A stretch of 64,000 nt of DNA, from contig NZ_JALPKO010000007.1 in NCBI RefSeq assembly GCF_023195885.1, positions 124,001-188,000 on the forward strand, given 5' to 3'. The DNA comes from Methylonatrum kenyense (GTDB taxonomy: Bacteria; Pseudomonadota; Gammaproteobacteria; Nitrococcales; Aquisalimonadaceae). Of this stretch, positions 1-64,000 are shown one piece after another. A program made the translations under genes and the position numbers. Position 1 is the first letter of the stretch; every line of letters begins with the position of its first letter. The notes below the pieces were generated by a model that was not told where the DNA came from, did no database searches, and saw only the letters and a program-made list of their open reading frames with translations.

Positions 1-489
1 CGGGCGGCCACCGAGGAACCCGAGACCCCGGAAAAGCAGGAAATGGAGCATTCACATAGCCCGGTGGCGCAGCCGGGGATCGACAGCCAGGTAGTCGACA
101 TTCACCAGCGCCTGGACTGGGATGCCCGGTACCCGAGCGCGCAACGCATCGACGCGCGCACCCGCTCCCACCATGCCGCCGCCTACATGCAGGACTGGGT
201 CGACACCGTGGAGGATGTGGGCAATCGTCATTATCCGAGCGAGGCACGACGCCTGGGGTTGACCGGCAGCCTGGTGCTCGAGGTCATGCTGCGGCCGGAC
301 GGCACCGTCGCCCGCGCCCGCGTGCTGCGGCCATCACCCTACCCGCTGCTCGACGAGGCGGCCCTGCAGCTGGTGCAACTGGCCGCACCCTATGCTCCGG
401 TGTCGGATGATGTACTGGACGGCAACAATCGGCTTGTCATCACCCGTACCTGGGAGTTCGTGGGCGGCAATCAGTTGCAGGCACAATGA
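1..489 (+). CDS. TonB-family protein, C-terminal part (5' end outside window)
   Basis: The reading frame is open from base 1, so the gene starts upstream of the window. The visible 162 residues include an acidic, proline-containing stretch and then a TonB C-terminal domain: YPSEARRLGLTGSLVLEVML, followed by a DGTVARARVLRPS strand and a final helix (LLDEAALQLVQLAAP). This domain normally contacts TonB boxes of outer-membrane receptors from the periplasm. The gene sits directly before yqgE, the place of the tonB3-type gene in Pseudomonas, where the homologue affects twitching motility. A separate complete exbBD-tonB operon lies at 28.7-31.2 kb, so this copy probably has a distinct job. Family is clear; the exact partner is not visible. 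Confidence 0.85.
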   Translation, partial: RAATEEPETPEKQEMEHSHSPVAQPGIDSQVVDIHQRLDWDARYPSAQRIDARTRSHHAAAYMQDWVDTVEDVGNRHYPSEARRLGLTGSLVLEVMLRPDGTVARARVLRPSPYPLLDEAALQLVQLAAPYAPVSDDVLDGNNRLVITRTWEFVGGNQLQAQ

Positions 490-499
490 GGACATTGCG

Positions 500-1060
500 A
501 TGGTGGAACAGAGCTTTACCGACCACTTCCTGATCGCCATGCCCAGTCTGGACGATCCGAATTTCCAGCGCTCGGTGACGTACATCTGTGAGCACAATGC
601 CGACGGCGCCATGGGCATCGTGATCAACCGGCCCACCGATGTCAGTCTCGGTGAGTTGCTGGAGCACACCGATATCGAGACCAGTATCGGCAGCGTTGCC
701 GAACGGGCCGTATTCATGGGTGGCCCGGTGCAACAGGATCGCGGCTTCGTCCTGCACCCACCGGGTGGAAAGTGGGATTCCACGCTTGCTGTCTCGCCAC
801 AGGCGGCGGTCACCACCTCCCGCGACATCCTGGCCTCCATCGCCAGGGCTGACGGGCCGGACCGCTATCTGGTGGCACTGGGTTACGCCGGCTGGGGTGC
901 CGGCCAGCTGGAACAGGAAATGGCCGAGAATGCCTGGCTCTGTGGCCCGGCTTCCGCCGACATCCTGTTCGACCTGCCGGTGGAACAGCGCTGGCAGGCC
1001 GCCGCGGCCCTGCTGGGCGTTGATCTGGCCCTGCTGTCCAGCGATACCGGGCACGCATGA
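500..1060 (+). CDS. YqgE/AlgH family protein
   Basis: This 186-residue protein belongs to the UPF0301/YqgE (AlgH) family. Typical family signatures are visible: the N-terminal FLIAMPSLDDPNFQRSVTYI, then GAMGIVINRP, FMGGPVQQDRGFVLH and GYAGWGAGQLEQE. The start at 500 is chosen because family members begin close to the FLIAMP motif; an in-frame upstream ATG at 392 would add 36 residues that overlap the preceding gene. The molecular role of the family is not settled. The stop overlaps the start of ruvX by 4 nt, the conserved yqgE-yqgF arrangement, so the two are probably cotranscribed. Confidence 0.93.
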   Translation: MVEQSFTDHFLIAMPSLDDPNFQRSVTYICEHNADGAMGIVINRPTDVSLGELLEHTDIETSIGSVAERAVFMGGPVQQDRGFVLHPPGGKWDSTLAVSPQAAVTTSRDILASIARADGPDRYLVALGYAGWGAGQLEQEMAENAWLCGPASADILFDLPVEQRWQAAAALLGVDLALLSSDTGHA

Positions 1061-1482
1061 GCGTAGAGACCCTGCTCGGCTTCGATTTCGGTGTTCGCCG
1101 CATCGGCGTCGCGGTCGGCCAGACCCTGACCGGAAAGGCCCGGCCGCTGGCCGTGGTGCATTGCCTTGACCGGGGCCAGCCGGACTGGTCCGCGATCGAC
1201 ACCCTGATCCGGCAATGGCGACCCCAGGCGCTGGTGGTCGGCCGCCCCAGCCATGCCGACGGCAGCGACAACCCGACCTCGGTGGCCAGTGACCGCTTTT
1301 CGGACCGCCTGGCCGAACGCTACCAGCTGGCGACCCACCGGGTGGACGAACGGCTCAGCTCGCACGAGGCCGGCCAGCGCCTGCAGGAACTCGGCACGCG
1401 TGAGCGGCAGAAGCCGGGCGCCGTTGATATGATGGCGGCCTGCGTCATTCTTGAAACCTGGCTAGCGGAACCCTCGGCATGA
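1057..1482 (+). CDS. ruvX: Putative pre-16S rRNA nuclease / Holliday junction resolvase-like protein (YqgF)
   Basis: The 141-residue RNase H-fold protein starts with LLGFDFGVRRIGVAVGQTLTGKARPL, carrying the first catalytic Asp in the F-D-F-G motif. It continues with LVVGRPSHADGS and VDERLSSHEA, which supply the other acidic residues, and ends with a DMMAACVILETWL helix. Known members process the 5' end of 16S rRNA; the Holliday-junction role is only by similarity. It overlaps yqgE by 4 nt and pyrR by 4 nt, so it is translationally coupled inside the yqgE-ruvX-pyrR-pyrB-pyrC' block. Length is normal for the family. Confidence 0.93.
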   Translation: MSVETLLGFDFGVRRIGVAVGQTLTGKARPLAVVHCLDRGQPDWSAIDTLIRQWRPQALVVGRPSHADGSDNPTSVASDRFSDRLAERYQLATHRVDERLSSHEAGQRLQELGTRERQKPGAVDMMAACVILETWLAEPSA

Positions 1483-1985
1483 TGGAATTGCCCCCCGCCG
1501 CAGAGCTTTACCAGAAATTCGAGGCCGCCGTGCGCGAACGGCTGCGGGCCGATGGCGTGGACCGTCCGCTGGTGGTGGGTATCCATACCGGTGGTGCCTG
1601 GCTCGCGAAACGGCTGCACCGGGCACTGGATGTGCCCGAGCCACTGGGCACACTGGACATTTCCTTTTACCGCGACGACTTCAGCACCGGCAGCCTGCAC
1701 CCTCAGGTCCGTCCGTCCAGCCTGTCCGGCGATATCGACGGCCGTACCGTGCTGCTGGTGGATGACGTGCTCTACAGCGGTCGCACCGTGCGTGCGGCAA
1801 TGAATGAACTGTTCGATTACGGTCGCCCGGAGCGTGTGATCCTGGCAGTACTGGTCGACCGCGGCGGTCGCGAACTGCCGATCGCCGCCGACATCTGCGG
1901 CCTGCGGCTGGAGTTGCCGCCTGGCCAGCACGTGAAACTGCGCGGGCCGGACCCGCTGCAACTGGAACTGGGAGCCGCATGCTGA
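1479..1985 (+). CDS. pyrR: PyrR-type phosphoribosyltransferase
   Basis: The 168-residue protein has the type I phosphoribosyltransferase fold. The PRPP-binding loop is the segment [20 protein letters not shown], preceded by the substrate strand [16 protein letters not shown] and a [13 protein letters not shown] segment characteristic of PyrR. Family members bind pyr mRNA in Gram-positive bacteria and have uracil phosphoribosyltransferase activity. In Pseudomonas the gene also precedes pyrB. I see no obvious attenuator in front of it, since it overlaps ruvX by 4 nt. It overlaps pyrB by 7 nt. Assignment to PyrR is firm; whether it regulates here is inferred from position only. Confidence 0.92.
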
Positions 1986-2944
1986 ATCAGTTGAATGCCG
2001 ACGGCAGCCTGCGCCACTTCCTGACCACGGAAGGACTGCCACGGCCGCTGCTGGAACGGATTCTCGATACCGCCGAATCCTTCTCGGGGGTGATCGGCAA
2101 ATCGGTCAAGAAAGTGCCCCTGCTGCGCGGTCGCACCGTCATCAACCTGTTTTTTGAGTCCAGCACCCGGACGCGCACCACATTCGAGCTGGCAGCCAAG
2201 CGGCTGTCCGCCGACGTACTCAACATCAATGTTGCAACCTCTGCCACCAGCAAGGGCGAGAGTCTGCTCGACATGCTGCACAACCTGGAGGCCATGCAAT
2301 CGGACATGTTCGTGGTCCGGCATGCCGACAGCGGCGCCGCCCACTTCATTGCCAGCCATGTGGCGCCGGAGGTCCGGGTGATCAATGCCGGGGATGGCAG
2401 CCATGCGCACCCGACCCAGGCCATGCTCGACATGTACACCATCCGCCGGCACAAGGGCGAACTGGAGCCCCTGCGCGTTGCCATCGTCGGCGACATCCTG
2501 CACTCCCGCGTGGCCCGCTCGCAGATCCATGCCCTGAACGGGCTTGGCGCCGGCGAGGTACGGGTGGTCGCGCCGCGCACGCTGCTGCCGAAGGACGTCG
2601 AGAACCTCGGCGTGCACGTGCATCACGACATCCGCAACGGGCTGCGTGATGTCGACGTGGTGATCACCCTGCGCCTGCAGAAGGAACGGATGCATGGCGC
2701 CCTGCTACCGAGCGAACAGGAGTACTACCGCCTGTATGGCATCAGCCGGGAACACCTGGCGCTGGCAAAGCCGGATGCCATCGTGATGCACCCCGGCCCG
2801 ATCAACCGCGGCGTGGAAATCGAGTCAGCGGTGGCCGACGGGCCGCAGTCGGTGATCCTGAACCAGGTGACCAACGGCATCGCGGTGCGCATGGCGGTCA
2901 TGTCCATGTGCCTGGAGCACAAGGCGGCGGAGACCGAGGCATGA
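1979..2944 (+). CDS. pyrB: Aspartate carbamoyltransferase catalytic subunit
   Basis: The 321-residue enzyme condenses aspartate and carbamoyl phosphate in the second step of cytosolic UMP synthesis. The carbamoyl-phosphate motif [19 protein letters not shown] is near residue 58, [14 protein letters not shown] is in the middle, and the aspartate-domain segments [12 protein letters not shown] and [12 protein letters not shown] follow. The gene lies between pyrR and a catalytically dead dihydroorotase, with 7-nt and 4-nt overlaps. This is the Pseudomonas arrangement, in which PyrB and the inactive PyrC' form a dodecameric complex. No pyrI regulatory chain is present. Confidence 0.97.
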
Positions 2945-4242
2945 ACCGGATCCGGATCCGACAGGGACAGCTGATCGACGCCAATGGCGATCCCGGAAAA
3001 CGCAGCGATCTGTTCGTCGCCGGCGGCGAGATTGTCGGCATCGGCGAGGCCCCGGACGGCTTTACCGCGGACCGCAGCATCGATGCCAGCGGTTGCCTGG
3101 TCCTGCCCGGGCTGGTGGATCTGTCGGTTCACCTGCGGGAACCGGGTGCCGACCACAAGGCCAGCATTGACAGTGAATCACGGGCCGCCGCAGCCGGCGG
3201 CATCACGCGCATGCTCGCCTCGCCGGCCACCGACCCGATCTGCGATACCCCGGCGGTGGTGGAACTGGTAACCCGGCGGGCACGCCAGACGCAGTGCACA
3301 CGGGTCATGCCGGCCGGCGCGCTGACCCGCGGCCTGGCCGGCGAACTGCTTACCGAGGTATCGGCGCTGAAGGCCGCTGGCTGCGTGGCCCTGAGCGATG
3401 GCGGCAGGCCGGTGCGCAACGCACTCGTGCTCAGGCGAGCGCTGGATTACGCGGCGACCTGTGGCCTGCCGGTGATCCTCAGCGCCTTCGATCCCGACCT
3501 GATGGCCGGCTCGCGGATGCACGAGGGCTGGGTCTCGGCCCGGCTCGGTATTCCGGGCTCGCCAGTGGCCGCCGAGACCGCCGCGTTGGCCCGTGGTCTG
3601 GCCCTGGCCGAGGAATCCGGCGCCCATGTTCACTTTGCCCGGCTGTCTACGGCCCGCGGCGCGGAGATCCTGGCGCGGGCCCGCCGTGACGGTCTGCCGG
3701 TCAGCGCCGATGTGGCCATGCACCAGCTGTTTCTCACGGAAATGGATGTCAGCGGCTTCAACAGCCAATGCCACGTCGTGCCCCCGTTGCGCAGCCATGC
3801 AGACCGCGAAGCGCTGCGCCAGGCCGTGGCCGACGGCACGATCCAGGCCATCTGCTCGGACCACCAGCCTCACGACGCGGATGCCAAGGCCGTGCCGTTC
3901 GTCGCCTCCGAACCGGGCATCTCGGCCGTCGACAGCCTGCTGCCACTGGCCCTGCGGCTGGTGGACGAGGGCCTGTTGACGCTGCCGCAGTTGGCAGCCC
4001 GGCTGTGCCGCGGGCCAGCAGAGGTTCTAGGCTTGAGTTGCGGTTTGCTGGAAGTCGGCCGGCCGGCCGACCTGTGCATCGTCGACCCGGAGATTCCCTG
4101 GTGGCATGGCCCCGGGACCATGCGCAGCCACGGTGAGAACTCGCCGTTCATTGGCTGGGAGTTCAGCGGCCGGGCGCGCTATACGCTGCTGGGCGGGCGG
4201 CTGATCCATGCCGCCGAACCGGCCGGCATGAAAACCGGCTGA
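2941..4242 (+). CDS. pyrC': Dihydroorotase-like protein, probably non-catalytic (PyrC'/PyrX)
   Basis: The 433-residue protein has the amidohydrolase fold of class I dihydroorotase, but key metal ligands are missing. The canonical D-x-H-x-H-x-R motif reads D60-L-S-V-H-L-R66, so the first His is Ser. The region that normally gives a His/Cys-Glu-Asp segment reads SAFDPDL near residue 180. The late SDHQPHD motif is retained. Start 2941 is the ATGA overlap with pyrB. In Pseudomonas such a protein is needed for assembly of active aspartate carbamoyltransferase while a separate pyrC does catalysis. The same role is inferred here, so an active dihydroorotase should be encoded elsewhere. Confidence 0.9.
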
Positions 4243-4249
4243 GCCGGGC

Positions 4250-4954
4250 ATGGCATTCGGTACACGGCTTCGGTCCGTGGGTGCGCTGCCGGACGGTGGT
4301 CAGTTGCTGACATTTGAGCTGCCACGACCGCTCAGTGTCCTCCCCGGCCAATGGTTCGATCTTGAATGCGCGGGGCAAACACGGCTGGTCGCGGCGCTCG
4401 ATTATTCCCCCACCGAAAGCTGGTTATCACTCGCGCTCCCGCGCGACCAGCGACTGGGATCGACACCGTTGTCACCAGGCACCGAATGCGTGCTGGACGG
4501 TCCGCATGGCGAGGGGCTCGATGCCGACGGGGCGATGCAGAACACGATCATTGTTGCCGATCCACTGGGCCTGCCCGGCCTGCTTTTCCTGGCCCGCCGC
4601 GGGCCGGCCGCGGCACTTGCACTGGTATCCCTCGAACAGACCAGTTGGCTGCGATTGCGGCCGTCCCGGTACATGCTGCCGCAAATGCCGGCCGGCGTGA
4701 TCGCCGGGCTTGGGCCGCTGGAGGACGCCGGCATTCCCAGCCGCGCCAGCCACGCCGAGCATCCCGGCTGTCATGACGGGCCGCTCAGCGACTTGCTGGA
4801 CGCCTGGCTGGCCGGGCGCCCCGCCGAGGACCGGTGGCAGGATCACGCGGTGGTCATCGGTGAAACCGCTTTCGTCCACCGGATCAGGGACCTGCTCCGC
4901 GGCCGCATCGGCCACTACCGGGGATTGACCATCCCGGGGCAGGCGCGCAAATAG
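4250..4954 (+). CDS. PyrK/ferredoxin-reductase-like protein lacking a visible iron-sulfur motif
   Basis: This 234-residue protein starts 7 nt after pyrC' and is probably the last gene of the pyr operon. The N-terminal part resembles the flavin-binding beta-barrel of the ferredoxin-NADP reductase superfamily (RSVGALPDGGQLLTFELPRP, LPGQWFDLEC, then DGPHGEGLD in the position of the usual G-P-x-G loop). The C-terminal half looks like a nucleotide-binding alpha/beta domain (NTIIVADPLGLPGLLFLARR). PyrK has a C-terminal four-cysteine [2Fe-2S] cluster; here I see only two cysteines, one early and one near residue 175. The fold assignment is tentative and no function can be given. Confidence 0.65.
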   Translation: MAFGTRLRSVGALPDGGQLLTFELPRPLSVLPGQWFDLECAGQTRLVAALDYSPTESWLSLALPRDQRLGSTPLSPGTECVLDGPHGEGLDADGAMQNTIIVADPLGLPGLLFLARRGPAAALALVSLEQTSWLRLRPSRYMLPQMPAGVIAGLGPLEDAGIPSRASHAEHPGCHDGPLSDLLDAWLAGRPAEDRWQDHAVVIGETAFVHRIRDLLRGRIGHYRGLTIPGQARK

Positions 4955-4958
4955 ACCG

Positions 4959-5816
4959 CTAAAGCTGAATCCCGGGCGCGTCCGGATCAACTTCCGGCAC
5001 ACCGGTGTCGAGTTCCATGCTGCGCTCCTCGCCATCCTGCCAGTAGCGAATGATCGCCGGCTCGTCCTCGGAGCTGCGCCGAATCAGGTCCAGAAAGTCC
5101 ATCGGGCTTTCCGGCACCGCGTCGTCCACCGACAGGATCAGATCACCGGCCGCAAGGCCCTGATCAGCGGCTTCACCCCGCACACCGCTGACCAGCACGC
5201 CTTCTTCGTCCGGCAGACCCAGGGCATCGCGCAACTCATCGGTCACCTCCACCACGGTGATGCCCACGGCAGTTACCACCTGATCCTGGTCCAGCCCCTC
5301 GTACTCCAGGTCGCGGGCACTGATCAGGATCCGCGGAGCCACCAGGATCGTGGCACCGGTACGTGCCGCCAAGGCCAACGCATCGCTCGGGCGGCTATCC
5401 ACCAGCAAGCTCTCTTCCCGCTCGGGGATGGCCAGCTCCAGCGCACCGTGATAAGTCCCGTCGCGAAGGTCATCGATCAGGATGCGGCTGAGCCGGGCAT
5501 CCAGCGCATCCAGCAGATCGCGCATCAGGTCATGGGTCTGCGGGCGCGGCGGCGCGGATTCGTGCAGTGCTAGTAGGATCGCGCGGGCCTCTGCCACGCC
5601 GATGGCGATCGGCACGATGTCTCCAGACACCGGCTCCCGCAACAGCACCACCGGCGTTCGCGTGGCCGGATTCATGCCCACTGTGGCCAGCTCCACGGCC
5701 ACCATCTCATCCGGATCAACGGCAGGTTCGCGGGCCTGCACGCCCTGCAGCGAGACAAAAAGCCCCGCCAAGAGCAGTACCAGGAATGCCGAATAACGCC
5801 GCACTCGTGCTTGCAT
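4959..5816 (-). CDS. Exported bifunctional-nuclease-domain protein with a PDZ domain
   Basis: The 285-residue product begins at 5816, where the start codon follows a GGAGG ribosome site; an ATG 16 codons upstream lacks one. Residues 1-29 form a signal peptide (RRYSAFLVLLLAGLFVSLQGVQA). Next comes a bifunctional nuclease (DUF151/BFN) domain with MVAVELATVGMNPATRTPVVLL, IPIAIGVAEA-like VPIAIGVAEARAI and DSRPSDALALAARTGATI. The last 90 residues form a PDZ domain (EEGVLVSGVRGEAADQGLAAGDLILSVDD). A periplasmic location is inferred from the signal peptide. BFN domains are more usually described in cytoplasmic or plant proteins, so the export plus PDZ combination is noteworthy. The gene converges on the preceding gene with 4 nt between stops. 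Confidence 0.85.
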   Translation of the reverse strand: MQARVRRYSAFLVLLLAGLFVSLQGVQAREPAVDPDEMVAVELATVGMNPATRTPVVLLREPVSGDIVPIAIGVAEARAILLALHESAPPRPQTHDLMRDLLDALDARLSRILIDDLRDGTYHGALELAIPEREESLLVDSRPSDALALAARTGATILVAPRILISARDLEYEGLDQDQVVTAVGITVVEVTDELRDALGLPDEEGVLVSGVRGEAADQGLAAGDLILSVDDAVPESPMDFLDLIRRSSEDEPAIIRYWQDGEERSMELDTGVPEVDPDAPGIQL

Positions 5817-5924
5817 GCCGCCTCCAGGAATTGGCGATTGGTGTCGTACGGGTCGCGCGACCACGCCCGGTCCGGTGTAGCATCCGGCCCTTGCCCGTCA
5901 GTCTAAGCCGGAGGACAAGGCCTC

Positions 5925-6545
5925 GTGAAACCGTTCCGTCAGATTGCCATCTGCTTGGTGCTGATCACGCTGCTTGCCTGCAGCAGCGCCCCGACGCCGC
6001 AGTTGCCGTTGCTGCCCAGCGAGGCCCGCGTCCTGGCCTTCGGCGACAGCCTGACCCGCGGAACGGGTGCCGGTGAGGCGGATGCGGCCTATCCGGCCAT
6101 GCTGGCGGAACGCATTGGTCACACGGTCATCAACGCCGGCGTTCCGGGCGAGGAATCAGCAGAAGGCCTGATTCGCTTGCCTGAGGTGTTGGACAGCGAG
6201 AATCCGGATCTGCTCCTGCTGTGTCACGGTGGCAATGATCTGTTGCGCAACAGAGATGAAGATCAGCTGAGGGACAACCTCCGAAAAATGGTCGCCTACG
6301 CCAGGGATCGGGATATTCCGGTGGTATTGATCGCGGTACCCGCACGCGCGCTGCCGCTGCGGCCCGCCACTGTCTACGGGGAACTGGCCGATGAACTGGA
6401 GCTGCCGCTTCTTGAAAGCACGGTCAGCGATATTCTTCGCGACAATTCCCTGCGGGCCGACCCGATTCACCCGAACGCCGCCGGCTATGCCCGACTGGCG
6501 GAAGCCCTGCACGAGTTGCTGACCGAGGCCGGCGCGCTCAACTAA
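5925..6545 (+). CDS. SGNH/GDSL lipoprotein hydrolase (TesA-like arylesterase)
   Basis: The 206-residue product has a lipoprotein signal (LVLITLLACSS, lipidated Cys near residue 19). Its SGNH hydrolase blocks are complete: block I VLAFGDSLTRGTGAG with the nucleophile Ser, block III CHGGNDLLR, and block V DPIHPNAAGYARLAE with catalytic Asp and His. This is the TesA/arylesterase type that cleaves small acyl esters and thioesters. E. coli TesA is a soluble periplasmic protein, while this one should be membrane-anchored. The gene diverges from the BFN-PDZ gene, and the 108 bp between them must hold both promoters. Exact substrate cannot be told. Confidence 0.9.
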   Translation: MKPFRQIAICLVLITLLACSSAPTPQLPLLPSEARVLAFGDSLTRGTGAGEADAAYPAMLAERIGHTVINAGVPGEESAEGLIRLPEVLDSENPDLLLLCHGGNDLLRNRDEDQLRDNLRKMVAYARDRDIPVVLIAVPARALPLRPATVYGELADELELPLLESTVSDILRDNSLRADPIHPNAAGYARLAEALHELLTEAGALN

Positions 6546-6650
6546 TTACTCGACCGTGCCCAGCGGCGTGCGAGGGACAGTCCGCAATCTATACTTTCGG
6601 CAGTGCTATTCCATGGCCATCAGCGAAGGAAACCCGAGGAGGGGGCTGTC

Positions 6651-6848
6651 ATGACGCACTACCACTGCACCGTCGAATTCCGCGATCCCAGCGGCTGCAT
6701 TCGTCATCACATTCTCGATCTGGATGCCAACACCAACGAGGACGCCATCTCTCTTGCGGAGGCCTCGTTGATGGAGAGCCCGAGCGCATCAAATACCGTC
6801 CGCGTCGAGCAGGTAGTCTGCTGGGTCGAGGACGACGAACCGCATTAG
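6651..6848 (+). CDS. Small conserved-looking protein of unknown function
   Basis: I do not recognise this 65-residue protein (MTHYHCTVEFRDPSG...). Start 6651 follows a very strong purine-rich ribosome site (GAGGAGGGGG) 7 nt upstream, which argues that it is translated. The sequence has alternating hydrophobic strands (HCTVEF, RHHILDL, VRVEQVVCWVED) around one helix (EDAISLAEASLM), so a small alpha/beta fold is plausible. It has three His, two Cys and no signal peptide. The TAG stop coincides with the end of a dispersed repeat copy. Confidence 0.6.
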   Translation: MTHYHCTVEFRDPSGCIRHHILDLDANTNEDAISLAEASLMESPSASNTVRVEQVVCWVEDDEPH

Positions 6849-6984
6849 GGAAACACTGAGCCATTTTCGCGCCTGCGCCCGAGACCGGTTCTGGTCATCT
6901 GGCAAGGCGCGGTGCCGGTTCGGTAACCGTAGCGACCGGCCCGGTGACGCAACGCCGCCAGGGGCCAAAACCGGCCGGGCCCAA
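6847..6984 (+). repeat. Truncated copy of the TAGGGAAAC dispersed palindromic repeat (left half)
   Basis: This stretch between a small gene and pilU matches the left half of the full element at 52526-52802: GGGAAACACTGA, then GCGCCCGAGACCGGTT, TGGTCATCTGGCAAGGCGCG and CCAGGGGCCAAAACCGGCCG. The right half and the second inverted end are missing. The perfect hairpin of the full copy is degraded here. The first bases overlap the TAG stop of the preceding gene. Confidence 0.85.
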
Positions 6985-6990
6985 CAGGGC

Positions 6991-8124
6991 TCAGCGCGGC
7001 GGCTCGTCCTCCGACAACAGGCTCATGTCATCGGCGGCGGCCTGCAAGCGCTCTTCCCGGTCATCCGCCGACAAGCGCGCCATCAACCGGACCTCGTTGG
7101 CGGAGTCGGCGTGGCGGATGGCCTCGTCATAGGTAATCTTGCCTTCCGAATACAGTTGGAACAGGTGCTGGTCGAAGGTTCGCATGCCCTGCTCCGGCGA
7201 CCGCTTCATGATTTCCTTCAATTCATGGACCTCGCCGGCTCGAATCTTGTCCTGCACCAGCGGCGTGCCGATCAGGACCTCGACGGCTGGCACGCGGCCC
7301 GAGCCATCGGGCGTGGGTATCAGCTGCTGGGCGATCACGCCCTTCAGGTTCAGCGACAGGTCCATGAACAGCTGGTTATGCCGCTCCGGCGGGAAAAAGT
7401 TGATGATCCGGTCCATCGCCTGGTTGGCGTTGTTGGCATGCAGGGTGGCCAGGCACAGGTGTCCGGTCTCGGCGAAGGCGATGGCGTAGTCCATCGTGTC
7501 CTGGCTGCGGATTTCGCCGATCAGTATCACGTCCGGCGCCTGGCGCAGCGTGTTCTTCAACGCCACCTCGAAGGACGCGGTATCGATACCCACCTCGCGC
7601 TGGGTGACGATGCAGCCGTGATGCCGGTGCAGGTACTCGATCGGGTCCTCGATGGTGATGATGTGGCCGGTACTGTTCTCGTTGCGGTAGCCGATCATTG
7701 ATGCCAGCGAGGTGGACTTACCGGTGCCGGTGCCGCCAACGAAAATCACCAGCCCACGCTTGGTCATTGCCAGGTCGCGCATGATGCCGGGCAGGCCCAG
7801 CTCGTCGATTTCCGGAATCCGGGTCTCGATTCGTCGCAGCACCATGCCGGCCTGATTGCGCTGGTAGAAGGCACTGACCCGGAACCGGCCGACCTCCTTG
7901 GCGCTAATCGCGAAATTGCATTCCCGGTCACGGGCGAAATCCTCGCGCTGCTGGTCGTTCATGATTGCCGTGACCACCCGTTCCGCCTGATCCGGGCTCA
8001 GCGCGGTCTTGGTCACCGGCATGATGCGGCCGGAAACCTTGAGACTGGGCGGCATGCCAGCGGTAATGAACAGGTCAGAAGCCTTCTTGCTGACCATCAG
8101 GTCGAGCAACGCATTGAAGTCCAT
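6991..8124 (-). CDS. pilU: Type IV pilus accessory retraction ATPase
   Basis: The 377-residue protein is a PilT/PilU ATPase. It has Walker A GGTGTGKS (residues 130-137), Asp-box IITIEDPIEYLH, Walker B ILIGEIRSQDT, His-box HLCLATLHANNANQA and a C-terminal extension of about 30 acidic residues (DDREERLQAAADDMSLLSED) typical of PilU. The C-terminal AIRNLIR motif of PilT is absent, which supports PilU. It acts at the inner face of the pilus machine, with PilT, to boost retraction force. It lies 10 nt downstream of pilT in the same operon. Confidence 0.95.
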   Translation of the reverse strand: MDFNALLDLMVSKKASDLFITAGMPPSLKVSGRIMPVTKTALSPDQAERVVTAIMNDQQREDFARDRECNFAISAKEVGRFRVSAFYQRNQAGMVLRRIETRIPEIDELGLPGIMRDLAMTKRGLVIFVGGTGTGKSTSLASMIGYRNENSTGHIITIEDPIEYLHRHHGCIVTQREVGIDTASFEVALKNTLRQAPDVILIGEIRSQDTMDYAIAFAETGHLCLATLHANNANQAMDRIINFFPPERHNQLFMDLSLNLKGVIAQQLIPTPDGSGRVPAVEVLIGTPLVQDKIRAGEVHELKEIMKRSPEQGMRTFDQHLFQLYSEGKITYDEAIRHADSANEVRLMARLSADDREERLQAAADDMSLLSEDEPPR

Positions 8125-8134
8125 AGCAATCGTC

Positions 8135-9172
8135 CTATGTGAAGAGGTCCTTGTTCATCGCCTTCGGCCGTGCGTCCGCCTTGGATACCAGGCCCTGACG
8201 CACCATGCCCTGCAGGCACTGGTCGAGGGTCTGCATGCCCAGCGCCTGGCCAGTCTGGATTGCGGAATACATCTGCGCCACCTTGTCCTCGCGGATCAGG
8301 TTCCGGATGGCCGCGGTGCCGACCATGATCTCGTGGGCCGCGACCCGGCCACCGCCGGACTTCTTCAGCAGGGTCTGCGAGATAACAGCGCGCAGGGATT
8401 CCGAGAGCATCGAGCGGACCATGGATTTCTCGCCGGCCGGGAACACGTCGATGATCCGGTCGATGGTCTTGGCCGCGGAGCTGGTGTGCAGCGTGCCGAA
8501 AACCAGATGGCCCGTCTCGGCGGCGGTCAGCGCAAGGCGAATGGTCTCCAGGTCGCGCAGCTCGCCGACCAGGATCGTGTCCGGATCCTCACGCAATGCC
8601 GAACGCAGGGCCTCGGCAAAACCGAGGGTGTCCTTGTGCACCTCGCGCTGGTTGACCAGGGATTTCTTCGACTCGTGCACGAACTCGATCGGATCCTCGA
8701 TGGTCAGGATGTGCTCGTGGTAATTGCTGTTCTTGTAATCCACCATGGCCGCGAGGGTGGTCGACTTGCCGGAACCGGTCGGCCCGGTCACCAGCACCAG
8801 GCCACGCGGGTTGTCGGCGATGTCACGAAACACGCTGGGGCAATCGAGCTGCTCCAGGGTCAACACGGTGGACGGGATGGTCCGGAACACCGCGCCGGCG
8901 CCGCGATTCTGATTGAACGCGTTGACGCGGAAGCGTGCCAGGCCCGGCAACTCGAACGAGAAGTCGTGCTCGAGGAACTCCTCGTAATCCCGGCGCTGCT
9001 TGTCGTTCATGATGTCGTAGATCAGGGCATGGACCTGCTTGTGCTCCATGGCCGGCAGATTGATCCGACGCACATCACCATCCACGCGAATCATCGGCGG
9101 CAGGCCGGACGACAGATGCAGGTCCGATGCGTTGTTCTTGACACTGAATGCCAGCAGATCCGCGATATCCAT
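8135..9172 (-). CDS. pilT: Type IV pilus retraction ATPase
   Basis: The 345-residue hexameric ATPase depolymerises type IV pili, giving twitching motility. Visible motifs are N-terminal ASDLHLSSG, Walker A GPTGSGKS (residues 130-137), ILTIEDPIEFVHE, Walker B ILVGELRDLET, HLVFGTLHTSSAAKTIDRI and the PilT-specific AIRNLIRE motif in the C-terminal region. The gene is first in pilT-pilU and diverges from yggS, the classic pilT-yggS-proC neighbourhood of Pseudomonas. No pilus chemotaxis genes follow pilU here. Confidence 0.97.
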   Translation of the reverse strand: MDIADLLAFSVKNNASDLHLSSGLPPMIRVDGDVRRINLPAMEHKQVHALIYDIMNDKQRRDYEEFLEHDFSFELPGLARFRVNAFNQNRGAGAVFRTIPSTVLTLEQLDCPSVFRDIADNPRGLVLVTGPTGSGKSTTLAAMVDYKNSNYHEHILTIEDPIEFVHESKKSLVNQREVHKDTLGFAEALRSALREDPDTILVGELRDLETIRLALTAAETGHLVFGTLHTSSAAKTIDRIIDVFPAGEKSMVRSMLSESLRAVISQTLLKKSGGGRVAAHEIMVGTAAIRNLIREDKVAQMYSAIQTGQALGMQTLDQCLQGMVRQGLVSKADARPKAMNKDLFT

Positions 9173-9220
9173 ACTGTGTCGTCCCCCGACAGTCCGTTAC
9201 ATTGAAAAAGGAAAACCCTG

Positions 9221-9952
9221 GTGCAAGGAGACACCGACAAGGCCATGCCGTCCATCGCCACCCGCATTGAAACTGTACGCCGACGGATCCGCGAGGCGGA
9301 AATCGCAGCCGATCGCGGACCGGGCAGCGTGACCCTGCTGGCCGTCAGCAAGATGCAATCCGTCGAGGCCCTGCGCCAGGCGGTTGCTGCGGGCCAGCGG
9401 GAATTCGGCGAGAATTACCTGCAGGAGGCCGCCGACAAACAGGATCAGCTGGCCGACCTGGCCGGATTGCACTGGCATTTCATCGGCCCGTTGCAATCCA
9501 ATAAAACAAAAGCGGCGGCCGCACGCTTTGACTGGGTTCACAGTGTCGACCGACTGAAACTCGCCCGGCGCCTGGATGCGCAGCGTCCCGATGGACTGCC
9601 ACCACTGAATATCTGCCTTCAGGTCAATATCAGCGACGAGAGCAGCAAGGCCGGGCTGTCGCCGGCGGACACCTTGGCTCTTGCCGGCGAAATCGGGCAG
9701 TTCGAGCGGCTCCGCCTGCGTGGTCTGATGGCGATACCGGCACCGACCGACGACCCGGAAGAACAGCGGCAGCCTTTTCGCGCGCTGCGAGAACTACGGG
9801 ATCGGTTGAACCGGCGCTGGGGTCTGCAACTGGACACCCTCAGCATGGGCATGTCGGCGGACCTGGAGGTAGCCATCGCCGAGGGCGCAACCATCGTCCG
9901 GGTGGGCACCGATGTGTTCGGTCCGCGGCCGTCCCCGGCGGCAAAACCCTGA
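9221..9952 (+). CDS. PLP homeostasis protein, YggS/PROSC family
   Basis: The 243-residue protein folds like the N-terminal barrel of alanine racemase and carries PLP on the Lys of LLAVSKMQS. Further family motifs are FGENYLQEAADKQ, WHFIGPLQSNKTK, LQVNISDESSKAGL, RLRGLMAIPAPT and LSMGMSADLEVAIAEGATIVRVG. It keeps vitamin B6 and amino-acid pools balanced and has no known catalytic reaction. The start is taken as GTG 9221, which has AAAAAGGAAAA eight nt upstream; ATG 9245 is the alternative. It is followed by proC and yggT in the usual order. Confidence 0.95.
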   Translation: MQGDTDKAMPSIATRIETVRRRIREAEIAADRGPGSVTLLAVSKMQSVEALRQAVAAGQREFGENYLQEAADKQDQLADLAGLHWHFIGPLQSNKTKAAAARFDWVHSVDRLKLARRLDAQRPDGLPPLNICLQVNISDESSKAGLSPADTLALAGEIGQFERLRLRGLMAIPAPTDDPEEQRQPFRALRELRDRLNRRWGLQLDTLSMGMSADLEVAIAEGATIVRVGTDVFGPRPSPAAKP

Positions 9953-9998
9953 GATTGAAGCCGGGCGGCTTGTATCCCGGGCAAGGAGGTCAAGGCAA

Positions 9999-10826
9999 AT
10001 GGAACAGGCAGAGATCAGCTTTATTGGTGGTGGCAACATGGCACGCAGCCTGATCGGCGGGCTGCTTGCAGACGGCCTCGGTGCCGATGCGATTCGCGTT
10101 GCCGAACCGGACGCCGGTCGACGGCAGGCGCTGGGCGCTGACTTCGGCATCACCACGGTCGAGGACAATATGCAGGCTGCGCAAAACGCCGATGTGGTCG
10201 TGCTGGCGGTAAAACCGCAGGTGATGCGACAGGTGGCCGATGAACTGGCGCACACCATCGGCGACGGTTCGATCCTCGTGCTATCCATCGCGGCGGGCCT
10301 GCGGGCGCAGGACCTGACCCGCTGGCTGGGTCCCGATGCGGCGGTGGTCCGGGCCATGCCGAACACGCCCTCGCTAGTTCGGGCCGGTGCCACCGGCCTG
10401 TTCGCCAACGCCAATGTGAGCGACAGCCAACGCAGTCTGGCAGAGTCCCTGATGCGTGCCGTGGGCCTGACCTGCTGGGTCGACAATGAGCAGCAGCTTG
10501 ACGCGGTGACCGCAGTCTCGGGCAGCGGGCCGGCCTACTTCTTCCTGCTGATGGAGATGATCGAGAGCGCCGGCATCGAATTGGGGCTGGAGCCCGAGAC
10601 CGCTCGCCTGCTGACCATCGAGACGGCGATTGGCGCCGCCCGGATGGCACTGGAAAGCGACCATGATCCGCAGACGTTGCGCCGCCTCGTGACCTCGCCC
10701 GGCGGCACCACCGAGGCAGCCATCAACAGTCTCGAGGATGCGGATATTCGCGCCCTGCTCAAGCGGGCTGTGACCGCCGCGGCAAACCGCGCCGACGAAC
10801 TCGGACAACAATTCGGAGAACAATGA
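9999..10826 (+). CDS. proC: Pyrroline-5-carboxylate reductase
   Basis: The 275-residue enzyme makes proline from pyrroline-5-carboxylate with NAD(P)H in the cytosol. It has the Rossmann motif ISFIGGGNMARSLIGGLL at the N-terminus, VVLAVKPQVM, RAMPNTPSLVRAGATGL, and the family signature around VSGSGPAYFFLLMEMIESAG with SPGGTTEAAINSLE. Start 9999 is preceded by AAGGAGGT, 8 nt upstream. It lies 46 nt after yggS and 1 nt before yggT, so they are cotranscribed. Confidence 0.97.
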   Translation: MEQAEISFIGGGNMARSLIGGLLADGLGADAIRVAEPDAGRRQALGADFGITTVEDNMQAAQNADVVVLAVKPQVMRQVADELAHTIGDGSILVLSIAAGLRAQDLTRWLGPDAAVVRAMPNTPSLVRAGATGLFANANVSDSQRSLAESLMRAVGLTCWVDNEQQLDAVTAVSGSGPAYFFLLMEMIESAGIELGLEPETARLLTIETAIGAARMALESDHDPQTLRRLVTSPGGTTEAAINSLEDADIRALLKRAVTAAANRADELGQQFGEQ

Positions 10827-10827
10827 G

Positions 10828-11403
10828 ATGAGTGGCAACTACGTCACCGATCCGGTGGGCTTTCTGGTCGAGATCCTGTTCGCCCTGCTGATCCTGGCGA
10901 TCATGCTGCGATTCCTGCTGCAGTACCTGCAGGCCAACCCCTACAACCAGATTTCGCAGACGCTCGTGCGCCTGACGCAACCGGTGCTCGCCCCGCTGCG
11001 ACGCGTTCTGCCCTCCGGCAAGCGGATAGACACGGCCTCGCTGCTGGCCATGCTGATCCTGCAATTCATCGCGCTCAGCCTGTTGATGCTGATCGCTGGC
11101 CGTGGACTCAACCCCGCATTTCTTCTGGTGCTGTCGTTTGCCGAACTGATCAATTTGCTGCTTAACGTTTTCCTGTTCGCGGTGATCATTCGCGTGATCC
11201 TGAGCTGGGTGAATCCGGGGGCGCATCATCCGGGCATCGAATTGCTGCACGACCTCACCGAACCGGTGATGGCACCGGCCCGCCGACTGATCCCGAGCCT
11301 GGGCGGCCTGGATCTGTCACCGATTGCCATTCTCATCGGTATCCAGCTCCTGAAAATGCTGCTGTTACCGCCGATCCGGCAGCTCGCCTTCGCGGTTGGC
11401 TGA
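10828..11403 (+). CDS. YggT family membrane protein
   Basis: The 191-residue integral membrane protein contains two YggT repeats. Each has hydrophobic segments and a motif of the form Q-x-L-V/x-R-L-T-x-P-V-L-A-P-L-R-R-x-x-P: the first at about residues 45-65 (LVRLTQPVLAPLRRVLPSGK), the second near 140-160 (LTEPVMAPARRLIPSLGG). Four or more transmembrane helices are evident. Function is not established; the gene follows proC directly, as in many gammaproteobacteria and cyanobacteria. A short repeat copy begins 6 nt after its stop. Confidence 0.9.
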   Translation: MSGNYVTDPVGFLVEILFALLILAIMLRFLLQYLQANPYNQISQTLVRLTQPVLAPLRRVLPSGKRIDTASLLAMLILQFIALSLLMLIAGRGLNPAFLLVLSFAELINLLLNVFLFAVIIRVILSWVNPGAHHPGIELLHDLTEPVMAPARRLIPSLGGLDLSPIAILIGIQLLKMLLLPPIRQLAFAVG

Positions 11404-11409
11404 ATGCCA

Positions 11410-11502
11410 GGAAAACACTGACTCGTTCCCGCGTCTGCGCCCGAGACCGGTTTTGCTCAGCGGACTGCAACGCAGGCGTGCGAATAAATCAGCGTTTCCC
11501 TA
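11410..11502 (+). repeat. Internally deleted copy of the dispersed palindromic repeat
   Basis: About 93 bp join the left end of the repeat family (GGAAAACACTGA, GCGTCTGCGCCCGAGACCGG) directly to its right end (CAACGCAGGCGTG, AATCAGCGTTTCCCTA). The middle of about 185 bp is missing. Both inverted ends are kept, as in a non-autonomous element that has lost its interior. It occupies most of the yggT-metX gap. Confidence 0.85.
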
Positions 11503-11563
11503 ATTGCCCCGGCAGGTTGCCGCCAGTAGACTCTCACCGCTTCTGGCGCCCCGGGTCCCATAG

Positions 11564-12709
11564 ATGCCAAAAGAACTGCCCGCCGACAGCGTCGGCTTCA
11601 TCACGCCACAAAGCCTGCATTTCGATGAGCCGCTGACGTTGGATTGTGGTCGAACGCTGCCGAATTTCGATCTGACCTTCGAGACGTACGGCGAGCTCAA
11701 CGCAGAGCGCAGCAATGCCGTGCTGGTCATGCATGCGCTGTCCGGCAATCACCATGCTGCCGGCTATCACGACGGTGATCGCAAGCCCGGCTGGTGGGAC
11801 GCCTGCATCGGCCCCGGCAAACCCATCGACACCAACCGATTCCACGTCGTGTGCTGCAACAATCTTGGCGGCTGTCATGGCTCCACCGGACCACTGAGCA
11901 CCAACCCGGAAACCGGTCGGCCGTACGGCGCCGACTTTCCGGTTGTCACCGTGCGTGACTGGGTGCGTAGCCAGGCGCGGCTGGCTGACCGGCTCGGCAT
12001 TAATCGCTGGGCCGCGGTGGTGGGCGGCAGCCTCGGGGGCATGCAGGCACTGCAATGGAGTATCGATTTTCCGGACCGCTGTCACGCGGCGGTGATCATT
12101 GCCGCCGCGCCTCGGCTGTCGGCCCAGAACATCGGTTTCAACGAGGTTGCCCGGCAGGCAATCATGAGCGACCCGGAATTTCACGGCGGACGCTACGCTG
12201 AATACGGTGTGGTTCCGGCACGCGGCCTCGCCCTGGCGCGGATGCTGGGCCATATCACCTATCTGTCGGACGACGCGATGGGTGCGAAATTCGGTCGCAG
12301 CCTGCGTAACGGCCGGCTGAGTTTCGATTTCAACGTGGATTTCGAGGTGGAAAGCTACCTGCGCTACCAGGGCCAGTCCTTTGTCGGTCGCTTCGACGCC
12401 AACACCTACCTGCTGATGACCAAGGCGCTGGACTACTTCGATCCGGCAGCCGAGCATGGTGACGAGCTGGCCGCAGCACTGGCCCGCGGCAGGACCCGCT
12501 TTCTGGTCGTCTCGTTCACCAGTGACTGGCGATTCTCGCCTGCCCGGTCGCGAGAAATCGTCCGAGCACTGCTCGACCGTGACCGCGAGGTGGTGTATTC
12601 GGAGATCGAGGCTCATCAGGGCCACGATGCCTTCCTGATGCCGTTGCCGAATTACGTCAATGTGTTCAACGCCTACATGCAGGGCCTGGCCCGGGAGGTC
12701 GGCGCATGA
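11564..12709 (+). CDS. metX: Homoserine O-acyltransferase (MetX fold)
   Basis: The 381-residue alpha/beta hydrolase-fold enzyme activates homoserine for methionine synthesis. Seen are [14 protein letters not shown], the nucleophile elbow [14 protein letters not shown] with catalytic Ser near residue 148, the [10 protein letters not shown]-like [12 protein letters not shown], and the distal [13 protein letters not shown] and [10 protein letters not shown] segments with Asp and His. MetX proteins in gammaproteobacteria are often succinyl- rather than acetyltransferases; the acyl donor cannot be decided by eye. It overlaps metW by 4 nt, the standard metX-metW pair. Confidence 0.95.
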
Positions 12710-13308
12710 GTTTCCTGCGGCCGGAATTCAGCATCATCAGCGAATGGATCCAGCCCGGGTCCAGGGTCCTGGACATGGGCTGCGGTGACGGCACGCTGCT
12801 GGGGCATCTGCGCGATACCCGCCAGGTGACCGGCTACGGCCTGGAGATCGCACCGGACAACATCCGCCGCTGCGTGGAGGCGGGTATCAGCGTGATCCAG
12901 ACCGATCTGGATGCCGGCCTCTCGGATTTCGAGCAGGACTCGTTTGACTACGTGCTGATGACCCAGACTCTGCAGGCCGTGCGTTACCCGGAACGCCTGC
13001 TTGACGAAATGCTGCGAATCGGCCGCCAGGGCATCGTCACCTTTCCGAACTTCGCGCACTGGAGCCTGCGCCTGCACCTGGCCCTGCGCGGAAGGATGCC
13101 GGTGAGCAAGGCACTGCCCGACAGCTGGTACAACACACCCAACATCCACCTCTGCACCGTGCGCGACTTCGAGGAACTCTGTCAGGACAAGGGCATCCGT
13201 ATCCTGGAACGGACGCTGTGTGACGACCGATACAGGGCCGGCCTTGGTGCCCGGCTGCTGCCGAATCTGATGGGTGCGATCGCACTGTACCGCTTCAAGC
13301 GGCATTGA
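12706..13308 (+). CDS. metW: Methionine biosynthesis protein MetW
   Basis: The 200-residue protein has an S-adenosylmethionine methyltransferase fold: motif [17 protein letters not shown], then [18 protein letters not shown], and [25 protein letters not shown]. The end contains [14 protein letters not shown] and [17 protein letters not shown]. MetW always pairs with metX and is needed for MetX activity in several proteobacteria. It overlaps metX by 4 nt. Length matches the family. Confidence 0.95.
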
Positions 13309-13365
13309 CAGGCCGCGCCCGCAACGCGGCGTGCAAAGCCGACCGCCGCTTTCTGCTGGGAGAAT

Positions 13366-13800
13366 ATGATGCGCAATCGACCGATCATGGCTCTGCTGTG
13401 CAGCGTACTGCTGGCGGCTGGTTCGCCCCTGCTTGCGGACAGCTACCAGCAGCACGATGACCTGGAGATCCACTACAACGCGATGCCGACCACCCGGCTT
13501 GCACCGGCAATCGCCGAGGAGCGCGGCATTCAACGCAGTCGGCTGCAGGGCATGGTGGTGATCTCGGTACAACGCGATGGCAAGTCCGTGCCGGCCCGGC
13601 TGCGCGGGCATGCCATCGATGGCGCCGGCGAGACCCGGGATATCGATTTTCGCAAGATTCGGCAGGGTAATTTCGTCAATACGGTCGGCACGTTCCGTAT
13701 TGACGATCTGGAGCGGCTGCGATTCGAACTTGAAGTGCAACCGCGCGACGATGACGCCCGCTATCCGATACGATTCAGCGAACGGTTCCATGTCGATTGA
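13366..13800 (+). CDS. Exported DUF4426 protein
   Basis: This 144-residue protein has an N-terminal signal peptide (IMALLCSVLLAAGSPLLA) and a small beta-rich domain (HDDLEIHYNAMPTTRLAPAIAEE, GMVVISVQRDGKSVPARL). It matches the DUF4426 family, whose gene follows metXW in Pseudomonas as well. A periplasmic location is likely; the function is unknown. Start is ATG 13366, one codon before a second ATG. Confidence 0.8.
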   Translation: MMRNRPIMALLCSVLLAAGSPLLADSYQQHDDLEIHYNAMPTTRLAPAIAEERGIQRSRLQGMVVISVQRDGKSVPARLRGHAIDGAGETRDIDFRKIRQGNFVNTVGTFRIDDLERLRFELEVQPRDDDARYPIRFSERFHVD

Positions 13801-13832
13801 TCGGACAACCCAAGCCGCTGCAGGAGGTGCCC

Positions 13833-14762
13833 GTGAGTGTGATGTTACTGACCCACGAGAGTTGCCTACGGCATGACACGGGTCCGGGCCACCCCGAAAG
13901 CCCGGAGCGGCTGCGCGCAATCCTGCAACGACTGAACACCGACGAGTTCGATTTCCTGGACTGGCATGAAGCGCCGCGCGTGGAACGGCAGCAGTTACTG
14001 CAGGTTCACGATGCACGCTATGTGGACGCCGTGCTCGACAGCATCCCAGAGGACGGCCTGTCCGCGCTGGACAGCGATACCTGGATCAGTCCCCACTCCG
14101 GCGAGGCCGCGTTGCGTGCGGCCGGTGCAGTCTGCGCCGCAGTCGACGCGGTGATGGCAGGCGAGACCCGTCGCGCCTTCTGCGCGGTGCGTCCGCCGGG
14201 TCACCATGCCGAGCCGGACCATGCCATGGGATTCTGTCTGTTCAACAACGTCGCGGTTGCCGCGGCCCATGCCCGCAATCGTTACCACCTTGATCGTATC
14301 GCAGTAGTCGATTTCGATGTCCATCATGGCAACGGCACGCAGACCATGCTGGCAGGCGACAGGCATTTCCTGTACGTCTCCAGCCATGAGCATCCGCTGT
14401 TCCCCGGTACGGGCATCAACCTGCCACCAGGGATCAACAATATCCTCAACAGCCCTGTCACCGCCAATGCGGGGCCGGGCGAGTTGCGGCGGTTGTACGA
14501 ATCGGAACTGCTGCCGGCAATCCGCCGCTTCGGTCCGCAACTGGTGCTGATATCGGCGGGTTTCGACGCCCACGCGTCGGACCCACTGGCGAATCTCAAC
14601 CTCAGGGCCGAGGATTTCGGCTGGCTGACGCGGGAACTGGTGGCGATCGCCAATCAATTCGCCAACGGCGGCGTCATCGCCACACTGGAAGGTGGTTACG
14701 ACGTCGCAGCACTGGCCGAAAGCGTCGCCGCCCATCTGCATGCCCTGGCCGAAGGGGCTTAA
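13833..14762 (+). CDS. Histone-deacetylase-family amidohydrolase (class II-like)
   Basis: The 309-residue zinc hydrolase shows the full deacetylase set: CLRHDTGPGHPESPERLRAI, the catalytic His pair in RPPGHHAEPDHAMGFCLFNN, metal ligands in VVDFDVHHGNGTQ and ISAGFDAHASDPL, and the terminal TLEGGYDVAALAES loop. Bacterial relatives deacetylate polyamines, acetoin-linked proteins or other acyl-amides, so the substrate is open. GTG 13833 is taken as start because AGGAGGT lies 4 nt before it; ATG 13842 is possible. The TAA stop overlaps a repeat end. Confidence 0.92.
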   Translation: MSVMLLTHESCLRHDTGPGHPESPERLRAILQRLNTDEFDFLDWHEAPRVERQQLLQVHDARYVDAVLDSIPEDGLSALDSDTWISPHSGEAALRAAGAVCAAVDAVMAGETRRAFCAVRPPGHHAEPDHAMGFCLFNNVAVAAAHARNRYHLDRIAVVDFDVHHGNGTQTMLAGDRHFLYVSSHEHPLFPGTGINLPPGINNILNSPVTANAGPGELRRLYESELLPAIRRFGPQLVLISAGFDAHASDPLANLNLRAEDFGWLTRELVAIANQFANGGVIATLEGGYDVAALAESVAAHLHALAEGA

Positions 14763-14790
14763 GGAAACACTGATTTACCTGTGTTTCCTT
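14760..14790. repeat. Minimal hairpin copy of the dispersed repeat end
   Basis: AAGGAAACAC, a 10-nt spacer, and GTGTTTCCTT form a perfect 10-bp inverted repeat matching the two termini of the full element. The stop codon TAA of the deacetylase gene provides the first bases. As RNA it would fold into a stem after the stop codon. Confidence 0.8.
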
Positions 14791-15103
14791 GACTCGGCAC
14801 AAGCGGATCGGTGCCCCGCAGGGCATTTATGCACAATTCCAGTGCCGTGACGGGAAAATGGGCGGCATCTGGAGCACACCGTCCGCCGCTTCATAAGTGC
14901 TTGTAAATTCGACTATTGATCGAAAGCCAGGCGGGCGACCGACAGATCATGCTGCAGTGAACAAATTCCGGAAGCCACATCAGAAAAAGTTTTCCACACA
15001 GTTATCCACAGGCAGGCAGAAGCCTGCATCGTCAGGTGGTTAGCGGTAACAGCTGAAACGAAAAATCAGCTTTAAGGAAACGCGGGAATAGACCAGCGTT
15101 TCC
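14763..15103. other. 341-bp gene-free stretch bounded by two repeat hairpins
   Basis: No coding region with a credible start was seen. The stretch is framed by minimal repeat hairpins at 14760-14790 and 15072-15107. It contains a pair of DnaA-box-like nonamers at 14990-15010 and is more A+T rich than its neighbours. It separates two convergent genes, so promoters are not needed here. Confidence 0.6.
14990..15010 (+). promoter_or_regulatory. Pair of DnaA-box-like nonamers
   Basis: TTTTCCACA (14990-14998) and TTATCCACA (15002-15010) lie in the same orientation with 3 nt between them. TTATCCACA is the exact consensus high-affinity DnaA box; the first differs at one base. No dnaA, dnaN or gidA gene is nearby, so this is unlikely to be oriC. 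A DnaA-titrating or regulatory site is possible, as is chance. Confidence 0.45.
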
Positions 15104-15107
15104 TTAA
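15072..15107. repeat. Minimal hairpin copy of the dispersed repeat end
   Basis: TTAAGGAAACGC and GCGTTTCCTTAA form a perfect 12-bp inverted repeat around a 12-nt loop. The right arm overlaps the TAA stop of the minus-strand gene ending at 15104. It mirrors the hairpin at 14760-14790. Confidence 0.8.
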
Positions 15108-15832
15108 GCGGCGACTGCCCGGATATCGCCAAGATCCATCCAGCCGAGGGATACCCCGGAAACCAGGTGACCGCCGGGCATGGCCGTCATGCTGCGACGG
15201 CGGGTGGCAAGCACCAGCCCGTCGCACTCCTCGTTATCTTCCAGCACCTGACCGACACGCAACACCGATCCGTAAAGCCTGGGCACGGAATCAATCCGCC
15301 GCAGCAGGCCGGTGGCATCGGCGTACAGGGTCAGTTCCGGGGTCAGGCTCGGGATATCGCACGGCAGGCGAACGCTGAGGCGATAGTAACGCTCCCCGTT
15401 GAGGGTCAGCTTGTCGAGTTCCTCGACGCCACAACCCTCGCGCAGCAGCAGGAACGGCATACACAGGGTCTGCCACAGGGTCAGGCCGCAGTAATAGGTG
15501 ACGTCGAGGGCGTCCCACCAGAACCAGTGGCGAGGTGAATGAAAGACGGTCCCGGGAGCCGTACGTTCCTCAAGCACCGTGCCGTCATCGGCCTGCAACC
15601 AGACGCGGCTGGGCTGGAAACGCGCGGTCACACCGGCACGCGGATAACCGGCAATGGACACGTCGGGACCTGCTGTCGAGGCGGTGACCTCGCTGTCCCG
15701 CAGCGGTTGGGCCTGGAACCGGGAGGTAAATTCCATGCCCCCCATGCTGACCACGGCCATCACGGCATCGAGTTGACGCCAGCGCTCGACACCACCATGG
15801 GCAGCAAGTATCCGCTCGAACAAGCCTGACAC
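15104..15832 (-). CDS. Uncharacterised protein downstream of zapE
   Basis: I do not recognise this 242-residue protein. GTG 15832 is chosen as start because GGGAGG lies 7 nt upstream; the frame remains open into zapE but that part is an overlap. The sequence begins SGLFERILAAHGGVERWRQL, which looks like the N-terminus of proteins with an outer-membrane-lipoprotein-sorting type fold, followed by strands such as MGGMEFTSRFQAQP and ELTLYADATGLLRRID. No signal peptide is visible. It lies 85 nt after zapE on the same strand and may share its transcript. Confidence 0.65.
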   Translation of the reverse strand: MSGLFERILAAHGGVERWRQLDAVMAVVSMGGMEFTSRFQAQPLRDSEVTASTAGPDVSIAGYPRAGVTARFQPSRVWLQADDGTVLEERTAPGTVFHSPRHWFWWDALDVTYYCGLTLWQTLCMPFLLLREGCGVEELDKLTLNGERYYRLSVRLPCDIPSLTPELTLYADATGLLRRIDSVPRLYGSVLRVGQVLEDNEECDGLVLATRRRSMTAMPGGHLVSGVSLGWMDLGDIRAVAA

Positions 15833-15917
15833 GCAGTTCCTCCCAAGACTGACAGCGCCCCTTCCCCGAGGCGATTCCCCGAGTCTACCTGATGCGGCCG
15901 GCGAGGCGGGTGCGCCG

Positions 15918-17015
15918 CTACAGCCTGTGTGGCCGTGCCAGATACTCCGTGGACTGCATTTCCTCAAGGCGGCTGCGGGTCCGCTCGTATTCGAACCGCA
16001 GGCGTGCCCCCTGGTACAACGCCTGCGGCGAGGCATCGGCGCTGATGATCAGCTTGACGTTACGGTCGTAGAACTCGTCCACCATGCTGATAAAGCGACG
16101 GGTATCGTTCTCGCGCTGGGCGGTCAGCACCGGCACATCGGATAGCAGCACCGTGTGGAATTCGCGGGCAATCTCGATGTAATCCTGGGCACTGCGGGGG
16201 CCGTCCACCAATGTCTTGAAATCGAACCAGATCACGTCCTCGGCGATGCCGAGGGCCGGGATCGACCGGCCATTGACATCGATCTGCACATTGCGCTTCG
16301 GCTCGGCAGCCATCCCCAGGCGCTCGAACTCCTCGGCCAGGCGGGCACTGGTCTCGGCGTTGACCGGCGTATGCCAGGTTTCCGCCTGCTCGAGATAACG
16401 CAACCGGTAATCGGTGGCGCTGTCCAGGTGCAGCACACGGGTGTGCTTGTCCAGCAGATCGATTACCGGCAGGAACTGTTCGCGTTGCAGGCCATCCTTG
16501 TACAGGTCCTTCGGTTCGACATTGGATGTTGCCACCAGCGTGATGCCGCGCCGGAACAGGGCCGCCAGCAGGCGGCCAAGCATCATCGCATCGGTGATGT
16601 CACTGACGAAGAACTCGTCAAAACACAGCACACGAACACGCGCCGCAAAGCGTTCGGCCACGACCTCCAGCGGGTCCGGTGTGTCCGGCAGCACCTTCAG
16701 GTCCGCATGCACCATCTGCATGAACCGGTGAAAGTGGAGTCGCTGCTTGTGCTCGAATGGCAGGCTCTCGAAGAAAGTATCCATCAGGTAGGTCTTGCCG
16801 CGACCCACGCCGCCCCAGAGGTACAGGCCCTGCACCCCCTCTCTGGGTTGCTTGCGTCCGAGCAGGCCACGCAGCCAGCCCCCGGAATCCGGAGTTGGCT
16901 GTTGCACGAGTCGCTGATGTAGATCGTCGAGCACCTCCACGGCCAGGGCCTGGGCGGGATCGTCGATGAAATCCGGGCGTTGTAGATCTACCTGGTAGCG
17001 TTCCTTCGGTGTCAT
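15918..17015 (-). CDS. zapE: Cell-division ATPase ZapE (AFG1 family)
   Basis: The 365-residue AAA-like ATPase shows Walker A LWGGVGRGKTYLMD, a HFHRFMQMVH segment, Walker B VLCFDEFFVSDITDAMML, sensor LVATSNVEPKDLYKDGLQ, and near the end FISMVDEFYDRNVKLIISAD. Family members bind FtsZ and are needed for division under low oxygen in E. coli; the eukaryotic homologue AFG1 handles mitochondrial proteins. Start 15 nt after AAGGGAC at 17015 matches the usual TPKERYQ-type N-terminus. It diverges from sohB. Confidence 0.94.
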   Translation of the reverse strand: MTPKERYQVDLQRPDFIDDPAQALAVEVLDDLHQRLVQQPTPDSGGWLRGLLGRKQPREGVQGLYLWGGVGRGKTYLMDTFFESLPFEHKQRLHFHRFMQMVHADLKVLPDTPDPLEVVAERFAARVRVLCFDEFFVSDITDAMMLGRLLAALFRRGITLVATSNVEPKDLYKDGLQREQFLPVIDLLDKHTRVLHLDSATDYRLRYLEQAETWHTPVNAETSARLAEEFERLGMAAEPKRNVQIDVNGRSIPALGIAEDVIWFDFKTLVDGPRSAQDYIEIAREFHTVLLSDVPVLTAQRENDTRRFISMVDEFYDRNVKLIISADASPQALYQGARLRFEYERTRSRLEEMQSTEYLARPHRL

Positions 17016-17134
17016 TGTCCCTTCGCATCTGTTGCACCGCCGCAGAATGTAGCACAGCACCCCCGTGTCACGGCGGAACGGGGCGGGAAACGCATTGGCG
17101 CAAACCGCTTCCGCCGTGGCAACCTTCTGCCGGT

Positions 17135-17156
17135 CGGTCTGTCGGATCACAGACCG
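17135..17156. promoter_or_regulatory. Perfect inverted repeat between zapE and sohB
   Basis: CGGTCTGT and ACAGACCG form an 8-bp perfect dyad with a 6-nt centre. It lies 120 nt upstream of zapE and 117 nt upstream of sohB, a plausible position for an operator of either gene. No factor can be named. Confidence 0.35.
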
Positions 17157-17272
17157 CAACCATCGGCAAATGCCAATTGCCTGCCGGGCTTGTGCGCTGA
17201 CCGGCGAGGCTGTCGTCAAGCGGACAGGCGCAGGCTGTCTCGCGCCAACCCCAGGTGCAACAGGAGAGGACC

Positions 17273-18265
17273 TTGGAACTACTGGCAGATTTCGGCCTGT
17301 TTCTGGCCAAGACCCTGACGCTGCTCGGCGTCATGCTGATTCTGATCGCTGCAGTTGCGGCCGTCGCCAGCCGCGGCAAGTCGCAACAACGGGATCGGTT
17401 GACGGTCAGGAAGCTCAACGACCGCATGCGGGCCATGGAGAGCACGCTGGCGCACGCGTTTCTCGATCGCCGCGGCCGTCGGCAACTTCGCCGTCGCAAG
17501 AAGGAGGAAAAGAAACGGCTCGCAGCCGAAGCAGCGGAAAGGCCACGAATCTTCGTGCTGCGGTTCCACGGCGACCTGCGCGCCAGTTACACGGACAATC
17601 TGCGGGAGGAAGTCTCGGCGATCCTGACCCAGGCGCGACCGGAAAAGGACCGCGTGGTTGCCTGCGTCGAGAGCGCCGGCGGCCTGGTACACAGCTATGG
17701 CCTCGCGGCGGCGCAACTCGCCCGCCTGCGTGACCGCAATATCGACCTGACCGTCGCGGTCGACCGCGTTGCCGCCAGCGGCGGTTATCTGATGGCCGCG
17801 GTGGGGAACCGCATCGTTGCCTCACCCTTCGCAATCCTGGGATCAATCGGCGTGGTCGCGCAGATGCCGAACTTCAATCGCCTGCTGCGACGACACGACG
17901 TGGATTACGAGTTGATCACCGCCGGCGAACATAAACGCACGCTGACGCTGTTCGGCGAGAACACCGACGAGGGCCGTCAGAAATTGCGGCAGGAACTGGA
18001 AGACATCCACCGCCTGTTCAAGGCCTATGTGCACAAGTATCGCAGCTCACTGGACCTGGACCGGGTCGCGACCGGTGAGCACTGGTTCGGCAGCCAGGCG
18101 CTGGAACTGGGCCTTGCGGACAGCCTGCAGACCAGTGATGACCTGTTACTGGAACTGGGTCGCGACCATGACCTGTTCGAGGTTCGCTTCCAGCGCAAGG
18201 AACCGTTCAGCCGGCGGCTCAGCCTGGCCATCGAGAACACGCTGGAACGCCTGATGCGGCGCTGA
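17273..18265 (+). CDS. sohB: Inner-membrane S49 peptidase SohB
   Basis: The 330-residue protein begins at TTG 17273, 6 nt after AGGAG; this gives an N-terminus (MELLADFGLFLAKTLTLL) that matches E. coli SohB almost exactly, so the upstream GTG 17255 is less likely. One membrane segment (residues about 8-32) and a basic coiled stretch (RRGRRQLRRRKKEEKKRLAAEAAERP) precede the S49 domain. FHGDLRASYTDNLREEV, VESAGGLVHSYGLAAAQLAR, the nucleophile region AASGGYLMAAVGNRIVASPFAILGSIG and Lys in GEHKRTLT are visible. It is a signal-peptide-peptidase-like protease. Confidence 0.94.
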   Translation: MELLADFGLFLAKTLTLLGVMLILIAAVAAVASRGKSQQRDRLTVRKLNDRMRAMESTLAHAFLDRRGRRQLRRRKKEEKKRLAAEAAERPRIFVLRFHGDLRASYTDNLREEVSAILTQARPEKDRVVACVESAGGLVHSYGLAAAQLARLRDRNIDLTVAVDRVAASGGYLMAAVGNRIVASPFAILGSIGVVAQMPNFNRLLRRHDVDYELITAGEHKRTLTLFGENTDEGRQKLRQELEDIHRLFKAYVHKYRSSLDLDRVATGEHWFGSQALELGLADSLQTSDDLLLELGRDHDLFEVRFQRKEPFSRRLSLAIENTLERLMRR

Positions 18266-18299
18266 GGCCGACGAATCCACGGCGCGCGGCCGCCGGTGG

Positions 18300-18554
18300 C
18301 TACTCGCCCCGGCGCAGCAGGAAGTGGAACACATCATCCTCCTGCCAATGGCGGACCATGCTGTGCGCCGTCTTCTCGGTGAAGGCCAGGAAATCGATCT
18401 CCGCATGGGGGTCGGTCGCCAGCACCCACAAGGTCTGCCCCGGTTGCAGGCGGTTCAGCGCCCGTTTGGTCTGCAGGATCGGCAGCGGGCAATTCAGCCC
18501 ACGGGCATCCAGCTCTTCGTCAAACCCGGTTTCCTGATCGGTCATCTCGTTCAT
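18300..18554 (-). CDS. tusA: TusA-family sulfurtransferase
   Basis: The 84-residue protein has the SirA/TusA signature LDARGLNCPLPILQTKRALN with the sulfur-carrying Cys in the C-P-x-P motif. It continues with LWVLATDPHAEIDFLAFTEKTAH. TusA relays persulfide sulfur to tRNA 2-thiouridine synthesis or other acceptors. An internal Met three codons in is an alternative start. It is convergent with sohB and has no sulfur oxidation genes next to it, so a tRNA or general sulfur-relay role is more likely than an energy-metabolism one. Confidence 0.9.
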   Translation of the reverse strand: MNEMTDQETGFDEELDARGLNCPLPILQTKRALNRLQPGQTLWVLATDPHAEIDFLAFTEKTAHSMVRHWQEDDVFHFLLRRGE

Positions 18555-18590
18555 GGCGCCAGTATACCGCGCGTCTCCGGGGTCTCGACC

Positions 18591-18627
18591 AACGCGCAGG
18601 CGCGGGAATTAATCAGTGTTTCCTTAT
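18591..18627 (+). repeat. Solo right end of the dispersed repeat
   Basis: AACGCGCAGGCGCGGGAATT and AATCAGTGTTTCCTTA match the last 37 bp of the full element at 52766-52802. The left end is missing. It lies just before a good TATAAT box and could supply part of that promoter. Confidence 0.75.
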
Positions 18628-18637
18628 TCGGTATAAT
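18609..18637 (+). promoter_or_regulatory. Candidate promoter with perfect -10 box
   Basis: TATAAT at 18632-18637 is a perfect sigma-70 -10 box. With 17 nt spacing the -35 position holds TTAATC, a weak match that falls inside the repeat end. It would start transcription about 30 nt upstream of the small gene at 18675. Confidence 0.5.
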
Positions 18638-18674
18638 GCGCCGCAAATTCATTGCCGAGGAGATCTCTGCACCC

Positions 18675-18842
18675 ATGCAGGACGACAAGAAGCAACATGA
18701 CGCGGTGGATCCGCGTTCCTTTACCGACAAGCGCATTCTCGAAGAACACAGCCGCGAGGAAGTCGAGCGCTGGCGCAAGGAGGCGCACGAACGGCATCGG
18801 CAGTGGATGTCCGTCATGCAAAACAGCTACGGCAAGGACTGA
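18675..18842 (+). CDS. Small charged protein of unknown function
   Basis: The 55-residue product (MQDDKKQHDAVDPRSF...) is almost entirely helical and charged: TDKRILEEHSREEVERWRKE followed by AHERHRQWMSVMQNSYGKD. Start 18675 lies 13 nt after GAGGAG and just downstream of a TATAAT box; an earlier ATG at 18636 would add 13 residues but overlaps the promoter. No family is recognised. The clear promoter and ribosome site support a real gene. Confidence 0.55.
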   Translation: MQDDKKQHDAVDPRSFTDKRILEEHSREEVERWRKEAHERHRQWMSVMQNSYGKD

Positions 18843-18850
18843 CCGGTCCC

Positions 18851-19441
18851 TCAAACAAGCCACAGTCGGCCCATACGGACCGCTGGCGCGGCACCGGGAA
18901 TCAGGTCCCGCAACTGCCAGCCTACCGCCAGGGCGCACAGCAGCATGCCCATCAGGCTCGCGAAAAGGTGTGCGGCGCGCCCCGTCCGAAAACACAGCGC
19001 CGGCCCCAGCCCCTGGTAAAGCAGCCAGGCAGCCCAGGCCAGCAGGCCGGTACTGAGCCATACTCCCAGGGGTAGTGCAGAGGTCATACGCGCCGCCGCC
19101 AGCGGAACCATCGCGACGGCGACGGCGGCCATCGCCGCATCGAGATCGGCGCGGCCGTCGAAGGCGTCGGCCAGCAGACTGGCAACCAGCGCCAGGGCGA
19201 ACGCGGCGGCCAGACTGGTTAGCGCCATGTACATTGCCCAGCGGTGCAAGACGGGCCAGCCCTGCTCGGGAATATCGGGCGGGAACATCTGTAGCAACTG
19301 AACCTGCACGGTGACCGAGAGCAGGATCAATGGCAGGACCAGCAGCAACAGGCTCCACCACCACCGCGGCGGCCGCTGGCTCCATATCAGTCCGGCATCG
19401 GCGGGGCGGTAAAGGCCTTGAACAAACGTCTGCCACGGCAT
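18851..19441 (-). CDS. Yip1-like multi-spanning membrane protein
   Basis: The 196-residue protein begins with a soluble stretch (FVQGLYRPADAGLIWSQRPP) followed by about five hydrophobic helices, for example WWWSLLLLVLPLILLSVTVQ, LTSLAAAFALALVASLLADA, AAMAAVAVAMVPLAAARMTS and LFASLMGMLLCALAVGW. The organisation resembles the Yip1/YIPF domain family of inner-membrane proteins. Function is unknown. It converges with the small gene at 18675 and diverges from the lipoprotein gene at 19514. Confidence 0.7.
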   Translation of the reverse strand: MPWQTFVQGLYRPADAGLIWSQRPPRWWWSLLLLVLPLILLSVTVQVQLLQMFPPDIPEQGWPVLHRWAMYMALTSLAAAFALALVASLLADAFDGRADLDAAMAAVAVAMVPLAAARMTSALPLGVWLSTGLLAWAAWLLYQGLGPALCFRTGRAAHLFASLMGMLLCALAVGWQLRDLIPGAAPAVRMGRLWLV

Positions 19442-19470
19442 ACAGGTACCCAGGCCTCATCATCGGTAAC

Positions 19471-19490
19471 AAGCTGTGCGCACACAGCTT
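19471..19490. promoter_or_regulatory. Perfect dyad in a divergent promoter region
   Basis: AAGCTGTG and CACAGCTT flank a 4-nt centre, giving an 8+4+8 inverted repeat. It lies 24 nt upstream of the GTG start of the beta-propeller lipoprotein gene and 29 nt upstream of the divergent membrane-protein gene. It is an operator candidate without a named factor. Confidence 0.4.
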
Positions 19491-19513
19491 ACGGAACACG
19501 AGGGAGAACACCA

Positions 19514-20695
19514 GTGAACACGTATCTTTCCCGATTGACCCGCCGAAGCCGCGCACCACGGCTCGCCGGGCTGCTGCTCGGCGCGGTGATGCTGGCGGCC
19601 TGCGGCAGCGGCGACGAACCGGAGCTGGTCAGCGCCACCGGCGGCTACGAAATCTGGGCACTGGATCAGGGCACCCACATTGCCTACATCTACGACTCCG
19701 GTCTGCAGGAGGTCGGGCAGATCGACCTGGGTTCCCACGGCGCCGAAGTGCCACACATGATCGAGTTCAATTCCAATCACCGCTATGCGGTGGTGGCCAA
19801 TGTTGCCAGTGGCAACGTGGCCGTGATTCGTACCGCCGACCGCGAGGTGATCGAGGTCATCGAAACCGGGCCGCGCACCCACATGGCAAGCTTCAGCCAT
19901 GACGACAGCCGCATCCTGGTGGACGTGATTGGTGATGCGGACACCTATCGGGACGGCAAGCTGGTCGAAATCCGCGCCGATCTCGACAGCGAGACCTTCG
20001 AGATCGAACGCGAACTGGTGATCGCCGACGACCCGATGTTCCAGGACAACGAGGACCGCTTCGAGGACGTGGCCGCGATCTGCCACTATCACAACGCCGA
20101 TCACAGCCAGGCCTACGTTTCACTGGGCCCGGATCTGGACAATGGCGGTTTGCTGGTGGTCAACACCGATGACCTGACCATCGAGAAGCTCTGGGGCCCG
20201 GAGGACCTACGGGTCAACTGCGGCACCATGCTAACCCCGGACGGCCGGCATATGCTGGTCAACGGCGGCGGCCATGAGGTCGGCATCTGGTACGCCATCG
20301 ACACGGAAACCCTGGAAGTCGTACACGAAGCCAGCAGCGAGGGCATCGATGCCCACGGCGTACGTAATCTGCCGAACGGCGAGGAAATCTGGATGGTGAA
20401 CCGCGGCACCTCGGACGGCATCGTCATCGACGCCGAGACGCTGGAGGTCATCGACACCATTCCGGATACCGGCATGACACCGGATATCCTCGATTTCTCG
20501 CCGGATTCACGCTTTGCCTTTGTCACCCTGCGCGGCCCGAATCCGGTGTCGATGCCGCACATGGCCAAGGGTGACACGCCGGGCTTCAGCGTCATCGATG
20601 TGGAGAGTCGCGAGCTGATCGGCCTGGTTATGCCCGACGAGGACAACGAGGCCAGCGACTTCCACGGCATCGGCGTGCGCGTGCTGGACGAGTAA
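19514..20695 (+). CDS. Beta-propeller (YVTN-like) lipoprotein
   Basis: The 393-residue product has a lipoprotein signal (LAGLLLGAVMLAACGSG, lipidated Cys near residue 31). The mature part shows repeated strand motifs of a seven-bladed propeller: YEIWALDQGTHIAYIYDSG, HMIEFNSNHRYAVVANVASG, VAVIRTADREVIEVIETG, HMLVNGGGHEVGIWYAIDTE, IVIDAETLEVIDTIPDTGMT and FAFVTLRGPNP. This is the YncE/cytochrome-d1-like fold. A DE-rich composition suits the periplasm or outer membrane. GTG 19514 follows GGGAGAACACCA. Ligand and role are unknown; no nitrite reductase genes are adjacent. Confidence 0.82.
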   Translation: MNTYLSRLTRRSRAPRLAGLLLGAVMLAACGSGDEPELVSATGGYEIWALDQGTHIAYIYDSGLQEVGQIDLGSHGAEVPHMIEFNSNHRYAVVANVASGNVAVIRTADREVIEVIETGPRTHMASFSHDDSRILVDVIGDADTYRDGKLVEIRADLDSETFEIERELVIADDPMFQDNEDRFEDVAAICHYHNADHSQAYVSLGPDLDNGGLLVVNTDDLTIEKLWGPEDLRVNCGTMLTPDGRHMLVNGGGHEVGIWYAIDTETLEVVHEASSEGIDAHGVRNLPNGEEIWMVNRGTSDGIVIDAETLEVIDTIPDTGMTPDILDFSPDSRFAFVTLRGPNPVSMPHMAKGDTPGFSVIDVESRELIGLVMPDEDNEASDFHGIGVRVLDE

Positions 20696-20706
20696 TTAAA
20701 GGCGAT

Positions 20707-21525
20707 TCAACGCTGGCAGGCGGGGCAGTAGTAGCTGGCCCGTTGGGCAATGACGCGCTGGCGGATTGCGGTATTGCATGTCGGGCAGGGCTCGGTGGCA
20801 CGGCCGTAGACGCGCAGTTGCTGACGGAAGTAGCCGGGCTGGCCCCCGACGCCAACGAAATCCCGCAGCGTGGTGCCGCCGGCGGCTATCGCCGATTCGA
20901 GCACCTGGCGGATGGCCAGGGCGAGCCGACGATAGCGGGGCAGACTGATGCGGCCGGCGGCGCGCACCGGGTTGATGCCCGCCAGGAACAACGCCTCGCT
21001 AGCGTAGATGTTGCCGACACCCACGACAATGCGGCCATCCATGACAAAGCCTTTCACGGTGCCGCGACGGCCGCGGCTGCGCCGGAACAGTAACTCGCCG
21101 TTGAACGCCGCATCCAGTGGCTCCGGCCCCAGATGAGCCAGCAAGGGGTGCGGGGGGGCATCCAGGGGCAACCAGTGCAGGCTGCCAAAGCGGCGTGGAT
21201 CGGTGTAACGCAGGCAGGCACCACTCTCCAATAGCAGATCCACGTGGTCATGCCGCTGCGGCGGGGGCACCGGCGGCGGGACGACCTGCAGACTGCCGGA
21301 CATGCCCAGATGCAGCAGCAGGCTACCGGCATCAGTGCGGAAAAGCAGGTACTTGGCACGCCGGTCGACGGTGCGGATGCACTGGCCGGCAAGGACCTCG
21401 CCGAGCCTGTCCGGCACTGGCCAACGCAGGCGCGACTCACGCACCACGACGCGCTCGACCCGCGCGCCTGCCACATGGGGCAGGATCCCGCGCCGCGTGG
21501 TCTCGACCTCGGGTAGCTCGGGCAC
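20707..21525 (-). CDS. mutM: Formamidopyrimidine-DNA glycosylase
   Basis: The 272-residue base-excision enzyme removes 8-oxoguanine and FaPy lesions. The catalytic N-terminus [13 protein letters not shown] (Pro2 nucleophile after Met removal), [21 protein letters not shown] and [13 protein letters not shown] are all present. The last 25 residues form the zinc finger [11 protein letters not shown]...YYCPACQR. It complements MutY, encoded at 59.6 kb. The start lies 3 nt after the stop of the upstream gene, suggesting cotranscription with the Gld-type cluster. Confidence 0.97.
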
Positions 21526-21528
21526 GAA

Positions 21529-22383
21529 TCAGCCCCCGTTACCGATCGGCTCGGCAGCCATCGATTCCGGGTCGCCCCGCAACAGGTAGTCCAGCGTGCC
21601 GCCGTCAAACACATAAGCCAGGCCACGCCGGTCATCCACCAGCCGGCGCTCACCGTCCTCCTCGTCCAGACGCAGCACACGGCTCGAACCGTCATCCAGC
21701 AGCAAGCGGACGTCGGCGCCATCAGGTTCCTGTCGGCGCACCTCTCGCACCACCAGGGCGGAGACGTTACGCCAGTCGGTGGCGATGTCGCTTGCCGGCA
21801 CGGCAATGTCGGGCTCCGCCTGCCACTCATCCTGCTCCAGTTGCAGCCGGTAGTGAGGCGTCTCGACCGCCTTCAGCGAGCGGCCGGATGGCAGCAGCCG
21901 GCGGTCGATCAGGTTCCACCAGGCCCCTTCCAGCAACGGCATGATGCGGTCGGCGATCAACAGTACCCGATCATCCACCTGCACGTAACGCAGGCCGTCC
22001 ACCGCATCGGTATCGCCGAACAACACCACTCGGTCATTCAACTGCAAACGCACCCTGGGTGGATCCAGGCCCAGCCGCTCCGGTTCGACATCTGCCAGCG
22101 CATAATCGGCCTGCGGTTGCGCCCGTGCCACGTTGAGCATCTGTCGGATGTGGAAATCGTTGGCGGAGACTTCCGAGGGCGCCTGCAGCCACCACTCGCC
22201 GTGCTGCCGGCGAAGTTGCACGGTTTCGGTATTGGGCCGCTGGATCAGCACCCGGTCGATGGCGTCGGGATTCAGACCGGAAAGCAGTTGTCGGTCCGCG
22301 GCGCCGCGGTCGAGCACCAGCCAGGCCGCCAGCGCGACAACACCGGCAAGCAACAACAGCAGCCACGGCCAGCGCGTTCGCAT
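21529..22383 (-). CDS. DUF4340 protein of a Gld-type ABC cluster
   Basis: The 284-residue protein has one N-terminal membrane segment (WPWLLLLLAGVVALAAWLVL) and a DUF4340 region with repeated strands, for example DRVLIQRPNTETVQLRRQHG, LQLNDRVVLFGDTDAVDGLRYVQVDDRVLLI. Start 22383 is chosen because the ATG shares its A with the TGA stop of the upstream gene. It probably sits in the periplasm beside the GldG-like protein. The role of the cluster is not established. Confidence 0.85.
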   Translation of the reverse strand: MRTRWPWLLLLLAGVVALAAWLVLDRGAADRQLLSGLNPDAIDRVLIQRPNTETVQLRRQHGEWWLQAPSEVSANDFHIRQMLNVARAQPQADYALADVEPERLGLDPPRVRLQLNDRVVLFGDTDAVDGLRYVQVDDRVLLIADRIMPLLEGAWWNLIDRRLLPSGRSLKAVETPHYRLQLEQDEWQAEPDIAVPASDIATDWRNVSALVVREVRRQEPDGADVRLLLDDGSSRVLRLDEEDGERRLVDDRRGLAYVFDGGTLDYLLRGDPESMAAEPIGNGG

Positions 22384-23732
22384 CAGGCGCGCCTGCGTCG
22401 CCACCAGAGGGCCAGCGCCATCAGCAGGCAGACCGCCGGCGCGGCCAGCAGCACACCGCCACCGAGAATCAGCAGGCCGCGATCACTGTATTGCAACCGC
22501 TGATCGCGGGCCGCCGGCCCATGCATGGCGTCGCTGGGGTCGCCCAGCGCCAGCCACTCCACCAGATTCAGGCCCAGTTGCAGATTGACGCCGTTACCCA
22601 GGTAAGCGTTGGACAGGAAATCGGCATCGCCGATCACCGCGATTCGCTGTTCACGGCCATCGCCGGCGACATCATCACGGCTCAACCCGAGGCCGACCGC
22701 CAGCGGACCAGGCCGGTCGCCGGCCTCCTCGTCCAGCACCGGCGCGTCCAGATCACTGGTTTCGCTCCAGTGGCGATCTGCAGTCAGCAGCAGGGGGGAG
22801 ACCTGCCAGTCCTGCTCCATCCTCGGCTCTAGGCCCCTGGCGCTGAGAAACAGGGATACGCCGTCCAGGCCTTCCAGCACCGGGTGCGAGGGGTAGTCTC
22901 CGAGTACCAGCAGGCGGGGGTTATCGACCCCGAGCAATTCCTCGGCACGTGGTTCGACGACGATACCAGGCACGAAATCGAGATCGAGCTTTTCGGCAAG
23001 AAACGCCAACCGGGTCTCGTCCTCGGCATCCACCAGCCAGAGCAGATGGCCACCCTGCTCGACATGCTCCCGCACCATGGCCTCGGTCTGCGGCAACCAG
23101 TCGCTGCGCGGCCCGGACAGAAGCAGCAGTGCCGGCTCTTCCGGCATGGTGTCGCCAGGTGCCAGTGCGGTCAGGTTGAAGCCCTGCTGCTTCAGGTAAT
23201 CGCCAAAACCACCCAGATCATGGTTGGCGTTGCCCTCGAGATTACGCTCGCCGTGCCCGCGAAGATAGACGATGGGTCGTTGCTCGGTGCGATGCAGGCG
23301 CTGCAGGGCCGCGCTGATCCGCGGTTCGCTCGGCACCCGGATGCGCTCCTGCCGTCCCTTGTACTCGACGATCAATTCGCCGCTGCCTTCGATCTGGAAA
23401 TCCCGCACCAGGTCCGGACGCGCATCCGGATTGACCTGCCGATAGCGCAAGTCCGGCTTGTGGGTCTGATAGCGCGCGACCAGCGAAGCCATGTGGTCCG
23501 CCAGCATGTCATCCGGTTGCACGAAGCCGAGCATCTCCACCGGGCCATCCAGTCGCTGCAGCAGGCGCACGCTGTGCTCTGACAGTTCTGCGCTGCGCAG
23601 CGTCGATACCTGGGTCGAGGCCTCATACCGCAGGCTTGCCCAGGCCAGCAGTCCGAGCAGCGCCAGGAAGGCCACCGCGAACAGGGCGGCCTGTAAACGC
23701 ATGAGCCAGCGGGTGCGTTGGTTGATCTGCAT
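22383..23732 (-). CDS. GldG-like auxiliary protein of an ABC transporter
   Basis: The 449-residue protein has an N-terminal membrane helix (LQAALFAVAFLALLGLLAWA), a large extracytoplasmic domain (PVEMLGFVQPDDMLADHMAS, KPDLRYRQVNPDARPDLVRDF, IVYLRGHGERNLEG, LWLVDAEDETRLAFLAEKLD) and a C-terminal helix (LLILGGGVLLAAPAVCLLMALALWWRRRR). This matches the GldG/ABC_transp_aux (DUF4350-related) type. It shares its last base with the next gene and follows the permease after 9 nt. In gammaproteobacteria the set is not linked to gliding; export of an unknown molecule is inferred. Confidence 0.88.
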   Translation of the reverse strand: MQINQRTRWLMRLQAALFAVAFLALLGLLAWASLRYEASTQVSTLRSAELSEHSVRLLQRLDGPVEMLGFVQPDDMLADHMASLVARYQTHKPDLRYRQVNPDARPDLVRDFQIEGSGELIVEYKGRQERIRVPSEPRISAALQRLHRTEQRPIVYLRGHGERNLEGNANHDLGGFGDYLKQQGFNLTALAPGDTMPEEPALLLLSGPRSDWLPQTEAMVREHVEQGGHLLWLVDAEDETRLAFLAEKLDLDFVPGIVVEPRAEELLGVDNPRLLVLGDYPSHPVLEGLDGVSLFLSARGLEPRMEQDWQVSPLLLTADRHWSETSDLDAPVLDEEAGDRPGPLAVGLGLSRDDVAGDGREQRIAVIGDADFLSNAYLGNGVNLQLGLNLVEWLALGDPSDAMHGPAARDQRLQYSDRGLLILGGGVLLAAPAVCLLMALALWWRRRRA

Positions 23733-23741
23733 GGACCGGGG

Positions 23742-24509
23742 TTATCGCTGCAAGCGCAGACTGTCGAGCTGGCGGATCGTGAATGCGACGAAGGCCAGCA
23801 CCAGCAGCGCGAAGTAAATGATGTCGGAGGAACGAATCAGGCCCTGCACCAGTGGCTCGTAGTGACTGAGCAGGGCCAGATAATCGGCGACCGCGTCCTC
23901 ACCACCCGCCACTGCCTCGACGCCGGCATTCAGGCCCATCAGTGCGACCGCGATGGCGACGGTCAGGGCGGCAGCGGTGGCCGGCTGGGCGGTGAGGCTG
24001 GAGGCGAACAGAGCGATGGCCGCCAGCACGCTGACAAGCAGCAGCACCCCGAGATTGGCGCTGAGAAGCCTTGCAGTATCCAGCTCGGTGCCGAACGCCA
24101 GCGTCCACGGCAGCAACAGCCATGGCAGCGCCAGCAGGGCCAGACAACCAAGGGCCGCGAGGTACTTGCCGACGGTTAGCTGGGTCATGCTGATGGGCGA
24201 GGACAGCAGGAGCTGCAGACTGCCCGAGCGCCGCTCGTCGGCCAGCAAACGCATGGCCAGCATGGCCGCGCCGAGCAGCAGTGCGCCGAGCAGCAGCACG
24301 CTGCCGTAGAACGGCAGGACCACAAGGTCATTAACCCCCATCGGACTGTTCACACGCACCACCAGGGGCTCGTAGTGGCTCCGGTACTGTTCGATCAGCA
24401 GCAGATACCACCAGGCGGCAAAGACCTGAATCAGGCCCAGCAACAGCCAGAAAGCCGGCCCCCGGCCGATCAGCCGCAATTCCCGCCAGGCCAGTCGCAG
24501 CGCCATCAT
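23742..24509 (-). CDS. ABC transporter permease (GldF/NosY-like)
   Basis: The 255-residue membrane protein has six hydrophobic segments, including GPAFWLLLGLIQVFAAWWYL, VLLLGALLLGAAMLAMRLLA and LGVLLLVSVLAAIALFASSL. It carries the ABC-2 type element ERRSGSLQLLLSSPISMTQLTVGKYLAALG in a cytoplasmic loop. It overlaps the ATPase gene by 4 nt, so the two make one transporter. Substrate unknown. Confidence 0.9.
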   Translation of the reverse strand: MMALRLAWRELRLIGRGPAFWLLLGLIQVFAAWWYLLLIEQYRSHYEPLVVRVNSPMGVNDLVVLPFYGSVLLLGALLLGAAMLAMRLLADERRSGSLQLLLSSPISMTQLTVGKYLAALGCLALLALPWLLLPWTLAFGTELDTARLLSANLGVLLLVSVLAAIALFASSLTAQPATAAALTVAIAVALMGLNAGVEAVAGGEDAVADYLALLSHYEPLVQGLIRSSDIIYFALLVLAFVAFTIRQLDSLRLQR

Positions 24510-25435
24510 GCGGCGGCCTCTCCCGCCGTCAGGGACAGGAAAACCTGTTCCAGGGTCCGCCGGCAGCGGCCGAATTCCCGGGGCTGCCAGCCCGCCGACA
24601 CAGCAGCAGCCAGGACGCCGTCCAGCGCCTCGGAATCGTCGGCAAGCAGCAGTTCGAACAAACCGGATTCCAGCTGTTTCACCGACCGGACCCCGGCAAG
24701 GACCTGCAGCGCGTCAGGCGCCGGCGGGGTCTGCAGCCGCAGTTGATAGCGCCACTGCGAATCGTCATCCGTGGGCGTGCCCGAGTAGACCTGGCGGCCG
24801 TCATGCAGAATCACCACGTTATCGCACAGCGCCTGCACCTCGGGCAGGATATGCGAGGAGAAGATCACCGCATGCTCCTGGCGCAGGTCATTGATCAGGC
24901 GCCGGATCTCCACCACCTGCCGCGGATCGAGCCCCACGGTCGGCTCATCCAGTACCACCAGGGCCGGGTCATGGACAATCGCCTGGGCAATGCCGACCCG
25001 TTGCTGGTAGCCCTTCGACAGGTGACGGATCAGGCGCCCGGCAACGTCTTCCAGCCCACACCGGTCCAGCGCGCGGGCGACCGCCTCGCGCTTCCGGACA
25101 GCCGGGACGCGCCTCAGCATTGCGGCGAAGGCGAGGAACTCACCGACGCTGGTGTCCTGCGTCAGCGGCGGGATCTCCGGCAGATAACCCAGCGACCGTC
25201 TGGCCAGCGCCGGCTGCTCAATCAGATCAAGCCCGGCGATATGTATGCTGCCCCGAGTGGGCGCCAGGGTGCCGCAGATCATGCGCAGCGTGGTGGTCTT
25301 GCCGGCGCCATTGAGTCCCAGCAGGCCAAGTACCTCGCCACGCGCGACATGCAGATTGACATCAGCCACCGCCAGCCGGGAACCGAAATGGCGCCCCAGC
25401 CCGTCGACATGCAGTAAGGCCTCGCTGGATGTCAT
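24506..25435 (-). CDS. ABC transporter ATP-binding protein (GldA/NosF-like)
   Basis: The 309-residue ATPase has Walker A GLNGAGKTT near residue 38, Q-loop LPEIPPLTQD, signature LSKGYQQRVGIAQAI, Walker B LVVLDEPTVGLDP and H-loop VIFSSHILPEV, followed by an accessory C-terminal domain of about 90 residues. It is the first gene of a minus-strand unit: ATPase, permease, GldG-like, DUF4340, mutM. A terminator for rpmG lies immediately upstream, so this unit should have its own promoter within 25436-25525. Confidence 0.93.
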   Translation of the reverse strand: MTSSEALLHVDGLGRHFGSRLAVADVNLHVARGEVLGLLGLNGAGKTTTLRMICGTLAPTRGSIHIAGLDLIEQPALARRSLGYLPEIPPLTQDTSVGEFLAFAAMLRRVPAVRKREAVARALDRCGLEDVAGRLIRHLSKGYQQRVGIAQAIVHDPALVVLDEPTVGLDPRQVVEIRRLINDLRQEHAVIFSSHILPEVQALCDNVVILHDGRQVYSGTPTDDDSQWRYQLRLQTPPAPDALQVLAGVRSVKQLESGLFELLLADDSEALDGVLAAAVSAGWQPREFGRCRRTLEQVFLSLTAGEAAA

Positions 25436-25525
25436 GCAGTCACGGGTCCCGGCGATCGAGAGGGACCACGACGATAGAGCCGAAGGGGGCCAGGAATCAA
25501 TCGTCGATGATCGAATGGCGGACAG

Positions 25526-25559
25526 AAAAAAGCCCGCAACGGCGTGACCGGTGCGGGCT
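25526..25559 (-). terminator. Intrinsic terminator of rpmBG
   Basis: Read on the minus strand, GCCCGCA and TGCGGGC form a 7-bp stem followed by a run of six T (the A run at 25526-25531). It lies 23 nt after the rpmG stop and separates the ribosomal genes from the ABC cluster. Confidence 0.85.
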
Positions 25560-25581
25560 CGCGATTCATGCCTGTGGCGCC

Positions 25582-25737
25582 TTACTTGATCTTGGCTTCC
25601 TTGTACATCACGTGCTTGCGAACAACCGGATCGTACTTCTTGAACTCGAGCTTGTTCGGCGTATTCCGCTTGTTCTTGTTCGTGGTGTAGAAGTGGCCGG
25701 TGCCGGCACTGGAAACGAGCTTGATCTTGTCACGCAT
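25582..25737 (-). CDS. rpmG: Ribosomal protein bL33
   Basis: The 51-residue protein ([17 protein letters not shown]...) carries the L33 signature [20 protein letters not shown] and ends [13 protein letters not shown]. It is the zinc-free form: the four Cys of the C+ type are absent. It is a component of the 50S subunit near the E site. It follows rpmB after 8 nt, the normal rpmB-rpmG pair, and ends at a strong terminator. Confidence 0.97.
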
Positions 25738-25745
25738 GCTTCACC

Positions 25746-25982
25746 TCAGACTCGTTCGCCGCGGGCACGCAGATCGGACAGCACGCTGTCGATGCCCAGC
25801 TTGTCAATGATGCGCAGGCCCTTGTTGGAAACCCGCAGACGCACCCAGCGGTTTTCGCTTTCCACCCAGAACCGATGGTAATGGATGTTCGGCAGAAAAC
25901 GCCGCCGGGTCTTGTTGTTCGCGTGGGATACGTTGTTCCCGGTGGTCGGGCGCTTACCCGTGATCTGGCATACCTTGGACAT
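25746..25982 (-). CDS. rpmB: Ribosomal protein bL28
   Basis: The 78-residue 50S protein begins [20 protein letters not shown] and has the conserved [20 protein letters not shown] segment, ending in [16 protein letters not shown]. Length is standard. It is the first gene of rpmBG and diverges from the cbpA-like gene. Confidence 0.98.
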
Positions 25983-26249
25983 TGGTACCCGACTCCTGCT
26001 TGACCTGATTCTTGGAGGTCACCGCTGACTGGCGATGTCTCAGAAAGAGCGGTGTTATACCAGCATGAGCGAGGCCTTTCAAGAACGAGCCCCGGGTGGC
26101 TTGCCAGACCCTTTGAAAACGCCACGCGCCGCCATCATTTCTCAGACAAAGTCGGGGCCGCCGGAACCTGCGGCCCATGCAGTGCAACTGACAGAGCAGA
26201 ATTACCGGCCACCGAGGTGTCAAACGCTCGGTGCGCCCAGGGAGAATCG

Positions 26250-27179
26250 ATGGAATACAAGGACTATTACAAGACCTTGGGGGTTGGCCGCGACGCCGAC
26301 AAGGACGCGATCAAGCGCGCCTACCGGCGTCTTGCGCGCAAGTATCACCCCGATGTGAGCAAGGAGGCGGATGCCGAGACTCGGTTCAAGGAGATCGGCG
26401 AGGCCTACGAGGTGCTGTCGGATCCGGAGAAACGCCAGGCTTACGACCAGCTCGGTGCCAATTGGCGCCAGGGTCAGGATTTCCGGCCGCCACCGGGCTG
26501 GCAGCAGCAGTATACCGCCGGTGGCAACGGTTTCGGTGGCTTCGAAGGCGGTGCCGAGTTCAGCGACTTTTTCGAAAGCCTGTTCGGCGACGCAGGCCCA
26601 TTCGGCCATGGCGGCTTCCGCGCCCGGGGCCGGCGACCGCCAGCCCGTGGCAACGACCACCGCGCCGAGATCCAGGTCAGCCTGAACGAAGCCTATTCCG
26701 GCGTCAGCCGCACACTGAACCTCAGCGATGGCCGTGGCGGATCGCGCAAGCTGCGGGTGAAAATCCCGGCCGGCGTCACCGATGGACAGACCATTCGCCT
26801 GACCGGTCAGGGGGGGCGTGGCCCGGGCGGCGCCGGTGACCTGCTGCTGACGGTCGGCATTGCACCACACCCGACGCTGCGGCTCGACGGACGCGATGTT
26901 CACCTGGAATTGCCGATCACCCCGTGGGAGGCCGCCCTCGGCGCCCAGCTCAAGGTGCCGACCCTGGGCGGCTGGGTGGATATGCGCATACCGGCAGGTT
27001 CGCAGAGCGGGCAACGCCTGCGACTCAAGGGCAAGGGCCTGCCCGGCAAGCCGCCCGGTTCGCAACTGATCACGCTGAAGCTGGTGACACCGCCAGCGGA
27101 TACCGACAAGGCGCGCAAGCTCTACGAACAGATGCGCCGCGAACTACCGATGAACCCACGAGAGACTTTGACTCTATAG
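26250..27179 (+). CDS. CbpA-like DnaJ-family co-chaperone
   Basis: The 309-residue protein begins with a J domain ([23 protein letters not shown] motif in KYHPDVSKE), then a Gly/Phe-rich linker ([20 protein letters not shown]), and two beta-barrel substrate-binding domains ([36 protein letters not shown]). The Cys-rich zinc finger of true DnaJ is missing, so it is a CbpA/type II member that stimulates DnaK. ATG 26250 follows GGGAGAA 4 nt upstream. The TAG stop coincides with a repeat end. Confidence 0.93.
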
Positions 27180-27201
27180 GGAAACGCTGATTGATTCCCT
27201 A
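27177..27201 (+). repeat. Solo left end of the dispersed repeat
   Basis: TAGGGAAACGCTGATTGATT matches the left 20 bp of the element family, and TTCCCTA follows as a short inverted mate. It starts on the TAG stop of the cbpA-like gene and ends just upstream of the protease gene ribosome site. Confidence 0.65.
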
Positions 27202-27221
27202 CAACCGAGGAGATGCCAACG

Positions 27222-28577
27222 ATGAATCGACTGTCCACCTGGCTGGCCATTCTCAGCCTGCTGGCACCACTGAGCCTTCCGGCCCAGTTGCCAGACGCCG
27301 TCGACGGAGAACCCCTGCCGTCCCTGGCACCGATGCTCGAACGCACCACCCCGGCCGTGGTCAATATCGCCACCACCGGCCGGGTCCAGCTACGCGAAAA
27401 CCCGCTGTTCCAGGACCCCTTCTTCCAGCGCTTCTTCGACATGCCCGAGCGGCCGCGGGAGCGCGCCACCCAGAGCCTCGGCTCCGGTGTGATCATCGAT
27501 GCCGAACGCGGCCACATCCTGACCAATCACCATGTGATCGCCCGGGCCGACGAGATCCGCGTCACGCTAGCCGATGGCCGCGAACTGTCCGCCAGTGTGG
27601 TCGGCAGCGACCCCGACACCGATGTGGCGGTGATCCGGGTCGAGGGAAATGACCTGCAGGCGATCCCGATGGCGGACTCAGACGAACTCCGTGTCGGCGA
27701 TTTCGTGGTCGCCATAGGCAACCCCTTCGGCCTGGGCCAGACGGTGACCTCCGGCATTGTCAGTGCCCTCGGCCGTTCCGGACTGGATCTTGGCAGCTAC
27801 CAGGATTTCATCCAGACCGATGCCTCGATCAATCCGGGCAATTCGGGTGGCGCACTGGTCAACCTGCGCGGCGAACTGGTCGGCATCAACACCGCGATCC
27901 TGTCACCGGCAGGCGGCAACATCGGGATCGGCTTTGCGATCCCGGTGAACATGGCCACCTCGATCATGCAGCAGCTGGTCGATCATGGTGAGGTCAGCCG
28001 GGGCCAGCTTGGCGTCAGCATCCAGGACCTGACGCCCCAGCTTGCCCGGGCCTTCGGTCTGGACCGGGACCGCGGCGTGGTCGTGACCCAGGTGATGCCT
28101 GGCTCTCCGGCTGAACGCGCCGGCCTGCAGACCGGCGACGTGATCCGTGAGGTCAATGGCCGCAGCGTCCAGAGCAGTGGCGAACTGCGCAACGCGATCG
28201 GCCTGCTGCGCAGCGGTGACAACGCCGAGTTACGCGTCTACAGGGACGGCCGTACACTTACCGTGAACGCGGAGATCGGCGCGGTGGAACGGGCCTCACT
28301 GGATGGTGGCAGCCTCTCGCCGCGGCTTGAGGGCGCGACCTTCGGACTGGTGGAAAGCCCCGATCCACGCAGTGACGGTCAGCGCATTGGCGTAACCGAG
28401 CTGCGCGACGGCAGTCCGGCGCAACGCGCCGGACTGCGGCGCGGTGACGTCATCCTGTCCGTGAACCGGCAGCCTGTTGCCAGTCTCACCGAACTCCGTC
28501 AGCACAGTGAGGAAGCGAGGGAATTGCTGTTGCATATTCAGCGCGGAAGGGGAGCGTTGTTCCTATTGCTCCGGTAA
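27222..28577 (+). CDS. Periplasmic Do-type serine protease with two PDZ domains (DegQ/DegP/MucD family)
   Basis: The 451-residue product has a signal peptide (WLAILSLLAPLSLPAQ), a trypsin-like domain with catalytic His in ILTNHHVIARAD, Asp in DPDTDVAVIRVEG and Ser in NPGNSGGALVNLRGE, and two PDZ domains (from about residue 265, RGVVVTQVMPGSPAERAGLQ, and about residue 385, LRDGSPAQRAGLRRGDVILS). It degrades or chaperones misfolded envelope proteins. ATG 27222 is preferred to 27213 because GAGGAG lies 9 nt before it. Whether it is DegP, DegQ or MucD cannot be told from sequence alone. Confidence 0.95.
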   Translation: MNRLSTWLAILSLLAPLSLPAQLPDAVDGEPLPSLAPMLERTTPAVVNIATTGRVQLRENPLFQDPFFQRFFDMPERPRERATQSLGSGVIIDAERGHILTNHHVIARADEIRVTLADGRELSASVVGSDPDTDVAVIRVEGNDLQAIPMADSDELRVGDFVVAIGNPFGLGQTVTSGIVSALGRSGLDLGSYQDFIQTDASINPGNSGGALVNLRGELVGINTAILSPAGGNIGIGFAIPVNMATSIMQQLVDHGEVSRGQLGVSIQDLTPQLARAFGLDRDRGVVVTQVMPGSPAERAGLQTGDVIREVNGRSVQSSGELRNAIGLLRSGDNAELRVYRDGRTLTVNAEIGAVERASLDGGSLSPRLEGATFGLVESPDPRSDGQRIGVTELRDGSPAQRAGLRRGDVILSVNRQPVASLTELRQHSEEARELLLHIQRGRGALFLLLR

Positions 28578-28604
28578 GTCAGACCAGGCCGGCGGAAGCC
28601 GGCC

Positions 28605-28733
28605 CTTTCAGTTTTCAGTTTTCAGTTTTCAGTTTTCAGTTTTCAGTTTTCAGTTTTCAGAAAATCATACGGCTTTATCTGCGCACCTCGATGGACCCGC
28701 ATGCCTTCTGAACACTGAAAACTGAAGCCTGAA
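28605..28733. repeat. TTTTCAG tandem array with inverted CTGAAAA arm
   Basis: Eight head-to-tail units of (T)TTTCAG at 28605-28660 are followed by about 45 bp of unique sequence and then CTGAACACTGAAAACTGAAG and CCTGAAAACTTC on the right. The left and right arms are complementary, so the whole could fold as one long stem. The region lies between two convergent genes. A second member of the family is at 41892-42002. Confidence 0.85.
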
Positions 28734-28746
28734 AACTTCTTTCTAT

Positions 28747-29609
<863 letters not shown>

Positions 29610-29610
<1 letters not shown>

Positions 29611-30014
29611 TACGACTCCGGCGTGGTCAGGAGCATGATGCTTTCAGCGCCGGCCTCGCGCAGAACATCCATCAGATCAAGCAGCAACCTGGACGGCACC
29701 GCGCTGTCAGCCTTGAGCGTCAGCACCGGCGGCTCCTCGTCCTGTAGCCGCGCGGACACCACATCGGCGAGGTCCGCGAAGGCAATCTCCTCGCCCTCGA
29801 AGGCCAGATCCCCGTCGGCGGACAGCAGGATCAAACCTTCCTCGGGATCATCCTCCATGCGTGCCTCGCGGGTTTCCGGCGGATCCACGTCGAAGGCATC
29901 AGGCGGGCTCAGGGTTCCGGCCAGCATGAAGAAGATCAGCAGCAGGAACACGATATTGATCAGCGGGATGACATTCTCGCCGAACTCGCGGCGCTCGGGC
30001 TCCGGCAGACGCAT
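29610..30014 (-). CDS. exbD: ExbD-type biopolymer transport protein
   Basis: The 134-residue inner-membrane protein has one transmembrane helix ([20 protein letters not shown]) with the conserved proton-carrying region ([11 protein letters not shown]; the Asp of ExbD D25 is replaced by Asn here) and a periplasmic domain ([41 protein letters not shown]). It is the second of two exbD genes and overlaps tonB at its stop codon (TAATG). The missing Asp in the helix contrasts with the preceding ExbD, which retains it (LTPLIDVVFILLIFFML). Confidence 0.9.
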
Positions 30015-30415
30015 CAGCGGGACTCCCTGTTCAACGTCACCCGCGTTCCGCCGACGGCATTAAGGGTCTCCACGACACGCACCACGTGCTGCAGGGCGGC
30101 GTCATCCTGGGGCCGGACAACCACCGAGTGATCCGGATCATCGGCGAAGATCGCCGAAAACCGATCGCGAAGTTCGGTCACCGAGGTCGCCTCGCCATCG
30201 ACTTCAAGCTGGCCATCGTCCAGCACGCGGACGACCGTGGATCGCAAATCCGCCTCCGTTGCCCGTCCATCACCGGGCACGGACAGGCTGATGGACTGCC
30301 AGTCCAGGAAACTCGACGCCAACATGAAGAAGATGAGCAGGATGAACACCACATCGATCAGTGGTGTGAGCCCGATCAAGTGGCGACGACGACGCTTTTC
30401 CGGCTCAACGTGCAT
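30014..30415 (-). CDS. exbD: ExbD-type biopolymer transport protein
   Basis: The 133-residue protein has the canonical ExbD/TolR helix with the essential Asp in LIGLTPLIDVVFILLIFFML and a periplasmic domain (VVRVLDDGQLEVDGEATSVT, VVVRPQDDAALQHVVRVVET). It couples proton flow through the ExbB pentamer to TonB. It overlaps exbB by 11 nt and meets the next exbD at a shared base. Two dissimilar ExbD proteins may form a heterodimer in one motor. Confidence 0.93.
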   Translation of the reverse strand: MHVEPEKRRRRHLIGLTPLIDVVFILLIFFMLASSFLDWQSISLSVPGDGRATEADLRSTVVRVLDDGQLEVDGEATSVTELRDRFSAIFADDPDHSVVVRPQDDAALQHVVRVVETLNAVGGTRVTLNRESR

Positions 30416-31151
30416 CCGCGGTGCGCTGCCCGCTCAGGGCTGGCGAAAGCTGTTCCGACGGGGATTCGGCAAATGCAGCCGGAGTAACGTCCGCGCTGGG
30501 AGCGCGCGTGAAGACCTGGGTGACCGCATCTTCCATGATGTGCTTGAACCGCTCGATCCGGCGCTCAAGCCAGGTCAGCATGGCTACCGCCGGAATCGCC
30601 ACCGCCAGCCCGACGGCCGTGGTCAGCAGAGCCTCCCAGATGCCACCCGAAAGCAATGCCGGATCAACCCGGCTGCCGGCGGCCTCCAACTGGCGGAAGG
30701 CCTCGATCATGCCAAGCACGGTGCCGAGCAGCCCGAGTAGCGGACTCAGGGCACCGATCACCTCCAAACCGCGCAGGTGACTGCGCAGGTTTTCCAGATG
30801 CCGGGAGGCAATTCGTGTGGTTTCCTCACGGGCAAGCTCATTGCTGTAGCCCGGCGTGTGCTTGCCGGCAATGGCGACATCCATGACATGGGCGACCGGA
30901 CTACGGTTGGCCGCCAGCATCTCGCGGGCCTGGCGAACGCGGCCGCTGGCTTCGAGTTCCAGGACAGGATCAACGAAACGGGTATCCGACACCTTGAGGC
31001 TGGCGAACTGCCAGAGTTTCAGCAGCACGATGGCGACACCGATGATCGACATCGCCATCAACAGCATCACCACCGGGCCGCCCAGATCGAACAGCACAGC
31101 GAGGCGGCTTATCCAGGCGCCGTTGACTGCGTTTTCCACCACTTGATCCAT
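30405..31151 (-). CDS. exbB: ExbB/TolQ-type proton channel protein
   Basis: The 248-residue protein has three transmembrane helices: GGPVVMLLMAMSIIGVAIVL, LEVIGALSPLLGLLGTVLGM and ALLTTAVGLAVAIPAVAMLT, with the conserved MotA/TolQ/ExbB signature around the last two. A cytoplasmic loop of about 90 residues separates helix 1 and 2. It is the first gene of the exbB-exbD-exbD-tonB operon, with a Fur-box-like sequence about 108 nt upstream. Confidence 0.94.
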   Translation of the reverse strand: MDQVVENAVNGAWISRLAVLFDLGGPVVMLLMAMSIIGVAIVLLKLWQFASLKVSDTRFVDPVLELEASGRVRQAREMLAANRSPVAHVMDVAIAGKHTPGYSNELAREETTRIASRHLENLRSHLRGLEVIGALSPLLGLLGTVLGMIEAFRQLEAAGSRVDPALLSGGIWEALLTTAVGLAVAIPAVAMLTWLERRIERFKHIMEDAVTQVFTRAPSADVTPAAFAESPSEQLSPALSGQRTADAR

Positions 31152-31258
31152 ATCCTGTCCCCGTTTGCCGCCGCCTCGATGCGGATGCAGATAATCCGTC
31201 AGCCAGACTCGATACGACCCGGCATGGTATGAACCGCAAGGTAACCGAGGCTAGTGCG

Positions 31259-31278
31259 GATGCGAATCATTTGCAATT
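31259..31278 (-). promoter_or_regulatory. Fur-box-like site upstream of the exbBD-tonB operon
   Basis: ATGCGAATCATTTGCAATT agrees with the classic Fur consensus AATGATAATCATTATCATT at 13 of 19 positions by my count, including the central AATCATT. It lies 108 nt before the exbB start and 180 nt before the divergent methyltransferase gene. Iron repression of TonB energising genes is common, so this fits the context. Confidence 0.6.
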
Positions 31279-31457
31279 CGAAATCCGGCTTGTTACCGAA
31301 AAAAGGACAATTTCCCGAACGGTGGGGTTCCGGACCTGCATCCCATGACCCGGACGCTATCGGGCCACGGCGATGTGCAGGCGAACGATCAAGGCGTGTA
31401 AAATGCCGCTCCAGAACAATGCAACCGGAAACGTTCCGCGCTCAGGAGATCACCGCA

Positions 31458-32111
31458 ATGAACCTCGAGAAGGCACGCTTCAACATGATCGAGCAGCAGG
31501 TCAGGACCTGGGATGTGCTCGACCCCGGCGTGCTCGACATCATGGAGCGTCTGCCGCGGCATGAGTTTGTCACCCCGGAGCACCGGGATCTCGCGTACTC
31601 GGACCTGGAACTGCCAATGGGCCACGGCGAGGTCATGCTGACGCCGAAGCTGCAGGGACGGATTCTGCAGGCGCTGGGTGCAAGCCCTGTGGAACAGATC
31701 CTGGAAATCGGCACGGGTAACGGCTATCTCACGGCATGCCTGGCGGCAATGGGCGCTCATGTACACAGCGTGGACATCCACCAGCCGTTCCTGGATACCG
31801 CCGCCCGGCACCTGCGCCAGGCCGAGGTTCAGAACGTGACGTTGGTCGAGGGCGATGCGGCAGAAGGATGGGACGATGGCCGCCGTTATGACGCCATCGC
31901 GGTCACCGGATCACTGCCCCGGTTTCACGAGGGTTTCCACCGCTCGCTGACCATCGGGGGTCGGCTGTTCCTGATCGTCGGCGAGGCGCCAACCATGGAA
32001 GGCCTTCTGATCACGCGGGTCAGCGAGACACAGTGGTCCCGCGAGAGCATCCTGGACACCTCGATACCGCCACTGGTCGGCGCGCCGCGGTCGACCGGCT
32101 TCCACTTCTGA
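31458..32111 (+). CDS. Protein-L-isoaspartate O-methyltransferase-like protein
   Basis: The 217-residue protein has the PCMT-type methyltransferase fold: NMIEQQVRTWDVLDPGVLDIM, the PCMT-specific RLPRHEFVTPEHRDLAYSD, SAM motif ILEIGTGNGYLTACLAAMG and a motif II region RYDAIAVTGSLPRF. Canonical PCMTs have longer SAM loops and a substrate helix with the S/T-Y-S element; the C-terminus here is more like the Pcm paralogue found before tolC genes in gammaproteobacteria. Repair of isoaspartate is possible but not assured. ATG 31458 follows CAGGAG. Confidence 0.85.
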   Translation: MNLEKARFNMIEQQVRTWDVLDPGVLDIMERLPRHEFVTPEHRDLAYSDLELPMGHGEVMLTPKLQGRILQALGASPVEQILEIGTGNGYLTACLAAMGAHVHSVDIHQPFLDTAARHLRQAEVQNVTLVEGDAAEGWDDGRRYDAIAVTGSLPRFHEGFHRSLTIGGRLFLIVGEAPTMEGLLITRVSETQWSRESILDTSIPPLVGAPRSTGFHF

Positions 32112-32112
32112 G

Positions 32113-32433
32113 ATGGTCACCGAGACGCAACCGAACGATCTGGCCGACCGGCTTGCCGCCGGCGAGCCGCTAACCCTGCTTGACGTCCGCGAGCACTGGG
32201 AAGTCGAGCATGCGGCGATTGACGGGATTCTGCACATTCCAATGGGAGAAGTCGTGGCGCGCCGCGAGGAAATCCCGGACGACAGGCCGTTGGTGTGCGT
32301 CTGCCATCATGGCATGCGCAGTGCGCAGGTGGCGGCCTACCTGGAGCAGCAGGGCTGGACCGGGGTGGAAAACCTCAGCGGCGGCATTGATGCCTGGTCA
32401 CAGACCGTCGATCCCGGCATCCCCCGTTACTAG
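32113..32433 (+). CDS. Single-domain rhodanese-like protein
   Basis: The 106-residue protein has one rhodanese domain: LLDVREHWEVEHAAIDGILH, active-site loop VCVCHHGMRSAQVAAYLEQQ with Cys near residue 64, and the terminal VENLSGGIDAWSQTVD. It is a GlpE-like sulfurtransferase candidate. It starts 1 nt after the methyltransferase gene; this Pcm-rhodanese pair is usually followed by tolC, which is absent here. The TAG stop coincides with a repeat end. Confidence 0.92.
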   Translation: MVTETQPNDLADRLAAGEPLTLLDVREHWEVEHAAIDGILHIPMGEVVARREEIPDDRPLVCVCHHGMRSAQVAAYLEQQGWTGVENLSGGIDAWSQTVDPGIPRY

Positions 32434-32485
32434 GGAAACACTGATTTGTTCGCGCGCCGGCTTTCGAATCGGTCCGCACAATCCT
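32431..32485 (+). repeat. Partial left end of the dispersed repeat
   Basis: TAGGGAAACACTGATTTGTT and then CGCGCGCCGG match the left part of the element family over about 30 bp; the remaining sequence is diverged. It begins on the TAG stop of the rhodanese gene and runs to the convergent waaA stop. Confidence 0.7.
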
Positions 32486-33749
32486 AGACCGCAATCAGCG
32501 GCCTGATCTGTTCCAGCATGCGCTCGGTCGCGCCCCTGTTGGCGTCCATCAGGGCCTGTGCGCAACGGCCGGCCGCAACCCGCCGATCGGGGTGTTCCAG
32601 CAATTCGGTCACCGCATCGGCCAGGAAACCGGCGTCATGGACCTGTTGACCGGCGCCACTTTCCACCAGCTGCTCGGCAACCTGACGCATCTTGAACACA
32701 TGCGGCCCCATGATCACTGGCAGCCCCATGGCCGCAGCCTCCAGCGGATTGTGCCCACCAATCGGCACCAGCGTCCCGCCAATGAACGCGGCATCCGCCG
32801 CTCCGTAGAACACCAGCAATTCGCCCATTGAATCGCCGAGATAGACCTCGGTGCCTTCCGGGCAGGCCTGATCGCTGCTCCGGCAATGGAGGGAAAACCC
32901 TTGGTCCCGAACCAGGCCGGCGACCCGTGAGAAACGGTCCGGATGTCGCGGCACCAGCAGCAACAGTGCCCGGGGCACACGCTCCAGCACCGTGCGATGC
33001 GCCTGCAGGATCTGCTCTTCCTCGCCATCCCGGGTGCTGGCCGCAATCCACACCGGCCTGTCGCTCCCGAGTTCGCGGCGCAAGGCCTCGCCGCGTTCGC
33101 GGGCACTGGCCGGAATCTGCTGCTCGAACTTCAGACTGCCGGTGACAACCACGTTGCGGGGCGGCGCCTGCAGTTGCCGCAAGCGGTTGGCGTCATCCGC
33201 AGTCTGCGCGCAGAATCGGTCCGGTGCCCGGAACACAGGCCCCATCAGCCGCGGCAGCCGGGCGTAACGCCGGGCGCTGCGCCCTGACAGCCGGGCATTG
33301 ACCACCACCAGCGGTACGCGCCGCCGTTTCAGGACGTGAAACAGGTTGGGCCACAACTCCATCTCCACGATCAGTGCCAGACTGGGCCTGGAGCGATGCA
33401 GGAAAGCCTTGACCGCATGCGGCAGGTCCAGCGGCAGGAAACAGTGCCGAACGCTGTCGCCGAACAGGCTCAGCACCTGCTCGCGACCGGTCGGCGTCAT
33501 GGTGGTGATCAGCAGCGGACGCTGGGGAAATTCGCGCTGTAAGCCACGAATCAGGCCGGCGGCGGCCTGAACCTCGCCCACGGACGCGGCATGTACCCAG
33601 ATGCCGCGCTGCGGCAAATCCATTGGTGGCAAACCGAGGCGTTCACCCCAGCCGTGACGGTAGGCGGGTTCACGCAGTCCGCGCCATGCCAGGTACAGCA
33701 CGGCGAACGGAGTCAGCAGGTACAACAGGGCACTATAAAGCCGTCGCAT
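32484..33749 (-). CDS. waaA: 3-deoxy-D-manno-octulosonic acid (Kdo) transferase
   Basis: The 421-residue GT30 enzyme adds Kdo from CMP-Kdo to lipid A precursors at the inner membrane. It starts RLYSALLYLLTPFAVLYLAW (membrane anchor), has WVHAASVGEVQAAAGLIRGL with the conserved catalytic Glu, VIEMELWPNLF-like LIVEMELWPNLFHVLK, and PIGGHNPLEAAAMGLPVIMG in the C-terminal domain. The start at 33749 matches the E. coli N-terminus better than the ATG 12 codons upstream. It follows the kinase gene after 4 nt. Confidence 0.96.
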   Translation of the reverse strand: MRRLYSALLYLLTPFAVLYLAWRGLREPAYRHGWGERLGLPPMDLPQRGIWVHAASVGEVQAAAGLIRGLQREFPQRPLLITTMTPTGREQVLSLFGDSVRHCFLPLDLPHAVKAFLHRSRPSLALIVEMELWPNLFHVLKRRRVPLVVVNARLSGRSARRYARLPRLMGPVFRAPDRFCAQTADDANRLRQLQAPPRNVVVTGSLKFEQQIPASARERGEALRRELGSDRPVWIAASTRDGEEEQILQAHRTVLERVPRALLLLVPRHPDRFSRVAGLVRDQGFSLHCRSSDQACPEGTEVYLGDSMGELLVFYGAADAAFIGGTLVPIGGHNPLEAAAMGLPVIMGPHVFKMRQVAEQLVESGAGQQVHDAGFLADAVTELLEHPDRRVAAGRCAQALMDANRGATERMLEQIRPLIAV

Positions 33750-33753
33750 ACCG

Positions 33754-34665
33754 TCAGGATGCAGAGGATCGATGATCCGCCGCAAGCCGGGGCAGCACCG
33801 TTTCCACCGCCTCCGTGGTCAGCCAGATCCGCTCCAGGTCCTTTCCCGTCCAGCGCCGCGCCCAGCCAAGCATGGCTTTCAGGCGGCGCTTGATGTGATG
33901 TCCGCGGCGGACGGCTTCGAGTACGGCCTGTGGTGGCCCCTGCCGCAGATAGTCATCCAACAGTCTGCAACACAATTCACGTCGTTGCTCGCCGTCAAAG
34001 GCCTTGATCGCGGTTGCCGAATGCACCAGCAACATCAGGTCCATGGCCTGCCGGGCAGGCAGGGTCAGGGTCTGGTCCAGCGGTTCTTCGAAATCGATGC
34101 GATAGAGACGGTCGTCCCACTGCGTGTGATTGCGCAGCTGTGCGCCGCCATGCCAGTGGCCGCGGCGATGAAAATCAGCCAGCTCCGACGCAACCCGGCA
34201 GGCCAGCTCGGCCTGCCCGGCCACATCCAGCGAACGCATGACCTGGGTCAGCGGCGGCCCGACGTCCTGCATGATCAGGTGATCATCGGACACCAGCACC
34301 ACCTCCGGCACCGACTGGCCCTGCGCATGCAGGGCGCGCAGCCGCGCGGCCTCGTAATGCAACTGGTCCGCCTGGCCCAGGCGCAACGGACCAAGCCGGG
34401 GCCAGTGCCCGGCGAGGAAACGCACCAGCAAGGCACCACCCAGGGCTCGCGGCAGACTGCGTCCCGCCGCCGACTGCTTGACCATGTACCGCTGGCCGGC
34501 GTGATTCAGGGCATACACGCGTCGCTTGGCTGCCGGTGCCTCGCGGTAGGCCCGGGCGCGTATGGCCTCGATTTCGCTCTCGCCAAGGTCCCGAACCGCG
34601 GGGACCGGCTCGGACAGGTTGCGCTGCCCCATCAGTCCGGACTCGTTCGCCGCGGGACCGGTCAT
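33754..34665 (-). CDS. Lipopolysaccharide kinase-like protein (Kdo kinase/InaA family)
   Basis: The 303-residue protein resembles eukaryotic-like LPS kinases. It shows [20 protein letters not shown] with the ATP-binding Lys, [17 protein letters not shown] in the hinge, a catalytic loop [20 protein letters not shown] and the metal-binding Asp in [15 protein letters not shown] 34665 overlaps the hldE stop by 4 nt. Sitting between hldE and waaA it most likely phosphorylates Kdo or inner-core heptose, but the acceptor cannot be read from sequence. Confidence 0.88.
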
Positions 34666-36104
34666 TCGGCACCCTGTCGCGCGCCGGAACGCACGCGGCT
34701 GATCAGGTCGGTGGTGGAGCAACCATCCAGGAAGTCCAGCACCTCCACGGATCCGCCATTGGCCGTGACCTGTCGGTACCCGACGATGTCCTCCGGCTGG
34801 TAGTCGCCCCCCTTGACCAGCACATCCGGCAGCACACGCTCGATCAACCGCTCCGGCGTATCTTCGGAAAACGGCACCACCCAATCCACGGCAGCCAGCG
34901 CGGACAGCACCGTCATCCGGTTCTGCAGCGTGTTGACCGGACGCTCCGTCCCCTTCAGCCGGCGCACCGAGGCATCGTCGTTGACTGCAACCAGCAGACG
35001 ATCGCCGCGGTTGCGAGCCTGCTCCAGATAGGCAACATGACCGGCGTGGAGCAGGTCGAAGCAGCCATTGGTCATCACCACCCGCTCGCCGTGAGCGCGG
35101 GCATCGGCCACCGCCTGCAACAGACGGTCCTCGGTCATCACGCCGCGGCCATTACCCTCGGATTCATGCAGGGCACGGCGCAGTTCGGAGACGCTGACGG
35201 TTGCCGTGCCCAGCTTGCCAACCACGATCCCGGCGGCGATGTTCGCCAGTGCCGTGGCCTGCGGCAGTTGAAGCCCGGCGGCCAGGCCTGCAGCAAGGGT
35301 GGCGATCACCGTGTCGCCGGCGCCGGTGACATCGAACACGTCCCTGGCCCGCGCCGGCAGATGCAGGTGCTCCCCCTCGGCGGTCAGCAGGCTCATGCCC
35401 TGCTCGCCACGGGTTATCAGCAAAGCCCCGATGCCGCATGCGCTGGCCAGCCGCCGGCCCCGCTCGATCAGGGCGTCGTCATCCGCGCAGGTGCCGACCA
35501 CCGCCTCGAACTCACTGAGGTTCGGTGTTGCCAGCGCGGCGCCCCGGTAGCGGCTGAAATCACTGCCCTTGGGGTCGACCAGCACCTGCAGGCCGGCCTC
35601 GGACGCCGCCTGGATCAACGGCTGGGGATCCCGCAGCGCACCCTTGGCATAGTCGGAGAGCACCAGCACGCCTGCGCCGGCGAATGCATCCTGCAACAGG
35701 GGCAGCAGGTCCGCCGCGGTGACGTCACTGAAGGCATCCTCGAAATCCAGACGAATCAGTTGCTGCTTGCGACTGATGATGCGCAGCTTGGTGATGGTTG
35801 GTGCAGAGGGATGCCGCAGGAAACGATTCTCGACGCCGGCCTGCTGCAGCAAGCGTTCAAGATCCGCGGCCGTGGTATCGGAGCCGGTTACCCCGCTCAG
35901 CGTGGCGCTGACACCCAGCGCGGCCAGGTTCAGGGCAACGTTTCCGGCGCCGCCTGCACGCACTTCGTCGCCGCGCACGCGCACCACGGGCACCGGTGCC
36001 TCCGGCGAGATCCGCCCGGTATCGCCGTGCCAGTAGCGATCCAGCATCAGGTCGCCGGCCACCAGGACACGGACGTTATCAAATGTGGGCAGTTGCAGCT
36101 TCAT
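34662..36104 (-). CDS. hldE: Bifunctional heptose-7-phosphate kinase / heptose-1-phosphate adenylyltransferase
   Basis: The 480-residue fusion makes ADP-heptose for the LPS inner core. The first 320 residues are a ribokinase-type domain ([56 protein letters not shown]), and the last 140 a nucleotidyltransferase ([40 protein letters not shown]). Start 36104 is chosen over an ATG 18 codons upstream because it gives the normal N-terminus ([18 protein letters not shown]) and a length close to the E. coli enzyme. It is first in hldE-kinase-waaA. Confidence 0.97.
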
Positions 36105-36179
36105 GATCGCGGCGCGGGGCTCCTGATGCCGGCAAAAACTGGTTGCGGAGTATATCATTGGCGCCAGTTCACCGATTGA

Positions 36180-36255
36180 AGCGGCACCGTGCCTTGCCAG
36201 ATAACCAAAACCAGTCTCGGGCGCAGGCGCCAGAATAGATCACCATTTCCCTAAG
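36180..36255 (-). repeat. Left-half copy of the dispersed repeat, inverted
   Basis: On the minus strand this reads TTAGGGAAATGGTGATCTAT, then GCGCCTGCGCCCGAGACTGG and TTGGTTATCTGGCAAGGCAC, matching the first 75 bp of the full element. The right half is absent. It lies between the divergent hldE and lpxL genes. Confidence 0.85.
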
Positions 36256-36303
36256 GTTGCAGCCGATTCCCAGCAACCCGCCGTTACAACCCTGGAGACC
36301 GGA

Positions 36304-37290
36304 TTGAGCGACACGCACGACAGCACGCCGACCCATCCGGCGCATCCGCGCAACTGGGGCCAACTGATCATCCTCGGCCTGCTCTGGCTGCTGGCCCGCC
36401 TGCCATGGCGTGCCGCACTCCGGCTGGGCCGGGCCGGCGGACGCCTGAGCTACCACCTGCTGCCGGAACGCCGGCGGATCGCCCGGCGCAATATCCAGCT
36501 CTGCTTCCCGGAATTGTCCGGAGCCGACCGCGAGGCAACGGTGCGACGGAATTTCGCCTACCTTGGCCAGGGCATCGCCGAGGCTGCGCTCGCCTGGTAT
36601 GGCGGCCCGGCAGTCGACCGAATCCCGTGCACGGTGACGGGCCTGGAGCATCTCAAGGCCGAGCAGGAGGCGGGCCGCGCCGTGATCCTGCTATCCGGCC
36701 ATTTCGTCTCCATCGAGCTCACTGGCCGCCTGGTGCATCCGCATCTGGAGATGGCCGTGATCTACAAGCCGTTGGTGAAACAACCGCTGCTGGACCGCTC
36801 GATGCGCGAGGCGCGGTTGCGCCGCGGGCACCCGGCAGTCATCGCCAAGGACGATATTCGCGGCATCGTACGGACGCTTCGCCGGGGCATCCCCGCCTGG
36901 TACGCCGGCGACCAGAACTACCGCACCAAGCAGAAGGTTTTCGCGCCGTTTTTCGGCATCCCCACGGCAACGGTGACGGCGCTTAGCCGGCTGTCGCAGA
37001 TGGGCAAGGCCAGCGTGGTGCCGCTTTTCTTCAATGCAAGACCTGACGGTTCCGGCTATGAAATCAGGTTGCTTCCGCCACTGCAGGATTTCCCCAGCGG
37101 TGATGTCACCGAGGATGCCGCGCGAATGAATGCCGTGCTGGAAGAAGCCGTCCGGCAACACCCGGACCAGTACCTGTGGATCCACCGGCGGTTCAAAGAC
37201 CACCCGGACGAGGTCGACATGTATCCCAAGGTGCCGGATCACCGGGAGCTGCGGCGCTCAAAAAAACGCCGCCCGAAGGCGGCGTCCTGA
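36304..37290 (+). CDS. lpxL: Lipid A late acyltransferase (LpxL/HtrB type)
   Basis: The 328-residue inner-membrane acyltransferase adds a secondary acyl chain to Kdo2-lipid IVA. It begins TPTHPAHPRNWGQLIILGLL (membrane helix), has the catalytic H-x4-E motif in LLSGHFVSIEL near residue 140, and the family segments IYKPLVKQPLLDRSMREARL, RGIPAWYAGDQNY and YLWIHRRFKDHP. TTG 36304 after GGAG is used because no better codon precedes the conserved HPRNW. Its last codons (KKRRPKAAS) are encoded by the inverted repeat of the phaC terminator. Confidence 0.93.
   Translation: MSDTHDSTPTHPAHPRNWGQLIILGLLWLLARLPWRAALRLGRAGGRLSYHLLPERRRIARRNIQLCFPELSGADREATVRRNFAYLGQGIAEAALAWYGGPAVDRIPCTVTGLEHLKAEQEAGRAVILLSGHFVSIELTGRLVHPHLEMAVIYKPLVKQPLLDRSMREARLRRGHPAVIAKDDIRGIVRTLRRGIPAWYAGDQNYRTKQKVFAPFFGIPTATVTALSRLSQMGKASVVPLFFNARPDGSGYEIRLLPPLQDFPSGDVTEDAARMNAVLEEAVRQHPDQYLWIHRRFKDHPDEVDMYPKVPDHRELRRSKKRRPKAAS
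37261..37285 (-). terminator. Intrinsic terminator of phaC, lying inside lpxL
   Basis: CGCCGCC-CGAA-GGCGGCG with a run of six A to its left forms, on the minus strand, a 7-bp GC stem with a UUCG loop and a U-tract. It is 24 nt after the phaC stop. All of it falls within the last ten codons of lpxL. Confidence 0.88.
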
Positions 37291-37308
37291 CGCCGTGCTG
37301 CCGCCGAA

Positions 37309-39105
37309 TCAGCGGCTCGCCTTTTCCTTGACGTAGCTGCCCGGCGCATCCTCGATCGGCTTCAACTTGCCGTCACCCGGAACACGCGGATCGACCTTCG
37401 CCCCGGCACGCCGCACCAGCCACTTGTTCCACTCCGGCCACCAGGAGCCGTCGGTGTGGCTGGCGCCGTCCAGCCAGGCGTCCGGATCCTTCGGATTGCG
37501 TGAATTGGTCCAGAAGCCGTACTTGTTCTTTGCCGGCGGATTGATCACCCCGGCGATATGGCCCGACCCACCAAGGATGAACTTGGACTGGCCGCCCAGC
37601 AGATGCACGCCCCGGTAGCAGGTCTTCCATGGCGCGATATGGTCTTCCGCCGCCGAGATGAAGCAGCTCGGCACCTCGACCTTGCCCAGATCGATTGGCG
37701 TGTCGCGGATGACCAGCGAACCCGGATCCTTCAGCTTGTTCTCCTGGTACATGTTGCGCAGGTAGAAGCTGTGCATCTTGGCGGGCATATTGGTGCAATC
37801 CTGGTTCCAGTAGAGCAAATCGAACGGGAACGGATCGTCACCCTTCAGGTAGTTGTTGATGAAGAACGACCAGACCAAGTCGTTGGCGCGCAGCGAGCTC
37901 ATGGTCGACGCCATCGAGGTGCCTTCCAGGTAGCCCTTTTCGTCCATGCGCCGTTCCAGGGTCGCCAGCTGTTCCTCGTCGATGAACAGCTCCAACTCGC
38001 CCGGCCGGGTGAAATCCAGCATCGCGGTAAAGAAGGTGATGCTCTTGACCCGGTCATCGCCCTTGGCGGCCATGTAGGCCAGGGTCGTGCCCATCAGGGT
38101 GCCGCCGAGGCAGTAGCCAACCGCATTGACGTCCCGTTCACCGGTCGCCTGCTCGACTGCGTCCAGCGCAGCCAGCGGACCTTCCAGCATGTAGTCGTCA
38201 AAGCCCTTGTCCGCGTATTCACGCGTCGGGTTCTTCCACGAGATGGTGAACACGGTGTGGCCCTGCTCGACCATGTACTTGATCAGCGAATTCTTCGGCT
38301 GCAGGTCGAGGATGTAGTACTTGTTGATCCACGGCGGAATGAACAGCAATGGCCGCTTGTAAACCTTTTCGGTCGCCGGCTCGTACTGGATCAACTGGAT
38401 CAGATCATTCTGGTAAACCACCTTGCCCGGACTCATCGCGAGGTTCTTACCGACCTCAAAGGCCTCGGTATCGGTCATGCGGATATTCAAGCGGCCGTCG
38501 GTCTCGGACAGGTCGTTCAGCAGGTTCTTCAGACCCTTGAGCAGATTGTGGCCCTTGGTTTCCAGGGTCTTCTCGAGCACCGCCGGGTTGGTCGCAACGA
38601 AGTTGGTCGGCGACAGGGCATCGACAAACTGCCGGGTGTGGAACGAAATCTTGCGCGCCGTCTTGTCGTCCAAGCCTTCCACGTTGTTCACCGTGGAATG
38701 GATATAATCGGCCGCCAGCAGGTAGCTCTGCTTGATGAAGTCGAACAGCGGGTTCTCCTCCCAGGCCTCGTGCTTGAAACGCTTGTCGCCGGCATCCGGG
38801 CTGATCACCGGATCCTGCTGATGCCCCCAGAAGCGCAGGGCCGCGTTGTTCACCAACTGCAGGTAATCCTGCCAGAAGGCCATCTGTGCCTGGGCCAACT
38901 GCATGGGATTGGCAAGCAAACGGGTATTGAGCTGCTGGAACAGGCCGCTCATATGCAGGGCGTCATCCATGTCGATGACCTTGGCCTGCTGCTGCTGATC
39001 GAGAAAGGACTTGACCAGTTCCTGGCTGCGATCCGTGATATCAACGAGGGTACGCGAGAGTTCTTCCGCGCTGATCTCTTCGGCTTCAGTCGACTTGTCT
39101 GACAT
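37309..39105 (-). CDS. phaC: Class I polyhydroxyalkanoate synthase
   Basis: The 598-residue enzyme polymerises hydroxyacyl-CoA into PHA granules. The lipase-like box AVGYCLGGTLMGTTLAYMAA holds the catalytic Cys near residue 331. Further motifs are LLFIPPWINKYYILDLQPKN, FTISWKNPTREYADKGFDDY, DLVWSFFINNYLKGDDPFPF, LYWNQDCTNMPAKMHSFYLR and FILGGSGHIAGVINPPAKNK with the catalytic His. Length is typical of class I. ATG 39105 is preferred to TTG 39114. No phasin, PhaR or PhaAB gene is beside it. Confidence 0.96.
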   Translation of the reverse strand: MSDKSTEAEEISAEELSRTLVDITDRSQELVKSFLDQQQQAKVIDMDDALHMSGLFQQLNTRLLANPMQLAQAQMAFWQDYLQLVNNAALRFWGHQQDPVISPDAGDKRFKHEAWEENPLFDFIKQSYLLAADYIHSTVNNVEGLDDKTARKISFHTRQFVDALSPTNFVATNPAVLEKTLETKGHNLLKGLKNLLNDLSETDGRLNIRMTDTEAFEVGKNLAMSPGKVVYQNDLIQLIQYEPATEKVYKRPLLFIPPWINKYYILDLQPKNSLIKYMVEQGHTVFTISWKNPTREYADKGFDDYMLEGPLAALDAVEQATGERDVNAVGYCLGGTLMGTTLAYMAAKGDDRVKSITFFTAMLDFTRPGELELFIDEEQLATLERRMDEKGYLEGTSMASTMSSLRANDLVWSFFINNYLKGDDPFPFDLLYWNQDCTNMPAKMHSFYLRNMYQENKLKDPGSLVIRDTPIDLGKVEVPSCFISAAEDHIAPWKTCYRGVHLLGGQSKFILGGSGHIAGVINPPAKNKYGFWTNSRNPKDPDAWLDGASHTDGSWWPEWNKWLVRRAGAKVDPRVPGDGKLKPIEDAPGSYVKEKASR

Positions 39106-39274
39106 GATTTCCAATCCTCACTGCAGGCCCCGAACCGAGGCGAATGTCTATGCCGTTTTCAGGGAATCGATCGGCGGTTTCCCAGCAAGCCGACCATGAT
39201 ACTGCACGGCAACAAAATGGCACAAGCGCACAATACGCTATACAAATTACTGAAAACCAAACATTTTTTGAAGA

Positions 39275-40072
39275 ATGCCGATGACTGAGCTGCTGGGCCT
39301 TCGATGTTCTGGTGCATTGCAACATAACAGGACAAGCGCCCTGACTGAAAGGCTGGGCATCCCGTTGCTGGCAGAATCAGCGACGCCAGCAGGCCTGTTT
39401 CTCGACCTTGGTCCGAAGGGCCTGGCGCTGCTCGATGGCCGTCCGGGTGCGCCGGGAGCCGTGCGTGCGGACTTTCTCGAACCGGCACTGCTACGCCGCA
39501 TGCAGCAGGTCGGCGCACGCTCGGAACAGCTGGTCCGCGCGGTCGGCGCAACAAAAGGCCGACGTCCGACGGTGGTCGACGCCACCGCTGGCCTCGGCGG
39601 CGATTCGCTGATTCTTGCCTGGGCCGGTTGCGCGGTAACACTGGTGGAGCGCTCGCCCATTGTTGTGGCCCTGCTTACCGACGCCCTCGAGCGGGTCAGG
39701 CATACCGCCCCCGACAACCCGGCGGCGGAACTCCGCCTGGTCGAAGCCGATGCCAGGGACTGGCTGGCAGGCCTGGCGGAAACCGACAGGCCGGATGTGG
39801 TGTATCTGGACCCCATGTACCCTGAGCGGGGGGCCGCCGCGGCGGCGCGCAAGGAAATGCAACGACTGAAGCAACTGCTGGGCAGCGACGAGGATGCGGC
39901 CCCCGAGTTGCTGCGGGTTGCCCGCGCCGCAGCGCGCCAGCGGGTCGTGATCAAGCGGCCACGCAAGGCGCCACTGCTTGCCGGCTCGAAGCCCTCGCAT
40001 CAGATCAGCGGCCGCAGCACGCGTTTCGATGTCTACATGTGCCACCCAGGAACGGAGACGAATCCCGCATGA
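39275..40072 (+). CDS. rsmJ: 16S rRNA (guanine-1516-N2)-methyltransferase
   Basis: The 265-residue protein shows the RsmJ pattern: LAESATPAGLFLDLGPKGLA, the KGRRPTVVDATAGLGGDSLI SAM motif and the catalytic motif VVYLDPMYPERGAAAAARKE. It ends with ARQRVVIKRPRKAPLLAGSK and a STRFDVYM strand. It modifies helix 45 region guanine 1516 of 16S rRNA. ATG 39275 or 39281 are both possible. It overlaps the peptidase gene by 4 nt. Confidence 0.93.
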   Translation: MPMTELLGLRCSGALQHNRTSALTERLGIPLLAESATPAGLFLDLGPKGLALLDGRPGAPGAVRADFLEPALLRRMQQVGARSEQLVRAVGATKGRRPTVVDATAGLGGDSLILAWAGCAVTLVERSPIVVALLTDALERVRHTAPDNPAAELRLVEADARDWLAGLAETDRPDVVYLDPMYPERGAAAAARKEMQRLKQLLGSDEDAAPELLRVARAAARQRVVIKRPRKAPLLAGSKPSHQISGRSTRFDVYMCHPGTETNPA

Positions 40073-41895
40073 GTCATGCCCCACTGCCGGCACGGGGTCT
40101 GTCCCCGGCTTCGCTCGCCGACAGCGTCAGCGTCGGCGTCCCGACCATCGGCCCCGGCGGCATCGCCTGGCTGGAGTCGGATCCGAGGAACGCCGGCAAG
40201 GTCGGTGTCCAGGTCCTGGCACCGGGAAGTCGCAGCCCAAAACGGCTGGTCGACCGGGACTGGAACGTCCGCAGCCGGGTGCATGAATACGGCGGCGGAG
40301 CGCTCTGGGCCGGCCATGGCGATTTTCACTGGTTCCTGGTCGATGAACCCAGCCAGTCGCTCTGGGCCATCAGCCGCAGCGGCGAGGAGCCCGTTCGGCT
40401 GGTACCGGGTGAGGACGGCATAGCACTGGCTGACGGTCACCTGAGCGCTGATGGCCGACGCCTGGTCCTGTTGCGGGAAGACAAGCAAGCGGACCGGACC
40501 CAGGTGCTGCTGCTCGACCCGCGTGAGCCGGCAGAGCAGTCCGTTCTGGAGAACGATGCCGACTTCTGCGCCGCACCCCGACTGAGTCCGGATGGCCGGC
40601 ATGCCGCCTGGATCGTCTGGGATCATGGCACCATGCCGTGGGAGGCGACGCGCCTTCGAATCGCGGATTTGCAGACCGGCGAACGGCGAACCATCGACGA
40701 CGACGCCCACTCCATCCTGGAGCCGGTCTGGACCGAATCCGGCGAACTGCTGGTACTCAGCGATCGAAACGGTGCCTGGTGCCCGAGCCGCGTGGCCGGT
40801 GATGTGCTGCAACCACTCTGTGACTCAGCCGATGACCACGCCCGGCCGCCCTGGCAACTGGGCGGCGGGCATTACGCACCGCTGCCGGACGGCAGCCTGC
40901 TGGCCATCCGCGTCGCGCAGGCGCGCTGCCAACTCGTGCGGCTGCACCGCGATGGCAGCGAGGAATCGATTGCCGGGCCGGAGAACGATATCGAGGGGCT
41001 GCGGGTGGATGGCTGGACGGCCGTCTACCTGGCTGGCAGCGCCAGGAGCCCAAGAAATATTCACCGCCGCAATCTGCAAAACGGCCAGGTCGAGCGACTC
41101 TCGGGCCAAACGCCGCCGCGGGCCGTGGGTGCAGGCAACGGCGCCGCCGAACTGGTCATGACCGATACCGCGGACGGACCGGTCTACGGGTTTCTGTACT
41201 GTCCGGAGGGGGCGATCTGCCCACCTCTGCTGGTCCGCGCCCACGGCGGCCCGACCGCGATGAAAAGCCCGGTTTTCGCTCCGGACACCCAGTTCTGGCT
41301 TAGCCACGGCTTCGCGGTGCTGGATGTGAACTACGGCGGCAGCAGTGGCCACGGCCGCGCGTACCGGGAACGCTTGCGCGGTGCCTGGGGCCGAATCGAC
41401 AGTGACGACTGCGTGGCCCTGGCCCGGGCGTTGGCCGAGCAGCGCAAGGTGAATGGTGACCGGATGGTCATCAGTGGCAGCAGCGCCGGCGGTCTGACCG
41501 TACTGAATGCGCTGCAACAGGGTGTTTTCGCAGCGGGCACGAGCCGCTACGGCGTCACCGACCTGCTGCGCCTGGTGGATTCCACGCACCGGTTCGAAGC
41601 CGGCTATCTGGATTTCCTGATCGGCACCCTGCCGGAGCACCGGCAGCGCTATCTCGACCGCTCACCCGTCAATCATGCCGACAGGATCCGCGGCGCGGTG
41701 CTGTTGCTGCAGGGTGAGGACGACCCGGTGGTGCCGCTCAGCCAGGCCCAGGCGATCCACGACGCCATCCGGGCCCGCGGCGGAGAATCGGAACTGGTGG
41801 TGTATCCGGGAGAAAAACACGGCTTCCGGAAGGGCGAAAACCTGGAGGATTCGTTTCAGAGGGAGTTGGGGTTTTACCAGCGACTACTGGGATAG
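40069..41895 (+). CDS. S9 family (prolyl oligopeptidase-type) peptidase
   Basis: The 608-residue protein has an N-terminal beta-propeller-like region (VSVGVPTIGPGGIAWLESDP, SRVHEYGGGALW, APRLSPDGRHAAWIVWDHGT) and a C-terminal alpha/beta hydrolase domain from about residue 370. The catalytic Ser is in MVISGSSAGGLTVLNALQ, Asp in LLQGEDDPVVPLSQAQ and His in YPGEKHGFRKGENLEDSFQR. No signal peptide is visible, so it is probably cytosolic, like acylaminoacyl peptidases. The start overlaps the rsmJ stop by 4 nt. Confidence 0.92.
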   Translation: MSHAPLPARGLSPASLADSVSVGVPTIGPGGIAWLESDPRNAGKVGVQVLAPGSRSPKRLVDRDWNVRSRVHEYGGGALWAGHGDFHWFLVDEPSQSLWAISRSGEEPVRLVPGEDGIALADGHLSADGRRLVLLREDKQADRTQVLLLDPREPAEQSVLENDADFCAAPRLSPDGRHAAWIVWDHGTMPWEATRLRIADLQTGERRTIDDDAHSILEPVWTESGELLVLSDRNGAWCPSRVAGDVLQPLCDSADDHARPPWQLGGGHYAPLPDGSLLAIRVAQARCQLVRLHRDGSEESIAGPENDIEGLRVDGWTAVYLAGSARSPRNIHRRNLQNGQVERLSGQTPPRAVGAGNGAAELVMTDTADGPVYGFLYCPEGAICPPLLVRAHGGPTAMKSPVFAPDTQFWLSHGFAVLDVNYGGSSGHGRAYRERLRGAWGRIDSDDCVALARALAEQRKVNGDRMVISGSSAGGLTVLNALQQGVFAAGTSRYGVTDLLRLVDSTHRFEAGYLDFLIGTLPEHRQRYLDRSPVNHADRIRGAVLLLQGEDDPVVPLSQAQAIHDAIRARGGESELVVYPGEKHGFRKGENLEDSFQRELGFYQRLLG

Positions 41896-42002
41896 GGAAA
41901 GTTTTCAGTGGTTCAGTGTTCAGATTTCAGACCAAACCCAGAGGCAAACGACGGCCCTGTCTGAACACTGAACACTGAAACCTGAAAACTTCAGTTCCCT
42001 AT
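41892..42002. repeat. TTTTCAG/CTGAAAA inverted repeat element filling the peptidase-pqqE gap
   Basis: The left arm reads GTTTTCAGTGGTTCAGTGTT CAG-rich units and the right arm CTGAACACTGAACACTGAAA followed by CCTGAAAACTTC. The outer ends ATAGGGAA (41892-41899) and TTCCCTAT (41995-42002) are complementary. Both neighbouring stop codons, TAG of the peptidase and TAG of pqqE on the other strand, lie inside these ends. The right arm matches that of the array at 28605-28733. Confidence 0.85.
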
Positions 42003-43192
42003 TCCATTGTCTCCGCATCGGCGACTTTCGGGCGGCTGCCGAACTTCTCCCGCAGTGCCTTGCTGTTCTTGGCATTTCGCAGGATCAGCGGCTGCTCGAC
42101 CATCACCCGTGGTTCCTCTTCGGCTGATTCCACCGCATCCCGCACCTGCTGGTGCAGCGGCGACAGATGGCAGGTCGGGTCGGTGGCCGCGGCATCACCG
42201 GTCAGCAGATAGGCCTGGCAGCGGCAACCACCAAAGTCCTCGAACCGCTTGTCACAGCTCCGACAGGGTTCCTGCATCCAGTCCAGGCCGCGGAAGCGGT
42301 TGAATAGCTCGGACTCGTTCCAGATCCAGTTGAGATCCCGCTCGCGCACATTGGGAAGCGGCGGCCCCGGCAGCATTGCCGCGCCGTGGCAGGGCATGAC
42401 CCGGCCGTCGGGGTTGACGCCAATAAAGGTCGTGCCCCAACCGTTCATGCAGGGCTTGGGCTTGCCCTCGTAATAGTCGGACCAGATGTAGTAGATCCGC
42501 ATCTTGCCGGCCATTTTCTCCCGCCAGCGGTTGGCGACTTCCTCGGCGTGCGTCAGCTGTTTCATGGTCGGCATCAAGGCCTTCCGATTCACATACGCCC
42601 AGCCGTGGTACTGGGTATTGGCCAGTTCCACGTAGTCCGCTTCGAGATCGGCCGCCATTTGCAGGATTTCATCGATCTGGTCGAGATTGCGCCGGTGCAG
42701 TACCACGTTCAGTACCATTGGATAGCCCTGCCGACGGATTTCCCGTGCCATGGCCTCCTTGTGCTCGAACTGCGTCCGCCCCGCCACATCGTCGCTCAAC
42801 GAGGCGGTGGCCGCCTGGAAACTGATCTGGATGTGATCCAGCCCGGCCTCCTTCAGCCGCGCCAAACGATCCGCGTCCATGCCGACGCCGGAAGTGATCA
42901 GGTTGGTGTAAAAACCAAGCCGGCTGGCTTCGGCCACCAGTTCTTCCAGATCCTTGCGCACCAATGGCTCGCCACCCGAGAAACCGAGTTGCACGGCACC
43001 CAGTTCGCGCACCTCGCGCATGACCCGTATCCACTCTTCGGTGGAAAGCTCGTCCTTTTCGTTGGCGAAATCCACCGGGTTGGAGCAGTAGGCACACTGC
43101 AGCGGACACCGGTAGGTGACCTCTGCCAGAAACCACAGGGGCCCGCGTCGACTTCCGATGTCAGGATTCAGTCCGGATCCAGCCTCGCTCAT
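41999..43192 (-). CDS. pqqE: PQQ biosynthesis radical SAM enzyme
   Basis: The 397-residue radical SAM/SPASM protein links Glu and Tyr of PqqA. It has the CPLQCAYCSNP cluster motif near residue 28, GFSGGEPLVRKDLEEL, and C-terminal Cys motifs for auxiliary clusters (CHGAAMLPG, QEPCRSCDKRFEDFGGCRCQ). Start 43192 overlaps the end of pqqD by 32 nt. It is the last gene of pqqABCDE. Confidence 0.97.
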   Translation of the reverse strand: MSEAGSGLNPDIGSRRGPLWFLAEVTYRCPLQCAYCSNPVDFANEKDELSTEEWIRVMREVRELGAVQLGFSGGEPLVRKDLEELVAEASRLGFYTNLITSGVGMDADRLARLKEAGLDHIQISFQAATASLSDDVAGRTQFEHKEAMAREIRRQGYPMVLNVVLHRRNLDQIDEILQMAADLEADYVELANTQYHGWAYVNRKALMPTMKQLTHAEEVANRWREKMAGKMRIYYIWSDYYEGKPKPCMNGWGTTFIGVNPDGRVMPCHGAAMLPGPPLPNVRERDLNWIWNESELFNRFRGLDWMQEPCRSCDKRFEDFGGCRCQAYLLTGDAAATDPTCHLSPLHQQVRDAVESAEEEPRVMVEQPLILRNAKNSKALREKFGSRPKVADAETME

Positions 43193-43433
43193 GTGCATCC
43201 TCCAGAAACGCGTAGACGTCGCCGTCGAGATCGGCGTCCGGGAACTGTTCATGCAGGGCCGCCAGCACCTCGGCCACCGAACGACCATCACAGTATTTGA
43301 GTATCGCACTGGCGCTGTCGTTCAACTGCACCATGCCTTCCGGGTACAGCAACACGTGCGAGTTCTGGGACGGCTCCCACTGAAACTTCATGCCATGGGC
43401 CAGGTTGACCCGTGTATCGGCTGCAAAACTCAT
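43161..43433 (-). CDS. pqqD: PQQ biosynthesis peptide chaperone
   Basis: The 90-residue protein presents PqqA to PqqE. It has the family pattern [37 protein letters not shown] and [15 protein letters not shown]. It overlaps pqqC by 4 nt and pqqE by 32 nt, so the three are translationally coupled. Confidence 0.95.
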
Positions 43434-44200
43434 GGCTGCATCGCCCCCTTCACGGCGTCGTAAGGTGGCATCCCCACCACATAGGCCAGGTACATGGCGT
43501 CGAGCATAGTCCAGAGCACATCAAGCTTGAACTGAAGGATATCCAGAGCCCGCTCCTGATCCTCCCGCGTCTTGAAGTAATCCAGGGTAATGGCAAGCCC
43601 GTGTTTGACGTCTTCTCGGGCCTGACCAAGGCGTTTCTCGAAATACTGCAGCCCCTTGATATCAACCCAGGGGTAATGCCGCGGCCAGGTCTCAAGGCGC
43701 GAGGCGTGGGCCTTGGGCGCAAACAGCTCGGTTAGCGAGGAACAGGCAGCCTCCTGCCACGGGCGTGTACGGGCGAAGTTGACATAGGCATCCACGGCGA
43801 AGCGCACGGCTGGCAGCACGTCATCCAGCGACAGCAGGCGTTCTCGATCAAGGCCCACCGCTTCGCCCAGGGCCAACCATCGTTCGATGCCGCCGGCATC
43901 GCCCTCCAGGCCGTCATGGTCGGTGATGCGCTTGATCCAGATGCGGCGGGTCTCGCGATCCGGACAGCTTGCCAGGATCGCGGCATCCTTCTGCGGGATG
44001 CTGATCTGGTAGTAGAAGCGGTTGATCACCCAGCCCTGCATCTGCTCGCGGGTGAGCTTTCCCTCCGCCATCATCACCTGGTAGGGGTGATGGAAATGGT
44101 AGTAGCGCCCCTTTTCCCGAAGTTTCTTCTCGAAGGTCTCGCGGTCCCAGGGCGCCCCGGAATCCCGCAGCGAGTCAGAGTTCGATGCCAAGCCCGTCAT
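43430..44200 (-). CDS. pqqC: Pyrroloquinoline-quinone synthase
   Basis: The 256-residue cofactorless oxidase performs the last ring closure and eight-electron oxidation of PQQ. Motifs seen are [59 protein letters not shown] and [16 protein letters not shown]. Start 44200 lies inside the last codons of pqqB (26-nt overlap), giving the usual length; an upstream ATG would overlap more. Confidence 0.97.
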
Positions 44201-45089
44201 AAGCAACCTCCAGCCCAGCCTCGTCCAGGATCCGCCGCTCATCGCTGTCGGGATTCAGGATCGGGTTGGTATTATTGATATGAATCAGGATACGGCGGGC
44301 ATCTGGAAAGTCCGCCAGTACCTCGATCATGCCGCCCGGACCGGACTGGACCCTGTGCCCCATCTCGGCGGCAGTCTTTTCACCACCGACTTCGCGGGCC
44401 ATTTCATCCTCGCGCCAGCATGTTCCATCGACCAGCAGCACATCCGCGCGTTCCATGTAGGGGCGCAGGTGATCCTCGATGATCCCCAGGCCCGGCGCAT
44501 AAAACGCGGTTCTGCCAGTGGCGATGTCCTCGAACAGCACTCCGATATTGTCGCCCGGCTGCGGATCGGCACGATGCGGCGAATACGGCGGGGCCTTGCT
44601 CAACAGCGGCACCGGATGAATGCGCAACCCCGGCAGTTCTGCGGGTTCGAAACTCCGGGTCTGCAGATCAATGCGATTCGGCGTCACCCCCGAATAGTGC
44701 TCGAGGATGTTAAAGATCGGAAAGCCGGTTTCGAGATCTTCCCGGACCCGGTCAGTGCAGTAGACGGACAGCGGCGCGCTGCTCTCGCGCAGCATGATCA
44801 GGCCTGTCACATGGTCGATCTGGCTATCCATCAGTAATACGGCAGCAATGCCCGAGTCGCGTACAGCGCGAGCGGGCTGCAAGGCGGGCGTTGCCAGGAT
44901 CTGGGCGCGAATATCCGGTGAGGCGTTGACCAGAAGCCAATTCTCGCCATCAATGCTGACGGCAATCGAGGATTGGGTGCGCGCCTCTGCGCCTGTCGCG
45001 CCCTCGCGCCAGTCATTGCAATTACGGCAGTTGCAGTTCCACTGCGGGAAGCCACCGCCGGCGGCGGAGCCGAGTACGTGAATTTTCAT
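44175..45089 (-). CDS. pqqB: PQQ biosynthesis beta-lactamase-fold hydroxylase
   Basis: The 304-residue protein has the metallo-beta-lactamase-like fold of PqqB, which hydroxylates the tyrosine of the PqqA crosslink. It begins [20 protein letters not shown], with the CNCRNC cysteines, and shows [40 protein letters not shown] and [20 protein letters not shown]. Start 45089 lacks an obvious Shine-Dalgarno and lies 10 nt after a strong terminator-like hairpin, so expression relative to pqqA is likely reduced. Confidence 0.96.
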
Positions 45090-45098
45090 GGTAGGAAG

Positions 45099-45130
45099 AA
45101 AAAGGGGGCGGCCGATGGCCACCCCCTTTT
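45099..45130 (-). terminator. Hairpin with U-tract between pqqA and pqqB (attenuator)
   Basis: GGGGGCGGCC (45104-45113) pairs with GGCCACCCCC (45117-45126) around GAT, with one mismatch and four more A-T pairs at the base. On the minus strand the stem is followed by five T. It starts 16 nt after the pqqA stop and ends 10 nt before the pqqB ATG. It should stop most transcripts after pqqA and let a fraction read through. Confidence 0.85.
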
Positions 45131-45145
45131 ATCTCAGCCCTGACT

Positions 45146-45220
45146 TCAGCGGTTGCTGACGTACAGGTTGATTTCGAAGCCGAGACGCATTTCGTTGTAA
45201 GCAGGCTTGTTCCAGGACAT
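45146..45220 (-). CDS. pqqA: PQQ precursor peptide
   Basis: The 24-residue peptide contains the crosslinked pair Glu16 and Tyr20 in the motif E-I-N-L-Y, the substrate from which PQQ is built. The rest (SWNKPAYNEMRLGF) is typical of PqqA. It has a strong ribosome site (GGAGG 7 nt upstream). It is the first gene of the operon and is probably expressed at higher level than pqqBCDE because of the hairpin behind it. Confidence 0.97.
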   Translation of the reverse strand: MSWNKPAYNEMRLGFEINLYVSNR

Positions 45221-45261
45221 TGTGCATCCTCCAGTTGTGGATTCAACTTGCGTTGACGAGC

Positions 45262-45294
45262 ATTCTATCGCTCGTGTTTGCAACCATTGCAAAC
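45262..45294 (-). promoter_or_regulatory. pqqA promoter -10 candidate with perfect upstream dyad
   Basis: On the minus strand TAGAAT (45262-45267) is one base from the -10 consensus and about 42 nt upstream of pqqA. Just upstream, GTTTGCAA-CCA-TTGCAAAC (45276-45294) is a perfect 8-bp dyad with a 3-nt centre, covering the -35 position. The dyad is a good operator candidate for a dimeric regulator, perhaps the divergent LuxR-type protein at 45487-46722. Confidence 0.6.
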
Positions 45295-45486
45295 TAGGAC
45301 TCGGAAGTCAAGCACCCTATTGACAAACACGACCGGATTATGAGTCGCCGAGCACCGCGCCATACGCGACGCACGCTTGTCACAGGATGTGAACAGATTG
45401 GAGCACCCTGAGCTGGCCAGAAATTTTCCTGTCCGAGCCAGACGTCCACTGGCACGAAGCCCGGGACGAAACAACCCCTTGATCTG

Positions 45487-46722
45487 TCAGGTCACAAGAG
45501 CCTTTGACCCTCGCCCCTCAACACATTCCGAAAATTTGCCACCCGTCGGTTGTCCGATTCTCGTGTGACACCCCGGTCCTGTGAGCAGTAACCGTGCCAG
45601 CGCCGATTGGCGACTGGTGCCAGTCTTGCGGAATACCGCCTTCAACTGCGCACGTACCGTGTGGATACTGACACCGCTTTCCGCTGCAAGTTTCTCGAGC
45701 GGTTCCCCGGCAGCGATGACGCCGGCCACGCGGACTTCGGCGTCGGTCAATCCGTACAGGCTGGCCACCCGAACAAGGTCCAGCGAAACCGGCATGGCCG
45801 GATCGTGGAGGAACACCGCGACGAACGTGTCCACGACCGGAAACACGGCATCGATGTCCAGGCTCGGGTGGATTGGCATGACCAGCGCATTCAGGTGGCT
45901 ACCGTCATCGCGGCGCATGACCAGGTTGCCACCAGCCGACTTGCCTCGGCCCTGGGCCGCGCGCAGACAGACCCTCACCAGGCGCCTCAAGCGATTGTTG
46001 TCTGCTTCGATAAAACAGCGGAACCTGCCCTGACGCGGGGTCGGCAACTGCCCGCTCTCGATCAGCGACTCCGCTCCCGGCGAGGTGTATTGCACGCGCC
46101 CGCGTTGATCGAGCAGCAGAAACGGCAGTCTGCTGCCGCAGGCAGCCCTCGCGGCGGCCGCGTTGCGCGCGCGCTCGGCGCCGAGTTGGCGGCCCAGGAA
46201 GAAGGCCCGACGGAAATGCGGGAGCAGACTATTGATGTGTCGGGTCTCGATGTCGGTGTACGGACCCTGCCCCCCGGTACGCTGGATCAGCAGTTGCACA
46301 GCCTCATCGGCGGAGCGATCAACCGTGCCACAGACACCGTGATGGATATCCAGCCTCCGCGCCCAGTCATTGAAGAATTCCGTCTGGTAAAACGCTTCCT
46401 GCTTGCAGGAGAAATCAAGATAGGTGGAATACAGGCGGCCGGGCTTCTTGTGCCTGAGCTCGGGGCGCCATGGACAGGTGTTCACATAATGCGCGGTGTA
46501 TTCGCGGTGGGCCCCGTCATCGATATTGACCTTGAGGCTGCGCTTAACCGTTGTCGCGTCGGCATTCATGATCAGTAGGCGGGCCGATCGCGACCCCGTG
46601 CCCTCGACCAGGCACTCGAGCGCCTGCTGCAATCTCTCCGGCTCGGTCACCGAGAGATACAGATTGTCGAGTAGTGACGCGTGCCACTGCGCGTCACTAC
46701 CCATCACACCTGGGCTATCCAT
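45487..46722 (-). CDS. LuxR-family transcriptional regulator
   Basis: The product (411 residues from ATG 46722; GTG 46764 would add 14) has a LuxR/FixJ-type helix-turn-helix near the C-terminus: VASLYGLTDAEVRVAGVIAA then GEPLEKLAAESGVSIHTVRA and QLKAVFRKTGTSRQSALARL. The N-terminal 300 residues contain no receiver domain I can recognise; LPFLLLDQRGRVQYTSPGAE looks like a PAS-type segment. It lies upstream of pqqA on the same strand with a 266-nt gap, and could control pqq. The ligand is unknown. Confidence 0.88.
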   Translation of the reverse strand: MDSPGVMGSDAQWHASLLDNLYLSVTEPERLQQALECLVEGTGSRSARLLIMNADATTVKRSLKVNIDDGAHREYTAHYVNTCPWRPELRHKKPGRLYSTYLDFSCKQEAFYQTEFFNDWARRLDIHHGVCGTVDRSADEAVQLLIQRTGGQGPYTDIETRHINSLLPHFRRAFFLGRQLGAERARNAAAARAACGSRLPFLLLDQRGRVQYTSPGAESLIESGQLPTPRQGRFRCFIEADNNRLRRLVRVCLRAAQGRGKSAGGNLVMRRDDGSHLNALVMPIHPSLDIDAVFPVVDTFVAVFLHDPAMPVSLDLVRVASLYGLTDAEVRVAGVIAAGEPLEKLAAESGVSIHTVRAQLKAVFRKTGTSRQSALARLLLTGPGCHTRIGQPTGGKFSECVEGRGSKALVT

Positions 46723-46837
46723 ACCCCGACCCACCCTTGCATCCCCGTGACGATGGTTCGTCACTTCTTTTCACGATACTGCCAACCTGGCCACGCCATG
46801 CATCCGATGCCGGTTTTTCTTATTGTTGGCGAGGCCG

Positions 46838-46862
46838 GTTGCCACTGTTTCCGTTTGGCAAC
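46838..46862. promoter_or_regulatory. Inverted repeat between the LuxR gene and the hydrolase gene
   Basis: GTTGCCA and TGGCAAC are perfect 7-bp arms 11 nt apart. The site lies 116 nt upstream of the regulator start and 53 nt upstream of the hydrolase gene. The arms resemble the half-site of the pqqA dyad (GTTTGCAA), which is suggestive but not proof of a shared regulator. Confidence 0.35.
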
Positions 46863-46914
46863 AGATTACTAACTAGCGAAAACTCCCGATCACTGCAAGC
46901 CTGATGGAGCAAGG

Positions 46915-47697
46915 ATGCAAACCCGAACACTGACCCTGAACAACGGCATGCCACTGCAGTTCGACCACGCGCCGCGTGAGACTGGCCTACCCACACTGGT
47001 CCTGATCCACGGCTGGACATGCCGCCGGAGTTACTGGAAGCCGCAGGTCGAGCACCTGAATGATCGCTACCCACTGCTGGTCCCGGACCTGCCCGGACAT
47101 GGCGACTCACCTGCCTGGCAGGAAACCCCGGCAAGCATTGACGGACTCGCCGATTGTCTCGTCGAATTGATCACACACCAGGTCACGGGACCGGCCATCC
47201 TGCTGGGGCATTCCATGGGTGGTGCGGTTGCGCTCAAGGCGGCGCAACAACTCGGCAACGTGGCCCGCGGCGTGATCCTGGCGGACACCTTCGTGATCGA
47301 CTATGGCGGCCTGGATGCGGAGACCCAGGACACTCTCTACCAGACCTTCGCCGATGACTTTTCCGGCGGCATGCACTGGCTGATCGACAACACCAGCGTC
47401 GAACAAACCCCTGAGTCACTGAGAAACCGGTTGAAACAGGAGATGGCAGAAGCCGATCCGGCCTGGGCGCTGCCGCTATGGAAGACGTTGCTTGCCTGGC
47501 AGCCGGACGAGACCTTCCCTGCAGTTCGATGCCCGATTCGAGCGATCAACGGCAAGCTGGTCCCGATGACCGCCCGCAAGCGTTGCAAACCCTTTCTGAA
47601 CGAAGTCGTCATGCCCCGGGCCGGGCATTTTCTGCAGATGGAGGATCCCATTGGATTCAATCGCTTGCTGGATGAAGCCCTGGCCGATTTGACCTGA
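46915..47697 (+). CDS. Alpha/beta-fold hydrolase
   Basis: The 260-residue protein has LVLIHGWTCRRSYWKPQVEH (oxyanion region), nucleophile elbow ILLGHSMGGAVALKAAQQL with Ser near residue 102, RCPIRAINGKLVPMT carrying the likely Asp region, and PRAGHFLQMEDPIGFNRLLD with catalytic His. It is an esterase/lipase or haloperoxidase-like enzyme; substrate unknown. It has no signal peptide. GGAG lies 5 nt before ATG 46915. It diverges from the LuxR-type regulator. Confidence 0.88.
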   Translation: MQTRTLTLNNGMPLQFDHAPRETGLPTLVLIHGWTCRRSYWKPQVEHLNDRYPLLVPDLPGHGDSPAWQETPASIDGLADCLVELITHQVTGPAILLGHSMGGAVALKAAQQLGNVARGVILADTFVIDYGGLDAETQDTLYQTFADDFSGGMHWLIDNTSVEQTPESLRNRLKQEMAEADPAWALPLWKTLLAWQPDETFPAVRCPIRAINGKLVPMTARKRCKPFLNEVVMPRAGHFLQMEDPIGFNRLLDEALADLT

Positions 47698-47703
47698 GCC
47701 GCA

Positions 47704-47729
47704 CCGCATCACCCATATGGGTGATGCGG
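47704..47729. terminator. 26-bp perfect palindrome after the hydrolase gene
   Basis: A 13-bp perfect palindrome (arm CCGCATCACCCAT) lies 6 nt after the hydrolase stop. It has no U-tract, so it may be a transcript-end hairpin or a protein-binding site centred on CATATG. Confidence 0.55.
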
Positions 47730-47811
47730 CGAAACGCACCCCCTTGCTAACTAGGACGCAGGGCTGGCTGTCCCGCAGCCCGCAAACAAAACAGCACAGA
47801 GGGTGTGAGTC

Positions 47812-50103
47812 ATGTTCAAACGATGGGCAATTCTGGCGTTCGCAATCGGCGCCGCATTTACGCTTGCTGCGTGTAACAGTTCGAGTAGCGGCAGCAGTAG
47901 TTCACGCAGCACTACAGATGCCAACCTCGGCGACCCGGCAATTATTGAAGGGACATTTTTCACTGCCAGCGGCAACGGGATGTCCTACCGCATGGATGGC
48001 CTTGGTTGGCAGATTGTTAGTCTGGCCGTTTCCGATGGCTTCGCCAGCGACCGCCTCAGCGACTTCCTAGCCCCCGCGACACTCCCCGCAGACGCAACAT
48101 TCTCGGTTGTGCGCTTGAGTAGTGAAGACGCAGTCGACATCAGCGATGCCGTAGAAGTGATAATGAACAGCATCTACGAGATCGACGTTGACCTCGCACT
48201 AGAGCTCGTGCAGTCGGAATTCTCCGACATATCGCAACTGAGCAGCAGCCGTTTGGCGCTTCGCATCAGTTCGGAAGACGAGGAATTCAGCTTTCGGACA
48301 CCGCTGGCGGTGGGTGATGCCGACGAGCCCGACGCCATCGACACTTCGCCGCTGAGCGAGTTGCTGACCCGGGAGATCGAGGCCCAAGCACTCGGTGGCG
48401 ACGGCGATCTCGACGCCTTCTATGCAGAGATCGATCCACTCGAAATCAGTGAAATCCGTAACGCGTTCATCGAGGCTGTCAACCAACTGGTCACCGCAAT
48501 CAATCTCAATGATCTTGAGGATGCGGCGGCAACTCTGGAGGAGAGCGGGGTCGGGGATACAGTCGGCCAAGTGGTTGCACGCGCCTCTAGCCCGCCCGCG
48601 GACGCCGCCGACCGGGACAACCTGCTTGGTGAATACAACCAGATTTTTTTCCAGACCTCCTTGCTGACGAGCGGGTTCGAACATCTGCCGACGGTGACCG
48701 ATCTGGAACTAAGCGAGGGTTCCGAGGCTTCGGAGCTGGAAGTCGCCATCACGCGGGGCGAGCAATCTGTCCAGGCACAGTTCTCGGATGGTGTCGTGGA
48801 TCCCGGAGATTTCCGCTATGAGCAATTCGATGGCTTGACCGACGAATCCGGCCCTGGCCTGCTCGGAAGCAACGGCGGCCTGATCGTCACGCGGGAAGCT
48901 TTTACTGAACTGGAAGAGCGCGACGAATTCAATCGCCGAGCCGAGTTCGCGCCGACCACGCGTTTCTTCGTGGCAAGTCCCGTCGACCGTCTACTTTTCG
49001 GAAGTTCGCGGGAGACATCGCGAATCTTCTGCGCCTCGACAAGCTGTGACAGCCTCTCGCAAGGGGACTTGATTGACAGTTTCGTCGACGTGGGCTTTCT
49101 GGTCGCGGCACCGGTGCTGGATGCCCCCGTTGAGATCACGAACATCAATGGTCGATACGGCACCCTGATCCTGTCCTCGGATCTTGAGGATGACGGCCGC
49201 GAACTTGCCGGACGTGGAATCGCGACGACGGTGAGCAACGGAACCAGCAGCGCGTTCGATTTTTTCCTTGAAGTCGAATTTTTTCGAAGCTCGGACGGCG
49301 AACTGGTTCGCGAGGCGGACACCGTTTCCGACGCGGGAATCCCCACCGAGTTCGACGTGCCCTTTGATAACGGCTTCCCGTTCGGTAACGGAGCGCTGGA
49401 GCTGACGATTGATAACGACCTCATTCTCCGCGGTTTCGCGAACAACGCAGATGCCGATCTCATGTTCATGACATCGGCCCCGGTCTGCGTTGACACGACT
49501 GGTGGTCGCGAGCCCTGTGAGGCAGACGGCGATGACCGCCTGAATAACGGGTTGTTCTTCGCCAACTACGAGCAAGTAGAGCCTGATGACGGAGACAACG
49601 GCGATCTCCTGGACCGGGTAAACCACGAACTTCTGGTTGGAATGAAGCTACCGGAATCCACTCCGGAACTCGGTGCCAGAACGTACCGGATCCGCGGCAA
49701 GGGTATTACCTACACCGGTAGTGGCAACAACACCCTGACCACCGCCGTCACCGGTGGTCGCCTGGCCCTGGATGGCAGCGGAGGCATGGAATTGACCGCC
49801 AGGGTGCTTGAGGCCAAACGCTCCGGCGACGCGGGCAACCCCCGCCGACAGGGAGGCATTTTCGATGGCGTCGGGCAGATAACCGTCAATCCCAAACTAG
49901 CCGGTGGCATTAGTCTGGACTTCATGGGTTTCGAGGATGAGGGTCCAGAGTTCGGCGTTGTCGGCAACGGCTTCGTCTCTGCCGACGCGGATCATCGCTA
50001 CATCGCAATCCTGCTGGAGGTTGGAGACGGTGTTGCTAGCAACCAAGAAGGAAGTGTCGAGGAGGGAGGCTTTATTCTGCTGTTCGGCACCCTGATCGAC
50101 TGA
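47812..50103 (+). CDS. Large acidic lipoprotein of unknown function
   Basis: I recognise no family in this 763-residue protein. It has a lipoprotein signal (AILAFAIGAAFTLAACNSSS; lipidated Cys21) followed by a Ser-rich linker. The mature part is rich in Asp and Glu and poor in Lys, with many beta-strand-like segments: FTSASGNG-like FFTASGNGMSYRMDGLGWQI, YGTLILSSDLEDDGRELAG, and a Gly-rich C-terminal barrel-like half (YRIRGKGITYTGSGNNTLTT, VGVNGFV-like VVGNGFVSADADHRYIAILL). It ends at a strong terminator. The gene is longer and slightly less GC-rich than its neighbours. Its role near the pqq and LuxR genes is unknown. Confidence 0.8.
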   Translation: MFKRWAILAFAIGAAFTLAACNSSSSGSSSSRSTTDANLGDPAIIEGTFFTASGNGMSYRMDGLGWQIVSLAVSDGFASDRLSDFLAPATLPADATFSVVRLSSEDAVDISDAVEVIMNSIYEIDVDLALELVQSEFSDISQLSSSRLALRISSEDEEFSFRTPLAVGDADEPDAIDTSPLSELLTREIEAQALGGDGDLDAFYAEIDPLEISEIRNAFIEAVNQLVTAINLNDLEDAAATLEESGVGDTVGQVVARASSPPADAADRDNLLGEYNQIFFQTSLLTSGFEHLPTVTDLELSEGSEASELEVAITRGEQSVQAQFSDGVVDPGDFRYEQFDGLTDESGPGLLGSNGGLIVTREAFTELEERDEFNRRAEFAPTTRFFVASPVDRLLFGSSRETSRIFCASTSCDSLSQGDLIDSFVDVGFLVAAPVLDAPVEITNINGRYGTLILSSDLEDDGRELAGRGIATTVSNGTSSAFDFFLEVEFFRSSDGELVREADTVSDAGIPTEFDVPFDNGFPFGNGALELTIDNDLILRGFANNADADLMFMTSAPVCVDTTGGREPCEADGDDRLNNGLFFANYEQVEPDDGDNGDLLDRVNHELLVGMKLPESTPELGARTYRIRGKGITYTGSGNNTLTTAVTGGRLALDGSGGMELTARVLEAKRSGDAGNPRRQGGIFDGVGQITVNPKLAGGISLDFMGFEDEGPEFGVVGNGFVSADADHRYIAILLEVGDGVASNQEGSVEEGGFILLFGTLID

Positions 50104-50130
50104 CGCTGAAAGTACCCTTTACCGTCACTG

Positions 50131-50155
50131 CGCCCGGCTCCCGCCGGGCGTTTTT
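50131..50155 (+). terminator. Intrinsic terminator of the lipoprotein gene
   Basis: GCCCGGC-TCCC-GCCGGGC followed by G and TTTTT forms a classic plus-strand terminator 28 nt after the stop of the lipoprotein gene. It separates it from the convergent SDR-glpK unit. Confidence 0.92.
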
Positions 50156-50166
50156 CGTTCCGCCCC

Positions 50167-50943
50167 TCAGACCATCAACTGCCCACCATTGACCTCGATC
50201 ACCTGGCCGGTGACATAACCGGCCAGCCCGCTGGCAGCGAGGTAGAGAAAGGTGCCGGCGCAGTCGTCGGGCTGGCCCAGGCGTTTTTGCGGAATGGCAT
50301 TGCGCGTGCGTTCGAGTTTTTCCGGCGTCGAGTAGCGTTGGTGGAAATCGGTGTCGAAGGTGCCGGGGCTGATGGCGTTGACGCGGATGTTTCTCGGTGC
50401 CAGCTCGGTGGCCATGGCCCGGGTGAAGGTGCTGACGAAGGCCTTCGAGGCGCTGTAGAGGCTCGAGCCCGGGCTGCCGCCATTGCGTGCGGAGATGGAA
50501 CTGACATTGATGATCGCCCCGCCCTGCTCCGCCAGATGCGGCGTGGCGGCGCGGGTGGCGTGGATCACCGAGCGGGCATTGAGGTCGAACACCGCATCGA
50601 TGAAGGCATCGTCGATCTCCTCGATCGGCGTGCGCCCGACCATGGACCCGGCGTTGTTGACCAGCACCTGCAGGCCACCAAAGCGCTCGACGGTCTCGGC
50701 AACCATGCGTTCCACATCCGCGGCCTTGCGCACGTCGGCGCAGACCAGGTCCGCCTCGCCGCCGGCGTCGCGAATGTCCGCGGCCACCGTCTCCGCCCCG
50801 TCCCTGGTCTGGTGACAATGCACCATGACGCGCATCCCGGCTTGCCCCAGCCAGCGCGCTGCGGCGGCGCCGATGCCCCGGCTACCGCCCGTGACCAGCG
50901 CCACCTTCCCTTCAAGTTCCAGACTGGGCATCCCGTTTGGCAT
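50167..50943 (-). CDS. Short-chain dehydrogenase/reductase
   Basis: The 258-residue SDR has the cofactor motif [23 protein letters not shown] in [13 protein letters not shown], catalytic Ser in [12 protein letters not shown], and Y-x3-K in [13 protein letters not shown], plus a final [12 protein letters not shown] loop. It is NADP(H)/NAD(H)-dependent; the substrate is unknown. ATG 50943 is chosen because AGGAG lies 8 nt upstream; it overlaps the last 32 nt of glpK, so the gene is coupled to glycerol kinase and may act on a glycerol-related carbonyl compound. Confidence 0.9.
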
Positions 50944-52432
50944 CCGCGTAACTCCTGACCTGTCGCATGGCTTCATCCCAGCCGGCCACGGCACGCGCTC
51001 GCTTGTCGGGGTCCATGGCCGGTTCGCAGCGGCGGTCGCACCGCCAGCGGTCGGCGATGGTAGCACGCGCGTCGAACACACCCAGGTGCAGGCCGGCCAG
51101 GTAGGCGGCGCCGAGGGCCGTGGTCTCGATGACCTCCGGGCGTTCCACCGGCACGTCCACCAGATCGGCCAGGCATTGCAGCAGCCAGTTGTTGGCCACC
51201 ATGCCGCCGTCCACCCGCAGGGCTGCCGGCCGATAGTCCGCATCGTCGGCCATGGCATTGAACAGGTCCCGGGTCTGGTAGCAGGTGGATTCCAGCGCCG
51301 CGCGTACCAGTTCGGCGATGCCGGTATCGCGGGTCAGACCGAAGATTGCACCACGGGCCAGTGGGTCCCAGTAGGGGGCGCCAAGGCCGGTGAATGCCGG
51401 CACCAGATAGACCCCGCGGTTCGACTCCAGGCCTTTCGCCAATTCCTCGGTCTCGGCGGCAGAGCCGATGATGTGAATCGCGTCGCGCAGCCATTGCACC
51501 GCGGCGCCGGCAACGAATATCGAGCCCTCCAGGGCATAGGTGGTCTTGCCATCAAGGCGGTAGCCGATGGTTGTCAGCAGGCGATTGCGCGACTGCACCG
51601 GTGTATCACCGGTGTTCAACACTGCGAAGCAGCCAGTACCGTAAGTGCTCTTGACCATCCCCGGCTCGAAACAGGCCTGGCCCACCAGCGCCGCCTGCTG
51701 ATCCCCGGCAACACCGGCAATCGGCAATTCGATACCGATACCCTCGGTGGCGACGCCGAAATCGGCGGAGCAATCCAGCACCTCGGGCAACAGGGAATCC
51801 GGGACATCCAGCAACTCGAGCAACACCGGGTCCCAGCACTGCTCGTGGATATTGAACAGCAGCGTGCGGCTGGCGTTGGTGGCATCGGTGACATGACGCT
51901 TGCCGCCGGTCAGTTTCCAGATCAGCCAGGTGTCGATGGTGCCGAAGGCCAGTTCGCCACGCTGAGCCCTTTCGCGGGCGCCGTCCACATGGTCCAGCAG
52001 CCAGCCGATCTTGGTGCCGGAGAAATAGGGGTCCAGCAACAGGCCGGAACGGGCGGTCACATCAGGCTCATGCCCCGCCTCGCGCAGCGGTATGCAGCGG
52101 TCTGCGGTGCGCCGGTCCTGCCAGACGATGGCCCGGTGGATCGGCTCGCCGCTGGCGCGATCCCAGATCACCGTGGTCTCGCGCTGGTTGGTAATGCCGA
52201 TGCCGGCCACTTCGGCGCCCTGTTCCGGCAGCGCTGCCAGGGCCTCGCGGCAGACCGCACAGGTGACGCGCCAGATTTCCTCGGCGTCATGCTCCACCCA
52301 GCCATCATCCGGGAAGTGCTGGCTAAATTCCTGCTGAGCACTGGTCACGATGGCACCGGCGTCGCTGAACACGATGGCACGCGTGCTGGTGGTGCCCTGA
52401 TCGATCGCGAGGATGTGGCGTTTGCCGCTCAT
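50912..52432 (-). CDS. glpK: Glycerol kinase
   Basis: The 506-residue FGGY-family kinase phosphorylates glycerol to sn-glycerol 3-phosphate. Present are [72 protein letters not shown] and [20 protein letters not shown]. The enzyme feeds GlpD, encoded divergently. glpF is not in the window. Transcription must start in the 393-bp gap that also contains a full-length repeat element. Confidence 0.97.
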
Positions 52433-52525
52433 TTCTAAGGCTCCTGCGGTGAATGTCCCCTGAACGTAACCGGCTTTTCCACGTCCGAAAAGAATGATGC
52501 AGCGCGGGACGAGACTGTGTTTCTT

Positions 52526-52802
52526 TAAGGAAACACTAATTTATTCTCGCGTCTGCGCCCGAGACCGGTTTTGGTCATCTGGCAAGGCGCGGTGCCGGTT
52601 CGGTAGCTTGAGCTACCGAACCGGTGGCGCAATACAGCCAGGGGCCAAAACCGGCCGGGCCCTTTGGGTTGGGCCGCATTTTTCCCGACTGCCGCGTTGC
52701 GCTGCTTGACCGCAGAATGACTGCGGCGCTGCGCAGCGCGCCTTGCCTCGGAAAAAATGCGGACTCCAACGCAGGCGTGAGAAAAAAGTCAGTGTTTCCT
52801 TC
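52526..52802 (+). mobile_element. Full-length copy (about 277 bp) of a MITE-like palindromic element
   Basis: The 393-bp glpK-glpD gap is mostly this element. Ends are inverted: TAAGGAAACACTAATTTATT on the left and, reversed, GAAGGAAACACTGACTTTTT on the right. Inside there is a perfect 14-bp hairpin (arm CCGGTTCGGTAGCT, 52595-52608 with 52611-52624), CCAGGGGCCAAAACCGGCCG, and a second imperfect palindrome around GCTGCGCAGCG. No coding capacity is present. At least eight partial copies occur in this window. The ends are preceded by TA, suggesting TA target use, so a transposase encoded elsewhere probably moved it. Confidence 0.85.
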
Positions 52803-52825
52803 AGGAAGCGAAGACCGGGCAAGTC

Positions 52826-54346
52826 ATGCGCGACTCAGAGCACGTTCAGCCGTTCGATCTGCTGATTGCGGGCGGTGGCATCAACGGGGCCGGCATTGCC
52901 CGTGATGCGGCCGGCCGGGGTCTGCGTGTCTTGCTGTGCGAACGCGACGATCTGGCCGCCCACACGTCCTCGGCCAGTACCAAGCTGATCCACGGCGGCT
53001 TGCGCTACCTGGAACACTACGCGTTCCGCCTGGTTGCCAAGGCCCTGCGGGAGCGGGAACTTCTGCTCCGCGCCGCACCCCACATCATCTGGCCGCTGCG
53101 CTTCGTCATGCCCCATGTGGATGGCCTGCGGCCGCGCTGGATGATCCGTGCGGGACTGTTCCTCTACGACGCCCTGGGCGGATGCAGCAGCCTGCCGCGC
53201 AGCCATGTGATCCGGCTGGACCAGCACCCGGCCGGCGAGTCGCTCAACGGCAGCCTGAAGCATGGCTATGCCTACTCCGACTGCGGGGTGGAAGACGCGC
53301 GCCTGGTGGTACTGAACGCACTGGACGCCGCCGAACGCGGGGCCACGATCCGTCCGCGCACGGAAGTCACCGGTGCCGAAAGGGAAAATCCGCTCTGGCG
53401 CGTCGAGCTGCGAGACAGTGTTTCCGGCAGGACCGAGACCGTTCGCGCCCGGGCCCTGATCAACGCGACCGGCCCCTGGGTGGGGAAGCGGCTGAACGGG
53501 GACGCCACAGCGGATCAACGCAGGATCCGCCTGGTCAAGGGCAGCCATCTGGTGGTGCCCCGGATCGGCCGACAATCCGAAGCCTACATCCTGCAGAACC
53601 CGGACCGGCGCATCGTCTTCGTCATCCCCTACGAAGGTGATTACTCGCTTGTCGGCACCACCGAGGAGCTGTACACCGACGATCCTGCCGCCGCGCATAT
53701 ATCCGAGGCGGAAACGGATTATCTGCTGGAGACCTTGGATCGCTTCTTCGGGGCCGGGCTGGGCCGCAAGGACATCGTCTGGACCTATTCCGGCGTGCGG
53801 CCGCTGGTCGAGAACCAGGCGGCGAACATCTCGGCGGTAAGCCGCGACTACCAGCTGACACTGGAAGCCACCGGCGGCGCCCCGCTGCTGACAATCTACG
53901 GCGGCAAGATCACCACCTTCCGCCGCCTGGCCGAAGACGCGCTGAGCAGAATCGCCCCGCACCTCGGCGCTCCCGACTGGCGCTGGACGGCCGCTACGCC
54001 GCTGCCGGGCGGTGACATCCCGAACGCCGATTTCGACGACTGGCAACGGCGCGTGGCGACCCGTTATCGCTGGCTCGATGCCGCACTCTGCCGGCGGCTC
54101 TGCCGGGCCTACGGCACCCGTGTCCACGAAATCCTGGGCACCGCCGCCGGCGCGCAGGACCTGGGCGAGGCGATCGCGCCGAGCGTCTTCGAAGCTGAAC
54201 TGCGCTACCTGCACGACCGCGAATGGGCCCGTTGTGGCGAGGATGTGCTCTGGCGGCGCAGCAAACTCGGATTGCATTTGAGCGCAGCTGGCCGCGACGC
54301 CGTCAACGCCTGGTTTGAAGAGAAACTATCGATTGTCACAGCTTGA
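52826..54346 (+). CDS. glpD: Aerobic glycerol-3-phosphate dehydrogenase
   Basis: The 506-residue membrane-associated flavoenzyme oxidises glycerol 3-phosphate to dihydroxyacetone phosphate and passes electrons to quinone. FAD motif LLIAGGGINGAGIARDAAGR, SSASTKLIHGGLRYLEHYAF, VRPLVENQAANISAVSRDYQ and APLLTIYGGKITTFRRLAED are visible. It is divergent from glpK across the repeat element. The C-terminal domain is complete. Confidence 0.97.
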   Translation: MRDSEHVQPFDLLIAGGGINGAGIARDAAGRGLRVLLCERDDLAAHTSSASTKLIHGGLRYLEHYAFRLVAKALRERELLLRAAPHIIWPLRFVMPHVDGLRPRWMIRAGLFLYDALGGCSSLPRSHVIRLDQHPAGESLNGSLKHGYAYSDCGVEDARLVVLNALDAAERGATIRPRTEVTGAERENPLWRVELRDSVSGRTETVRARALINATGPWVGKRLNGDATADQRRIRLVKGSHLVVPRIGRQSEAYILQNPDRRIVFVIPYEGDYSLVGTTEELYTDDPAAAHISEAETDYLLETLDRFFGAGLGRKDIVWTYSGVRPLVENQAANISAVSRDYQLTLEATGGAPLLTIYGGKITTFRRLAEDALSRIAPHLGAPDWRWTAATPLPGGDIPNADFDDWQRRVATRYRWLDAALCRRLCRAYGTRVHEILGTAAGAQDLGEAIAPSVFEAELRYLHDREWARCGEDVLWRRSKLGLHLSAAGRDAVNAWFEEKLSIVTA

Positions 54347-54402
54347 TCCCGATGCCCTGCCATGTACGCTTCAGGGATACCACGCAAAAACCGGATCTCC
54401 CG

Positions 54403-55665
54403 ATGGCACTAGTAGATATGTCCCGCTCCAGCGCCGGAGTGTCACCGGCCCTGCGCGACCGCTACCGTCGGGTGCGCGCCGATACGCTGGCGCTGACCGC
54501 CCCACTCTCCGCCGAGGACCAGACGATCCAGAGCATGCCGGATACCAGTCCGAGCAAATGGCACCTGGCGCATACCACCTGGTTCTTCGAGGAATTCGTG
54601 CTGGCCGGTGGCCTGCCCGGCTACCAGCGCTTCGATGCCGAGTTCAGTTACCTGTTCAACAGTTACTACAACGCGGTCGGGCCGATGCATGCTCGACCGC
54701 AGCGGGGCCTGCTGTCACGTCCGGCGCTGACCGCGGTGCACCGCTACCGGGAGCACGTGGATGCGGCGATGGAACAGTTGTTCGAGGTCTCGAGTGATGA
54801 TCCGGCGGCCACCGCGCTGATCCTCCTCGGCACGCATCATGAGCAGCAGCACCAGGAATTGATCCTCACCGACATCAAGCACGCGCTGGCCTGCAACCCG
54901 CTGCTGCCGGTCTACACCGAGGGCGAGGCACCGGCGAGCAACGCCCGCGCCATGCGTTTTACCGAAGGTGTGGAAGGACCGGTCGAAATCGGTCATCAGG
55001 GCTCCGGCTTCCACTATGACAACGAGGGTCCGCGGCACACCGTCTGGCTGCATCGCCATGCGCTGGCCGACCGCCTGGTGACGAACGGCGAATTCCGCGC
55101 CTTCATCGACGATGGCGGCTATCGGACGCCGGCACTCTGGCTGTCAGAGGGCTGGAGCACGGTTCAGGAACAGGGCTGGCAGCGGCCTTATTACTGGTCC
55201 GAAGACCTGGAACGGGAGTTCACGCTGCATGGAGAGCAGGCCATCGATCCGCATCGTCCGGTGTGTCACCTGAGCTACTTCGAGGCCGATGCCTTTGCCC
55301 GCTGGGCCGGCGCACGCCTGCCGACGGAGGCGGAATGGGAGTCGGCCGCGAGCGGCGAAACCTGCCCGGAAAGCCTCTGGCAACGGGGCTGGCTGCATCC
55401 GGCGCCGGTCAGAGACACCGGCAACCGCCAGTTCCACGGCCAGGTCTGGGAATGGACCGCCAGCGCCTACAGCGCGTATCCGGGCTACCGCCCGGCCGCG
55501 GGCGCGGTCGGCGAGTACAACGGCAAGTTCATGTGCAACCAGTATGTGCTGCGTGGCGGATCCTGCGCGACTCCGCCAGCGCACCTGCGCACCAGCTACC
55601 GAAATTTCTTTCCGACCAGCGCGCGCTGGCAGTTCAGCGGCCTGCGCCTGGCCCGGGACAACTGA
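54403..55665 (+). CDS. egtB: Ergothioneine biosynthesis sulfoxide synthase
   Basis: The 420-residue enzyme joins a sulfur donor to hercynine. The N-terminal DinB-like part has LAHTTWFFEEFVLAG and the iron-binding H-x3-H-x-E motif in HHEQQHQELILTDIKHALA (residues about 145-152). The C-terminal half is a formylglycine-generating-enzyme-type fold (HRPVCHLSYFEADAFARWAG, ARLPTEAEWESAASGE, VLRGGSCATPPAHLRTSYRN). The start is uncertain: 54403 is used, with a second Met five codons on and an earlier codon at 54343. It is followed by egtD after 3 nt. Confidence 0.95.
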   Translation: MALVDMSRSSAGVSPALRDRYRRVRADTLALTAPLSAEDQTIQSMPDTSPSKWHLAHTTWFFEEFVLAGGLPGYQRFDAEFSYLFNSYYNAVGPMHARPQRGLLSRPALTAVHRYREHVDAAMEQLFEVSSDDPAATALILLGTHHEQQHQELILTDIKHALACNPLLPVYTEGEAPASNARAMRFTEGVEGPVEIGHQGSGFHYDNEGPRHTVWLHRHALADRLVTNGEFRAFIDDGGYRTPALWLSEGWSTVQEQGWQRPYYWSEDLEREFTLHGEQAIDPHRPVCHLSYFEADAFARWAGARLPTEAEWESAASGETCPESLWQRGWLHPAPVRDTGNRQFHGQVWEWTASAYSAYPGYRPAAGAVGEYNGKFMCNQYVLRGGSCATPPAHLRTSYRNFFPTSARWQFSGLRLARDN

Positions 55666-55668
55666 GCG

Positions 55669-56625
55669 ATGGCCTTGCCGAACGCCGCACTGACGCCACC
55701 GGCGTCGGAGTTTCTGCGCGACGTTCTGACGGGACTGGCCTGCGAGCCGAAGACCATCGCCCCGAAGTACTTTTATGACGAAACCGGCTCAGCGCTCTTT
55801 GACCGCATCTGCGAGTTGCCCGAATACTACCCGACCCGCACCGAGCGCGCGATTCTGGCCGCGCATGCCGAGAAGATGGCAACCGCCATTGGCCCCGGCG
55901 TCCAGGTCATCGAGCCTGGCTGCGGCAGCTGTGCCAAGGTGCGTTATCTGTTCGATGCCCTCGATGCCCCGGCCGGATTCGTGCCGGTGGAGATCAGCGG
56001 CGAACATATGCTGCACAACCTTAAGCCGCTACGGGAGCGCTATCCCGGTCTCCCGCTGCACCCGCTGTGCGCCGATTTCACGCAGCCATTCGCGCTGCCC
56101 GAAGGTTGCGACGCGACCGCCCCACGGCTGCTGTTCTTTCCAGGCTCGACGCTGGGCAACTTTACCCCCGAGGATGCCCGGGTACTTTTGACCAGGCTGC
56201 GCCACCTGGTCGGCGACAACGGCATGTTGCTGCTTGGGGTGGATCTGGTAAAACCGGTCGCTGTTCTGGAGCAGGCCTACAACGATCGGGACGGCGTTAC
56301 CGCCGCGTTCAACCGCAACCTGCTGCACCGAATAAACAACGAACTCGGAGCGGATTTCGTCGTCGACAGGTTCCGCCATCGGGCGGTCTGGAACAGCCGC
56401 CATCAGCGCATCGAGATGCAGCTGGTCGCCGAGCAGTCCCAGCAGGTTCACGTCGAGCAGCGGACAATCCGCTTTGCTGTCGGCGAGCCGTTGATTACCG
56501 AATACAGCTACAAGTATTCCGACGCGAGGGTGGCCGCGCTGGCCGCGGAATCAGGCTTCAAGATCCGCCAGCGCTGGACTGATAACCGCGACTGGTTCGG
56601 CATCTATCTGCTGGACGCCTGCTGA
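55669..56625 (+). CDS. egtD: L-histidine N-alpha-methyltransferase
   Basis: The 318-residue SAM enzyme trimethylates histidine to hercynine. It has APKYFYDETGSALFDRICEL, ERAILAAHAEKMATAIG, the SAM loop QVIEPGCGSCAKVRYLFDAL, and FFPGSTLGNFTPEDA. The Gly-Cys-Gly-Ser-Cys loop differs slightly from the usual G-S-G-S/T. It is 3 nt after egtB, making a two-gene ergothioneine operon; the glutamyl-cysteine-dependent egtA and egtC are missing, as in other proteobacterial types. Confidence 0.94.
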   Translation: MALPNAALTPPASEFLRDVLTGLACEPKTIAPKYFYDETGSALFDRICELPEYYPTRTERAILAAHAEKMATAIGPGVQVIEPGCGSCAKVRYLFDALDAPAGFVPVEISGEHMLHNLKPLRERYPGLPLHPLCADFTQPFALPEGCDATAPRLLFFPGSTLGNFTPEDARVLLTRLRHLVGDNGMLLLGVDLVKPVAVLEQAYNDRDGVTAAFNRNLLHRINNELGADFVVDRFRHRAVWNSRHQRIEMQLVAEQSQQVHVEQRTIRFAVGEPLITEYSYKYSDARVAALAAESGFKIRQRWTDNRDWFGIYLLDAC

Positions 56626-56648
56626 CGCCATGTCGCCGGCCGGGAGGT

Positions 56649-56676
56649 GCCCGATCGCCATTGACGGCGACCGGGC
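56649..56676. terminator. Imperfect hairpin between convergent egtD and the receptor gene
   Basis: GCCCGATCGCC and GGCGACCGGGC form an 11-bp stem with one mismatch around a 6-nt loop. It lies 23 nt after the egtD stop and 8 nt before the end of the receptor gene. It lacks a U-tract and may serve as an end hairpin in both directions. Confidence 0.45.
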
Positions 56677-56683
56677 ATGTCAT

Positions 56684-58840
56684 TCAGAAGCGTGCTTCGA
56701 AACCGCCGTACACCTGACGCCGTACGCCCGGTGTAATGCCGCCAACCCGGTTGGCGACGTACTCGCGGTCGGCCAGGTTGCGGCCGGCAACGAATACCGT
56801 CAGCCCATCCCTGACCAGGTAGTTGACCGAGGCATCCAGCACCGTAAACGAAGCAATGCGCCCCTCGTCACCATCCGGCACACGATCGCGCGTGTTCTCG
56901 TTGTCGACGAACTGGCGCCCCACATGCTGCACCCCGAGCCGGGCATCAAAGCGGCCCACTTCGTAGCCCAGGGCCATGTAGCCGGAGAACCGGGGCGCGA
57001 ACGGGAAGTCATTACCGCGCTCCAGTTCACCCTCGACGGAATTCTTGAACTCGGTGTCGAGGACTGTTGCGTTGGCCAGCAGGTAGACATTCCAGTCGGT
57101 ATCGAAGAAGGCCCAGGAATCCACCCGGCCCGAAAACTCGATACCGCGCATGCGCGCACGGCCGGCATTGAAGTTATCGATATCGCCCTCGGCGTCGCGG
57201 TCCGAGGCGATCAGATCCCGGTAGTCGATGTAGAACAGTGACACCTCCCCGGTTACCGGAGCAGCCGGCGTGGTCCGGACACCCACCTCAAAAATGTTGC
57301 CGATCTCCGGATCCGGCTCCACATCGGTAGTAGCCGGCGAAATACCGCGGTGAACGCCGCCGAAGATCTCGAAGGTTTCGAAGCCTCCGTAGCTCACGCT
57401 GATACCCGGCAGGAATTCATTGAAACGTCGTGTTTCCGTCTCCCGTGAGCCCTCGCCGCGTTGGGCGCTTTCCTTGAGTTCCCAGCGCTCGAAACGGGCG
57501 CCAGGTGTGATCGCGAAGTTACCTACCTGGGTCGTGTTCTGGACGAAGAATGAGGTCGCAGTTACGTCGAAGCGGTCATCACGGCAGTCATTTCTTAACC
57601 CAATCACATTGCCATCTTCGTCGTATTCTGGCTCTAGCTTGTCGCATTGGCGGTTGTCTGTACCGGGACTATTACCCCAAAATTGGCGACGCTCGGCTCG
57701 CTCCTCATGATAGCGGAAACCCGTTACAACCCGGTGATCGTAGCCCAGCGCTTCGTATTCATGGGTCAGGCGCGGCTCGACACCCATCACACGGAAATCA
57801 CGCGGTCGAATTTGATTGCCACATTGATCTGCGTTGGCAAAATCCTCACGAATACTATCGTCACCCTGCCCCTCTGGCCCATCCGGGCAATTCAACAATC
57901 CGCTGGAATCACTGGCCTGCCGCCGAGAGGTACGCTCCGTCTTGTTGGCGTAGAAGTTGGTTGCCAGACTGGTGCGATTGGTGAAGTCGTATTCGTGGAT
58001 GATCTGGCCTGCGATCCGCTCTACCTCGAAACGATCCTGGGGCAGGGGATTTTCCCGCCGGCTGTTGCTGAACTGCTCCTCGGAGTACCCGGCCTCGCCG
58101 CCACGCTGGTTTTCGTTATAGGTCGTTGCCTTGAATGTCAGCCGGTGACCGGGTTCCAGCTCGGTCACCGACTTGAACATGAAGTCGTTGATGATCTGCT
58201 GCTCGCCGCGGCGGAAACCGTCCTGCGACTGATGGATGAAATCAACCAGCAGCCCGGTGTTGCCGTAGGTACCGCCGGCCGAGACATTGGTGTCGATGAA
58301 GCCGCGATTGCCGGCGGCACCGTAGAGCACCACTTCCGGCTCGCGGGGCGGGTTGCGCGTCAGGTAGTTGATCGAACCGCCAATGGTCTGCGGACCGTAC
58401 TTGATGGTGCCGGAGCCCTTCACCGCCTCGACCCGGCGCAGACGCCGCGGTGCCGGCTGATAGTTGGCGCTTGAATCGCTGTAGGGCGCCAGCTGGATCG
58501 GTGCGCCGTCCTCCATCAGGTGCATCTTTCGCGAGCGCCGCGGGTTCAGGCCCCGAATGCCCACATTGGGCCGCCGCCCCAGGGGGTCCTCGGACACAAC
58601 GTTGACGCCGGGCAGGCTCTGCATGGTGTCCAGCGTGGTCGCCGGACGGCGCCGTTCAATCGCGAAGTCTTCCACCACGCTGGCGGAGCCGGGCACGCCG
58701 GCAACACCCTCGTCGGCAAAAATCTGCACGGGTGACAGGGTCAGGCCGCGGCCCGTGTCGCCACCCTCGTCCTGAGCCGACACGGTGGTGGCGGCCAGCG
58801 CCAGGCAGGACATTGCGCCCGCGCGCATGAGATATCGCAT
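56684..58840 (-). CDS. TonB-dependent outer-membrane receptor (FecA-like)
   Basis: The 718-residue product has a signal peptide (GAMSCLALAATTVSAQ), a TonB-box-like LTLSPVQIFAD, a plug domain (LPGVNVVSEDPLGRRPNVGI, EDGAPIQLAPYSDSSANYQP, KGSGTIKYGPQTIGGSINYL) and a beta barrel ending in a C-terminal Phe (YGGFEARF). The plug resembles FecA without its N-terminal signalling domain. Two extracellular loops hold Cys pairs. ATG 58840 follows GGAGGAG. It could be energised by the exbBD-tonB operon at 28.7-31.2 kb. The ligand, a ferric chelate or another compound, is not shown. Confidence 0.92.
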   Translation of the reverse strand: MRYLMRAGAMSCLALAATTVSAQDEGGDTGRGLTLSPVQIFADEGVAGVPGSASVVEDFAIERRRPATTLDTMQSLPGVNVVSEDPLGRRPNVGIRGLNPRRSRKMHLMEDGAPIQLAPYSDSSANYQPAPRRLRRVEAVKGSGTIKYGPQTIGGSINYLTRNPPREPEVVLYGAAGNRGFIDTNVSAGGTYGNTGLLVDFIHQSQDGFRRGEQQIINDFMFKSVTELEPGHRLTFKATTYNENQRGGEAGYSEEQFSNSRRENPLPQDRFEVERIAGQIIHEYDFTNRTSLATNFYANKTERTSRRQASDSSGLLNCPDGPEGQGDDSIREDFANADQCGNQIRPRDFRVMGVEPRLTHEYEALGYDHRVVTGFRYHEERAERRQFWGNSPGTDNRQCDKLEPEYDEDGNVIGLRNDCRDDRFDVTATSFFVQNTTQVGNFAITPGARFERWELKESAQRGEGSRETETRRFNEFLPGISVSYGGFETFEIFGGVHRGISPATTDVEPDPEIGNIFEVGVRTTPAAPVTGEVSLFYIDYRDLIASDRDAEGDIDNFNAGRARMRGIEFSGRVDSWAFFDTDWNVYLLANATVLDTEFKNSVEGELERGNDFPFAPRFSGYMALGYEVGRFDARLGVQHVGRQFVDNENTRDRVPDGDEGRIASFTVLDASVNYLVRDGLTVFVAGRNLADREYVANRVGGITPGVRRQVYGGFEARF

Positions 58841-58901
58841 GGTTTTCTCCTCCGGGACGGGCCTGGTCTTTACGCCAGATCCCGCGTCATCGTGCAGCAA
58901 C

Positions 58902-58917
58902 CGCAGTTGCAACTGCG
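58902..58917. promoter_or_regulatory. 16-bp perfect palindrome upstream of the receptor gene
   Basis: CGCAGTTGCAACTGCG is a perfect palindrome 62 nt upstream of the receptor start. It does not look like a Fur box. The rest of the 58841-59117 gap shows no gene and no other clear signal. Confidence 0.45.
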
Positions 58918-59117
58918 CATGTTGTTATCTTCTTGAGGTTCGCACCGCGGCTGGCCTCGGCTTTGCGTAAGAACCCACCAGCAGCAGAACGCAGTATTCG
59001 CTCGCCCCTCGCTTCCGGCTGGCAACAGTTTGTCACAAGGTAACGGCGCTGGGCTGTGGAGATAGCCGGGAAGATTTCCCTAAATCTCCCCGCCGCAAAC
59101 AAGCCACTGGCAGGCAT

Positions 59118-59149
59118 AAAAAAACCCGCGCCGACTGGCGCGGGTTTCC
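59118..59149 (-). terminator. Intrinsic terminator of tRNA-Phe
   Basis: Read on the minus strand, AAACCCGCGCC and GGCGCGGGTTT form an 11-bp stem with a 4-nt loop followed by a T run. It ends about 40 nt after the tRNA CCA end. Confidence 0.9.
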
Positions 59150-59188
59150 TGATCGGAACACCGTGTCCGGTACAGACCCCTGAAATAC

Positions 59189-59264
59189 TGGTGGCCGGGG
59201 ACGGAATCGAACCGCCGACACGGGGATTTTCAATCCCCTGCTCTACCAACTGAGCTACCCGGCC
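59189..59264 (-). tRNA. tRNA-Phe (GAA)
   Basis: The 76-nt sequence on the minus strand begins GGCCGGGTAGCTCAGTTGGT and ends GGTTCGATTCCGTC then CCCGGCCACCA with encoded CCA. The anticodon stem-loop GGGGATTGAAAATCCCC gives anticodon GAA, phenylalanine. All four arms pair. It is followed by a strong terminator. Confidence 0.97.
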
Positions 59265-59305
59265 AAGGGCGCCTATTCAAGCCGATCACCCCGATAGGGT
59301 CAAGC

Positions 59306-59575
59306 TCAATCCTGCGGCTTGAAGTCGGGCGGGGGCGCGGAGCCGCCACCGAGCAGGAACTTCTCCATCTCGGTTTCCAGGAACTTGCGCGCCTTCGGAT
59401 CCACCGGACTCAGCCGGTATTCGTTCATCAGCATGGTCTGATGTGCCAGCCACTGCTGCCAGGCCTCTTTCGACACATTCTCGAAGATTCGCTTGCCGAG
59501 CTCTCCGGGATAGGTGGGCCGATCCAGCCCCTCCGCCTCCCGACCAAGCTTTGCACAATGCACCATGCGCGCCAT
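59306..59575 (-). CDS. Fe(2+)-trafficking protein YggX
   Basis: The 89-residue protein matches E. coli Ygg[21 protein letters not shown] and [20 protein letters not shown], with the N-terminal Cys in [13 protein letters not shown]. It protects iron-sulfur clusters from oxidation. Start 59575 corresponds to the usual N-terminus. It lies 50 nt after mutY, the common mutY-yggX pair. Confidence 0.95.
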
Positions 59576-59625
59576 CGTCACTGCTCCCACCAATGAATGA
59601 TTCCGGGGCGACTGGCCGGCGTCAT

Positions 59626-60705
59626 CTACCGATTGGCAGCCAGCACCTGCTCCAGCAGGCGCTGGACGGGTGCCGCCAGGCCATGTGCGTCCCGCGCTGC
59701 GCCGTTATACCAGACCGATTCTGCACACTCCATGATGCCGTGATCGCCATGAACGCTGGCGTGCAGCGGCTCGATGTCCAGATGAAAGTGACTGAAGGTA
59801 TGCCGAAACGTCTGGCCCGGTGCCGGCAGCTCAACCTCCAGACCAAGCTGCTCCCGGCACCAGTCCACGGGATCCGTTCCGGCTGGGCACTCCGGCAGGC
59901 TCCACAGGCCACCCCACAGGCCCGCCGGCGGCCGACGCTGCAGGAGGATGCCGGCTTCCGACTCCAGCAGCAGCATGCGCGTGGAGCGGACCGGAAGGCG
60001 CCTGGCCGGTTTCCTGCCCGGATAGGCGTGTTGCGTGCCTGCCGACCGGGCCTCACAACCATCCGCCACTGGACAGGCCTCGCACTGCGGATTTCGGCGG
60101 AGGCACAGGGTCGCACCGAGATCCATCATGGCCTGATTGAACGCGGCGCAGTCGTGTTCAGGGGTATGGCTCTCGGCCAGTTGCCAGAGCTGCCGAAGGA
60201 CCGCGCTGCGACCGGGCCAGCCCTCGACCGCGAACTGCCGCGCCAGCACCCGTTTGACGTTGCCATCAAGGATCGCTGCCGGGAAACCGCAACCCAACGA
60301 CAGGATCGCGCCGGCCGTCGACCGGCCGATACCCGGCAGGGCCTGCAAGGTCTCCAGCGACTGCGGAAATTGACAGTCGTACTGGTCGCGCAGCACGCCA
60401 GCTGCGGCGTGCAGATTTCGCGCCCGGGCGTAGTAACCGAGCCCGGACCAGTGGGCCAGCACGGTATCCTGATCGGCCTCGGCCAGCGCCTCGACATCGG
60501 GAAACCGCTGCATGAAGCGCTGGAAATACGGGATCACCACGGCGACCTGGGTCTGCTGCAGCATCACCTCCGAGACCCACACGCGATAGGGCGTGGCCGG
60601 ATGCTGCCAGGGCAGATCATGGCGGCCGCTGTGGGCGAACCAGTCCAGCAGATTCTGTCGGAACCGCCGGATGCGCTGCGCCGACGGTTCGCTCGCGGCC
60701 GGCAT
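59626..60705 (-). CDS. mutY: Adenine DNA glycosylase
   Basis: The 359-residue enzyme removes adenine mispaired with 8-oxoguanine. Seen are [20 protein letters not shown], the helix-hairpin-helix [20 protein letters not shown] with catalytic Asp in [15 protein letters not shown], the [4Fe-4S] loop [17 protein letters not shown] and a C-terminal NUDIX-like domain. It cooperates with MutM encoded at 20.7 kb. It follows asmA with a shared base. Confidence 0.97.
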
Positions 60706-63341
60706 CAGCGGAACAGTCCCCGCAGCCGGTCTTCCACTTCCTCGCGGCCGCGTTCCTGCAATCGTTCGCGCTCGCGTTCGATCCGCTCGCGGGCATCGCC
60801 TTCGGCGTCGCGGGCACGCTCGCGCAAGGCCTCCTGCTCCTCGCGCAGCCGGTCCAGGGACTGCCCGCCAAGCGCGGCCTGCAGATCAAGCCGGATGCTG
60901 GGATCTGCCAGACTGCCGGATATACGCAGCGGGATCGGCAGGCGCCGCAGTTCGTCCAGCGACTGACCGCCCTGCCCGGTCAGGGTGCCGACCAGGTTCA
61001 CCACCAGATTGTAGTCGATGCTTTCCTCGTTCAGATCGGCGATGCCGCCGCCCTCGACCCGGAACAAGGGTGAACTGGCGTTCAGCCGTTCATTGTTGAT
61101 CCGCCCTTCGTCGAACAGCAGCCGACCGGACAGCTCGCTGAAATCGGTCTGCTGTGGCACGTCATCACTGGTGCTCTCGCCGCGCAGCCGGGCCGTGGCA
61201 TTGCGCACCATTTGCGCCAGGTTGAAGCCGATCACGGCGCCATCGCGGAAATCGAATTCGGACTCACCGCTGAGGCCGGTGACCAGATCGTCCACCTTGA
61301 GGCCTCGGGTCGTGCCCTCGATGGAAAAACTGCCAACCCCTTCCAGAAAGTCACGCTCCATGACCCGCTGCACCAGTTCGCGGACCTGCACGTCACGGAT
61401 GCGCTCGTTGACCGAGATCTCCGCCTCGTCACCGGTGGCATCGATGCGGATGTCGCCGCTGTATTCGCCGCCGTACAGGCGAGCGCCGATCGGATGCACA
61501 CGGATCCGGCCGCCGTCGGCCTCGACCGTAAAATTGACGTCGGAGAAGGTCAGATCATTGATGATGAACTGGTCGAGCCGGAAGCTGCCGTCAAGGCGCA
61601 GGGCCCGGAGCATCTCCATTGGCAGCTCCACCGGCTCGACCTCGCCGTTGTCGCCGTTCCGGGTGCCGTTGTCCGCCGGTTCCTCGTCCGAATCCGGCGG
61701 CAGATAGCGATCCGCGTTGAAGCGGTTGCCGCGCAGCTGGAAGCCGATCATCGGGTCATCGAGCTCACGCACCGACACACTGCCCTGCAGGCTTGTCTCG
61801 TCGAGTTCCAGCACCAGATCCTGGACCTCGGCGGAATCGCCGCCGTATCGGAAACGGCCCTCGGTCCGGAAGCTGGTCAGCACCTCATCGTCGGCGGTCA
61901 CCGGCACCTCCTGCCCGAGGCGGTCCAGCAGGGTGCGCAGGTTGAGCTCCGCCAGTTCGAAACGGCCCTCCGCCCGCGGCTCGCCGGTCAATGCCTCGAC
62001 CGTTGCCGCCAGATCCAGGCGGATGTCATTGTCAACCGCCAGATTCACGTCGCTCAGCCGCAGACTGTCATCGCCGTAGCGGAAATCGCCCGACGAGTTC
62101 AGCACCGAAAGGGCATCCTCGTGCATGTCTTCCGGCATCTCCTGGCCGGCACCCTCCAGCAGATGCCGCAGGTTGAGATTGCGCAGTTCATAGCGGCCTT
62201 CCGCCGTGGGCGCATCGGGCACGCCGCGTGCCACCAGATCCAGGTCAAGCTCGGCACCATCCAGCCGCACCATGAAGCCCTCAAGGTCCAGCGCGTCGTC
62301 CACCAGACTGAAGGCCCCCTCGGCACGGAATGCAGTCAGGGCATCGTCGGCCATGCCGTCCGGAAGGTCTTGCCCGGCGCGTTCCAGCGCCTCCCGCAGA
62401 TTGCCCTCCGGCACCTTGAATCGGCCACTGGCACGCGGCCCGTCACGCAGATTGGTCGCCTGGGCCTCGGCATCCAGCCGCAAGCCCAGGGCCTCCAGAC
62501 GCAGGTCACTGAGGCTGGCGGTGTCTGCCTCGAGATCGGCTTCGATCAGGGTCGACAGCCGGCTTCTGACGCCACTGGACGGCAGCCCTTCGGCGAAGGC
62601 GGTCAGCTCGAGTTGCCGCACATGGGCACGGAATTTCTCGAATGCCCGATCCGCGCGCAGGTGCAGGTCCAGTTCACCCTCGATCCGGGTGTCGTCATCC
62701 AGCAGAACGACCCAGCTTGCGGCCACCGGAATGTCGGTATCGAAATCCAGCGAACCGACGCTCAGGTCTACCGGCCCCGCCTCCTGCCGCGTGCCAGCCT
62801 GGCGGTCTTCGTGAATCACCCGCATCTCGCTGATCTCGATGCCATCCAGCCGGCCGATCTGCAGCGGAGGGCTGCGATCACGGTCCTCGTCCCGCGGCGC
62901 TTCGTCCTCCGGCGCCTCGGTTACGACATCATCGGGATCTTCTGGCAGGTCCAGTTCCCAGTTAGCCTCACCGTCCTCGTTCACCACCAGGTGCACCAGC
63001 AAGCCGTCAAGCCGCACCACGTCCACCACCAGTTCGCGCCGCAGCAGCGGCAGGAGCTGCACCGCAACACCAGCGTTCTCGATCTGGATGAACGGCTGGT
63101 CACCGAAACCCTCCCGATTCTCCAGCCGGGTCCGTCCCAGCTCCAGCCCCAGCCAGGGGAAGAACGACAGACTGATGTCTCCCTCGATGACCAGTTCCTG
63201 ACCCGTGTTCTCCTTGACCAGGCGGGAGATGTCGTCGCGGTAGTCATTCGGGTCAACCAGCGCGATAACCGCCACCGCGGCACCGACCAGCAACACCACG
63301 ACAAGCACGAGGACAATCAGTAACCACTTGACAATTTTCAT
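60705..63341 (-). CDS. AsmA-family protein with internal tandem repeats
   Basis: The 878-residue protein starts with a membrane anchor (WLLIVLVLVVVLLVGAAVAV) and LVDPNDYRDDISRLVKENTG, the AsmA N-terminal signature. Residues about 304-533 contain three tandem units of about 76 residues (each with A-x-G-R-F/Y-E-L-x-x-L-N-L-R and G-Q-E/D-x-P). The C-terminal part (GVGSFSIEGTTRGLKVDDLV, FRVEGGGIADLNEESIDYNL) is the AsmA_2 domain. AsmA proteins form bridge-like tubes between inner and outer membrane for phospholipid transfer. The E. coli protein is shorter. It is followed by mutY and yggX. Confidence 0.93.
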   Translation of the reverse strand: MKIVKWLLIVLVLVVVLLVGAAVAVIALVDPNDYRDDISRLVKENTGQELVIEGDISLSFFPWLGLELGRTRLENREGFGDQPFIQIENAGVAVQLLPLLRRELVVDVVRLDGLLVHLVVNEDGEANWELDLPEDPDDVVTEAPEDEAPRDEDRDRSPPLQIGRLDGIEISEMRVIHEDRQAGTRQEAGPVDLSVGSLDFDTDIPVAASWVVLLDDDTRIEGELDLHLRADRAFEKFRAHVRQLELTAFAEGLPSSGVRSRLSTLIEADLEADTASLSDLRLEALGLRLDAEAQATNLRDGPRASGRFKVPEGNLREALERAGQDLPDGMADDALTAFRAEGAFSLVDDALDLEGFMVRLDGAELDLDLVARGVPDAPTAEGRYELRNLNLRHLLEGAGQEMPEDMHEDALSVLNSSGDFRYGDDSLRLSDVNLAVDNDIRLDLAATVEALTGEPRAEGRFELAELNLRTLLDRLGQEVPVTADDEVLTSFRTEGRFRYGGDSAEVQDLVLELDETSLQGSVSVRELDDPMIGFQLRGNRFNADRYLPPDSDEEPADNGTRNGDNGEVEPVELPMEMLRALRLDGSFRLDQFIINDLTFSDVNFTVEADGGRIRVHPIGARLYGGEYSGDIRIDATGDEAEISVNERIRDVQVRELVQRVMERDFLEGVGSFSIEGTTRGLKVDDLVTGLSGESEFDFRDGAVIGFNLAQMVRNATARLRGESTSDDVPQQTDFSELSGRLLFDEGRINNERLNASSPLFRVEGGGIADLNEESIDYNLVVNLVGTLTGQGGQSLDELRRLPIPLRISGSLADPSIRLDLQAALGGQSLDRLREEQEALRERARDAEGDARERIERERERLQERGREEVEDRLRGLFR

Positions 63342-63369
63342 ATTTTCAAGCCTTTCCCAGGGCGATCCC

Positions 63370-63396
63370 TTGCACCGGCAAGATGCCTTCTATACT
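63370..63396 (+). promoter_or_regulatory. Weak sigma-70-like promoter candidate
   Basis: TTGCAC (63370-63375) and TATACT (63391-63396) resemble -35 and -10 boxes but are only 15 nt apart. They lie about 225 nt upstream of the gene at 63621. The rest of the 63342-63620 gap shows no gene. Confidence 0.35.
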
Positions 63397-63620
63397 GACA
63401 ATAGATGGCTTCTCACGAAGGAGGTTCGGCACACCGCCAGAGCACTCCGACATGGCAGCGCCCAGTCGGCGTCTGCCCTTGCCCCCAGCGTAAACCTGTA
63501 CCGGCCGGATCGGCCAGAAGATACGGGCGCTGGGCCTGTTGCGTCTCGCCAGGGGAACGGATGTGGTCAGCGTTGGCCCCCGCGGCCAGTCACATGTCGA
63601 TACCAGGACAGGAGAGGACC

Positions 63621-64000
63621 ATGAGTCGATACTGTATTGTCGTCGCAGAGGGTTCCGTCGCCCGATTTTTCACCATGGAACCTGCTGAAGTACCGGAGCT
63701 TGAATCCGGCCCCCACCTGATCGAGAAGAAGAGCATGCAGAACCCCGAACACCAGGCCCATGCCGACCAGGTCTGGGCCGATCGCATGGGCCGCAATCGC
63801 TCCGTCGGCATGCGAGGCCATCGCTACGACGATCACCGCGTGCAACGCACGGCAGAGATGGAACGTCGTTTTGCCCGCGACATCACCCGGGAGCTGGACC
63901 AGTTCGCACGCGGCAACGGCACCCGACACGTGGTGGTCTGCGCCGAGAAACGCATGCTCGGATACCTGCGCCATGACCTGGATCGTGCCGTACCCGAGAA
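63621..64000 (+). CDS. Host-attachment-family protein, N-terminal part (3' end outside window)
   Basis: The frame starts at ATG 63621, 5 nt after AGGAGAGG, and remains open to the end of the window (126 complete codons). The sequence MSRYCIVVAEGSVARFFTME, then HQAHADQVWADRMGRNRSVG and ARDITRELDQFARGNGTRHV fits the host attachment/Baeyer-type protein family PF10116 (a domain related to the eRF1 domain 3/RNA-binding fold), found with stress or attachment genes. The function is not settled. Confidence 0.75.
   Translation, partial: MSRYCIVVAEGSVARFFTMEPAEVPELESGPHLIEKKSMQNPEHQAHADQVWADRMGRNRSVGMRGHRYDDHRVQRTAEMERRFARDITRELDQFARGNGTRHVVVCAEKRMLGYLRHDLDRAVPE

Follow-up and report, generated by a model that had tools for sequence, protein, structure and literature searches.

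The 64,000-nucleotide stretch of Methylonatrum kenyense DNA analysed here (the window) carries a full copy of a dispersed palindromic repeat that is, as judged from sequence, almost certainly a mobile MITE of the IS5 type. We think it probable that it is an IS5-moved MITE whose two-armed palindrome has its halves kept matched by a hairpin-based DNA process. The element goes beyond an ordinary MITE in that its core is widespread, its stems are divergent yet paired, and one copy (L039) joins a near-consensus core to new mirrored ends. The window belongs to a 2.95-Mb draft genome (G000); G000, G001, G002 and G003 represent one genus, and G004 and G011 belong to the same family.

Most copies of the element are flanked on both sides by cTAG or tTAA placed directly before GGAAAC. 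GG is therefore where the element begins, and the adjoining four bases are a YTAR target duplication. The preliminary description had given the full copy about 277 bp and inverted ends beginning TAAGG or TAGGG; the inverted ends are real, but the element proper is shorter and starts at GG, and the TTAA or CTAG next to it comes from target duplication and lies outside the inverted repeat. Both termini are GGAAACACTGATTTATTC. The full copy is situated between the divergent genes for glycerol kinase (glpK, minus strand) and glycerol-3-phosphate dehydrogenase (plus strand). Its parts, together with the other copies in the window, are listed in Table 1.

Table 1. Parts of the full copy and further copies of the element, in window positions
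Feature	Position	Strand	Remarks
Element proper, full copy	52529-52799	+	271 bp
Left target duplication, TTAA	52525-52528		right flank is TTCA (52800-52803), so non-identical in this copy
Left terminal inverted repeat, GGAAACACTAATTTATTC	52529-52546	+	resembles ends of IS5-family elements
Right terminal inverted repeat	52782-52799	-	
Arm 1, long hairpin (predicted fold)	52556-52661	-	motif CTGGCAAGGCG ... CGCAAYACAGCCAG; mirrors arm 2
Arm 2, long hairpin (predicted fold)	52668-52769	+	motif GTTGCG..GCTTG...CGCTGCGC..CGCCTTG
Half copy, left	6846-6982	+	blastn E 7e-37; shorter remnant at the same site in G002
Internally deleted copy, both ends kept	11410-11502	+	blastn 11413-11499 in two pieces, E 2e-9 and 9e-7
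End-to-end deletion remnant	14760-14790	+	blastn 14760-14777, E 0.34, weak alone
End-to-end deletion remnant, TTAA on both sides	15072-15107	.	blastn 15080-15106, E 0.13, weak alone
Single copy end	18594-18626	-	blastn E 5e-5
End-to-end deletion remnant, 25 bp	27177-27201	+	two joined ends by eye; no BLAST match
Left end of a copy	32431-32485	+	blastn 32431-32473, E 0.007, weak alone
Left part of a copy	36178-36255	-	blastn minus strand 36178-36253, E 1e-16

Copies were sought within the window by blastn with lax scoring. All nine stretches previously assigned to the family were recovered, the one at 27177-27201 by eye only, and the copy at 11410, said to retain both ends and to have lost its middle, is indeed an internal-deletion derivative. 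What makes the short stretches credible is the genome-wide abundance of the 14-mer end TARGGAARCRCTGA: it was counted 284 times with one mismatch or none, as against a single occurrence of the reversed control. Several of the single-end sites that were fetched are end-to-end deletions. In the whole of G000 there are at least 40 places of at least 160 bp with 82-95% identity to the window copy, a lower bound with 40 of 215 first-look candidates scored. Both canonical ends are present at 34 of these places; the other six comprise two cores with other ends (L039 and L040) and four truncated copies (L042, L045, L046 and L047). The family is thus MITE-like, as proposed earlier, with defined ends, a YTAR duplication, dispersed copies, deletion derivatives and no internal transposase; the element is short (271 bp), carries no transposase and is present in many dispersed copies.

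Several arrangements of repeats were seen along the way. At two places in G001 (C127:93959-94503 and C143:12246-12793) a pair of copies lies head to tail. Two copies in G000 (L195 at 362-758 and L196 at 473-808, on C6 and C12) have a GTGGGTCAAGCGMAGCGGACCCACGCGGTGTGATC-type hairpin repeat within the core, and at L194 (G000:C2:117509-120726) canonical ends face inward 3.2 kb apart and enclose a truncated copy. The window also contains short TTTCAG-type repeats, direct and inverted, at 28606-28739 and 41904-41992, and an array of a GGCTCG-like 6-bp unit at 29087-29373 with 16 overlapping 59-nt matches.

The genome-wide search and copy alignment that the preliminary description had recommended defined both the ends and a 4-bp target duplication. 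Among the 34 copies with canonical ends, YTAR was found at 28 left ends and 25 right ends. The flanking 4-mers were identical in 17 of the 34 (permuted mean 7.8, maximum 16 in 5000 permutations) and agreed at three or more of the four bases in 27. The element accordingly possesses terminal inverted repeats with a target-site duplication. Insertion into a stop codon restores a stop because YTAR includes TAA or TAG. TAR together with an inward-reading open frame of 100 codons or more was present at 29 of the 68 ends, and 15 of these 29 frames end exactly at TAR, where one third would be expected (p 0.03); at L009, L024 and L025 frames stop at TAR on both sides. The effect is modest, and GC-rich open frames are not all genes.

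Site occupancy was compared with that in relatives. At L011 a copy is present in G000 and absent from the corresponding locus of G002, and G001 has a copy where the window has none, at 8123-8140; at both sites the flanks of the relatives are too diverged (about 80%) for base-exact junctions. The 11410 site and the L039 locus are occupied in relatives as well, and at the former G002 has a full-length copy in the orientation opposite to that of the window copy. A conserved immobile RNA gene, which the preliminary description had named as the finding that would overturn a mobile element, does not match this picture: the element occupies many sites, and its occupancy differs at the two sites examined and is shared at others.

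A search with PF01609 gave matches in two of six genomes, G001 and G011, and none in G000. Of the G011 proteins, the better one, 340 aa long, belongs to the IS5 family of transposases (NF033581, E 6e-102; DDE_Tnp_1, DUF772), and its relatives at E 1e-40 were present in five of 54 genomes from the order. Alignment of four intact copies in G004 delimited an element of about 1.2 kb with the ends GGAAGCGCTGATCTAATGCC and GGAAACGCTGATTTATTCGCCTGC, which an automatic inverted-end search had missed. Three of the four have identical YTAR duplications. The MITE ends match those of the G004 element over about 18 bp at the right end and 12 bp at the left. Autonomous elements with matching ends and target exist in both G004 and G011. 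The earlier expectation that a transposase must be supplied from elsewhere is thereby borne out in the genomes of relatives. The insertion sequence shares its terminal repeat and YTAR duplication with the MITE and differs from it in its length of about 1.2 kb and in encoding the 340-aa transposase.

An IS5-family DDE transposase would recognise the GGAARCRCTGA... repeats in trans and insert the element at YTAR (CTAG/TTAA), duplicating those 4 bp, and such a transposase presumably moved the copies in G000. No related transposase was found at E 1e-40 in G000, G001, G002 or G003, so current mobility in G000 is unproven. The transposase of the genus may have been lost, may be missing from the drafts or may be a more distant one. 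An IS4-family element of G001 has TGTCCGG ends and is flanked by CTAG on either side. For the other end types described below, a scan for IS-sized pairs gave only the insertion sequence of L218, and no transposases belonging to these ends were found.

The predicted fold of the window copy is an outer stem around two mirrored long hairpins, with an energy of -174.6 kcal/mol compared with -106 ± 5.3 kcal/mol for shuffled sequences (z -13). Elements in other genera, whose stem sequences are quite different, are predicted to fold in the same way. Alignment of 24 arm-2 sequences, that of the window copy included, revealed the invariant motifs GTTG.G..GCTTG, CGCTGCGC and CGCCT.G and double changes in 18 of 28 pairs. 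The corresponding covariance model matched arm 2 of the window copy with E 6.5e-27, this being one of the 24 model sequences, and arm 1 on the minus strand with E 0.008. At E 0.001 the model detected the arm in 74 of 369 Gammaproteobacteria genomes, with about 0.4 chance matches expected among the 369 if the rough E-values hold; at 1e-5 it did so in 29 of the 398 genomes of Pseudomonadota, including 15 from other classes. Of 29 class-level loci, 21 have a second, inverted arm no more than 60 nt away from the first (E up to 0.1), and none was reported in the remaining eight. Over 57 arms, 92.8% of cells are paired and 26 of the 28 pairs have changed on both sides. The covariation score is 0.711, as against 0.167 for shuffled and at most 0.137 for slid alignments, the alignment having been fitted to the structure.

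So strong a predicted fold might be expected of a structured RNA or a regulatory element (such as a bidirectional terminator or an mRNA stabiliser) that has spread as a repeat and whose pairing is selected as RNA. We disfavour this explanation and regard it as highly unlikely. Two copies do lie within larger terminator-like palindromes, judging by the folds. Folding favours the plus strand, which forms the more stable structure of the two strands in 75 of 100 copies, by a mean of 7 kcal/mol, and RNAalifold gave -93.9 for the plus and -80.6 for the minus strand of the G000 copies. In the inner arm G.U cells number 100 against 21 A.C, largely at invariant T-G positions. The strand preference and the inner-arm G.U excess hint at an RNA-level constraint. 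In the outer arm stem, however, G.U (11 of 624 cells) is as rare as A.C (9), which favours a DNA-level process, and the single-sided changes among the G000 copies (28 G.U and 19 A.C events) are not clearly different. No Rfam family except a tRNA reached its gathering score in the window; between 52400 and 52900 the lowest E was 0.0027, at 21 bits against a cut-off of 123. The target duplications and IS5-type ends also indicate mobility.

Within a copy the two ends match one another more closely than ends taken from different copies do. We took 100 elements of 255-284 bp from 114 pairs chosen by end pattern, without hand curation. Over their first 20 bases, left and right ends are the same at 1812 of 2000 positions, whereas ends paired across copies agree at a mean of 1556 and a maximum of 1602 positions (2000 permutations), although the permutations take no account of common descent, and part of the paired variation consists of inherited differences between subfamilies. 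In 32 G000 copies, deviations from the consensus comprise 17 on the left only, 26 on the right only, 29 matching doubles and 8 non-matching doubles. The strongest cases are private to single copies. The first is L039, with changes at 2 of 205 core positions, the fewest of 36 copies, and at 11 of 28 and 13 of 29 stem positions, the two stems matching each other. L040 has 9 of 205 core changes and stems changed at 20 of 28 and 18 of 29 positions, these being approximate since the arm is one base longer; the values for L030 are 5 of 205, 8 of 28 and 8 of 29. Neither a 22-mer from the L039 end nor a 25-mer from the L040 end occurs elsewhere in the four genomes of the genus with up to three mismatches.

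Matched ends are also what an ordinary IS5-family MITE would show if they descended from several master copies and were selected by the transposase, with no special copying involved. The variants paired at positions 4, 5, 7, 12, 13 and 14 are common to many copies and genomes, as this explanation predicts, and MITEPsy1, with its CTAG/YTAA target duplications, is a precedent for it in the available text (PMC3189936). It leaves unexplained, however, the paired change between genera deep in the arms, as well as L039 and L040 with their near-consensus cores and unique matched ends, and we judge it somewhat unlikely.

The explanation that we prefer adds a hairpin step to IS5-type transposition. A change on one side of the element would be copied to the other, either by template switching at the fork or by repair of mismatches in a hairpin intermediate. 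Being a palindrome of palindromes, the element would have its halves kept matched in this way, and such copying would explain how stems can differ between copies and genera and still be paired. Hairpin-based homogenisation of the halves is likely. In the available text of two studies, template switching between inverted-repeat arms homogenises the arms and inverts the spacer (PMC8604942), and template switching creates and maintains hairpin stems (PMC8794818). The inverted orientation of the G002 copy at the 11410 site is in line with such spacer inversion. Palindrome maintenance by itself does not account for the conserved motifs of the arms.

At the L039 locus G001 and G002 have canonical-ended copies, and by eye the G000 copy has an extra, perfect 26-bp outer inverted repeat; given this repeat, the L039 core may have been inserted into an existing palindrome. 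No relative covers the flanks of L040. The canonical-ended copies at the L039 locus (L252 in G002:C2 and L253 in G001:C106) contain the repeat GGTTCCGGAGCCGGCATCC.

The same core stands behind many different ends. The model found 38 loci beyond the genome of the window; seven were too short, and 31 were tested for an enclosing inverted pair. Such a pair, spanning 264-299 bp, was present in 29, the exceptions being L277 and L296. The ends across loci include GGAARC..., GGAAGGTCTGC, TGTCCTGTCTC, TACTCTTTCAAGG, TGTACTGCGTCACTCC, GAGCCTATCTCATAAAATCC and GAACCTGTTCAAAGTC as well as others, and G034 carries both GGAAAC-type and TGTRCTG-type elements (L075 and L076). Inspection by eye showed a YTAR 4-mer next to both ends at 13 of these 29 loci, next to one end at 13 more and next to neither at three (L280, L288 and L295). 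The core pattern matched 87 stretches in public genomes, all labelled Ectothiorhodospiraceae, Thioalkalivibrio or Aquisalimonas. The window copy had no match in plasmid and phage collections; a 64-bp stretch of Azotobacter chroococcum was the single match to an element from G074, and one from G263 had none. Two end patterns found nothing in viral contigs, and the two-armed core was absent from the IS5-family IS end sequences that were read. A search of open-access literature found no description of this core.

One core behind many outer stems could mean that the core itself is mobile and enters the loops of existing palindromes, the different ends being different target palindromes. L036 and L044 (G000:C8 and C23), which lie in the loops of larger terminator-like palindromes, are in keeping with such insertion. 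Against it, the enclosing pairs are similar in span and are bordered by YTAR to the extent given above. Four coreless small canonical palindromes (L199, L200, L205 and L206) were considered as empty core targets and rejected: by eye they keep pieces of the core, have differing junctions and look like deletions. We regard a mobile core as quite unlikely. The palindrome flanks of L036 and L044 resemble each other, and their stems differ yet pair.

For an IS5-moved MITE with hairpin-matched halves, mirror-copying could give the same core new terminal repeats, and hence new transposases, in one step. Perhaps transposases have been changed through a mirror-copied new end, as L039, L040 and the spread of ends would suggest. 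More tentatively, it is possible, though we would not assume it, that the elements form a phylum-wide MITE lineage defined, rather than by its ends, by a two-armed core that is conserved almost solely in structure, that repeatedly switches transposase (with IS5-like and other ends) and whose arm motifs are bound by a widespread host factor.

MITEs are normally bound to one parental insertion sequence via their ends. If it is true that one core stands behind many ends across the Pseudomonadota, a non-autonomous element need not disappear with its transposase but can move on to a different one, and the palindrome of the element would be a concrete, testable route for doing so. Since each copy holds its own paired record, the copies also form a natural data set for studying hairpin-templated mutation in bacteria.

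Among known systems, MITEPsy1 of Pseudomonas syringae resembles the element in being non-autonomous, in one of its ends (GGAAGGTCTGAAAAAGCC) and in inserting at CTAG or YTAA, where it duplicates 4 nt; it is thought to derive from the IS5-family ISPsy2, and its transposition in vivo has been reported (PMC3189936). At 100 nt it is, unlike the element, too short for a two-armed core, and the available text describes no end-exchange or covariation (PMC3189936). QMITE1 and QMITE2 of Coxiella burnetii are likewise high-copy, predicted very stable long palindromes with truncated forms, but QMITE2 has 7-9 bp direct repeats, and no YTAR target or widely shared core is reported for the QMITEs in the available text (PMC5896051). 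REP and REPIN sequences, which are moved by RAYTs, are also dispersed hairpin-forming non-autonomous repeats, but in the available text they have short hairpins, GTAG/GTGG motifs and a Y1 transposase, in contrast to the long arms, DDE-type ends and target duplication of the element (PMC6006769). Membership of the REPIN/RAYT system was rejected on the GGAARC ends, the YTAR duplication and the arms of about 100 nt. Elements of the IS200/IS605 type and their PATE derivatives have neither terminal inverted repeats nor target duplications. Membership of that group was rejected too, terminal repeats and duplications being present.

A second outer-stem type, GGCAGCGCGGAGCCC, was seen in G038 at L067, L068, L070, L072 and L073, at L067 on one side only. 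The G038 copies with this stem share further flanking hairpins and apparently belong to a larger composite repeat.
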